Below, piece by piece: positions 1 through 37,598 of a stretch of DNA of 37,598 nt. This stretch comes from an uncultured SAR86 cluster bacterium (lineage in GTDB: Bacteria > Pseudomonadota > Gammaproteobacteria > Magnimaribacterales > D2472): positions 1 to 37,598 of the forward strand of contig CABXFU010000011.1 of NCBI GenBank assembly GCA_902511575.1. Direction: 5' to 3'. The notes under the pieces were generated by a model. It saw nothing but the letters and a program-made list of their open reading frames with translations, had not been told where the DNA came from and made no database searches. A program made the translations under genes and the position numbers. How positions within the stretch are numbered: position 1 is the stretch's first letter; every line of letters begins with the position of its first letter.

Positions 1-873
1 GATCAATTGGGCTTAATGCTTTGGGAGGAGGTGCCTGTTTATTGGAATATTGATTGGGATAATTCCAATACCCTTAACATTGCAAAGAACCAAATCAAAA
101 GATTGGTCCAAAGAGATCAAAACAGGGCATCTGTGGTGGTTTGGTCTGTTGCAAATGAAACCCCGCTATCTTCCTCAAGAATGAAATTCTTAAAAGCGCT
201 TCTTGCCGAGATAGAGATCAATGACTCATCACGCTTATCAACTGCCGCTCTATTATCTGGTAGCGAAGAGCAGTTTAGATCCTTAGTTCTTGTTTTGGCA
301 TTGCAGGGGGCTAAATCTCAATGGGTTAGCCCAAAAGAAAAAGCTATATTTCAATTAATCCTAGATCAAGCCAATATACCAATTGATAGCGAATTATCTT
401 TTTCTCTATCAATTGATGATCCACTTGGTGAGAGTGTTGATTTGATTTCTTATAATGAATACTTTGGCTGGTACTACGTTACATTTTTTACAGATCAAAT
501 GATGATTTCTGAAGGCACTCTAAGAAAACTCATGTTTGAGGTTATGCCAGATATAAAAATTAGCTCATCGTTTGACAAACCCATTCATATTTCTGAATTT
601 GGGGCTGGTGCAAAGTATGGCAATCATACAAATAAAATTTGGTCGGAAGAATATCAGGCTAAGCTTTATAAGCATCAATTAGAAATGCTCTCTAATAACC
701 CTCAAATTCAAGGAATCAGCCCTTGGGTCTTCAAAGATTTTAGAGCCATGCTTAGACCTTTGCCTGGCATTCAAGATTTTTATAATAGGAAAGGGTTAAT
801 CGATGAGAGCGGAAATAAAAAAGAAGCTTTCAAAGTTCTAGCTGATTTTTATGAAAATAAATGGAGTAAATAA
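1..873 (+). CDS. Glycoside hydrolase family 2 (beta-glucuronidase/beta-galactosidase type), C-terminal part
   Basis: The frame is open from base 1, so only the 290 C-terminal residues are seen; the sugar-binding and immunoglobulin-like N-terminal domains lie outside the window. Visible are a TIM-barrel strand with LMLWEEVPVYW, the family acid/base motif WSVANETP with Glu at 157-159, the NEYFGWYY strand, and SEFGAG with the likely nucleophile Glu at 595-597. Both catalytic glutamates of GH2 are therefore present. About 60 residues between the acid/base and NEYFGWY look longer than in GusA-type enzymes, which may be a lid insertion. The enzyme should remove a terminal beta-linked sugar from oligosaccharides or conjugates; the exact sugar cannot be read. 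Location cannot be told because the N-terminus is missing. It lies next to the sugar-use region but is separated from it by two non-coding repeats, pyk and marC. Confidence 0.9.
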   Translation, partial: DQLGLMLWEEVPVYWNIDWDNSNTLNIAKNQIKRLVQRDQNRASVVVWSVANETPLSSSRMKFLKALLAEIEINDSSRLSTAALLSGSEEQFRSLVLVLALQGAKSQWVSPKEKAIFQLILDQANIPIDSELSFSLSIDDPLGESVDLISYNEYFGWYYVTFFTDQMMISEGTLRKLMFEVMPDIKISSSFDKPIHISEFGAGAKYGNHTNKIWSEEYQAKLYKHQLEMLSNNPQIQGISPWVFKDFRAMLRPLPGIQDFYNRKGLIDESGNKKEAFKVLADFYENKWSK

Positions 874-911
874 ATTTTTTTAAATTAATGATATTTTTTT
901 TATAAAAAGTG

Positions 912-939
912 TTGACTCTATTTCCTAAAGGCGTATATT
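912..939 (+). promoter_or_regulatory. Sigma-70-type promoter of ncRNA copy 1
   Basis: TTGACT at 912-917 and TATATT at 934-939 are separated by 16 bp. The run just upstream (about 876-908) is almost pure A/T and could act as an UP element. The start of transcription would be near 945. The same elements occur at 2094-2121 in copy 2. Confidence 0.7.
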
Positions 940-944
940 TAATA

Positions 945-1164
945 GACCAACTCGGACCGACTTACAAACAACTGCAGACGGGAGTAAGAGAGAAAGAGAA
1001 GGAAGAGACGAAGGGCGAAAGCGATACTAAGAGTCGACGATAAAAAAGAGCTTAGTAACCCACCAAGAAGGAAAGAGAAAGCCTTCAAGGAGCTAAAGAG
1101 ATTCTCACTTTAGACCCCTTCCAATCTCGAACTGAAAAGACAGAGCCTAGCTCTGTTTTTTTTT
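945..1164 (+). ncRNA. Candidate structured non-coding RNA, copy 1
   Basis: About 220 nt lie between a clear promoter and a clear intrinsic terminator. There is no ATG on either strand, GC is about 46% (97 of 211 bases, 945-1155) in an AT-rich region, and 37 of 40 bases at 981-1020 are purines. Helices that can be drawn by eye: 961-965 with 984-988 (5 bp); 1025-1031 with 1051-1057 (7 bp); 1067-1071 with 1082-1086 (5 bp, A/G-rich loop); 1087-1090 with 1117-1120 enclosing 1093-1098 with 1108-1113 (4+6 bp); and the terminator hairpin. The sequence AGUCG at 1032-1036, in the loop of the 7-bp hairpin, can pair with CGACU at 958-962, giving a pseudoknot or an alternative fold. I do not recognise it as 6S, tmRNA, RNase P, SRP RNA or a standard riboswitch. 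It may be a trans-acting sRNA or a leader RNA of the gene that starts 33 bases downstream. A match to a known marine RNA family such as an IMES motif is possible but untested. Confidence 0.75.
1141..1164 (+). terminator. Intrinsic terminator of ncRNA copy 1
   Basis: CAGAGC (1141-1146), loop CTA, GCTCTG (1150-1155) form a perfect 6-bp stem followed directly by nine T (1156-1164). This is a canonical rho-independent terminator and lies only 32 bases before the next start codon. Confidence 0.88.
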
Positions 1165-1196
1165 GCCTATAATTTTTAAATTATTGAAATTGGTTT

Positions 1197-2039
1197 ATGC
1201 AAAAAAATAAGACAGCATTAATTGTTGAAGGTGGAGGTAGCAGAGGAGTCTTTTCATTTGGCGTAATAGACTCATTCATTAAAGCTTCTTATAACCCATT
1301 TGATATTCATCTTGGTGTTTCTAATGGAGCTGTTGTGCAGCTTTGGTATTTACTTAAAGTTGCAGATTATAACTTAGATAAGATGTTGTTTTCTGCATCC
1401 AAGAAGTATGTTCGATACTCTAATATTCTATTAAATAAAAGTATAATGGATTTTGAAAAACTATATCAAGACGCTAATAGGGTATTCCCTATAGATTTTA
1501 ATCGCCTGGAAAAAAACTTAATTGGTAAGAATTTTTATATTGTTGTTTCCGATGCTATAACTGGCAACCCTGAATACATTGAATTATCAAAAGAGAATTA
1601 TATAAATGAAATGCTCGCAACTGGTTCTTTGCCTGTGTTGATGAAAAATCCAATTTTGCTTGATGGAAAAAGAAAATATGACGGCGGGATAACAGACCCC
1701 ATCCCAGTTCAAAAGGCCTATGACTTAGGAGCCAAAGAAATTGTGATTATAAGAACCTATGAGAAAACATTTATTAGAAAAACCAAATTAGAGAATTATA
1801 TTGCTGCTTTAGCAACAAGAGGTTATCCGGAGATTTCACATGCCCTTAAAACCAATACAAGCACTTATAATTCTGCTCTTGAATTTATTAACAATCCTCC
1901 GAGTGATTGTAAAATTATACAAATCTGCCCACCACACCGATTAAAAACAAGAAGAGCAACCACAAACGTAGAAATTATGAAACGAGATTATCAAGTAGGC
2001 TTAAAACAGGGTAAAGATTACCTAAGAAATAATTCTTAA
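1197..2039 (+). CDS. Patatin-like phospholipase (YjjU/YqhO-like)
   Basis: This 280-residue predicted lipid acyl hydrolase has the patatin signature: glycine-rich oxyanion loop GGGSRG (residues 12-17), nucleophile elbow GVSNG with Ser42, and the DGG motif with catalytic Asp162. Patatin enzymes use this Ser-Asp dyad to release fatty acids from phospholipids or lysophospholipids. There is no signal peptide, so it is probably cytoplasmic or peripheral to the inner membrane. Length fits bacterial YjjU/YqhO-type members. The gene sits alone between the two perfect 267-bp repeats. The ATG at 1197 lies 33 bases after the terminator of ncRNA copy 1, leaving room only for a -10-like TATAAT (1168-1173), so its transcription may depend on read-through of that RNA unit. 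No strong Shine-Dalgarno is seen. The substrate is not predictable. Confidence 0.9.
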   Translation: MQKNKTALIVEGGGSRGVFSFGVIDSFIKASYNPFDIHLGVSNGAVVQLWYLLKVADYNLDKMLFSASKKYVRYSNILLNKSIMDFEKLYQDANRVFPIDFNRLEKNLIGKNFYIVVSDAITGNPEYIELSKENYINEMLATGSLPVLMKNPILLDGKRKYDGGITDPIPVQKAYDLGAKEIVIIRTYEKTFIRKTKLENYIAALATRGYPEISHALKTNTSTYNSALEFINNPPSDCKIIQICPPHRLKTRRATTNVEIMKRDYQVGLKQGKDYLRNNS

Positions 2040-2093
2040 AACATTGATTTTAGGTTATTTTTTTAATTATTATATTTTTTTTGTATTTAGCTG

Positions 2094-2121
2094 TTGACTC
2101 TATTTCCTAAAGGCGTATATT
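2094..2121 (+). promoter_or_regulatory. Sigma-70-type promoter of ncRNA copy 2
   Basis: TTGACT at 2094-2099, a 16-bp spacer and TATATT at 2116-2121, preceded by an A/T-only run. It is identical to the promoter of copy 1. Confidence 0.7.
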
Positions 2122-2126
2122 TAATA

Positions 2127-2346
2127 GACCAACTCGGACCGACTTACAAACAACTGCAGACGGGAGTAAGAGAGAAAGAGAAGGAAGAGACGAAGGGCGA
2201 AAGCGATACTAAGAGTCGACGATAAAAAAGAGCTTAGTAACCCACCAAGAAGGAAAGAGAAAGCCTTCAAGGAGCTAAAGAGATTCTCACTTTAGACCCC
2301 TTCCAATCTCGAACTGAAAAGACAGAGCCTAGCTCTGTTTTTTTTT
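2127..2346 (+). ncRNA. Candidate structured non-coding RNA, copy 2
   Basis: Sequence identical to the RNA of copy 1 (945-1164), so all helices are the same, shifted by 1182. Here the next gene, pyruvate kinase, starts 71 bases after the poly-T run. The two RNAs cannot be told apart by their own sequence, only by read-through products. Either could be a free sRNA, an attenuating leader, or both. Confidence 0.75.
2323..2346 (+). terminator. Intrinsic terminator of ncRNA copy 2
   Basis: The same CAGAGC-CTA-GCTCTG hairpin (2323-2337) and nine T residues (2338-2346) as in copy 1. Confidence 0.88.
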
Positions 2347-2416
2347 GCCTATAATTTTATATCCATAAAACATTCGATAGCTTCACTTTAAAATTTATTG
2401 GAGTATCATCCTGCTC

Positions 2417-3829
2417 ATGCGAGTTACTAAAACAAAAATTATTGCAACTATTGGTCCAAGTACAAATGATTATTCCTCATTGAAAGGCTTGCATGCTACT
2501 GGCATGAATGTAGCAAGAATTAATATGTCGCACGCATCACAAATTGATGCTTTAGAAATAATTGAATCAATCAAAAGGGTTAACAAAGATCAGTCACAAT
2601 TATTTGGTCCTATAGGAACCTTGTTAGATACCCAAGGACCAGAAATTAGAACGGGAATCAATCAGTCTGACATTGATCTAAAGACTGGCGATATAGTTAA
2701 CCTCACAATTAGGGATGATATTGATGTAGAAACCTCATCTATTAAAATTAATTATAAAGGCCTTATTAGGAGCGTAGATAAAGGCTCTAAAATAAGCATA
2801 GATAATGGCCTACTTAATTTTAAAGTTTTGGCAAAAGACAACGAAAGCCTAAAATGCAAAGTTCTTGACGGCGGAACTCTCGGTAGCAAACGCCATGTTA
2901 ATCTACCAGGAGTTAGGGTCGACTTACCATCAATTACTAAAAAAGATCTTAAGGATATTAATTTTGGAATTAAGCACAATGTTAGTTTTATTGCTTTGTC
3001 TTTTGTAAGGTCAGCTCAAGATATATCCAATCTCAGAAACATATTAAAAAGAAAAAAGTCATCAATAAAAATTATTGCAAAGATTGAAAACCAAGAGGGT
3101 CTGGATAATATTCATGAAATTGCTCAAGCTGCAGATATTGTTATGGTTGCAAGGGGTGATTTAGGAATAGAAACTGACCTTGCTGATTTGCCTAATATAC
3201 AAAGAAGAATTATGTATGCAACTGCAAAATGGGGTAGAAGATCTATTGTTGCAACACATTTATTGGAGTCTATGATTCATCACCCAACTCCGACAAGAGC
3301 GGAAGTTACTGATGTCGCAAATGCTATTTATGAGGGGGCTGATGCTGTAATGCTTTCTGGTGAAACCAGCGTTGGTAAATATCCTGTTCAATGTATTAAA
3401 ATGCTTAAAAAAATAGCCATTAGAACTGAACATTTTAGAACTCTAGGTTATGAAAAATTTCTGCAAGATAATTCAGACTGGCAAAATATTGCCCAAGGGG
3501 CTCGTGATCTTGCGGAAAGGATAAATGCAGATGGAATAGTTGTCATCACTCGGTCAGGCCAGACAGCGAATGTAGTTTCAAATACAAAACCATTTCGAAT
3601 GCCCGTTTATGCATTTACAAATAATTATGAAACTTATTGCCACTTAAGCATAATCGGCGGGATGAAACCTCATTTCATCAAATCAATAACCAATCAAACA
3701 AAAACAGTCTTAAAGATTAAATCAATTTTAATGTCTAGCAAGAAGTCTAAAAAATCTCTAAAATTTGTATTAATAGCGGGGGTGTATTCTGCATCTCATA
3801 CTGACTCAATTCAAATCATAGCTACCTAA
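2417..3829 (+). CDS. pyk: Pyruvate kinase
   Basis: Glycolytic enzyme converting phosphoenolpyruvate and ADP to pyruvate and ATP, in the cytoplasm; 470 residues, the usual length. The sequence opens with TKIIATIGPS and RINMSH (Arg34 in the active site), then DTQGPEIRTG before the B domain, IAKIENQEG with the catalytic lysine, MVARGDLGIE with metal and phosphate ligands, and the family signature region HLLESMIHHPTPTRAEV. The usual ATQMLESM reads ATHLLESM here, a mild departure. The C-terminal allosteric domain (about 350-470) includes TRSGQTANVVS. A GGAG at 2400-2403 stands 13 bases before the ATG, a rather long spacing. Copy 2 of the ncRNA lies just upstream, and marC starts one base after the stop, so the two are probably co-transcribed. 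Whether it is of PykA or PykF type is not decided. Confidence 0.97.
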   Translation: MRVTKTKIIATIGPSTNDYSSLKGLHATGMNVARINMSHASQIDALEIIESIKRVNKDQSQLFGPIGTLLDTQGPEIRTGINQSDIDLKTGDIVNLTIRDDIDVETSSIKINYKGLIRSVDKGSKISIDNGLLNFKVLAKDNESLKCKVLDGGTLGSKRHVNLPGVRVDLPSITKKDLKDINFGIKHNVSFIALSFVRSAQDISNLRNILKRKKSSIKIIAKIENQEGLDNIHEIAQAADIVMVARGDLGIETDLADLPNIQRRIMYATAKWGRRSIVATHLLESMIHHPTPTRAEVTDVANAIYEGADAVMLSGETSVGKYPVQCIKMLKKIAIRTEHFRTLGYEKFLQDNSDWQNIAQGARDLAERINADGIVVITRSGQTANVVSNTKPFRMPVYAFTNNYETYCHLSIIGGMKPHFIKSITNQTKTVLKIKSILMSSKKSKKSLKFVLIAGVYSASHTDSIQIIAT

Positions 3830-3830
3830 A

Positions 3831-4457
3831 ATGTTTGATCAGTTACTTGAAAATACAATTTTACTATTTGTTGCAGTTGATCCAATTGCACTAGTTCCTA
3901 TTTTTGCAAGCCTTACTCAAGGCTTAAGTAAAGATGATATTAAGAAAATCTACATTCAAGCTACTATAGTTTCTTTTTTTGTACTATCTTTGTTTTATAT
4001 ATTTGGAACTGCAATTTTGGATCTCATGGGCATCTCAATGAGCTCATTTAAAATAATAGGTGGATTGTTCTTGATTGCAATTGCATTCCAGATGGTTTTA
4101 GAGCAAAGGCAAACTCGACGACAGAATACAGCAGAAGTAGCTTTGGATGATGAGTCTATTCAATCTCTTGCAATTTTTCCCTTAGCAATACCTTTGATCG
4201 CTGGTCCAGGTGCAATGACAACTGCGCTTTTGATTGCTGAAAACAATGCAAGAAATACAACAGAAATATTGATTAACTTCATTCCAATTTTAATCATCAT
4301 TATTTTGGTTGCTTTTGCGATGTGGCTTTCAGCGAGTCTTTCTAAGAAAGTTGGCCCAACAATTATTATTGTGGTGCAAAAAATATTTGGCATATTGCTT
4401 GGGGCTCTTGCAATAGAGTTTGTGGTTGCGGGTATTATTGAATCATTTAAATTATAG
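3831..4457 (+). CDS. MarC family integral membrane protein
   Basis: 208 residues with about six hydrophobic segments, opening with a helix containing VDPIALVPIF and including GGLFLIAIAFQM and PLAIPLIAGPGAMTT, the typical MarC/YhgN/YchE pattern with two related halves. It lies in the inner membrane. The biochemical role of this family is not settled; the old link to multiple antibiotic resistance was withdrawn for E. coli MarC. It begins one base after the pyk stop codon and its 3' end overlaps the convergent LacI-type regulator by 6 bp. Confidence 0.92.
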   Translation: MFDQLLENTILLFVAVDPIALVPIFASLTQGLSKDDIKKIYIQATIVSFFVLSLFYIFGTAILDLMGISMSSFKIIGGLFLIAIAFQMVLEQRQTRRQNTAEVALDDESIQSLAIFPLAIPLIAGPGAMTTALLIAENNARNTTEILINFIPILIIIILVAFAMWLSASLSKKVGPTIIIVVQKIFGILLGALAIEFVVAGIIESFKL

Positions 4458-5459
4458 GGATCTTAGCGACTCGCGAATAATTAGCTCAGATTTAAATTCT
4501 TTAGATTGATTAGCTTCTTCTAATCCATTAAATTTTGCCATCAAAATTTTAGCAGCATGATGAGCCATTTTTTCAACTGGTTGTTTGACTGTAGTGAGTG
4601 CTGGCCAAATTTCATCAGCAATTGGCGAATCGTCAAAACCAGCAAGCGAGACATCATCGGGGATCTTTAAACCCCTCATATGCGCAGACTTCATAATACC
4701 CGCTGCCATTGAATCATTGCTTGCAAAGATTGCGGTTGGTATTCGATCAGAATGAAAGATTTCTACTCCTGCATCAAATCCTGATTTGAAGCTAAAATTT
4801 CCCTGTTTGATCCATGCATTATTTACATCAAAACCATGGATTTTAATTGCATCAATAAACCCGTTAAATCTTAGATTGGAGGCTGAATGTTTTGGATGCC
4901 CCTTTATAAAGCCAATGTCTTTATGTCCATGTTTTATAATTTCTAAGGTTAATTTATAGGCAGCCTCATAGTCATTTGAAGAGACATATAAAGACTCAGT
5001 TTTCTTTGTGCTTGGTGCTATAACAGCATGCTCGATTTGATGTTTATCTAAATCTTGAAGAAAGTCATCCATATCACTTAGGGGAGGCGTGAGAATCAAA
5101 CCATCAATCTTTAAATCTTCAACAAATTCAAGAATAGTATCGTTCAATTCAGGCGACTTGTAGTCACACTCTTGAACAACTAGGTTATAACCAGTTAATT
5201 TACAAGCTTTAAATATTCCACTTTGAATGTCTGCTAAATATGATTTATTTGGATTGTCATAAAGCAATGCAATTATGAAGGATCTTTTTGATCTTAGGCT
5301 TTGAGCACTTTTATTGGGCCTAAACCCGAGTTTATCTACAGATAATAAAACCCTTTTTTTTGTTTCTTCCGCAACATTAGCTTCATTATTTATAACTCTT
5401 GAAACAGTTTTAATAGATACTTTGGCATCTTTCGAAACATCTTTAATTGTAACCGCCAT
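4452..5459 (-). CDS. LacI/GalR family transcriptional regulator
   Basis: 335 residues, standard for the family. The N-terminal helix-turn-helix reads VTIKDVSKDAKVSIKTVSRV, followed by the hinge region (FRPNKSAQSLRS) that inserts into the operator centre. A periplasmic-binding-protein-like effector domain follows (about 60-335), with GFIKGHP and ASNDSMAAGIM and a C-terminal GFDDSPIADEIWPALTTV block. It is divergent from the symporter/glucokinase/GH3 genes, with 81 bp between start codons. A LacI-type palindrome at 5510-5525 lies there, so it most likely represses that sugar set, and possibly itself, until a sugar or sugar phosphate binds. The inducer cannot be read from sequence; a glucose-related glucan product fits the neighbours. 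Confidence 0.95.
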   Translation of the reverse strand: MAVTIKDVSKDAKVSIKTVSRVINNEANVAEETKKRVLLSVDKLGFRPNKSAQSLRSKRSFIIALLYDNPNKSYLADIQSGIFKACKLTGYNLVVQECDYKSPELNDTILEFVEDLKIDGLILTPPLSDMDDFLQDLDKHQIEHAVIAPSTKKTESLYVSSNDYEAAYKLTLEIIKHGHKDIGFIKGHPKHSASNLRFNGFIDAIKIHGFDVNNAWIKQGNFSFKSGFDAGVEIFHSDRIPTAIFASNDSMAAGIMKSAHMRGLKIPDDVSLAGFDDSPIADEIWPALTTVKQPVEKMAHHAAKILMAKFNGLEEANQSKEFKSELIIRESLRSL

Positions 5460-5475
5460 TGCTTTTTAAATTATA

Positions 5476-5504
5476 TTGCCTTCTTTAACTATTTTAACGA
5501 TAAT
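5476..5504 (+). promoter_or_regulatory. Predicted promoter of the sugar symporter operon
   Basis: TTGCCT at 5476-5481, a 17-bp spacer and GATAAT at 5499-5504 would start transcription near 5511. That puts the operator at 5510-5525 over the start site, as expected for repression. Confidence 0.55.
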
Positions 5505-5509
5505 GTATT

Positions 5510-5525
5510 TTGACAACGATATCAA
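5510..5525 (+). promoter_or_regulatory. LacI-family operator palindrome
   Basis: TTGACAACGATATCAA is an even-length palindrome of the form TTGAnAnCGnTnTCAA around a central CG, the usual shape for LacI/GalR operators. It overlaps the predicted +1 of the symporter gene and lies in the intergenic region shared with the divergent LacI-type gene. A weaker partner, TTAACGATAA, is at 5494-5503. Confidence 0.75.
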
Positions 5526-5540
5526 TGGGGTAGTAAATCA

Positions 5541-7106
5541 ATGTTATTTAGTAATTTAGACATTTTTATTGTCGGTTTTTACTGTGTCGGAATAATCATT
5601 CTAGCTCAATATGTTTCTCGATCTCAACAAGGGGTTGACAAAACAGCAGAAGATTATTTTTTAGCAGGCAGATCTTTGCCGTGGTGGGCTATTGGTGCCT
5701 CTTTAATTGCTGCAAATATTTCAGCAGAGCAAATTATCGGAATGTCCGGCCAAGGCTTTGTTGTTGGTATGGCAATAGCAACATATGAATTAACGGCAGC
5801 TATAGCATTGATAGTGATGGCAAAATATTTTTTACCGCTCTTTTTAGAGAAGCAAATCTATACTATGCCTCAGTTTCTCGAGCAAAGATTCGATAAAAGA
5901 GTTAGTCTTGTGCTTTCGTTCTTTTGGTTAGCAGTCTACGTATTTATTAATTTAACCAGCGTATTATGGCTTGGTTCTCTAGCAATTAATTCATTGACAG
6001 GCTTAGATTTATTTTATGGCTTAGTCCTTTTAGCTTTTCTTTCATTAGCCTACTCACTTTGGGGAGGGCTTAGAGCTGTTGCTATGACAGATATTATTCA
6101 AGTTGTATTGTTGATCTTTGGCGGATTATCTGTCTCATATATTGCATTAAATCAAATATCTGATGGAGCTGGGGTGGTGAATGGCTTAAGCCAGGTTTAT
6201 CAATTGCTTCCTCAAAAGTTTGATATGATTTTGTCTGTTGATAATCCAGCTTACAAGGACCTGCCTGGAGTCTGGGTGTTAATCGGTGGCTTATGGATAG
6301 CTCATTTTGCATATTGGGGATTTAATCAATATATCACTCAAAGAGCTTTAGGGGCTAAATCATTACCTGAAGCGCAAAAAGGTGTCATGTTTGCAGCATA
6401 CTTGAAACTTTTAATGCCATTTGTAGTTGTGCTTCCTGGAATCTGCGCAGCTGTAATTTATCCAACGCTAGAAAAGTCAGATCAAGCATACCCAATGATG
6501 ATGTCTTTATTACCTAATGGTCTTCTAGGCCTAACTTTTGCAGCTTTAGTTGCTGCGATAGTATCTTCATTGGCGTCAATGACTAATAGCGTAAGTGCTA
6601 TTTTTACTATGGATATTTATCGTAGTTTTGTTAAATCAAAACCTACAGAACAAAAGCTAGTAAATGTTGGCAGGAATATGGCATGGATTTCATTGGTTAT
6701 TGCCGTCCTGTGTGCGCAACCATTACTTGGTAATATGGAATCCGCATTTCAATATATTCAAAACTTTACAGGCTTTTTTACTCCAGGAATTTTAGTAATC
6801 TTTTTGGTTGCTTTATTTTGGAAAAAAGCCACAACGTTAAGTGTTCTTGTTGCGGCAATTATATCCCTGATTTTATCTTTGTTTATTTTTCTTATTTTTC
6901 CAGAATATCCTTTCATCCATAGGATGGGGGTTGTTTTTTTAATTTCAGGCTTTGCATGCTATTTAACTTCTTTGTTACAAGGATATGATGACCAAGTAAA
7001 AGCAATTGATATATCAGGAATTAATTTTAAAACTGAGAAATCTTTCAACATTAGCGCTGTTATTATCTGCATTATTCTGATTATCACTTATTTTTTACTA
7101 TGGTAA
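5541..7106 (+). CDS. Sodium:solute symporter, SGLT-type sugar transporter
   Basis: 521-residue inner-membrane protein with about 14 hydrophobic segments. The N-terminal block EDYFLAGRSLPWWAIGASL and following NISAEQIIGMSGQGF closely resemble Vibrio SGLT, a sodium/galactose symporter, including the unwound first core helix and YEL with Glu83 at a position used in sugar contact. The segment VSSLASMTNSVSAIFTMD carries the paired serines that line the Na2 site in this family. It should import glucose or a similar hexose with sodium, which suits a marine cell. It starts downstream of the LacI-type operator, and its last codons overlap the glucokinase start by 7 bp (ATGGTAA), so import and phosphorylation are coupled. 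Exact sugar preference is uncertain. Confidence 0.93.
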   Translation: MLFSNLDIFIVGFYCVGIIILAQYVSRSQQGVDKTAEDYFLAGRSLPWWAIGASLIAANISAEQIIGMSGQGFVVGMAIATYELTAAIALIVMAKYFLPLFLEKQIYTMPQFLEQRFDKRVSLVLSFFWLAVYVFINLTSVLWLGSLAINSLTGLDLFYGLVLLAFLSLAYSLWGGLRAVAMTDIIQVVLLIFGGLSVSYIALNQISDGAGVVNGLSQVYQLLPQKFDMILSVDNPAYKDLPGVWVLIGGLWIAHFAYWGFNQYITQRALGAKSLPEAQKGVMFAAYLKLLMPFVVVLPGICAAVIYPTLEKSDQAYPMMMSLLPNGLLGLTFAALVAAIVSSLASMTNSVSAIFTMDIYRSFVKSKPTEQKLVNVGRNMAWISLVIAVLCAQPLLGNMESAFQYIQNFTGFFTPGILVIFLVALFWKKATTLSVLVAAIISLILSLFIFLIFPEYPFIHRMGVVFLISGFACYLTSLLQGYDDQVKAIDISGINFKTEKSFNISAVIICIILIITYFLLW

Positions 7107-8050
7107 TTGATCCTAAGATAGCTTTTCTAAATAGCAGAGTCTTGTTAATAGATATCGGCGGTACAAATATCAGAACAGCTTCAGCTGATATAGGTTCAAG
7201 CACGCTGATCAATGCTAACAAAAAGAATCTAGATTGCTTGGGCTCATTTGATGAATTGTTACAGGGTTTTTTAGATGATGATTTGTCAATTAAACATTTG
7301 GTGTTTTCTATTGCAGGTCCTAAACTTCATCACTCTATTTCAATGACGAATAGAGAATTTGAAATAGATGAAGCTGAGATTCTTCAGAAGTTCAAAGTTG
7401 ATTCTTGCCATATTCTTAATGACTGGGAAGCAATAGGTCATGGTTTGTCACTTTTCAAGAAAGAAGAAATGAATTTTATAAACGAAGGTAACTCATTCAA
7501 TGAAACAGCTTTAATTTTAGGTCCAGGAACTGGATTAGGCGCCGCTCAAGTAATTCAAGATAATATTGTGCTTCCAACAGAAATTGGCAATAGTTTATTT
7601 GCTATCCAAGAGCTATTCTCAGAGCTGAATCTTAAAAATACAAAAGATTTTAATGTTATCGAAGATCTAATTTCAGGTGGCGGACTTGTTAAAATTTACT
7701 CTCATTTTGAAGATACAGACAAATCACCAGAAGAGATTGTAGCAAGTTATCATTCTGATAAATCTGCTCAAAAGAGCATTGATATTTTTTTAAAATCGCT
7801 CGCTCAAATCCTATCTGAACTTGCATTAGCATATATGCCAGGCAAAGGCATTTATCTTGCTGGAGGCTTAATGCGCTCTTTGCAGGAATTCATTGACGAA
7901 GACATATTTATGAAGAATTTTTTGCTTAACAGAAAATCAATGCATGCAGATGTACTAAAGCAGATGCCTCTAGCATCAATCAACCAAGAAATGACTTGTT
8001 TGCATGGCAGCTTAAATTTTATTAATAAAATAAGTCAAAATCTCAATTAA
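7100..8050 (+). CDS. glk: Glucokinase (Glk, E. coli-type)
   Basis: Phosphorylates incoming glucose to glucose 6-phosphate with ATP in the cytoplasm. The 316-residue length fits E. coli-type glucokinase (321). Phosphate-binding loop DIGGTNIR is at about 18-25, the catalytic region LNDWEAIGHGL has Asp108, and GPGTGLGAA and ISGGGLVKIY follow, with a C-terminal adenosine-site motif LAGGLMRS. It overlaps the symporter gene by 7 bp and is followed after 115 bp by a secreted beta-glucosidase. This supports glucose as the sugar of the operon, though other hexoses are used by some members. Confidence 0.92.
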   Translation: MVIDPKIAFLNSRVLLIDIGGTNIRTASADIGSSTLINANKKNLDCLGSFDELLQGFLDDDLSIKHLVFSIAGPKLHHSISMTNREFEIDEAEILQKFKVDSCHILNDWEAIGHGLSLFKKEEMNFINEGNSFNETALILGPGTGLGAAQVIQDNIVLPTEIGNSLFAIQELFSELNLKNTKDFNVIEDLISGGGLVKIYSHFEDTDKSPEEIVASYHSDKSAQKSIDIFLKSLAQILSELALAYMPGKGIYLAGGLMRSLQEFIDEDIFMKNFLLNRKSMHADVLKQMPLASINQEMTCLHGSLNFINKISQNLN

Positions 8051-8165
8051 AATTGAACGATTCTATTTTAGACAGCTTTACTCACTCAATAGTCGACTCA
8101 TTGATCTCAAGTATTAATTTGAATGGTCCAATTTTTAGATTTAGATTTTTAAGAATGGAGAAAAC

Positions 8166-10598
8166 ATGAAAAATTTATTTTTAATTATTTTATTATTCCA
8201 AGCACCTGGAATTTTTGGGCAGGTTGATTGGGCTAGAACTAACACCTGTGAATATAAACACTTTAATAATGAAGATCTTATCGAGCAGTTGATAGGTGGG
8301 ATGACAATAGAAGAGAAGGTTGGGCAAGTCATACAGGGAGATTTAGATTTTATTTCACCGCAAGATGTTAAGAAATATAAAATTGGATCGGTTTTAAATG
8401 GTGGCAATACTGCTCCAAACGGTGATAAATATAGCTCAGTTGATGATTGGAAAAGCTTGAGTAAAGAATTCTATGATGCTTCCCCAACTTATAAAGGCAT
8501 CAAGGTTCCGGTTTTATGGGGTACTGATGCAGTTCACGGTCATAATAATGTTATTGGAGCAACTTTGTTTCCCCATAATATTGGTTTAGGGGCTTCGGGT
8601 AACGTTGATTTGATGAAGAGTATTGGTGAGGCAATAGCGCTTGAGGTTTTATCTACAGGGGTGGCCTGGACATTTGCTCCAACAGTTGCAGTTCCTCAAG
8701 ATGATCGCTGGGGAAGGACTTACGAAGGATTTTCTGAAGATCCTTTGTTGGTATCAAAACTCGGTAAGGCATTCGTGCTTGGTCTGCAAGGCGAAGGAGA
8801 TACGTTGCTAGATAATAATCATGTGATTGCTACTGCTAAACATTTTATGGGAGATGGTGGAACCTTTGAAGGAATTGATCAGGGTAATACCAGAATCTCA
8901 GAGATAGGCCTAAGAGAGCTTCATGGCTATCCATATTTTGATGCTCTTGATGCATGCGCTCAAACAGTTATGGCTAGTTTTAATTCATGGAATGGCAAGA
9001 AACTTCATGGTTACGAAGAATTGCTTACAGATATATTAAAAAAGGACATGCAATTTGATGGTTTTGTTGTAGGTGATTGGAATGGTCATGGTCAAGTAGA
9101 AGGATGCTCTAATGCAAAATGTGCTCAGTCATTTAATGCTGGCGTTGATATGTTTATGGTGCCTGAAAATTGGAAAGATCTATTGAGGAACACAGTCAGG
9201 CAAGTAAAATCAGGAGAGATTTCTGAAACTAGGCTTGATGAGGCAGTCAGAAATATCTTAAGAGTTAAATCTAGGCTTGGATTATTTAATGGGCGAGTTC
9301 CACATGAATTTAAAGAAAACTATTTGGGCGACCCTAAGCACATTGCATTGGCTCAGCAGGCAGTGAGAGAGTCACTTGTCTTATTAAAAAATAATAAACA
9401 GTTACTTCCATTAAATCCATCTCAACACATAGGAATTATTGGAGATGCAGCAAAGAAAATTTCCTCTCAAACAGGTGGCTGGACTATTACTTGGCAGGGC
9501 AGAGAAAATTTAAATAGTGATTTTATAAATGTAAATTCAATATATGAGGCTTTGGAGGAGGCAGTTATTTCATCAGGCGGAACAATAGAATTTTCAATTA
9601 ATGGTAAATTTAATAAAGATCCTGATGTAGTGATAGGTATTTTTGGCGAGGAACCATATGCTGAAATGCTCGGAGACTTAAAAGATGTTTCCTTTACTGC
9701 AACTGATCCAAAGTTTTTACCATTGCTTGAGGCAATGAATGCGCAAAATATTCCCACAGTCAGCATCTTTCTATCTGGCAGGCCTTTGGTTGTTAATAGG
9801 CAATTAAATGCATCTGATGCTTTCATAGCTGCTTGGCTCCCAGGCTCAGCGGTGGAAGGAATTGCAGATGTAATTTTTACAAATGACAATAAAATTAATT
9901 ATGATTTTGTGGGCAAACTTTCTTACTCATGGCCAAAAACTAAAGATCAAGCAGTCCTAAACTTTACCGACAGCATTTATGATCCATTATTTCCATTTGG
10001 GTATGGTCTTACGTATGCATCAGATCTTGAGGTAGAAAGGATCCAAACCAATCGAAGTAACTCTAAGTTAGATTTGCTAAATGTTTTCTTAGGCGCTGCA
10101 TCAATTCCTGGAAAGGAATTCGTTGTCACTCAGGCTGGCCCTGAATTTGTTTTAGAGGACGATTACGTTAGTGCTAATTCTAAAGTAAAAATTACTAGGT
10201 TTGATTACCAAAGGCAAGATGATGCAAAAAATATTGTATTTATGGATGATCAATCCTTGCAAGCTTTTGGTATTTCGGCTGAGTCACCTGTAAGCCTTTC
10301 AAGTATGAAGGCTCCTTTTTATGAAATTATCATGAGGGTAAATAGCTTAGCTAATCCAGCTTTGTATTTTAGCGTAGGATGTGGAAATAACTGTAGAGGG
10401 TCAGCTGAATTACCGACAGAATTAATGACTGATTGGTCAACAATTAATATTCCGCTTTCATGCCTCGAAAAAGATGGTTTAGATAAAACAAAGATTCAAG
10501 TAAGAGGATTATTTCTGAGCGAGGAAGCAATTAATTTTGATTTGAGCTCGATAGTTATTAAAGATGGCAAAGCAACAGGAAAGGTTATTAGTTGTTGA
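8166..10598 (+). CDS. Secreted glycoside hydrolase family 3 (beta-glucosidase/exo-glucan hydrolase)
   Basis: 810 residues with an N-terminal signal peptide (hydrophobic to about residue 18, cleavage near FG-QVD), so it acts in the periplasm or outside. The GH3 TIM barrel includes WGTDAVHGHNN, RWGRTYEGFSEDP and TAKHFMGDGGT, and the nucleophile motif GFVVGDWNGHGQ with Asp304. A second alpha/beta domain follows (about 400-620, LVLLKNN...LPL). The last 170 residues resemble the beta-rich C-terminal domain of marine ExoP-like GH3 enzymes and contain CGNNC and a further Cys that could form disulfides. It should release glucose from beta-glucans or cello- or laminari-oligosaccharides. A GGAG precedes the ATG by five bases. 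It follows glk on the same strand and converges on the DUF5916 gene. Confidence 0.95.
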   Translation: MKNLFLIILLFQAPGIFGQVDWARTNTCEYKHFNNEDLIEQLIGGMTIEEKVGQVIQGDLDFISPQDVKKYKIGSVLNGGNTAPNGDKYSSVDDWKSLSKEFYDASPTYKGIKVPVLWGTDAVHGHNNVIGATLFPHNIGLGASGNVDLMKSIGEAIALEVLSTGVAWTFAPTVAVPQDDRWGRTYEGFSEDPLLVSKLGKAFVLGLQGEGDTLLDNNHVIATAKHFMGDGGTFEGIDQGNTRISEIGLRELHGYPYFDALDACAQTVMASFNSWNGKKLHGYEELLTDILKKDMQFDGFVVGDWNGHGQVEGCSNAKCAQSFNAGVDMFMVPENWKDLLRNTVRQVKSGEISETRLDEAVRNILRVKSRLGLFNGRVPHEFKENYLGDPKHIALAQQAVRESLVLLKNNKQLLPLNPSQHIGIIGDAAKKISSQTGGWTITWQGRENLNSDFINVNSIYEALEEAVISSGGTIEFSINGKFNKDPDVVIGIFGEEPYAEMLGDLKDVSFTATDPKFLPLLEAMNAQNIPTVSIFLSGRPLVVNRQLNASDAFIAAWLPGSAVEGIADVIFTNDNKINYDFVGKLSYSWPKTKDQAVLNFTDSIYDPLFPFGYGLTYASDLEVERIQTNRSNSKLDLLNVFLGAASIPGKEFVVTQAGPEFVLEDDYVSANSKVKITRFDYQRQDDAKNIVFMDDQSLQAFGISAESPVSLSSMKAPFYEIIMRVNSLANPALYFSVGCGNNCRGSAELPTELMTDWSTINIPLSCLEKDGLDKTKIQVRGLFLSEEAINFDLSSIVIKDGKATGKVISC

Positions 10599-10605
10599 TT
10601 AGTTT

Positions 10606-12816
10606 TTAGCTATTTGGATTATAAAAATATTGAAACTTCGCATATATTTGAGAGGTTTCTAGTCTAAGATTATCACTGAATGGATTTGGCTCTTCATAGA
10701 ACTGAGTGCCACCTGCATAAAAGATGGTATAGGGATTAGGCTTCCATTGAATGAGAGCTTCAAGAAAATAGTCATCACTAAAATCATTTTTTTCAATTAT
10801 GGTTCTTGTTGATAAAGCGCTATCAATTTGATAATCCAGCTCAAGTCTATTAATTTCACCAGCATAAAATTTTTCACCGGTGATTTTATTTTTTAATTCT
10901 GAATATCGATGGCCCAAAGAAATCTTAAAATTATCTGAAAATCTAAAAACATTATAAAGATTATATTCTGTTGAATCACCGATTACAGGCTTCTCAATTC
11001 TATAAGCTATTGATTCACCTTTTTCTATCTTAAAACTAGTAAAGAACCTTTCTGAAGGATGATATTGGCCACTCATTTCATAATCTTTTTGCTCTCCATA
11101 TTGAATACCATTAAATTTTTCACTAGGTTTAATTTGCCATTTAACTTCACCATTAAAATTAAAATTTGTTTCAAGATTAATTTTAAATTCATAAAATTCA
11201 AATGTTTTTCGGTTTTGATAATTTGATCTATTTCTATTGTTCCAATGAAAAGTTATTTTTCTTATAGTTCCTTGAGATCTGTAAGTTCTCCCATACCAAT
11301 AATTACGACTTTTGAAATTATTTCTTCCAACAAAGCCAACATGAGCTCTATAAGTAGGGGAAACATCTTTAAATCGAATTCCTGCGTATGAGCCATTTAC
11401 AGCTCTTCGAAGTCTAATATTTTTAGCTGTTCCTGAAAAAGACTCACCATCCATTGCATAAGTTCTGCCAGCGAAGGTATCCTCTGTTTCCAAAAAGTTT
11501 ACATTACCTTCTTGAGTATCACTCCTTGCTACATTTAGATCTAAAATATAATCATCTAAAAAATTAATTAAACTGTCTAATTCAACCACAGATCCAGAAC
11601 CACCAATTTGAAAATCTCGATTAGTCGCAATTAACCCTATATGTGATTTATTGCCTAAATTCCTTTTATACCTTCCTATCGTAACTTTGCTTTTGCCAGC
11701 ATTGCCTTTGAAGGATCTATATTGTCCTGCTACCAAGTATGGTGAGTCAGTATCTGTAGCTTGCAATAGATAGGTTGAGCTTTTATCTCCTTGATTAATA
11801 TATTTTAGCGCTCCAAGAGGATTAGTTATGGATCTGGTATAAACAGTTTGTGTGTCTGATTTAAGCAATTCAGAGCCTTCTAGAAAAAAAGTTCTTTTCT
11901 CAGGGTATGACATAGCAAAAGTTTGATTAGCCATAATCATTGGAATATCTGATTCTACCTGAGAGAAGTCTGGGTTAATTGTGTATTCTATAGATGATGA
12001 TTTAGTAAGATCATAAAGACCAGTTATACCAATTTCATAATCAGGATTCTGTAATTTAAAATCTTTTACAGGCCTATCACCATTTTGATTAAGAAAAATA
12101 TATGGATATAAATAACTTCTATAGATCTTTTCTGGAGATCCCAAGAGTATTTCTTCATCTGCCTGACAGGCGTAACATGTTTCTGCTGGAAGATTTTTAA
12201 AAGATCCAAATACCGTTTGTATGCCTGCTTCATAAGATTTTCTAATAAATCCCATCTTCCATTTTTGAATTTCTGTATCTGGCAATTGAAGCTCTGAAAA
12301 AGGAATGATCAATTCAGCTGAGTAACCATCATCTTGAAATGCAGTGGCTGATTGAAAAAGTATATCCCATGAATTATCTGGTTCAGCATTGCTTATATGC
12401 TTTTCATCCAGCTGAACGCCTAGTGAATTAACGCCAATTAAAACACCATATCTACCGTCTCTAAATGGGTCTGCCATTAGAGCAACATAATCTTCGTTCC
12501 AGGTTTCATCTCTATTTTTTAAAGTTGATCTAATTTTAGTTGGATCTCCATATGCCTTAATTCCAATGTATAAGTATTTTTCATCGTATTGAACATAAGC
12601 AGTTGTTTTAAGGGCTGCTGGGGTATTGCGAGAGGGCATTAACTCATACTCTAAATCAAAAGAGAGTGATCCATCCCATTCATCGCTTGATAAAGTGCCG
12701 TCAAGAACAATATTGCTACCTAAGATTCCAGGAGCGATTAATACAGCCAGAACTAATAACCATATCCTTGTCTTGATTGCAGGGGCTGTAACTAAGATTA
12801 CGAGTTTTTTTAACAT
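10606..12816 (-). CDS. DUF5916 protein with N-terminal CBM9-like domain, predicted outer-membrane barrel
   Basis: 736 residues. After a membrane-export N-terminus (two short hydrophobic stretches, ending APGILG), residues about 35-220 form a family 9 carbohydrate-binding-like beta sandwich: LDGTLSSDEW, KYLYIGIKAY, the acidic DETWNEDYVALMADP, and a second half with SWDILFQSATAF. The rest (about 230-736) is rich in alternating hydrophobic strands with NPDFSQVESD and PEKRTFFLEGS, the DUF5916 pattern, and ends in aromatic strands as in outer-membrane barrels. The function of this family is not known; co-location with GH3 suggests glycan or other substrate binding at the cell surface. It ends 7 bp from the convergent GH3 stop. 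No TonB-dependent receptor lies nearby. Confidence 0.85.
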   Translation of the reverse strand: MLKKLVILVTAPAIKTRIWLLVLAVLIAPGILGSNIVLDGTLSSDEWDGSLSFDLEYELMPSRNTPAALKTTAYVQYDEKYLYIGIKAYGDPTKIRSTLKNRDETWNEDYVALMADPFRDGRYGVLIGVNSLGVQLDEKHISNAEPDNSWDILFQSATAFQDDGYSAELIIPFSELQLPDTEIQKWKMGFIRKSYEAGIQTVFGSFKNLPAETCYACQADEEILLGSPEKIYRSYLYPYIFLNQNGDRPVKDFKLQNPDYEIGITGLYDLTKSSSIEYTINPDFSQVESDIPMIMANQTFAMSYPEKRTFFLEGSELLKSDTQTVYTRSITNPLGALKYINQGDKSSTYLLQATDTDSPYLVAGQYRSFKGNAGKSKVTIGRYKRNLGNKSHIGLIATNRDFQIGGSGSVVELDSLINFLDDYILDLNVARSDTQEGNVNFLETEDTFAGRTYAMDGESFSGTAKNIRLRRAVNGSYAGIRFKDVSPTYRAHVGFVGRNNFKSRNYWYGRTYRSQGTIRKITFHWNNRNRSNYQNRKTFEFYEFKINLETNFNFNGEVKWQIKPSEKFNGIQYGEQKDYEMSGQYHPSERFFTSFKIEKGESIAYRIEKPVIGDSTEYNLYNVFRFSDNFKISLGHRYSELKNKITGEKFYAGEINRLELDYQIDSALSTRTIIEKNDFSDDYFLEALIQWKPNPYTIFYAGGTQFYEEPNPFSDNLRLETSQIYAKFQYFYNPNS

Positions 12817-12921
12817 ATGTTTTTTAAAAAGTTAGTCATTTTAGGATATATAGCTCTTTAAGAACATAGATATTTCATAAGATTATTTTATAAATTACGT
12901 GGGAAATTGAATTGATTTCGG

Positions 12922-12927
12922 TATAAT
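12922..12927 (+). promoter_or_regulatory. -10 box close to the start of the bL33-like gene
   Basis: A perfect TATAAT at 12922-12927 would start transcription at about 12934, only some four bases before the ATG at 12938. No good -35 box is seen at the right distance. If this promoter is used, the mRNA is nearly leaderless. Confidence 0.45.
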
Positions 12928-12937
12928 CATCAGCATT

Positions 12938-13141
12938 ATGGCAGATAGTAAAAAGAAACAAACTAAGGTGTATTTAATTCCCGAGAGTGAATCAAGGGAT
13001 AGCCACACATATCACTACTTAGCAGTAAAGACTAAGAAATTAGTGATTGAAAATCAAAAGCTTAGATTGAAGAAGTTTAATCCTGCCAAGCAGATCCATG
13101 AGTGGTTTGTTGAAGCTAAATTACCTCCTCACAGTAAATAA
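12938..13141 (+). CDS. Ribosomal protein bL33-like small basic protein
   Basis: 67 residues, strongly basic. The C-terminal half matches the bL33 pattern: a YHYLAVKTKK strand where E. coli has HFYTTTKNKR, then KLRLKKFNPAKQIHEWFVEAKL where E. coli has KLELKKFDP...QH...EAKIK. The N-terminal 20 residues are unlike standard bL33 and there are no zinc-binding cysteines. bL33 sits near the E site of the 50S subunit. Gammaproteobacterial rpmG normally follows rpmB; here it stands alone between a divergent DUF5916 gene and a convergent dioxygenase gene. It could be the cell's only bL33, a paralogue, or a diverged protein with another role. No Shine-Dalgarno precedes the ATG. Confidence 0.6.
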   Translation: MADSKKKQTKVYLIPESESRDSHTYHYLAVKTKKLVIENQKLRLKKFNPAKQIHEWFVEAKLPPHSK

Positions 13142-13145
13142 TACT

Positions 13146-14288
13146 TTATTTTTTTTGTTGCTCGGTTTCATCCCGATGCTTTTTTAAATAAGTCATAAAA
13201 GGAGTTCCGCCCGTACCTGTTATTGTTGACCCACCTCTGCCAAATGGATTTTTGATTTGAGATTGTTTATGGATATAAGTTCCGGCATATTCGAGATGCA
13301 TGGCTCTAAACGCCCTGATTTCTTCAAGACAATCATTATATCTGCTTGTGAGTTTCCTTGAATCTTTAATAAGACCTTTAATTATCGAACTATCTTCAAG
13401 AGTGCTAATAAATTTTCTATGTTTAGGCGGCATATAATCGCGCATTTCATTCAAATAATGTCTTAAGTGGTCTTTGGTATGAGAGATCTGTAATGCACCA
13501 TCAAGAGATGGGATGATGCTACTTTGTGCGCCTGTTTCGCCTCTGAAAAATTGAGGTTTATTTTCAAATTGACCTTCATATATGAGACCCTTCTTCAGAT
13601 CAGGGTTATCTTTTGTGCCAAAAATAAAAGGTCGCACTCGATGATAGTAAATGTATGGATCGCATTTCTCAGGCATTCTTGCAAAAATAGAATTTACTTT
13701 TTTCATTGACTCTACGATTTCATTTAATAAATTTAAAATCTCTTTTTCTGATGAAGCTCCATCACATTGGGCTATTTTTTGACAAGCATCAATTGCTCCT
13801 GAAGCTGCATTCTCAATGCACACATGGATTGTGACGAACCAGTCCTCATCAACTCCACCTAAAAAATTATTTATTAAACCAACATTTTCCAATGAAATAG
13901 CTTCATCTTTATTGATTAAAAACCAGTTATCAAGACAATAACTGGCATAACTTAAAATAGGAGGCCTGCCTTGATTATTTGCAACCTCAACCCATGGTTT
14001 TGCAAGAGCCTCAGGTAATTTGCCATGGGGTTTTGTATCTCCCCATATGTATGCATGAGCAATAAAGCTTAATTGTGACATTGCAAGTTTGAGATCCTGC
14101 CCCATCTGATTTACTAGGAGTTGTTTGATAGATAAATCTTTCTTTGAAAGCTTATCAATGGTTGACTGAACCTTTCCTGTTAATAATAATTTTGGAAGGT
14201 TGTTGCATATATCTTCAATTCTTGCGCATGAGTTAGAGTCTATTGAGTATGATTTTGCCGGCGCATTTTTTGGTAAGAAACCTTTCAT
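13146..14288 (-). CDS. Indoleamine 2,3-dioxygenase family protein
   Basis: Heme enzyme family that opens the indole ring of tryptophan to N-formylkynurenine, the first step of the kynurenine route to NAD. Seen: RPPILSYASYCLDNW (cf. the PPILVYAD region of animal IDO), MRDYMPPKHRKF, and AFRAMHLEYAGTYI, whose His331 should be the proximal heme ligand. A late GTGGTPFM loop matches the GTGGTD loop that closes the IDO active site. I start it at the ATG at 14288 (380 residues) because a G-rich SD-like TGGGGGG stands just upstream. The longer frame to 14408 adds 40 unlike residues and runs into the preceding gene. It follows the PncC-NadD-like fusion by 58 bp on the same strand, suggesting a shared link to NAD. 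No other kynurenine-pathway gene is in view. Confidence 0.88.
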   Translation of the reverse strand: MKGFLPKNAPAKSYSIDSNSCARIEDICNNLPKLLLTGKVQSTIDKLSKKDLSIKQLLVNQMGQDLKLAMSQLSFIAHAYIWGDTKPHGKLPEALAKPWVEVANNQGRPPILSYASYCLDNWFLINKDEAISLENVGLINNFLGGVDEDWFVTIHVCIENAASGAIDACQKIAQCDGASSEKEILNLLNEIVESMKKVNSIFARMPEKCDPYIYYHRVRPFIFGTKDNPDLKKGLIYEGQFENKPQFFRGETGAQSSIIPSLDGALQISHTKDHLRHYLNEMRDYMPPKHRKFISTLEDSSIIKGLIKDSRKLTSRYNDCLEEIRAFRAMHLEYAGTYIHKQSQIKNPFGRGGSTITGTGGTPFMTYLKKHRDETEQQKK

Positions 14289-14346
14289 AAAACCCCCCAG
14301 TTTTGAAAAATTGTTGACCAAATCAGTATACCGATTTTTCTGAAAT

Positions 14347-15453
14347 TTACTCTTGTTCTTTTCTGATCGAGCTTGAAGAAATATCATCTCTAAAGATCTC
14401 CTCACCAAATCCAGAAAATCTTTTAGCTATGTGCTCTGGTATGGTGACGGAATCGAGGTCAATAAAGTTACTTTTTATTTTGCGTCCAAACACCAAGAAA
14501 TTAATATTGTGGCTATTAAATAAGTCTAATTGATTAAGCATATCTTGACGATTTAGATAAAACTTTTCATCTAGAATCCTTGTTAATGTATCAGCTCCAA
14601 TAATAAATACAGAGTTTGGGAATAGGGCAGCCTTATCTGTAAATTTTCCAGCTTTAGTTAATACCCATTCGTGCCCATGATTAAACTGATTAAGCGTTTT
14701 TTCAATTTCATGGTATGAAAGAGGAGGCTTGTCTGCGTTTTGAATACATATTTCATAGGCAAGACCTAATCCAGTTTTCTTCTCCGCTAATTCACTCATT
14801 GAGTTATGACCTGAATGAAATGGATTAAATGATCCAGGAAAAATTAGTTCTGGAATACGATTTGATGAAGATACAAAATCAATCTTGCTATCAACCAATT
14901 TAACCCAGTTTTTTTCAGCTTCAACAGTCTTAATTTCAAGCGATGAGTTTTCAGAGATCGTGTGATTTTGCACCTCGCATGATTGTGCAATTGCATTGAT
15001 TATATGATCAGTTACAACTTGCTCTTCTTCTTCTCGCGATAGCTCTCCCTTCACAAACGAATAAGAGAAGCTTGAGGAATATTTGTAAGTTTGTATAGCA
15101 ATAAAAAATTTATGCTCCCCTTTTTTTGAATAATTCGTTGCTAGTGAGGCAGTAACTGCAACACCTAAAAGATTTTTTGGATTTGTATTGGGATCTATTT
15201 TTTTTGCTGCACTGTATGCCTTTGCAGCCATGCTTAGAGTTGTACCCAAACTGCAATAATGATCAGGCTGCTTAAGAAGATAATAATCCAGGGATTCTTT
15301 TGCATACGGAACATATGCCTCTAATACTGATTTACTTGCTCCAGGAACTTTTAAGATTTCCGATATCGCATTAGTACCTCCACCACTTGATACCAAGACA
15401 AATCTAAATGGTGAAGAGTGTATCTTTTGAATGATTTCTAAATACTGAGACAT
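14347..15453 (-). CDS. Fusion of CinA C-terminal (PncC, NMN deamidase-like) and NadD-like nucleotidyltransferase domains
   Basis: 368 residues in two domains. Residues about 5-160 resemble the CinA C-terminal domain: SSGGGTNAISEILKVPGAS (where CinA/PncC has ESxTGG...PGSS), YVPYAKESL, and a block with TTLSMAAKAY and GVAVTASLAT. Stand-alone PncC converts nicotinamide mononucleotide to nicotinate mononucleotide. Residues about 200-368 are a nucleotidyltransferase with GSFNPFHSGH (207-216, the HxGH motif), FIIGADTLTRIL and a terminal SSSSIR (359-364), as in NadD, which adenylylates nicotinate mononucleotide. One chain could thus do two successive steps of NAD recycling. The N-terminal motif lacks the usual Glu before the Ser, so deamidase activity is not assured. 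The chain stops four residues after SSSSIR, shorter than typical NadD. Divergent from the monooxygenase gene, 52 bp away. Confidence 0.8.
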   Translation of the reverse strand: MSQYLEIIQKIHSSPFRFVLVSSGGGTNAISEILKVPGASKSVLEAYVPYAKESLDYYLLKQPDHYCSLGTTLSMAAKAYSAAKKIDPNTNPKNLLGVAVTASLATNYSKKGEHKFFIAIQTYKYSSSFSYSFVKGELSREEEEQVVTDHIINAIAQSCEVQNHTISENSSLEIKTVEAEKNWVKLVDSKIDFVSSSNRIPELIFPGSFNPFHSGHNSMSELAEKKTGLGLAYEICIQNADKPPLSYHEIEKTLNQFNHGHEWVLTKAGKFTDKAALFPNSVFIIGADTLTRILDEKFYLNRQDMLNQLDLFNSHNINFLVFGRKIKSNFIDLDSVTIPEHIAKRFSGFGEEIFRDDISSSSIRKEQE

Positions 15454-15505
15454 TTTAAATTTTCGCTATAAATCTGAATGTTTTTAAGTGCATAATTAAA
15501 TCAAT

Positions 15506-17380
15506 GTGAATATTAGCAAGCAAACTCTTGAAAGTGCATTGGATTCAGCCAGTTTTCCTGTCGTCGCAGCATTATTGGTACATTTTACAGGAGATATCTC
15601 AATATTAGAGAAATTACCTAGGCCTAATCAGGCAGTGCTAGGCGAAATACAAGGATTCCTATCCGAGGATGACAAACAAACAATTAAAAAAATAGCCCTC
15701 AAAGAAATAAGTAAGTTTTTTTCTAACCATGAGGTTAATGATATTTACGTTCCCTCCAATGAAGAGCTGAATAAGATGATGAGTTTTATAGTAGGAGAGA
15801 ATGTTTCTCCTGATTACATTCCTATGATGCTTCGTGATTTAAATATAACATCTCAGGATTTAAAGCCACCTTTAGGAACTGCAAAACCAAGTCTGGAAGT
15901 ATTGATTATTGGAGCTGGCATGTCTGGAATCCTTGCTGCAATTAAATTAGCTGAAAGAGGCATCAAGTTTAAAATTTACGAAAAAAATATTAATCTAGGC
16001 GGCACTTGGTTTGAAAACCGATATCCAGGATCTCGAGTTGACATCGCCAATCATTTTTATTCATATTCATTTGAAGAAAACCACCAGTGGTCAGAGCATT
16101 TTTCTCAACAGCCAGAGCTATTAGATTATTTTAAAAGATGTTTTGATAAATATGATATTCAAAAGAATACATACTTTGAAACTCAGGTCACTGATATGAA
16201 GTTTGATGATCTAACCAAAATGTGGGAAGTTACTTCTATACACAATGAAAAAAGTAACAAGGAAGTGATTAACATTGTTCTTTCTTGTGTTGGGCAGCTA
16301 AATCAACCAAAAATCCCTGACATTAAAGGCATCGATGAGTTTCAGGGCAATATGTTTCATTCCTCAAAATGGCCAGATGATGATGTGATTGTTGGAAAAA
16401 AAGTTGCTGTAGTTGGCAGTGGCGCTAGTGCATTTCAGATAGTTCCAAGCATTGCAAAATACTGTGAACAGTTAACAATTTTTCAACGATCTCCTCCCTG
16501 GATGTTCCCAAATCCAAAATATCATGAGCAGGTTGATGAATCTAAAAAATGGCTATTAGAGAACTTACCTTATTATTCACGATGGTATAGGTTTTTGCTT
16601 TTTTATCCTGGTTCAGATCAGTTGCTTGACTCATTATTTGTTGACCCTTCATGGAAAGAGAGAAGCGATTCCATCAATCAACAAAATGATGAAATGAGAG
16701 AGCTATTTACGTCTGCTATGTTGGCACAAATTTCTGATAAATCTCTTATTGATAAAGTGATTCCAAATTACCCACCATTTGGAAAGCGAATGTTACAAGA
16801 CAACGGCGCATGGTTAGAGGCGCTTCATTTACCAAACGTTACTTTGCTTGCTGAAGAGGTCACCCGCATGAGTTCCAGAGGAATTGTTAGCTCAGAAAAT
16901 GATTATGAATTTGATACAGTAGTCTTTGCTACTGGCTTTAAAGCCCAAGATTTTTTTTATCCCATTGAGATAGATGGCGGGGCAGGGAGCTTTAACAGTA
17001 TTTATAAGGATTCCCCTCAGTCCTATTTAGGGATTACTTTCTCCTCTATCCCAAATTTTTTTGCTATGTACGGTCCAGGCACTAATTTGGCACATGCAGG
17101 AAGCATTATCTTTAACTCAGAATGCCAAATCAATTATATTAGTTCAGCAATTGAGTACATGCTCAACAATGATTACAAATCTATCAGAGTGAAACCTAAA
17201 ATTGAAAAACAATATCAAGATAGATTTGATGATAGGCATATGGGAATGGTTTGGCAACATGAAGGTGTCTCTAGCTGGTATCAGAATTCAAAAGGCAAGG
17301 TTGTCACCACATCTCCATGGAGATTGGTAGAATATTGGAATTGGACAAATAACTTTAATGCAGATGAGTATGATTTTTAA
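15506..17380 (+). CDS. Flavin-binding Baeyer-Villiger monooxygenase, HAPMO-like
   Basis: 624 residues. An N-terminal extension of about 130 residues (ALLVHFTGDISIL...) resembles that of 4-hydroxyacetophenone monooxygenase. It is followed by an FAD-binding GAGMSG at about 137-142, the NLGGTWFENRYPGSRVD block, the type I fingerprint FQGNMFHSSKWPD, and an NADPH-binding VVGSGASAFQ. The enzyme should insert one oxygen atom into a ketone to give an ester, using NADPH and O2, in the cytoplasm. The start is a GTG at 15506; an ATG two bases earlier reads straight into a stop in another frame. It overlaps the sulfatase gene by up to 23 bp and is followed by a hydrolase that could cleave an ester product. 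The substrate is unknown. Confidence 0.9.
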   Translation: MNISKQTLESALDSASFPVVAALLVHFTGDISILEKLPRPNQAVLGEIQGFLSEDDKQTIKKIALKEISKFFSNHEVNDIYVPSNEELNKMMSFIVGENVSPDYIPMMLRDLNITSQDLKPPLGTAKPSLEVLIIGAGMSGILAAIKLAERGIKFKIYEKNINLGGTWFENRYPGSRVDIANHFYSYSFEENHQWSEHFSQQPELLDYFKRCFDKYDIQKNTYFETQVTDMKFDDLTKMWEVTSIHNEKSNKEVINIVLSCVGQLNQPKIPDIKGIDEFQGNMFHSSKWPDDDVIVGKKVAVVGSGASAFQIVPSIAKYCEQLTIFQRSPPWMFPNPKYHEQVDESKKWLLENLPYYSRWYRFLLFYPGSDQLLDSLFVDPSWKERSDSINQQNDEMRELFTSAMLAQISDKSLIDKVIPNYPPFGKRMLQDNGAWLEALHLPNVTLLAEEVTRMSSRGIVSSENDYEFDTVVFATGFKAQDFFYPIEIDGGAGSFNSIYKDSPQSYLGITFSSIPNFFAMYGPGTNLAHAGSIIFNSECQINYISSAIEYMLNNDYKSIRVKPKIEKQYQDRFDDRHMGMVWQHEGVSSWYQNSKGKVVTTSPWRLVEYWNWTNNFNADEYDF

Positions 17381-18992
17381 ATTATTTTTTATTGGACTGA
17401 TAACTTTTTCCACTATTACTAATGCAGACGAAAGAAGACCTAATGTCATTATATTTTTAGTTGATGACTTGGGATGGGCTGATATTTCATTGAGAGGTGC
17501 TCCCATAGATACTCCTGCAATTGATTCAATATTTTCAGAGGGTCTAACGCTTGATAGGTTTTATGCAACTCCAATATGTAGTCCAACCAGAGCAGCTTTA
17601 ATGACAGGACGTGATCCATTAAGGCTAGGAATCTCCTATTCAGTAGTGATGCCATGGATGAATAATGGAGTTCATCCAGATGAGCATTTTATGCCTGAAT
17701 CATTTAAAGCCGCCGGCTATCAAACTGCCATGGTGGGTAAGTGGCATCTTGGGCATTCTCAGGAAATCTTCCATCCAAATGCTAGAGGTTTTGATAATTT
17801 TTATGGTCACATGCATACAGAAGTTGGATACTTTCCTCCATTTGCAAATCAAGGGGGAATTGATTTTCAGAGAAATGGAGTGACTATTACAGATGAAGGT
17901 TATGAAACATTTCTGTTGGCAGATGAAGCTTCACGATGGATCAAAGCAAGAGATCAAGATAAACCTTTTTTTCTGTATATGCCATTTATTGCACCTCATA
18001 GCCCCTTAGAAGCTCCAGATAACCTTGTTCAAAAATATGAGGCTTTGGAAGATACAAGAGAGTTAACAAGAAGCACAGCAATTGATCGCACTAGAACATT
18101 GAATGGATTTTCACCAAGCGCGCGACCTATGTATGCGGCTGTGGTAGACGGTCTAGATCAAGCAATAGGGCAGGTTTTAGATACTTTAAGGAGCGAAGGT
18201 ATTGAAGAAGAGACCATAATATTATTTAGCAGCGACAATGGTGGCGCTGCATATGCTGGAGGTGGCGCAGACAATTTCCCACTTCGCGGGGGGAAAGGTG
18301 ACACCTATGAGGGAGGGATTAGAGTTATTGCTGCCATGAAGTGGAAAGGTATGCTAGAGGCAGGAAATAAATTTGAATCAATAATGACTGTAATGGATGT
18401 TTTCCCAACTCTTGCAAGCGCCTCAGGAGTTCCGATGTTGAATTCAAAAGAAATTTGGGGAAGAGACATGTGGTCTGCGATAAAAGATGGAAAAGATGTA
18501 AAGCTTAATAAAGAAGTGTATTTTGCATCTGAAACACCTAATTATGGTGAATTTCACACAACAGTCTTTAATGATAAATGGAAGCTGGTTCAAGTTATAA
18601 CAAGCTCTTTATTAGAAATTAATGTAGAAAATAAATTATTTGATATCAGCGCTGATCCAAATGAATATAATAACTTAGCAGATCAATATCCAAAGTTAGT
18701 TGAAATAATGGCAAATAAGATTAGAGAATGGCGTGCTCTTCATCCAATATCAGGCATTAGAGCTCAATTAGTTCCTCCCCCAGGTTGGAGAGCTCCTAGA
18801 GATTGGACAAGTTACACTATACCTATTGAGGAACTTCAAGATGATGCATCTTTAGGTTTCGGTGCTCATGCGCACCAGATACTTGATTATTTAATTAAAG
18901 ATCATGGAAGAATTATCTATGATTGTAAGCCTGGTGATTGGGAGCGAGGAAAGTGCAAGGCTCCAGAAAAACCTAATACTCATCACCACTAA
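17358..18992 (+). CDS. Secreted sulfatase (arylsulfatase type, formylglycine-dependent)
   Basis: 544 residues from the first ATG. A start at 17370 (MIFKLFFIG...) gives a cleaner signal peptide cut near TNA-DER, and both lie within the end of the monooxygenase gene. The metal-binding start VIIFLVDDLGW leads to the sulfatase signature CSPTRAALMTGR, where Cys74 would be turned into formylglycine. MVGKWHLGH and FSSDNGG complete the active site. It removes sulfate from a carbohydrate or other ester in the periplasm. The RGGKGDTYEGGIRV block is typical of arylsulfatases acting on polysaccharides. Cys activation needs a formylglycine-generating enzyme or anSME, not in this window. The stop overlaps the next start (TAATG). 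Confidence 0.94.
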   Translation: MQMSMIFKLFFIGLITFSTITNADERRPNVIIFLVDDLGWADISLRGAPIDTPAIDSIFSEGLTLDRFYATPICSPTRAALMTGRDPLRLGISYSVVMPWMNNGVHPDEHFMPESFKAAGYQTAMVGKWHLGHSQEIFHPNARGFDNFYGHMHTEVGYFPPFANQGGIDFQRNGVTITDEGYETFLLADEASRWIKARDQDKPFFLYMPFIAPHSPLEAPDNLVQKYEALEDTRELTRSTAIDRTRTLNGFSPSARPMYAAVVDGLDQAIGQVLDTLRSEGIEEETIILFSSDNGGAAYAGGGADNFPLRGGKGDTYEGGIRVIAAMKWKGMLEAGNKFESIMTVMDVFPTLASASGVPMLNSKEIWGRDMWSAIKDGKDVKLNKEVYFASETPNYGEFHTTVFNDKWKLVQVITSSLLEINVENKLFDISADPNEYNNLADQYPKLVEIMANKIREWRALHPISGIRAQLVPPPGWRAPRDWTSYTIPIEELQDDASLGFGAHAHQILDYLIKDHGRIIYDCKPGDWERGKCKAPEKPNTHHH

Positions 18993-19834
18993 TGAAGCAG
19001 TTTATTTTATTTTTTATTATTTTTTCTTCCATTGAATTATTTGCTAGGCAGATTGAAGAGACAACTTTCTCTTACTGGAAAAAACCTGACTCAAAAATTT
19101 ACTATTCAACTCCAGATTCAATAAATACTAATACAAAAATTATTTTTATTATGCATGGGGCCTCTAGAACAGCAAAAAAATATTTAAATGATTGGCTGCC
19201 TTTGGTTAAGAACAGAAATGTTGTTTTGATAGCTCCAGAATTTTCTAAAGAATCGTATCCTGAATATGTCTATTTAATGATGGGCACAGAAAAGGGAAAA
19301 TTATTGAAAGACCAATCACTTTTTTTAACAGATTCTCTTGGACTTCTTTTTGATTATTTCAAAGCTAAATTCAAAATCTCTACAACAACCTTCAGACTTT
19401 ATGGGCATTCTGGAGGATCGCAATTTGTGCATAGGTATCTTTTATTAAGCAATGAAACTAGAATTGAAAAAGCTGCGATGGCAAATGCAGGCTTTTATAC
19501 ATTTGCAGATGATGGCATCTCTTATCCCTTTGGTATCAAAAACATGAATGTCTCAGATGAAAGACTTGAGTGGCTTCTAAGAATGAAAGGAGGGGTCTTC
19601 TTAGGTGATGCAGATAACGATCCAAAACATCATTCCTTGCCTGCTATGCGAAAAGCAAAAAAACAAGGCAGACATAGATTTGAAAGAGGCACAAATTTTT
19701 TTAATGATTTAATCAAGCTGGGTGTTGAAAAGAATTTACCTTTTAGATGGAGGTATCAGACAGTTCCAGGAATTGCACATGACAACGCTGGCATGAGTTT
19801 AGCTGCATCTGAGTTTTTGTTAGAGGATCTTTAA
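18992..19834 (+). CDS. Exported alpha/beta hydrolase (esterase-like)
   Basis: 280 residues with a signal peptide (MKQFILFFIIFSSIELFA, then RQ). The alpha/beta hydrolase fold shows IIFIMHGASRT with the oxyanion loop, nucleophile elbow GHSGGS, an acidic FLGDADND and the likely catalytic His in VPGIAHDNA. It resembles PHB-depolymerase- or LpqC-like esterases in layout. It starts one base inside the sulfatase stop, so it belongs to the monooxygenase-sulfatase operon, and it converges on the photolyase gene (4 bp overlap). Its likely job is hydrolysis of an ester or amide in the periplasm; whether it handles the ester made by the monooxygenase is unproven, since the two are predicted to sit in different compartments. 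Confidence 0.8.
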   Translation: MKQFILFFIIFSSIELFARQIEETTFSYWKKPDSKIYYSTPDSINTNTKIIFIMHGASRTAKKYLNDWLPLVKNRNVVLIAPEFSKESYPEYVYLMMGTEKGKLLKDQSLFLTDSLGLLFDYFKAKFKISTTTFRLYGHSGGSQFVHRYLLLSNETRIEKAAMANAGFYTFADDGISYPFGIKNMNVSDERLEWLLRMKGGVFLGDADNDPKHHSLPAMRKAKKQGRHRFERGTNFFNDLIKLGVEKNLPFRWRYQTVPGIAHDNAGMSLAASEFLLEDL

Positions 19835-21330
19835 GAGGTATTTTTTTCAATAAATTCCTCTGCAGCTTTAAAGATTTTAATTTTTCTATCTTCATTCATT
19901 TTATCTAAAGACTTTGGCATTAATGCCAGTCTTGGGTTTGTGGCGAAGAACTCTCTATTATTCTCTATAAATCGCCAGTAAAGACCATCCACAGCATCAC
20001 ACCATTCTCCCTTTTTGTAATTTGACATTCTTAACATGTAGCTTGATCCACATATATATGGTTTGGTAGAAAATATACCTCCGTCAGCATAAGTCCCCAT
20101 TCCAAATACATTTGGTACCATTACCCACTCTGCTGAATCGACATACATTTCCATAAACCATCGATAAATTTCACTTGGTCTAATGTTTGATAGATTCATT
20201 AAATTAGAGATAATCATTAGCCTATTGATATGGTGCGTATAACCTGTAGCAGCAGACTCTTTAATTGCATCATCAAGCAAAGGAATGCCTGTTTCACCTA
20301 AATACCAATTTTGATTAAGGTTCTTATCATGCGACCAAAAATTCATTTCTTTATATTGAGGCATGTTTTCCCAATATACTCCTCTAATAAATTCTCTCCA
20401 TCCTAAAATCTGTCTCACAAAACCCTCTAATGCATTGATTGGAATCTCATGTTCAGTTTTCTTGAAATAACTTATGGCATCAACGATACATTCCATTGGA
20501 TCTAATAAACCAGAATTTATGTATGGGGATAATAGGGAGTGAAATAAAGTCGTATTTTCTTTATCTATGGCATCTTGAAAATCTCCGAAGTATTTAAAAT
20601 AATTTCGTAAAAAATTCTTCAATTGTTTTCTAGCATCAGAGTGAGTGACTGCCCAGTTAAAACTTTCTAAATTTCCAGCTGAACCAGGAAAGCAATTTTC
20701 AATATCAACCATTGTTGATATTGTTAGCTCATCAGATTTAATCTTAAGCCTAGGCTTGGGGAGCTCTTTTAATTTTGAAATACTTTTTTGGTTGTCTTTA
20801 TCAAAATTCCATTTACCGCCTAGCGGTTTATTATCTTCCATAAGAAGGCTATATTTTTTCCTTAGCCATCGGTAATAGTATTCTTGAACAAGAGATTTTT
20901 TATCAGCAGACCATTCTGAAAAACCTTCAATTGAGTCAATAAATTTTGTATCTGGATGTATCTTTAGCTCTACATCATGCTTAGATCCAAAGAACATTAG
21001 TTGAGTTAGAATTCCATGATCGCTTGGCTGGGTAACATGAAGTAAATTAAATTTAAGTTTTTTATGCAATGCCTCTAGTTCATGCATTAGGTCAATATTT
21101 CTATCCTTGGTAATTTTTATATGGATAATTTTTGTAAAATCATTCTCTAATTTTTCTTTCCAATGCCTTAAGGCTGATATTTGCAAGACTAACTTATGCT
21201 TATGATGTTTAAGTTGGTAATAAGTATCGCAAGGCTCGTATAACAATAATGGATCAGAGCTCTTGATTGAGGAGAGAACTTTATTGTTTGTTGATAAATC
21301 ATCTGGAAAGAGTAATCCTATTTGTTTCAT
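19831..21330 (-). CDS. Photolyase/cryptochrome-related protein (FeS-BCP/PhrB-like)
   Basis: 499 residues. An N-terminal alpha/beta antenna domain (1-130) and a helical FAD domain match the prokaryotic cryptochrome/(6-4) photolyase group: LGWREFIRGVYW, the paired His in GYTHHINRLMI, MYVDSAEWVMVPNVFGMG and YADGG. It should use light and FAD to repair UV dimers or sense blue light. In Agrobacterium PhrB four Cys (350, 438, 441, 454) hold a [4Fe-4S] cluster. Here Cys281 and Cys444 fit the first and last, but the middle pair is replaced in MSNYKKGEW; Cys427 is nearby but elsewhere. The iron-sulfur cluster may therefore be absent. The start overlaps the stop of the upstream flavoprotein gene (ATGA). 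Confidence 0.88.
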   Translation of the reverse strand: MKQIGLLFPDDLSTNNKVLSSIKSSDPLLLYEPCDTYYQLKHHKHKLVLQISALRHWKEKLENDFTKIIHIKITKDRNIDLMHELEALHKKLKFNLLHVTQPSDHGILTQLMFFGSKHDVELKIHPDTKFIDSIEGFSEWSADKKSLVQEYYYRWLRKKYSLLMEDNKPLGGKWNFDKDNQKSISKLKELPKPRLKIKSDELTISTMVDIENCFPGSAGNLESFNWAVTHSDARKQLKNFLRNYFKYFGDFQDAIDKENTTLFHSLLSPYINSGLLDPMECIVDAISYFKKTEHEIPINALEGFVRQILGWREFIRGVYWENMPQYKEMNFWSHDKNLNQNWYLGETGIPLLDDAIKESAATGYTHHINRLMIISNLMNLSNIRPSEIYRWFMEMYVDSAEWVMVPNVFGMGTYADGGIFSTKPYICGSSYMLRMSNYKKGEWCDAVDGLYWRFIENNREFFATNPRLALMPKSLDKMNEDRKIKIFKAAEEFIEKNTS

Positions 21331-22262
21331 AATCTTTTCTCAGTTAGATATTTTCCTAATGCAGATCCAGACACGTATGCTGATTCAACGCGCGGAGAAA
21401 GATTCCAATCACCAATCGCAAACGCATCTTCAGAAACGCATGTGTATTCATTGTTAAGATCTGATCGGCTACACAAAGCATATTTCCATCTAAAGATTCC
21501 TGAATGGATGAGTGTATATTTCCCTTTAATTATATTTTTAAAACCATCCTCAGCTCGAGTTTGAATTAAGGAGTCAGTATCATTCATCATCGCTATACTG
21601 GCCTTTGGTGAAAATTGTAATACCCAAGTTTCAGCATTTTTTTTATTATAAAATTTACTTGTTCCTAGCCATGAAATATCCTCATTGATATTTTTATAAC
21701 CAAAATGCTCGTAAATAGGACTTCCAACTAAAGTCATTCCAACTGATATACAGGGGTTAAATGTTGCCTGATGATCTATTTCAGACTGGAAAACTTCCTT
21801 AGCTTGGGGAAGGGGAAGGCTGGAAATTATCATATCGTATGATTCCTTATAGCCTGAATTAAAATAAACTAACTTTTTTCTTTCATCTATTTTTATTGCC
21901 TTTTTATTAAAGTTTAGATTTAAATGTTGTTCATAATTTTTAAGCAGAGTATGCATTCCATTTTCTGCAACAAAATAGTCTTTAGTTTCAATGCTAGAGT
22001 TAATCTTTATATCAAAAGAGGAACCTAAAAAGTTAATAGCATTATTTTGAGTTAAAAACTCTTGAAAAGAGCTTGTTTGCGCTGAACAGAATTGAGCTCC
22101 AAAGTGAAACACTCCATTCGGCAATGATTTTGCGCAAAGCCTTCCACCAACCCCTCGTGATTTTTCATAAATGTGGACATCAAAATTATCATGAAGACTA
22201 AGGGCACAGGCAATTCCGCTCATGCCAGCCCCCAAGATAATGATCTTAGGCTTTCTCTGCAT
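21327..22262 (-). CDS. FAD-dependent oxidoreductase, renalase-like
   Basis: 311 residues. The dinucleotide-binding start IIILGAGMSGIACALSL and the GVGGRLCAK loop bind FAD, as in amine oxidases and renalase. FHFGAQFCSAQ follows, with a middle substrate domain, and a C-terminal FAIGDWNLSPRVESAYVSG closes the FAD site. Bacterial renalases oxidise isomeric dihydro-NAD(P) forms; the length and layout fit, but the substrate is not readable. It is the middle gene of a three-gene minus-strand run: amidohydrolase, 2-bp gap, this gene, 4-bp overlap, photolyase. Confidence 0.85.
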   Translation of the reverse strand: MQRKPKIIILGAGMSGIACALSLHDNFDVHIYEKSRGVGGRLCAKSLPNGVFHFGAQFCSAQTSSFQEFLTQNNAINFLGSSFDIKINSSIETKDYFVAENGMHTLLKNYEQHLNLNFNKKAIKIDERKKLVYFNSGYKESYDMIISSLPLPQAKEVFQSEIDHQATFNPCISVGMTLVGSPIYEHFGYKNINEDISWLGTSKFYNKKNAETWVLQFSPKASIAMMNDTDSLIQTRAEDGFKNIIKGKYTLIHSGIFRWKYALCSRSDLNNEYTCVSEDAFAIGDWNLSPRVESAYVSGSALGKYLTEKRL

Positions 22263-22264
22263 TG

Positions 22265-23542
22265 TTAAAGGCTTTGCTTATATATGACCCCATCCTTCAT
22301 CACAAAGCTTACATTTTCAACTATTGAAATATCTTCAATGGGATTCTTTTGAAAAGCTATGATGTCAGCAAACATTCCTGGTTTTATTTGACCGAGCTGA
22401 TCTTCTACTCTGAGAAGTTTTGCTGTTTCAATTGTTGCGCTTTTTAAAGCATCTTCATTAGACATTCCAGCATTTGTCATCAGAATAAACTCCTGCCAAT
22501 TATCTCCATGAGCTGAAACTCCTGAATCAGTTCCAAATGCTATTTTCACACCTGCTTTATATGCCTGAGCAAAGGTTGATGTTATTTGAGGCCCAATTTT
22601 TTCTGCCTTTGGTTTAACAAGAGCAGGAAAGAAGTTAGGAATTTTTGCTTTTTCAGCCACCCAATCTCCAGCCATTATAGTAGGCACATAATAAGTCCCT
22701 CTTGCTTTCATTAAATCCATTATTTCTTGATCCATGTATGTGCCATGTTCTATTGAATTAATTCCAGCTAATACAGCTCGTTTCATCCCTTCTTTTCCAT
22801 GAGCATGTGCTGCCGTCCACAGTCCATAATCATTAGCCGTGGAAACAATGGCAATAAGTTCTGCATCTGTAAATTGAGGATTCTCACCAGATTTAGCAAC
22901 ACTTAAAACTCCTCCTGTTGCGGTAATTTTTATCCCGTCAGTTCCATCTTTGTATCTTTGTCTTACCGCTTTTATTGCCTCTTCAGGACTATCAATCACA
23001 CCTTCTTCGGGAGTAGGTGGAGCATAATTATCTTTTGGCATTCCATTTGTAGGATCTCCATGCCCCCCAGTCGTAGCAATAGTTTTGCCTGATGTAAAAA
23101 TTCTTGGGCCAATCACCAATCCTTGATTAATTGCTTCTCTCAGTGAAATAGTCTCCATGCCACCATCACCAACATTTCTCACTGATGTAAATCCAGCCAT
23201 CAATGTTTTTGATGCTGCATTTGCAGCAAATAATGCGCGATATTCAGGCTCAATTTTAGATTGCCTTTCTGCTTTAGGGACATATTCTTGGGCAAGATGA
23301 ACATGCATATCCATAAATCCAGGTAATACATAAGACTGCTTTAAATTAACAACTTCGTCATTTTGTGTTGGCGTTGCGTAACCTTTTGTGATTTCTGTTA
23401 TTTTATTCCCTTTAATTTTAATGGTTACTGCTTTTGCAACCTCCCCATCATTTGTATCTAACAGGTTTCCTACATGAAGTAGAGTATCTGCATTAATAAA
23501 ATGTGAAATTGAAAGGAACAAGAATAAAGAAATTTTTTTCAT
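22265..23542 (-). CDS. Exported amidohydrolase-superfamily protein (imidazolonepropionase/prolidase-like)
   Basis: 425 residues from the ATG at 23542, which begins a clear signal peptide (MKKISLFLFLSISHFINA). The frame also extends to a TTG at 23578, adding 12 residues that spoil the signal, so I reject that start. Metal motifs: DMHVHL near the N-terminus, a lysine in DGIKITATGGV that may be the carbamylated bridge, AAHAHG, SIEHGT, and a late FGTDSG with the catalytic Asp. This is the pattern of periplasmic amidohydrolases that cut dipeptides or similar amide bonds. A TIM barrel with a small beta domain (HVGNLLDT... and GMFADIIAF) is implied. First gene of the run with the renalase-like and photolyase genes. 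Confidence 0.9.
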   Translation of the reverse strand: MKKISLFLFLSISHFINADTLLHVGNLLDTNDGEVAKAVTIKIKGNKITEITKGYATPTQNDEVVNLKQSYVLPGFMDMHVHLAQEYVPKAERQSKIEPEYRALFAANAASKTLMAGFTSVRNVGDGGMETISLREAINQGLVIGPRIFTSGKTIATTGGHGDPTNGMPKDNYAPPTPEEGVIDSPEEAIKAVRQRYKDGTDGIKITATGGVLSVAKSGENPQFTDAELIAIVSTANDYGLWTAAHAHGKEGMKRAVLAGINSIEHGTYMDQEIMDLMKARGTYYVPTIMAGDWVAEKAKIPNFFPALVKPKAEKIGPQITSTFAQAYKAGVKIAFGTDSGVSAHGDNWQEFILMTNAGMSNEDALKSATIETAKLLRVEDQLGQIKPGMFADIIAFQKNPIEDISIVENVSFVMKDGVIYKQSL

Positions 23543-23625
23543 ATTTTTTAATTTTTTATGAATTGCGATAATTAACAATACTATCTTTTAATCGAACTTA
23601 AAAGATTAGCAAAAATAACTAATTG

Positions 23626-24609
23626 CTAATCAATATTGATAATTTTAGAGTTTAACTCAAGCCCATTTTGATCATGAATAGAAACTGTAACTTTATTTTT
23701 ACTCGGTTCAATATCTAGAATTCCAAAATTTTTTATAGGATATGTTCTGCCTATTAACAAAGGGTCAGTTTCAATATTTTTTGATGCAGATTTATTAAGT
23801 GACGAAGCTGTGATTTCAATAAAATCTTCATTTTGATAAATGCCTGATCTATGTCTATCACCAGATATAGCAAGAATTGTTTTATCTTTTGAGGCATTCG
23901 CGATTAATTTAAGTAGTCTTTTTCTTTCCAGGGGAAAATTCCCCCATTTTTCATACGGATGATCCGTAGCTAGGATTTGAATAGATGAGAGAATGATGAC
24001 CATATCAGCAGATGAGTTTTCAATAGATTTTTCAAACCAAGACCATTGATCTTGACCAAGAATGGTTGCCTCTAAATCATTATTTTTTTTATATGCATTT
24101 TTTTTCCCTTTTAGCTTAGATCTGAAGAATCTAGTATCTAGACCAATGATCTCAACAGTTAATCCCTCAATTTCTTTGGTTTGCTTGAAATAAATACCGT
24201 CTCTGTTGCTTCTAGGATCATCAGGAGAAATACCCCAGAAAGCTAAAAACATTTTTTGAGCATCCTTTTTGAACGGATAATCACCACCCCCATCATTGAG
24301 ACCAAAGTCATGATCATCCCAGATTGCTAATATTTCTTTATTACTCATCAACCATTTAGGTAATCTAGTTTTTTGCATTGCATAGGCTTTTTTCATCTTT
24401 GATAGCTTGCCACTGGGGATATCTCCATAGACGTTATCTCCTAGAAAAATAAAACCATCAATATTTTCATTTTTAATTGATGGCCATATATCTTGCGCAA
24501 AACGTTGATCTAAACATGAACCTAATCCATATTTAAATGCATTAACATCTGTTGGCATGACTATAGCTGCGAACAAATATATAACTGGTATGCATAAATA
24601 ATTTTTCAT
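23626..24609 (-). CDS. PhoD-like alkaline phosphatase family protein, exported
   Basis: 327 residues with a signal peptide ending near VNA-FKYG. Metallophosphatase motifs in order: GLGSCLDQ, IFLGDNVYGD, IWDDHDFGLNDGG and SGDRHRSG, the pattern of PhoD-like phosphatases/phosphodiesterases using Ca/Fe-type metal centres. It should release phosphate from esters in the periplasm, useful in phosphate-poor seawater. It lacks the N-terminal extra domain of long PhoD proteins and is closer to the short form. No Pho box was recognised. Its start is just 15 bp from the divergent lipoprotein start, so its promoter must overlap that gene. Confidence 0.9.
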   Translation of the reverse strand: MKNYLCIPVIYLFAAIVMPTDVNAFKYGLGSCLDQRFAQDIWPSIKNENIDGFIFLGDNVYGDIPSGKLSKMKKAYAMQKTRLPKWLMSNKEILAIWDDHDFGLNDGGGDYPFKKDAQKMFLAFWGISPDDPRSNRDGIYFKQTKEIEGLTVEIIGLDTRFFRSKLKGKKNAYKKNNDLEATILGQDQWSWFEKSIENSSADMVIILSSIQILATDHPYEKWGNFPLERKRLLKLIANASKDKTILAISGDRHRSGIYQNEDFIEITASSLNKSASKNIETDPLLIGRTYPIKNFGILDIEPSKNKVTVSIHDQNGLELNSKIINID

Positions 24610-24624
24610 AATATTATTATCTCA

Positions 24625-25383
24625 TTGTTTAAATATATTAAATCAAAATTGAAACTCTTTATTGCTCTTATTTGTATAGTTCTTCTTGCAAGCTGTCAGG
24701 GAGATTCAAAAAATTCTAATTTGGAATTGAGTAATTTTATAAAACCAGAATATTTATTCCAAGAATCGCTTTTAAGCTGTAAGTTGGTTGAAGGCAAAAC
24801 ACTGAATTCTGTTGAAAGATTTATACCAAAATTTGTAGATAGTTTTATTAAGATGGGAGGGGAAACTGAAGAGCTGTATTTTTTGTTTCCCCTGGTGGAA
24901 GATCAAACAGACACACAATTCTTTGAGGTGCTGTTAAACCACTCTGATCCTCTTTCATTGGATAGGTTAAATCTTACTCTTGCAGCATTGAGCTTTAATG
25001 ATATTGCAAAATGTGCAAGCTCTTCAGTCTCAAGTAGAACCTTATGGCTAACAGATCAAACCATCTTCGCATCACCTGTGATTGCAGAAATACTAGAGTG
25101 TAATTATAGAGGTGGATATAGTTACGCAACCATTAAGTTAGTTCTTGAGCAATTCACGGATGCTTTAAGTAAAAATAATTCACAAGTAAATATTCTTTAT
25201 TCAGAGGAAGGCAAATCCAGTGGTAAATTTTATTGGACAAATATCTTTTCTTCGCTTGAATCTCGACAAAATTTTGTAGAATCCTGGCAAGCTTTAGAGA
25301 TTAGCAAAGAGATACAGGGATTATTGCTGGAACAATCTACTTGTGAGTCTTCTCAAACTTATCGACGATATAAGATTTTGTAA
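24625..25383 (+). CDS. Predicted lipoprotein of unknown function
   Basis: 252 residues from a TTG at 24625; no ATG lies near. The frame begins with a basic stretch (FKYIKSKLK), a hydrophobic helix and a lipobox LLASC followed by QGD, so it is a lipid-anchored envelope protein, and the Asp at +2 could favour retention at the inner membrane. The remaining sequence is soluble, with a few further Cys, and matches no family I recognise. A second TTG at 24649 would still give a working signal. It is divergent from the PhoD-like gene with 15 bp between starts and ends 1 bp from the convergent DUF6356 gene. Confidence 0.75.
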   Translation: MFKYIKSKLKLFIALICIVLLASCQGDSKNSNLELSNFIKPEYLFQESLLSCKLVEGKTLNSVERFIPKFVDSFIKMGGETEELYFLFPLVEDQTDTQFFEVLLNHSDPLSLDRLNLTLAALSFNDIAKCASSSVSSRTLWLTDQTIFASPVIAEILECNYRGGYSYATIKLVLEQFTDALSKNNSQVNILYSEEGKSSGKFYWTNIFSSLESRQNFVESWQALEISKEIQGLLLEQSTCESSQTYRRYKIL

Positions 25384-25384
25384 T

Positions 25385-25579
25385 CTAGAAATGCGACATT
25401 TCGTCAGCAATTTTTTTAACTCCATTGCTAACGGTCTCAACAAATGCAAAAGGGAAGAGGCCATGAATAATTCCAATGAGCCCAAGAGCAATTAACATAA
25501 CCGATACTCTGATAACTCTGAATCCATGAGAGAAGTAATTGATATCAATTTTTTTTAGATGATGAAAATCGAATTTCAT
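25385..25579 (-). CDS. DUF6356 small membrane protein
   Basis: 64 residues. A HLKKIDINYFSHG start is followed by a hydrophobic segment (about 25-50) with GIIHGLFPFAF and an amphipathic end KKIADEM. This fits the short DUF6356 family of proteobacteria, whose members share a HLxxxxxxYxxH start, a membrane helix and a HxxxPFxF motif. Function is unknown. It probably sits in the inner membrane. It converges on the lipoprotein gene. Confidence 0.75.
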   Translation of the reverse strand: MKFDFHHLKKIDINYFSHGFRVIRVSVMLIALGLIGIIHGLFPFAFVETVSNGVKKIADEMSHF

Positions 25580-25686
25580 AATTAATCTTAAACTAATTCA
25601 ATTAAAATGTTTACGAAAATCTAAAAGACCATTTAATTATCTTAAGATTACTACAAAGATAGTGTAATATACGATCTCTTCAAAGA

Positions 25687-25761
25687 GCGGCATTAGTATA
25701 ATGGCTAGTATATCTGCCTTCCAAGCAGATGGTCCGAGTTCGAATCTCGGATGCCGCACCA
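25687..25761 (+). tRNA. tRNA-Gly (anticodon TCC)
   Basis: Full cloverleaf of 75 nt with encoded CCA. Acceptor GCGGCAT (25687-25693) pairs with ATGCCGC (25751-25757). The anticodon arm is TCTGC-CTTCCAA-GCAGA with TCC in positions 34-36. The T arm is CCGAG-TTCGAAT-CTCGG. The discriminator is A. It decodes GGA and GGG glycine codons. An AT-rich TAATAT at 25665-25670 may be its -10 box. Confidence 0.97.
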
Positions 25762-25813
25762 ATATCTTCTATATTTTGTTATTTGACTCAATTGTCAGTG
25801 TTAAAATTAGTAG

Positions 25814-26254
25814 ATGAAAATTAAATCATTAACTACACCGATTGGATGTTTTGACTCAATATATGTTGACTCTGTTTTAACAAGATTGGTATTTCTTGAG
25901 AAGCAGGACTCAATTCATCCTGCAGATCAGAGTTTGCAAAGCTTTGTTGATGAATTTTTTAGCATTAATGAATTGAAAAAATCTCCTAAATTTAATCTTC
26001 AGGGTTCTCCATTCCAGCTGAAGGTTTGGAAGGCTTTGAAGAAGATACCGAAAGGTCAAACTGAGTCATATGGATCATTAGCCATTAAGGTTGGAGTTCC
26101 CGGTGCAGCGAGAGCGGTTGGTACTGCCTGTAAAATGAATCCCATACCTCTTTTCATCCCTTGTCACAGAGTTGTAAAGCATGACGGCTCAATTGGTGAA
26201 TTTGCTTTGGGAAAAAAGAATAAAGAGTTTCTGTTAAAAATGGAGTCAAAATGA
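25814..26254 (+). CDS. ogt: Methylated-DNA--protein-cysteine methyltransferase
   Basis: Suicide repair enzyme that moves methyl groups from O6-methylguanine to its own Cys. 146 residues, a little shorter than E. coli Ogt (171). The C-terminal DNA-binding domain shows FQLKVWKALKKIPKGQTESYG, the helix-turn-helix and arginine-finger region PGAARAVGTA, and the acceptor motif IPCHRV with Cys117. The N-terminal ribonuclease-H-like half is short. It lies just after tRNA-Gly and overlaps bolA by four bases (ATGA), so the two are translationally coupled. No Ada-type regulator domain is present. Confidence 0.95.
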   Translation: MKIKSLTTPIGCFDSIYVDSVLTRLVFLEKQDSIHPADQSLQSFVDEFFSINELKKSPKFNLQGSPFQLKVWKALKKIPKGQTESYGSLAIKVGVPGAARAVGTACKMNPIPLFIPCHRVVKHDGSIGEFALGKKNKEFLLKMESK

Positions 26255-26550
26255 GCTCCTATGATGAAATTATTGACATATTGAATAGCGCGCTCAAAGT
26301 GGAAAGTATTATCTTGGAAAATGAAAGTGCAATGCATAATGTTCCCATTGATTCTGAAACACACTTTAAATTAGTAATTATCTCTAATGATTTTATTGAA
26401 ATGACAAAAGTAAAAAGACATCAGCTCATATATCAAACTTTATTTGAGACGATGAAAAAAATTCATGCCTTATCTATTCAGGCTTTTACAGTTGAAGAAT
26501 TCAATAGAAATCCTCTAATACTTTCTTCTCCGGACTGTTCTAACAAATAA
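26251..26550 (+). CDS. bolA: BolA family protein
   Basis: 99 residues with the BolA fold: an HFKLVIIS strand, the RHQLIYQTL helix after a loop of usual length, and a MKKIHALSIQAFTVEEF end. BolA proteins pair with monothiol glutaredoxins to handle iron-sulfur clusters; some act on transcription. The usual (R/K)HR reads KRHQ here. It is coupled to the ogt gene upstream and ends 8 bp before the exporter gene. No grx gene is near. Confidence 0.9.
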   Translation: MSSYDEIIDILNSALKVESIILENESAMHNVPIDSETHFKLVIISNDFIEMTKVKRHQLIYQTLFETMKKIHALSIQAFTVEEFNRNPLILSSPDCSNK

Positions 26551-26558
26551 TTATAGGC

Positions 26559-29018
26559 ATGAGTAAAATTTTCCAATTTATCCTAAAAAAACCAGTTCTT
26601 GTAATGGCTTTTATAGTTGCTATCTTTTTATCAGCAGCTGTCGGTCTAAAGAATTTTAAACTTGATGCATCCTCAGATGCACTGGTAATAGAAGGGGATG
26701 AAGCCTTTAAAGTTTACAGAGAGACTGGTGAGATATTTGGTAATTCTGATTTCTTGATTATTACTTTTACCCCAGAATCTGATTTATTCTCACCTCAATC
26801 CCTAGCCACAATTAAAAATCTAGATACTCAATTAGAAACATTGTCAGGTGTTCAGTCCGTTCTAACAATTCTTGATGCTCCAATATTTTTTCAACCAAAG
26901 GTTCCACTTGCTGACTTAATGGATAATCTTAAAACTCTTGAATCTGAAGGCATTGATTTTGCGGCTGCAAAAGAAGAAATTATCAATAATCCAGTTTATG
27001 CGGAGCTTATTATTAGCCCTTCTGGAGAGACGACAGCAATGCAGGTAACTCTTGAGGAGAATTCTTTATATAGAACTTTAATTAGAAAGAGATATCAATT
27101 ACTTGCCATTAATAATCTTTCATCAACTCAAAAAAATGAACTCAATAATATAAACAAAGAGATCTCTCAACTAAATGATGATGAAGCTAAACAACGCACA
27201 AATTTAATCGCTCAAATTAGAGATCTTCTTAAGCAAAACAGTGATAAGGGAACTTTATTTTTAGGCGGTGCTTCAATGATAGCCACTGACATGATGAGTT
27301 TTATTAAATTAGATTTGATGATATTTGGTGCTGGTGTTGCTATTGTTTTTTGTTTGATGCTCTATATATTTTTTCAAAATATATGGCTTGTTCTTTTGCC
27401 ATTAGGTAATGCATTTGTAACTACAGCTTTTACAGCTAGTGTACTTGGATTAATGGATTGGAAAATAAGCGTCATTTCCTCCAATTTCATTGCGCTGTTA
27501 CTTATACTGACCATCTCATTAACTGTGCATGTTTTGGTTAGATTTTCTGAAGTTTCTCGTAATTCTGAGTCTGTAGATGATGCAATATATAAAACCTTAA
27601 ATCAGATGGTTATGCCTTGTTTATTCGCTGCATTGACTACTGCTATAGCCTTTCTTTCATTGATGATGGGGGATATTAAGCCAGTTATAGAATTTGGAAA
27701 AATGATGTCAGTGGGAATGATTTTTGCATTTATCTTTACTTTCACTTTCTTGCCAAGTGCTATGAAGCTCGCAATTAAATCTACGAGCACTCATTCACTA
27801 GAGTTCATAAATAAAATCCCTTCAAAATTAGGCTTTTTAGCAATAAACAATGGAAAACAAATTGCCGTTTTTTTTCTTTTCGCTTCAATTTCTTTGATTT
27901 ACGGAATTTCAAAACTTGAAGTTGAAAACAGATTTATAGATTATTTTTCTCCCGAAACAGAGATATATCAGGGCATGTTATTGCTTGATCAGGAGCTAGG
28001 TGGAACAGCAACATTAGATATTTTAATTAATCAGCCTGCTGAAGAAATATTTGATGATTCAGATTTTGATGGTGATGACTTATTTGAAGATGACTTATTT
28101 GAAGATGATACAAGTGATGCATCTGGCTATTGGTGGAATGCAACATCTCTTTCTAAGCTTGAGAAGATTCATGATTACTTGGATGAGATTCCTGAAATGG
28201 GAAAAGTTTTAAGCGTAGCAAGCGGTATTAAATTAGCCAGAATGATCAATGATGATAATGATTTAAATGATTTAGAGTTAGCCTTGCTTCGTTCTGTTTT
28301 ACCAGAAGATATAAAAGAAACCTTGCTCTATTCATATATAAATCAAGATGATTCAAAGGTAAGGATTTCCGCAAGAGTCCTTGAGTCTGCTCAAACATTA
28401 AACAGAAAGGAGTTATTGGAAAAAATTAACTTTGATCTCATCAATAAATTTGATTTAGAGAAAGATCAATATCAAGTAACGGGCTTAGCTGTTTTGTATA
28501 ACAATATGCTTCAATCATTGTTTTCATCGCAAATTAAATCTCTAGGCATAGTTTTTGCTGTTATTGGATTAATGATATTGCTACTCTTTAGATCACTTAA
28601 AATTACATTCATTGCACTGACACCAAATTTAATAACTGCTGGTTCTGTTTTGGGATTGTTAGGAGCGCTAGGCATTCCCTTGGATATAATGACAATTACC
28701 GTAGCCGCCATTAGCGTTGGGATGGCCGTGGATAATACTATTCATTATCTCTATAGATATAAAATTGAGGTTGATAATAAAGATCTTACCAATGACCAGA
28801 GAATTTTAAACTCTCATGATTCTGTGGGCAGAGCTGTTTTTTACACGGCAACAACTATAGCCGCTGGGTTCTCTATTTTTGCTCTCTCTAGCTTTACACC
28901 AACTGTTCTATTTGGCTTATTTACAGCCTTTGCACTCATGGTTTCTTTTTTTGCATCTTTAACTTTGTTACCATTTCTCTTAAATTTCTTTAATGCTTTT
29001 TCAAGTCAGGAGTCATAG
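26559..29018 (+). CDS. RND-superfamily exporter (COG1033/MMPL-like)
   Basis: 819-residue inner-membrane protein with two halves, each with a first helix, a large periplasmic loop and a cluster of five helices. The first half opens FILKKPVLVMAFIVAIF and has GAGVAIVFCLMLYIFF; the second has IGLMILLLFRSLKI and VGMAVDNTIHYLYRY, the sterol-sensing-like core with the usual Asp. This fits the predicted lipid/hydrophobe exporters of COG1033. The second periplasmic loop holds a very acidic stretch built on a tandem DDLFE pair (residues 506-515), encoded by an exact 15-bp repeat at 28074-28103. The cargo is unknown. It is followed directly by the CaiB/BaiF gene. Confidence 0.92.
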   Translation: MSKIFQFILKKPVLVMAFIVAIFLSAAVGLKNFKLDASSDALVIEGDEAFKVYRETGEIFGNSDFLIITFTPESDLFSPQSLATIKNLDTQLETLSGVQSVLTILDAPIFFQPKVPLADLMDNLKTLESEGIDFAAAKEEIINNPVYAELIISPSGETTAMQVTLEENSLYRTLIRKRYQLLAINNLSSTQKNELNNINKEISQLNDDEAKQRTNLIAQIRDLLKQNSDKGTLFLGGASMIATDMMSFIKLDLMIFGAGVAIVFCLMLYIFFQNIWLVLLPLGNAFVTTAFTASVLGLMDWKISVISSNFIALLLILTISLTVHVLVRFSEVSRNSESVDDAIYKTLNQMVMPCLFAALTTAIAFLSLMMGDIKPVIEFGKMMSVGMIFAFIFTFTFLPSAMKLAIKSTSTHSLEFINKIPSKLGFLAINNGKQIAVFFLFASISLIYGISKLEVENRFIDYFSPETEIYQGMLLLDQELGGTATLDILINQPAEEIFDDSDFDGDDLFEDDLFEDDTSDASGYWWNATSLSKLEKIHDYLDEIPEMGKVLSVASGIKLARMINDDNDLNDLELALLRSVLPEDIKETLLYSYINQDDSKVRISARVLESAQTLNRKELLEKINFDLINKFDLEKDQYQVTGLAVLYNNMLQSLFSSQIKSLGIVFAVIGLMILLLFRSLKITFIALTPNLITAGSVLGLLGALGIPLDIMTITVAAISVGMAVDNTIHYLYRYKIEVDNKDLTNDQRILNSHDSVGRAVFYTATTIAAGFSIFALSSFTPTVLFGLFTAFALMVSFFASLTLLPFLLNFFNAFSSQES

Positions 29019-30125
29019 ATGGCAGGACCTTTAAATGGAATAAAACTTGTTGAATTTGCAGGCATTGGTCCAGGACCATTTTGTGGAATGATTTTGGCAG
29101 ATTTAGGAGCTGAAATTATAAGAATTGATAGATCTTCTCAGCATGGGCATGGGAACACAATAGATTTTCAGCATAGATCTAAATCATCCCTTTCTGCAGA
29201 TTTAAAGAATCCACAAACCATCAATGAAATTAAAAAGCTTCTTTCTAGCGTGGATGGTTTGATTGAGGGTTTTCGGCCTGGTGTTATGGAGCGATTAGGG
29301 TTGGGTCCTGATGAATGCCTAAAGGTTAATCCAAATCTAGTTTATGGCAGGATGACTGGCTGGGGGCAAGATGGACCTTTAGCTAAAACAGCTGGCCATG
29401 ATATTAATTACATTGCATTAACTGGCGCGCTTGAATCTATGGGTAGAAAAGGTCAGACACCACCGCCACCTTTAAATCTTGTAGGTGACTTTGGTGGCGG
29501 CGGTATGTTTCTAGCTCTTGGTATTGTTTCTGCATTACTCAACATTAAGCAAGGTGGAAAGGGTCAGGTTGTCGACGCTGCAATGGTTGATGGGGCCTCT
29601 GTTCTTATGTCAATGTTTTATGCTTTTAAAGCATCTGGTTTTTGGATAGAGCAGAGAGAGTCTAATTTACTAGATGGCGCTGCGCATTTTTATGATACAT
29701 ATGAGTGTGCTGATCAAAAGTTTCTTGCAGTTGGTTCAATAGAACCTCAATTTTATTCAGTGCTATTGGAAAAACTAGAAATCTCAGATCTCAAATTTCA
29801 AGATCAGCACAATAAAGAATTGTGGCCAGAATTAAAAGCTATCATGAGGGAGAGAATCAAAGAAAAGACTCGTGATGAATGGGCAGATATATTTGATGGC
29901 TCTGATGCATGTGTTGCCCCAGTTTTAAATTTATCTGAGGCTCCAGAACATCATCATATGAAAGCAAGGAATTCATTTGTAGAAGTTGATGGGGTGATTC
30001 AGCCTGCACCTGCGCCAAGGTTTTCTGAAACGTCAACCCATATCAAGCATTCTTCGGTCAAAGCAGGTGAAAACAATGATGAAATCTGTGCTAAATATAA
30101 TCTAGATAGATCTTGTTTTAGCTAA
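29019..30125 (+). CDS. CaiB/BaiF family CoA transferase, alpha-methylacyl-CoA racemase type
   Basis: 368 residues. KLVEFAGIGPGPFCGMILADLGAEIIRID and RMTGWGQDGP are family hallmarks. His127 in GHDINYIALTG and Asp157 in GDFGGGG occupy the places of the catalytic His126/Asp156 pair of M. tuberculosis Mcr, so racemase function (R/S-2-methylacyl-CoA) is more likely than CoA transfer. This would allow breakdown of branched or isoprenoid-derived acids. It starts on the base after the RND stop codon, and its end overlaps the convergent tatD by 8 bp. Confidence 0.93.
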   Translation: MAGPLNGIKLVEFAGIGPGPFCGMILADLGAEIIRIDRSSQHGHGNTIDFQHRSKSSLSADLKNPQTINEIKKLLSSVDGLIEGFRPGVMERLGLGPDECLKVNPNLVYGRMTGWGQDGPLAKTAGHDINYIALTGALESMGRKGQTPPPPLNLVGDFGGGGMFLALGIVSALLNIKQGGKGQVVDAAMVDGASVLMSMFYAFKASGFWIEQRESNLLDGAAHFYDTYECADQKFLAVGSIEPQFYSVLLEKLEISDLKFQDQHNKELWPELKAIMRERIKEKTRDEWADIFDGSDACVAPVLNLSEAPEHHHMKARNSFVEVDGVIQPAPAPRFSETSTHIKHSSVKAGENNDEICAKYNLDRSCFS

Positions 30126-30903
30126 AAAATTCAATTGCATTATTGCTCGTAGCTAATTTCAGTTCTTCCAACCCATATCCTGTAAGCTCACATATTTCAT
30201 TTGCTATGTGGGGTAAGTATTTTGGTTCATTGATATTTTTTTTTGGCTTATCCATCAGGTTTTTTGGAATGAGATAGGGAGAATCAGTTTCTATCATCAT
30301 TTTTTCAATAGGTATATTTTTAATCGACTTACGCAAATCAATATTTCTTTTTGCATCACAAATCCATCCTGTAAGGCCAATATAGGCGCCTAACTCTAGA
30401 TACTCATCTAATTCTTCTTGAGTTCCAGTAAAGCAGTGGACCACAAATTTTGGAAAGGCATTTTTATTTTCTTTTATGATGCGAATAAAATCACTATGCG
30501 CATTTCTTTGATGAAGGTAGAGCGGGAGACTTAATTCTTTTGCAATTTCTATGTGCATGCTAAAAGATTTTTTTTGAATATCGGGAGGAGATATATTTCT
30601 AAAGTAATCCAATCCAGTCTCTCCTATTGCATGAGGATTAACGGATTTTAATTTGCTTAAAAGCTCATCGAAATTAATTTTAAGTATTTCCTTTGCATGA
30701 TGGGGATGAATGCCTGCTGATATAAAGTATTTTTCTGGCGCATGATTCTGGATTACTTTTATAGGATCAAGATCAAATAAGCTTGCACAAAGTAAAACAA
30801 ATTTCTCCACACCTTCTTGCTCTGCATTATTAATTACTTCTTCTAAATTATGTTTAAAAGAGTCGTGTGTAAAATTGCAAGCAATGTCTATAAATCCAGC
30901 CAT
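30118..30903 (-). CDS. tatD: TatD family metal-dependent DNase
   Basis: 261 residues of an amidohydrolase-like TIM barrel: FIDIACNFTH start (E. coli TatD has FDIGVNLTS rather than THCH), GIHPHHA, AIGETGLDYFR, LYLHQRNAHSDF, VVHCFTG and ETDSPYLIP. These hold the metal ligands of TatD nucleases, which work in DNA repair or degradation as 3'-5' exonucleases. It converges on the CaiB/BaiF gene and is divergent from the thioesterase gene (45 bp). No tatABC is present. Confidence 0.93.
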   Translation of the reverse strand: MAGFIDIACNFTHDSFKHNLEEVINNAEQEGVEKFVLLCASLFDLDPIKVIQNHAPEKYFISAGIHPHHAKEILKINFDELLSKLKSVNPHAIGETGLDYFRNISPPDIQKKSFSMHIEIAKELSLPLYLHQRNAHSDFIRIIKENKNAFPKFVVHCFTGTQEELDEYLELGAYIGLTGWICDAKRNIDLRKSIKNIPIEKMMIETDSPYLIPKNLMDKPKKNINEPKYLPHIANEICELTGYGLEELKLATSNNAIEFFS

Positions 30904-30948
30904 TTTTAATCTCTATCTATTACAATGATGATGTAATTATCTATCAAT

Positions 30949-31791
30949 ATGAACCAATTTGAACAATTTCAAGCAGCTTTAGAACTGACGAAAGTTTCAG
31001 ATACTGTTTTTTCTTTTACACCCAACTCAAAATATTTTGTTGGTAACACGCCTCATGGGGGTTATCTGCTAGCGTTAATGAATAAAGCGATGACGAAAGT
31101 ACTTCCTCATCCGAGTGCAATTAATTCAAATGTATATTATTTAGAAAGAACTGAACCTGAGCCTGCTGAGTTGCATGTTGAAGTATTTAGAACATCAAGG
31201 GGGTCTTCAATGGGTCAAGTTAAATTGATTCAGAATAATAAAATTACATGCTTATATTCATCTTTATGCTCTGACTTTGAATACATGAAAGGCCATTCTG
31301 GTCTTGAAACTCCTTTGCCTGAAATCATGCATTCAGTTGAGCAAGATAATTTTAAAGTGATGAATTATGAGAATTTTAAATTAGGCTCAACCCCTTCGTT
31401 CATTCAGCAATTAAATATGTCGGTTCATCCAGATCATGCATGGTGGGATAGAGAGATTTCTACTGATGCAGCTGAAGCTCGTTGTTCTGCATATTTGGAA
31501 CTGCAAGGAGGCTTAGCTGACACCTTTGTTCTTTCATATTTGGCAGATATCTTGCCGCCTGTTGTTCAAAATAAATATGGTCCATTGGGCTGGGTTCCTA
31601 CGCTTGCGCTCACTTGTAATATTCGCCAACTTCCTCAAACAAACTTATTATTTATCGACGGACTTGCAAAAGACATAAGTAATGGATATTTTGAGCAAGA
31701 TTGTTATATATGGGATATGAATGGAAACTTAGTTGCCACTAGCAGACAACTCGCAAAAATCTTAAAATCAGAAGAAAAAATTTCTTCATAA
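30949..31791 (+). CDS. Acyl-CoA thioesterase family protein (TesB-like double hotdog)
   Basis: 280 residues arranged as two hotdog domains. The first (about 1-115) has GNTPHGGYLLALMNKAM and RTSRGSSMGQVKL, the second (about 150-275) has LPPVVQNKYGPLGWVPTLALTCNIRQLP and ATSRQLAKIL. This fits the thioesterase superfamily relatives of TesB that cleave acyl-CoA to free acid and CoA. The substrate is unknown. It leads a same-strand run with moxR, 17 bp downstream, and may not share a function with it. Confidence 0.85.
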   Translation: MNQFEQFQAALELTKVSDTVFSFTPNSKYFVGNTPHGGYLLALMNKAMTKVLPHPSAINSNVYYLERTEPEPAELHVEVFRTSRGSSMGQVKLIQNNKITCLYSSLCSDFEYMKGHSGLETPLPEIMHSVEQDNFKVMNYENFKLGSTPSFIQQLNMSVHPDHAWWDREISTDAAEARCSAYLELQGGLADTFVLSYLADILPPVVQNKYGPLGWVPTLALTCNIRQLPQTNLLFIDGLAKDISNGYFEQDCYIWDMNGNLVATSRQLAKILKSEEKISS

Positions 31792-31808
31792 TTACAAAAG
31801 GAAACCAA

Positions 31809-32657
31809 ATGAAATTTACTGGTACAAAAAATTATGTGTCTACTGAAGACCTCAGTATGGCTGTTAACGCAACTATAGCATTAGAGAGACCTTTAATTAT
31901 AAAAGGGGAGCCTGGAACTGGTAAAACATTGCTCGCAATCGAAGTAGCTGAATCACTTGGAATGGAATTAATTGAATGGCATATAAAGTCGACCACAAAA
32001 GCATCTCAGGGACTTTATGAATATGATGCTGTGACCAGGCTCAGAGATTCTCAGTTAGGAGATGAGAGAGTTAAAGATATTAAAAATTACATTAAAAAAG
32101 GAAAATTATGGGAAGCTTTTGAATCAGATAAACAAGTTGTTTTGCTAATTGATGAAATAGATAAAGCAGACATTGAATTTCCAAATGATTTATTGCAAGA
32201 GCTCGATCGCATGGAATTTTACTGTTATGAAACAGGCGAAACCATTAAGGCTAAAAAAAGACCTTTAATTATAATTACTTCTAATAATGAAAAAGAGCTT
32301 CCAGATGCATTTCTTAGAAGATGCTTTTTTCACTATATTCAATTCCCAGATCGACCAACCATGGAGGGAATTGTTAAAGTTCATTATCCTAAAATAAAGA
32401 AAGCGCTTGTAAAAGATGCACTAGATCTGTTTTTTGATGTTAGAAAGATTCCAGGAATGAAGAAAAAGCCATCCACTTCTGAACTAATCGATTGGTTAAA
32501 ACTTCTTATGTCTGATGAACTTCCTGATGAAATTCTAAAGAATGCAGATACCTCAAAAGCAATACCACCTTTATATGGGGCGTTGCTTAAAAATGAACAG
32601 GATGTACAACTACTCGAAAGGCTTGCTTTCATGTCTAGGAGAGATCAAGCAAAATAA
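31809..32657 (+). CDS. MoxR-like AAA+ ATPase
   Basis: 282 residues. Walker A GEPGTGKT (33-40), Walker B VLLIDEIDKAD (about 111-121), a pre-sensor insert around ELDRMEFYCYETGE, sensor 1 IIITSNNEKELPDAF and arginine finger LRRCFF. MoxR ATPases work with VWA-domain partners as chaperones that insert metals or remodel enzyme complexes; the partner gene follows on the next base. An AAGGA ribosome site stands just before the ATG. The short CbbQ/CoxD-like form fits a MoxR/CoxE pair. Confidence 0.94.
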   Translation: MKFTGTKNYVSTEDLSMAVNATIALERPLIIKGEPGTGKTLLAIEVAESLGMELIEWHIKSTTKASQGLYEYDAVTRLRDSQLGDERVKDIKNYIKKGKLWEAFESDKQVVLLIDEIDKADIEFPNDLLQELDRMEFYCYETGETIKAKKRPLIIITSNNEKELPDAFLRRCFFHYIQFPDRPTMEGIVKVHYPKIKKALVKDALDLFFDVRKIPGMKKKPSTSELIDWLKLLMSDELPDEILKNADTSKAIPPLYGALLKNEQDVQLLERLAFMSRRDQAK

Positions 32658-33833
32658 ATGCTCATTAATTTATTCCATACCGTTCGATCGTCTGGTGTTC
32701 CATGTACGTTAAGGGAGTTGCTTGATTTATTGGGCGCACTAGAGAAAAACCTTGCTTTTGCTGATATGGAAGATTTTTATTTTCTTTCAAGAACTATTCT
32801 TGTTAAGGATGAAAAAAATTACGATAAATTTGATAGAGCTTTTGAAATATATTTTAAAGGCATAGAAACTTTAGAAGATATATTTGAAGCTTTAATTCCA
32901 GAAGATTGGTTGCGCAAAGCATTTGAAAAAGAATTAGATCCCGAGGAATTAAAAAAAATCCAATCTTTAGGCGGTTTGGAGAAGTTACTAGAAGAATTTA
33001 AAAAAAGACTTGAAGAACAAAAAGAGAGACATGAGGGCGGAAATAAATGGATTGGAACCAATGGTACTTCTCCATTTGGTAATAATGGTCAAAATCCTGA
33101 AGGTGTAAGAGTAGGTGGCGAGGGTGGTCAAAAAAAAGCTGTTAAGGTTTGGGAGCAAAGACAGTTTCAAAATTTAGATGATTCAGTTGAGATAGGAACT
33201 AGAAATATTAAAGTTGCTCTTAGAAGATTAAGAAAGTTCGCACGTCAAAGTACAGATTATGAGTTAGATATGGATGGTACAATTAAATCTACTGCCAGAA
33301 ATGCAGGGATCCTAGATATCAACATGATTCCTGAGAGAACAAATCACGTAAAGGTTTTAATCTTTTTTGATGTTGGCGGATCTATGGACCCTTATATCAA
33401 ATTATGTGAAGAGCTTTTCTCAGCTCTGAAGACTGAATTCAAGCACTTAAAATATTTCTACTTTCATAACTGTGTTTATGAGTCTGTTTGGGAAGATAAC
33501 AGAAGAAGAACTCAAGAGAGATTCCTAGTACAAGATATTATCAATAAATATAGCGCTGACTATAAAGTTATTTTTGTGGGTGATGCCACGATGGCTCCAT
33601 ACGAAATTACTAACGCTGGAGGAAGTATTGAGCACTGGAATGAAGAGCCTGGTGGTGCAACCATCAAACGTTTATGCGAACATTTTGATAGAGCGGCATG
33701 GTTGAACCCTGTTCCGGATGACCATTGGGACTATACCTCTTCTTTATGTATTATTAGAGAGCTGATGGATAACAGGATGTTTCCATTAACATTAAAAGGA
33801 TTAGAAGAGGGGATGTCTGAGCTATCAAAATGA
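32658..33833 (+). CDS. VWA-domain protein, CoxE-like
   Basis: 391 residues. An N-terminal helical part is followed by a charged, probably coiled-coil stretch (about 95-125), a Gly/Asn-rich linker (127-160), and a von Willebrand A domain starting LIFFDVGGSMD with Asp238 and Ser242 as metal-site residues (CoxE-type DVGGS in place of DxSxS). Partner of the MoxR ATPase. In characterised cases such pairs help mature metal enzymes (CO dehydrogenase, Rubisco activation by CbbQO), but no such enzyme is next door here. It starts on the base after moxR and overlaps the permease gene by four bases. Confidence 0.92.
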   Translation: MLINLFHTVRSSGVPCTLRELLDLLGALEKNLAFADMEDFYFLSRTILVKDEKNYDKFDRAFEIYFKGIETLEDIFEALIPEDWLRKAFEKELDPEELKKIQSLGGLEKLLEEFKKRLEEQKERHEGGNKWIGTNGTSPFGNNGQNPEGVRVGGEGGQKKAVKVWEQRQFQNLDDSVEIGTRNIKVALRRLRKFARQSTDYELDMDGTIKSTARNAGILDINMIPERTNHVKVLIFFDVGGSMDPYIKLCEELFSALKTEFKHLKYFYFHNCVYESVWEDNRRRTQERFLVQDIINKYSADYKVIFVGDATMAPYEITNAGGSIEHWNEEPGGATIKRLCEHFDRAAWLNPVPDDHWDYTSSLCIIRELMDNRMFPLTLKGLEEGMSELSK

Positions 33834-35215
33834 ATACTATCAATACTTCACAAAGCAATGGAATTAAATGGGGTCCATTTACCCTCAGAATTCCTTTCAT
33901 TCATATTAAATTTAGAGCACCAGAGTTCCTTCAGGGCCTTGTAATTTCTGGAGCTACTGCTTTTGCAGCTGCACCTTTGGCTATGAAACTAGGCTTAAGC
34001 TTTGAAGAGGCTGTAGCACTAAGTATGGTTGCAGGAACTTTTATTTCAGCTGGCCCTTTAATCTTTGGTGAGCCTATGGCACCTGGATGGGTTACACCAG
34101 CAGTTCCTATAGTAATGGGAGCTTTGGCCGCAGCTGGTTATTATGGAGTTCCTACCGAAGGATCAGATATTTGTGTTGATGGTGTATGTAGATACAACCC
34201 AGAAGCCTTTCAATTCATGGCAGCAATGTGTTTTGAATTTACAGCTTTAATTTTAATTCTTGGATTAACTGGTTGGGGTAAATTATTAGTTGAAAAAATA
34301 CCAAATGGATTAAAAGCTGGAATTATCTTAGGAGCCTCCTTGGCTGCTTTCTACCAAGTATTTTTTGAAGATTTTGATGCATATCTTTTGCAACCTGTTT
34401 CTATGACAGTAGCAATTGTTCTATGTGTTATCACTACTTTTTCTAATCCTTTTAAAAGAATTGCTGCCAAAAATAAATTTTTTGAAGTCATTGGTTCCTT
34501 GGGATTATTACCAGGATTTGTAGTTGCTGGTTTAGTAGCTTTCTTTTTAGGCGAACTAACTTTTAATATTGAGTGGGGTTTTAAAATTCCTGCAATCATG
34601 AGCTTGATAGAGAAAACTTCACCACTTTATATTGGATTGCCAACATTACAGATGTATATCGATGCATTGCCATTGGTGATTATTGGCTACATGCTCCTTT
34701 TTGGAGACCTGGTTACTGCAACAGAAGTCTTAAAAGATGCTCAAAAACATCGAGATGATGAGAAGTTACCGATTGACCTCAATAGATCGCATCTTTCTGT
34801 TGGGATTAGAAATCTATTGGCTTCATTAATCAATCCATTTTTTCCAACTCAGGGAGCTCTATGGACAGGAGTTCATGTCGTTGTAGCTGAGCAATGGAAG
34901 AAGGGTCATAAACATATGCCCTCAATTTTCGATGGAATTGGCTCTTATTATTTAATGGGCATCCCGTTTTTGTATTTTACATTGCCTTTTGTGACTCTCA
35001 TGCAGCCATTGATGGTCATGGCTCTTACCTTGACATTAATTTTAACTGGTTTTGCTTGTGCTTATGTTGCTATGGCAATTCCAAAAAAGAATTCTGAAAT
35101 GGCAACTGCACTTCTTATAGCATTCTTCATTACTTTTTATAGTGCCTGGGTGGGTCTTCTCATAGGTTTGTTGTTGGCAGTTTTTGTCGATGGATTTGAA
35201 GAAGAGGCTGCATGA
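33830..35215 (+). CDS. Predicted multi-pass permease (possibly NCS2/SulP-like fold)
   Basis: 461 residues with about 12 hydrophobic segments, rich in Gly and Ala. Early features are FLQGLVISGATAFAAAPLA and a GPLIFGEPMAPGWVTPAVP loop, with a short soluble insert bearing two Cys (SDICVDGVCRYNP). A KIPNGLKAGIILGASLAA segment recalls the core of NCS2 or SulP transporters. I cannot assign a substrate. The gene is locked to the MoxR/CoxE pair by an ATGA overlap upstream and to yadG by another downstream, so its product may be the client or partner of that system. Confidence 0.75.
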   Translation: MNTINTSQSNGIKWGPFTLRIPFIHIKFRAPEFLQGLVISGATAFAAAPLAMKLGLSFEEAVALSMVAGTFISAGPLIFGEPMAPGWVTPAVPIVMGALAAAGYYGVPTEGSDICVDGVCRYNPEAFQFMAAMCFEFTALILILGLTGWGKLLVEKIPNGLKAGIILGASLAAFYQVFFEDFDAYLLQPVSMTVAIVLCVITTFSNPFKRIAAKNKFFEVIGSLGLLPGFVVAGLVAFFLGELTFNIEWGFKIPAIMSLIEKTSPLYIGLPTLQMYIDALPLVIIGYMLLFGDLVTATEVLKDAQKHRDDEKLPIDLNRSHLSVGIRNLLASLINPFFPTQGALWTGVHVVVAEQWKKGHKHMPSIFDGIGSYYLMGIPFLYFTLPFVTLMQPLMVMALTLTLILTGFACAYVAMAIPKKNSEMATALLIAFFITFYSAWVGLLIGLLLAVFVDGFEEEAA

Positions 35216-36129
35216 GTCAATTTGCTCTTGAGATCACTGATCTTAAAAAAACATATGATTCAGATGTTGTTGCCTTAAAGGGAATTAACCTTTCAGTAAA
35301 AGAAGGAGATTTCTTTGCATTGCTTGGACCAAATGGAGCTGGAAAATCTTCTACAATTGGTATTATTGCTTCATTGGTAACCAAAAGCGCTGGCAAAGTA
35401 AAAATCTTTGATATTGATACAGATAAAAATTTTCCAGAAGCAAAGCGTTTGCTTGGAGTTGTTTCTCAAGAAATAAATTTTAATAATTTTGAGAAAGTTT
35501 TTGATATTGTTACAACTCAAGCAGGTTTTTACGGCATTCCGCTAAAAGATTCTAAGTTAAAAACTGAGTTAACGCTTAAACGTCTTGGCCTGTGGGAAAA
35601 GCGTAATGAGCAAGCTCGAACATTATCCGGAGGATTTAAGCGAAGGTTAATGATTGCAAAGGCATTAATTCATGAACCAAAACTTTTAATACTCGATGAG
35701 CCTACGGCCGGTGTTGATATAGAACTCAGGCGAGAGATGTGGGAGTTTTTAAAGGAGATTAATGCCCAAGGCACTACTATTATTTTAACCACGCATTACT
35801 TAGAAGAGGCTGAGCAACTATGCAAGAATATAGCTATCATTGATCATGGCGAGCTAGTTGAAAATACTTCAATGAAAGATCTTTTAAGTCGTCTTGATGT
35901 TCAGGGGTTTGTATTAGATATAGATCAGTCTCTGGATCAAGCGCCTTCTATTCCCGATTTTCCAATTACCTTAGAAGACTCAACCACTTTGAATGTGGCA
36001 ATTCAAAAAGACCAATCTATTAATGATCTCTTTGATCAGCTGACAAGCTTGGGCATCAATGTTTCATCGATGAGAAATGAATCAAATAGATTAGAAGAAA
36101 TGTTTATTGAAATGGTTAAGAAGAGTTAA
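35212..36129 (+). CDS. yadG: ABC transporter ATP-binding protein, YadG-like
   Basis: 305 residues, nearly the same length and layout as E. coli YadG. Walker A GPNGAGKSS, Q-loop VVSQEINFNNFE, signature LSGGFKRRLMIAKAL, Walker B LLILDEPTAGVDIELRR, and H-loop TTHYLEEAE. The C-terminal 80 residues end with a MRNESNRLEEMFIEMV block, as in YadG. It powers the YadH permease encoded two bases downstream. The exported substrate is not known. The start overlaps the permease stop by four bases. Confidence 0.94.
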   Translation: MSQFALEITDLKKTYDSDVVALKGINLSVKEGDFFALLGPNGAGKSSTIGIIASLVTKSAGKVKIFDIDTDKNFPEAKRLLGVVSQEINFNNFEKVFDIVTTQAGFYGIPLKDSKLKTELTLKRLGLWEKRNEQARTLSGGFKRRLMIAKALIHEPKLLILDEPTAGVDIELRREMWEFLKEINAQGTTIILTTHYLEEAEQLCKNIAIIDHGELVENTSMKDLLSRLDVQGFVLDIDQSLDQAPSIPDFPITLEDSTTLNVAIQKDQSINDLFDQLTSLGINVSSMRNESNRLEEMFIEMVKKS

Positions 36130-36131
36130 GC

Positions 36132-36911
36132 ATGAAAAGAAGAAATGAGATATTAGTTTCTTTAATCACTCTTATTAGAAAAGAGATTAAACGCTATTTA
36201 AGAATTTGGGTGCAAACATTGGTGCCACCAGCAGTCACTATGTCATTGTATTTTGTAATCTTTGGATCCTTGATTGGCCCAAGAATTGGAACCATGGACG
36301 GGCTCGATTATATTCAGTTTATGATTCCTGGACTTATTATGATGTCAGTTATAACGAATTCATATGCAAATGTTGTTTCCTCTTTCTATTCTGTTAAATT
36401 TCAAAAATCAATTGAAGAATTACTAGTATCTCCAATGCCTAATTGGGCCATATTAGTTGGCTTTATTATGGGTGGAGTTTCTCGTGGTGTTTTGATTGGC
36501 TGTATAGTCTTTTGTGTCAGCCTTTTCTTTTATCCATCTTTTACCATCGTTAATCCATTGCTAACGATTTCTGTTTTATTTTTAACAGCTATATTGTTTT
36601 CATTGATGGGTTTTATCAATGCTATTTTTGCTGATAGCTTTGATGATATTTCCATCATTCCAACCTTTGTCCTTACACCCTTAATTTATCTGGGTGGCGT
36701 ATTTTATTCTATCAACATACTTCCTGATATTTGGAGAAATATCTCTATGGCAAATCCGATGTTGTATGTTGTAAATACCTTTAGGGAAGGGATGCTAGGA
36801 GTGAGTGATGTATCTATTCCATTTGCATTGGCAATGATTGTTTTTTTTATAGTTATGCTGACTTCAGCATGTCTATTTCTTTTGCATAGAGGGGTTGGAA
36901 CTCGTCAGTGA
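36132..36911 (+). CDS. yadH: ABC-2 type permease, YadH-like
   Basis: 259 residues with six membrane helices. The start KEIKRYLRIWVQTLVPPAVTMSLYF, then MIPGLIMMSVITNSYANV and FVLTPLIYLGGVFYSI, follow E. coli YadH closely. It forms the membrane part of an export complex with YadG in the inner membrane. Its stop overlaps a GTG start of queF. Confidence 0.94.
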   Translation: MKRRNEILVSLITLIRKEIKRYLRIWVQTLVPPAVTMSLYFVIFGSLIGPRIGTMDGLDYIQFMIPGLIMMSVITNSYANVVSSFYSVKFQKSIEELLVSPMPNWAILVGFIMGGVSRGVLIGCIVFCVSLFFYPSFTIVNPLLTISVLFLTAILFSLMGFINAIFADSFDDISIIPTFVLTPLIYLGGVFYSINILPDIWRNISMANPMLYVVNTFREGMLGVSDVSIPFALAMIVFFIVMLTSACLFLLHRGVGTRQ

Positions 36912-37598
36912 AGATTAAATATCTAGGACAACAATCTACCCCAAAACTTGATTCTTACTCTCCAGATTTTTTAGACTCTATTCCTCGACATAATCAGCAC
37001 TTAAATAAATTTTTTGGATTGGATTATTGGAATGCTTATGAATTCTCATATCTAAATTCTAAAAATCTTCCAGTAATTGAGGCTTTAGAAATAAAAATTC
37101 CAATGCACTCTGCATTTACTGTTGAATCTAAGTCTTTGAAACTCTACTTAGCATCTTTTTATAATAAAAAATTTAATAACTCGACTAGAGCATATAAATT
37201 AATTGAGGGAGATTTAAGCAAACTTTTAAACTCCCAAGTATCTGTCAGGAAACTAAATAGATTTGATGATGCTCCTAGTTCTACTCTTGTCTCAAGATTT
37301 AAAAATAAAGTACCAAAAAATAAGGTGATTCACTTTCAAGGTTTCAGATCCATATGCCCTGTGACGTCTCAACCCGACTGGGGTAATATTTATATCCATT
37401 CCATGTCTAATCCCATGGATTCAAAAAAATTAATTAAATTTTTGAAATCATATAGAAACAAAGGTGATTTTCATGAAGCTTGTATTGAATCTATTTTTAT
37501 ATCACTTCAAGAAGGAGCTAATGTTGCTCTTATTGGAGTTGAGCTTCCTCCAAATTATGGAGAGAAATATACGAGTAGTTTTAAGAACATGTATCTTG
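36908..37598 (+). CDS. queF: NADPH-dependent 7-cyano-7-deazaguanine reductase QueF (5' part; runs off the window)
   Basis: A frame opens at GTG 36908, overlapping the yadH TGA (GTGA), and stays open for 230 codons to the window end. QueF reduces preQ0 to preQ1 for queuosine in tRNA. Seen: LDSIPR near the start, VESKSLKLYLASF (long, unimodular form), FRSICPVTSQPDWG with Cys150 and Asp157, and FHEACIES with His189 and Glu190. These four fall at exactly the spacing of Cys190, Asp197, His229 and Glu230 of E. coli QueF (282 residues), so about 50 residues are missing. The usual RSNC reads RSIC. A unimodular type is typical of gammaproteobacteria. Confidence 0.93.
   Translation, partial: MKIKYLGQQSTPKLDSYSPDFLDSIPRHNQHLNKFFGLDYWNAYEFSYLNSKNLPVIEALEIKIPMHSAFTVESKSLKLYLASFYNKKFNNSTRAYKLIEGDLSKLLNSQVSVRKLNRFDDAPSSTLVSRFKNKVPKNKVIHFQGFRSICPVTSQPDWGNIYIHSMSNPMDSKKLIKFLKSYRNKGDFHEACIESIFISLQEGANVALIGVELPPNYGEKYTSSFKNMYL

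What the first reader, a model, noticed from the sequence alone, without database searches (positions are those of the whole stretch)
910..2358. Perfectly duplicated, self-contained non-coding RNA unit flanking a phospholipase gene
Two 267-bp copies (910-1176, 2092-2358) are identical and match the limits of one transcription unit: TTGACT-16-TATATT promoter, about 210 nt without ATG on either strand, and a hairpin plus T9 terminator. GC (about 46%) stands out from the AT-rich surroundings. At least five helices can be drawn. Complete identity in non-coding DNA means either a very recent duplication, gene conversion, or strong constraint. I do not recognise the RNA. This is the best candidate here for an undescribed element.
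Basis: partly seen in the sequence, partly recalled or inferred. Interest (0 to 1): 0.85.

Follow-up and report, generated by a model that had tools for sequence, protein, structure and literature searches.

The report
Self-pairing marine RNA (IMES-1), duplicated
Two identical copies of a known but unexplained RNA of ocean bacteria (IMES-1) flank a lipase gene, and one loop of this RNA changes during evolution yet always stays self-complementary, which predicts that two copies of the RNA stick to each other.

Summary
In detail: 910-1176 and 2092-2358 are identical 267-bp blocks, each a complete transcription unit. The RNA is not undescribed: both copies are full-length Rfam IMES-1 (RF02034, 197.2 bits, cut-off 81). 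Genomes of the window's order carry SAR86 titles; IMES-1 is over cut-off in 121 of 203 of them. It also occurs in four records titled Halieaceae, Luminiphilus or Porticoccaceae.

New here is a covariation signal. The P3 loop holds a 6-nt palindrome (window GUCGAC), self-complementary in 119 of 119 distinct full-length SAR86 cores although it takes 12 sequences, with at least 24 changes on the RNA tree. The four non-SAR86 copies, examined last, all have GCCGGC. A second loop is CUGCAG or CUCGAG. This predicts homotypic loop-loop pairing between IMES-1 molecules, as argued for OLE and GOLLD RNAs (PMC12286853, section 8 read).

In 150 SAR86 genomes Hfq and ProQ were not found; in the window's family CsrA was not found (0 of 90); 141 of 150 have a separate 6S. 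This argues against Hfq-sRNA, CsrB-like and 6S readings there. What the assembly does in the cell is unproven.

The parts
912..939 (+). promoter of copy 1: TTGACT (912-917), 16 nt, TATATT (934-939)
   Evidence: sequence; 89 of 91 tested f1 copies have at most 2 of 12 mismatches to the sigma-70 consensus, 11 of 134 shuffled upstream stretches reach 2. In f2 and f4 no better than shuffles (5 of 27 and 0 of 16 reach 2)
951..1140 (+). IMES-1 RNA, copy 1 (Rfam RF02034, model 1-191)
   Evidence: 197.2 bits, E 5.6e-45
972..977 (+). loop-1 palindrome CUGCAG in the terminal loop 966-983 of hairpin 961-965/984-988
   Evidence: CUGCAG in 92 and CUCGAG in 27 of 119 distinct cores
1023..1059 (+). hairpin P3 (1023-1031/1051-1059)
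   Evidence: in f1 97.9% of cells paired, 148 two-sided changed cells
1033..1038 (+). P3-loop palindrome GUCGAC, the proposed intermolecular kissing site
   Evidence: self-complementary (G-U allowed) in 119 of 119 distinct SAR86 cores, 12 variants; GCCGGC in 4 of 4 non-SAR86 copies
1067..1113 (+). hairpins P4 (1067-1071/1082-1086) and P5 (1093-1098/1108-1113); loops GAGA 1075-1078 and UCUC 1103-1106 are complementary
   Evidence: in f1 P4 100% and P5 99.2% of cells paired; the loop pair is GGGA/UCCC in L283 and GGGU/ACCC in many IMES-5
1141..1164 (+). intrinsic terminator of copy 1: hairpin 1141-1155 and T9 1156-1164
   Evidence: sequence; a stem of 5 or more with a T run in 134 of 134 tested copies
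1197..2039 (+). patatin-like phospholipase (+DUF6363) between the copies; read as a bystander
   Evidence: Pfam PF01734, PF19890
2094..2121 (+). promoter of copy 2
   Evidence: identical to 912-939
2133..2322 (+). IMES-1 RNA, copy 2; loop-1 palindrome 2154-2159, P3-loop palindrome 2215-2220
   Evidence: 197.2 bits; identical to copy 1
2323..2346 (+). intrinsic terminator of copy 2
   Evidence: identical to 1141-1164

Best explanation
The unit is an IMES-1 RNA gene of a SAR86-order bacterium, present twice. Its RNA (about 220 nt, from about 945 to the T run at 1164) folds by itself into a compact structure with a loop-loop contact (L4:L5). It also exposes two palindromic hexamer loops by which it pairs with other IMES-1 molecules: P3 loop with P3 loop and, less surely, loop 1 with loop 1. 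The result would be a symmetric homodimer held at one or two places or, if geometry forbids that, a chain or ring. SHOWN: family, transcription-unit anatomy, intramolecular helices by covariation, and conservation of self-complementarity rather than of sequence in the P3 loop. INFERRED: that the palindromes pair between molecules in the cell. FURTHER INFERRED (my guess about 0.3): the assembly is a stable trans-acting RNA that holds a protein partner through its conserved purine-rich single strands. The extra identical copies are kept alike by gene conversion over the promoter-to-terminator block and act as dosage copies.
For: Identity: (197.2 bits, both copies). Palindrome: 119 of 119 distinct full-length, N-free cores (79 f1, 27 f2, 13 f4) are self-complementary in the P3-loop hexamer, with 12 variants. 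In each family separately it is the only 6-column window with more than one variant in which every variant is self-complementary (of 140, 128 and 173 windows), and 0 of 20,000 re-dealings of the 3' letters reach this. At least 24 changes on a tree built without these columns, all keeping self-complementarity, crude log10 P -23.8. Held-out check: the four copies in records titled Porticoccaceae, Halieaceae (2) and Luminiphilus, read only after the test was made, all carry GCCGGC there (three of them are close to each other). The wobble variants GUCGAU, GUCGGC, GUUGAC, GUGCAU and GUGCGC are self-complementary only as RNA, which argues against a DNA-level cause. Paralogues in one genome are mutually complementary there (25 of 25 pairs; 23 have the same hexamer). 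Loop 1 is CUGCAG or CUCGAG. Precedent for the inference: OLE L9.3 and GOLLD L21a in PMC12286853 (section 8 read). No 6-nt partner inside the same RNA in 109 of 119. Both hexamers are less paired than the RNA as a whole in the predicted ensemble (unpaired: loop 1 0.59, P3 loop 0.75, whole RNA 0.44).
Against: No biochemical data. Loop 1 is almost invariant: one swap between two palindromes, and one IMES-5 has a non-palindromic CUAGAG (G114, 1 of 30). Some hexamer duplexes are weak on paper (GUUGAC -2.6, GUUAAC -3.4 kcal/mol). The hexamers have unpaired probability above 0.8 in only 31 (P3 loop) and 16 (loop 1) of 119 predicted ensembles. In f1, sliding the partner by +3 also pairs 93% of cells, because GAU follows GAC; the largest slid value is 67% in f2 and 31% in f4. 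In the IMES-5 sequences I see no palindrome in the short P3 loop (read by eye, not computed), so this contact is not needed in the wider family. In 9 f1 RNAs a 6-nt internal partner lies at one shared offset near the 3' end. The P3 hexamer was found by looking at the alignment, so the main statistics are after the fact. A joint alignment of all families put f1 three columns off f2 and f4; the register across families rests on the alignment of P3 alone.
Confidence: 0.79

Rival explanations
1. The palindromes are protein or DNA recognition sites (a dimeric DNA-binding protein or a restriction-type site), not RNA-RNA contacts.
For: Several variants are common 6-bp DNA palindromes; loop 1 is nearly invariant.
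Against: 12 different P3-loop hexamers that share little beyond the first G and self-complementarity; 34 of 79 f1 cores carry a G-U variant that is no palindrome in DNA.
Confidence: 0.06
2. The palindromic loops pair with another RNA (a target or a second sRNA) or take part in alternative intramolecular pairing, and self-complementarity is a by-product.
For: Loops are common seed sites; 66 of 119 RNAs have some 5-nt partner elsewhere in the RNA.
Against: Pairing with a different RNA does not require self-complementarity; no consistent 6-nt internal partner (10 of 119, 9 of them at one offset in f1).
Confidence: 0.1
3. An Hfq-, ProQ- or CsrA-dependent small RNA (base-pairing regulator or CsrB-like sponge), as the GGA and A-R-N repeats might suggest.
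For: Purine-rich single strands with several GGA and six consecutive A-R-N triplets in the window copy (sequence); U-tail terminator.
Against: Hfq 0 of 150 and ProQ 0 of 150 genomes of the order, E. coli control positive in both. CsrA in 36 of 150: none of 90 f1 (the window's family) and none of 20 f4, yet both families keep IMES-1. Not tested for the non-SAR86 carriers.
Confidence: 0.05
4. IMES-1 is this clade's 6S RNA.
For: Similar length; high abundance in the ocean (recalled, not seen).
Against: A separate 6S (RF00013) is found in 141 of 150 genomes of the order (108 over cut-off), though not in the window's own 83%-complete draft; the Rfam scan of 880-1200 at E up to 10 lists no 6S match.
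Confidence: 0.03
5. The perfect identity of the pair reflects a very recent duplication, not gene conversion.
For: In the window the two copies have no difference.
Against: The arrangement GH2-like gene - IMES-1 - patatin - IMES-1 also occurs in G004, G018, G021 and G011, with 94.7-98.4% identical copies. The upstream copies of G018 and G021 match each other best, as for an older shared duplication; G004 does not fit this order. In 9 of 25 within-genome pairs the cores are identical and the identity stops 29-72 nt upstream and 24-36 nt downstream.
Confidence: 0.3

Closest known systems
IMES-1 RNA (Rfam RF02034)
   Same: Full-length match, all consensus helices.
   Different: No difference as a member. 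The nested Rfam consensus printed shows neither the palindromic contacts nor L4:L5. I could not read the original description (not held).
IMES-5 RNA (Rfam RF02995)
   Same: Same order of hairpins; CUCGAG in loop 1 in 29 of 30; AAGGGUG 30 of 30, CUUCG at the 3' end 30 of 30, CCAC 26 of 30. The IMES-1 model scores three of them 30-34 bits. I read it as a divergent homologue; Rfam lists no clan.
   Different: 150 positions; P3 short without a palindrome that I can see; L4:L5 often GGGU/ACCC instead of GAGA/UCUC; only 3 of the 30 were picked up by the IMES-1 model at E 1e-3; in the 150 genomes only in families f2 and f3.
OLE, GOLLD and ROOL RNAs (RNA-only homo-multimers, PMC12286853)
   Same: Palindromic loops whose sequence changes but stays self-complementary (stated there for OLE L9.3 and GOLLD L21a; section 8 read).
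   Different: IMES-1 is far smaller and no Rfam relation was found; its variable palindrome is a full hexamer; no structure exists.
6S RNA (RF00013)
   Same: Stand-alone RNA gene of similar length.
   Different: Both occur in the same genomes of the order.
CsrB/RsmZ-type sponges
   Same: Several GGA motifs.
   Different: CsrA was not found in the window's family (0 of 90).

Membership tests
IMES-1 (RF02034) | score above Rfam gathering cut-off over the whole model | tested here: met
   197.2 bits against 81, model 1-191, both copies
IMES-1 (RF02034) | consensus helices supported by covariation | tested here: met
   79 distinct f1 cores: P3 97.9%, P4 100%, P5 99.2% of cells paired, all with two-sided changes; weaker for P1 76.3%, P1b 83.8%, P2 82.3%
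IMES-1 (RF02034) | high abundance in ocean RNA (recalled from Shi 2009 and Weinberg 2009, neither seen) | not testable with these tools
   no metatranscriptome available; look-up of the 2009 structured-RNA paper failed
IMES-5 (RF02995) | score above Rfam cut-off | tested here: not met
   14.1 bits against 96.1 for the window copy
RNA-only homo-multimers (OLE/GOLLD kind) | symmetric loop with covarying palindrome | tested here: met
   119 of 119 distinct cores, 12 variants; 4 of 4 held-out copies
RNA-only homo-multimers (OLE/GOLLD kind) | multimer observed with purified RNA | not testable with these tools
   needs mass photometry, native gel or cryo-EM
6S RNA | match to the 6S model | tested here: not met
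   no 6S match at E up to 10 in 880-1200; a 6S elsewhere in 141 of 150 genomes of the order
CsrB/RsmZ sponge | CsrA encoded in the same genome | tested here: not met
   0 of 90 f1 genomes including the own 83%-complete draft; found in 16 of 20 f2 and 20 of 20 f3
Hfq- or ProQ-dependent sRNA | Hfq or ProQ encoded in the genome | tested here: not met
   0 of 150 each, of which 40 genomes at least 90% complete
RNase P specificity domain | sequence similarity beyond chance | tested here: not met
   in 9 of 10 genomes at least 36 of 300 shuffles score as high; in one (G095) 9 of 300

The most novel reading that the evidence does not exclude
IMES-1 is a small natural RNA (about 220 nt) built to self-assemble. 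Two palindromic loops let identical copies join at two points, giving a symmetric dimer or an open-ended chain or ring; in SAR86 this happens in cells where neither Hfq nor ProQ was found. The contact surface has drifted repeatedly (12 P3-loop hexamers in the order) under selection for self-recognition alone, which would give each lineage its own 'self' code.
Probability: 0.5. Interest if true: 0.85.

Novelty: new variant of a known kind. Interest (0 to 1): 0.62.

Why it matters
IMES-1 is recalled as one of the most abundant RNAs in ocean surface metatranscriptomes, with unknown function and, in 2009, unknown host (recalled, not seen). This work places it in SAR86 and a few other marine gammaproteobacterial records, links it to IMES-5, argues against the 6S, CsrB and Hfq readings in SAR86, and gives a specific, cheap prediction: it associates with itself through named hexamers. 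If true, natural RNA quaternary structure is not limited to very large ornate RNAs, and palindrome covariation becomes a general screen for RNA self-assembly among Rfam families.

Tried and rejected
Undescribed RNA: rejected, IMES-1. 6S. CsrA sponge. Hfq or ProQ client. RNase P S-domain relative (short shared GGGUGAAA): local alignments no better than shuffles in 9 of 10 genomes. Phage-borne copies: 10 viral contigs hold the short loop-1 pattern, none reaches the IMES-1 cut-off in the stretches held (0 of 10). IMES-2 in the order: 0 of 60, but the control rang nowhere, so this shows nothing. Cis-regulator of the neighbour gene: rejected, contexts differ between families.

A sample of 369 genomes of the class gave 3 matches, all of this order. 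Re-reading the pattern scan (119 stretches, capped) then showed otherwise: a crude motif filter flagged 19 of 119, and Rfam scans of 30 of the 119 found IMES-1 in 16 (12 of 12, 4 of 18), four of them titled Porticoccaceae, Halieaceae (2) and Luminiphilus. The other 89 were not scanned with Rfam. Titles are the depositors'; mis-binning is not excluded. This raised my confidence from 0.77 to 0.79, as a held-out test of the palindrome.

Rows dropped before the palindrome counts: five weak matches (G005 26.8 bits and G123:C5 26.4 bits, below cut-off and without the loop-1 motif; G091, G118 and G129:C13:12865, which are IMES-5); matches never fetched (e.g. G013, G034:C72, G048:C4:29, G171, and those beyond the listing); cores with N or under 180 nt; duplicates. 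147 copies in 121 genomes gave 119 distinct full cores. The P4 register was off by one and was replaced.
Full report
OBSERVATION. The two copies 910-1176 and 2092-2358 are 267-bp blocks, identical base for base, with different bases on both sides. Each runs from just before a TTGACT-16-TATATT promoter to just past a hairpin-T9 terminator. There is no ATG on either strand in 945-1164, and G+C there is 44.1% against 31-35% around.

IDENTITY. Both copies match Rfam RF02034, IMES-1, over the whole model at 197.2 bits (cut-off 81). No other family reaches its cut-off in this stretch. The own draft genome (1.39 Mb, 83% complete) holds only these two. Genomes of the order match SAR86 records in contig length and IMES-1 position: CP097973.1 (SAR86 D2474-A1-1, complete) is G032:C1, CACBQK010000018.1 is G045:C18, CAJQGX010000042.1 is G063:C42, CACMVA010000002.1 is G062:C2. 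The window's own record is unnamed, so its SAR86 placement rests on these relatives.

DISTRIBUTION. Of 203 genomes of the order, 121 are over cut-off. In the 150-genome set 102 match at E up to 1e-3: 69 of 90 in f1, 16 of 20 in f2, 15 of 20 in f4 and 2 of 20 in f3, the last two weak. A sample of 369 genomes of the class gave 3 matches, all of this order. But IMES-1 is not confined to SAR86: PALW01000046.1 (titled Porticoccaceae SAT34, 167.7 bits), CACMGJ010000008.1 (Halieaceae AG-891-G07, 148.2), JADHQF010000079.1 (Luminiphilus, 139.9) and CABYND010000005.1 (Halieaceae AG-894-J17, 136.1) carry it, each with a terminator. Copies often lie at contig ends (G017, G027, G028, G030, G039), as expected of identical repeats that break assemblies, so counts are lower bounds.

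IMES-5. Three weak IMES-1 matches (G091, G118, G129:C13:12865) are Rfam IMES-5 (RF02995, 124-126 bits). IMES-5 occurs in 30 of 150 genomes: 15 of 20 f2 and 15 of 20 f3, none of f1 or f4. Only these 3 of the 30 reach E 1e-3 with the IMES-1 model. Shared landmarks: loop-1 CUCGAG 29 of 30, AAGGGUG and the 3' CUUCG 30 of 30, CCAC 26 of 30, in the same order of hairpins. I read the two as homologues; the model evidence alone is modest.

INTRAMOLECULAR STRUCTURE. On 79 distinct f1 cores the Rfam helices are supported: P3 97.9% of cells paired with 148 two-sided changed cells; P4 100% with 113; P5 99.2% with 15; P1 76.3%, P1b 83.8%, P2 82.3%. Loops L4 (GAGA) and L5 (UCUC) are complementary in all 79, with one two-sided change. 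The pair reads GGGA/UCCC in the Halieaceae copy L283, and GGGU/ACCC in many and AGGU/ACCU in one IMES-5 (G112). So this is a covarying loop-loop contact, within or between molecules.

PALINDROMES. The P3 loop carries, just before its A-rich 3' half, a hexamer that is its own reverse complement if G-U is allowed: GUCGAC, GUCGAU, GUCGGC, GUUGAC, GUGCAU, GUGCGC, GUAUAC, GUUAAC, GCUAGC, GCCGGC, GGUACC or GCAUGC. All 119 of 119 distinct full-length cores of the order comply: 79 f1 with 8 variants, 27 f2 with 4, 13 f4 with 4. In each family it is the only multi-variant 6-column window of which this is true (140, 128 and 173 windows); the next best in f1 reaches 92% of cells with 3 of 5 variants. Dealing the 3' letters anew reaches it 0 times in 20,000. 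Sliding the partner columns gives at most 67% in f2 and 31% in f4, but 93% at +3 in f1. On a tree built without these columns at least 24 changes are needed; under random substitutions of the same number all keep self-complementarity with log10 P about -23.8 (crude, equal rates, ancestral states limited to those seen). Four non-SAR86 copies read after this test all have GCCGGC at the place. Loop 1 is CUGCAG (92) or CUCGAG (27) in the 119, and CUCGAG in 29 of 30 IMES-5, the exception being CUAGAG in G114.

WHAT IT MEANS. Adjacent bases cannot pair with each other in one strand, so selection for a palindrome in a hairpin loop is best read as pairing between two molecules. PMC12286853 argues the same for OLE and GOLLD from loops seen in its cryo-EM structures (section 8 read, passages). 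G-U variants speak against a purely DNA-level cause. Within genomes with two copies the hexamers are mutually complementary (25 of 25 pairs). No alternative 6-nt partner exists inside the RNA in 109 of 119. In predicted monomer ensembles the hexamers are more open than average but not fully.

CELLULAR SETTING. Hfq 0 of 150, ProQ 0 of 150, with E. coli ringing in both. CsrA 36 of 150: 16 of 20 f2 and 20 of 20 f3, none of f1 or f4. 6S 141 of 150, not found in the own draft. In SAR86, IMES-1 therefore works where these chaperones were not found, beside 6S, and in f1 and f4 without CsrA; the non-SAR86 carriers were not tested. Contexts differ: pyruvate kinase, GH2 and others in f1; in f2 an electron-transfer-flavoprotein-dehydrogenase-like gene (c4) upstream and a small DUF1285-like gene (c0) downstream in 16 of 28 rows; in f4 a short-chain dehydrogenase (c8) and a prephenate-dehydratase-like gene (c9) in 16 of 16 (these names are my reading of the sequences, only four window genes were run on Pfam). 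This marks a free-standing trans-acting gene. The sigma-70-like promoter is clear in f1 only.

THE PAIR. Of 25 within-genome pairs, 9 have identical cores, with identity ending 29-72 nt upstream and 24-36 nt downstream of the core (the G030 pair sits at contig ends, and G061 has N in its upstream flank). The layout GH2 - IMES-1 - patatin - IMES-1 recurs in G004, G018, G021 and G011 with 94.7-98.4% identical copies; G018 and G021 group by position, G004 does not. An older duplication kept alike by gene conversion over the transcription unit is my preferred reading (about 0.6); repeated recent duplication is not excluded.

BRANCH COINCIDENCE. An unrooted RNase P RNA tree of 17 genomes separates f1+f4 (support 100) and f1+f4+f2 (99) from f3. 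On the f1+f4 side CsrA and IMES-5 were not found and loop 1 reads CUGCAG instead of CUCGAG. Within SAR86 this could be one branch, but the non-SAR86 copies also read CUGCAG (they were found by that very pattern, so this is no free evidence), and the direction of change is open. In f2, IMES-1 and IMES-5 share the CUCGAG loop, so they could pair with each other; this is a guess.

LITERATURE. The held library has no paper with 'IMES-1' and none on IMES RNAs under five spellings (2 unrelated papers listed). SAR86 with Hfq gave 1 unrelated paper (listing only). A search for RNA multimers led to PMC12286853 and CASP16 papers; PMC12412911 (passages) does not name IMES. The original IMES-1 paper is not held. 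What I say on its abundance and 2009 host status is recalled. I cannot exclude that its authors noted the palindromes.

Noticed in passing
L205:7079-7267 (+), L283:5057-5241 (-), L211:3233-3419 (-), L266:7173-7359 (+): IMES-1 in records titled Porticoccaceae, Halieaceae and Luminiphilus, outside SAR86; all with P3-loop GCCGGC and a terminator. Host range and possible mis-binning need a proper survey.
   Followed up: partly
L082:3031-3178, L083:3025-3172, L061:2963-3113; family-wide: IMES-5 (RF02995) looks like a divergent homologue of IMES-1 in SAR86 families f2 and f3; Rfam lists no clan for either.
   Followed up: partly
families f2 and f3: IMES-5 and CsrA are confined to the same two of four families; f2 IMES-5 RNAs hold several GGA motifs. 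A CsrA-sponge role for IMES-5 is worth a test, but the pattern is one clade-level coincidence.
   Followed up: partly
G093, G099, G105, G108, G111, G114, G129, G135, G141: In f2 IMES-1 and IMES-5 lie about 13.4-13.9 kb apart on opposite strands in nine of nine genomes where both were found on one contig.
   Followed up: no
150 genomes of the order: Hfq and ProQ were not found in any of 150, which I recall as unusual for Gammaproteobacteria.
   Followed up: partly
f2 IMES-5, e.g. L147, L144: 12 of 15 f2 IMES-5 show no run of six T within 60 nt after the core, against 0 of 15 in f3, so they may be part of a longer transcript.
   Followed up: no
L094 and L095: In G072 and G029 two IMES-1 genes stand in direct tandem, 325 and 315 bp start to start, diverged (92%) and best matched by position between the two genomes.
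   Followed up: no
L303:3102-3277: Three consecutive glutamine riboswitch aptamers (RF01739) upstream of the IMES-1 locus of a SAR86 genome.
   Followed up: no
window 1197-2039: Patatin-like phospholipase with C-terminal DUF6363 next to IMES-1 in several genomes of the genus.
   Followed up: no
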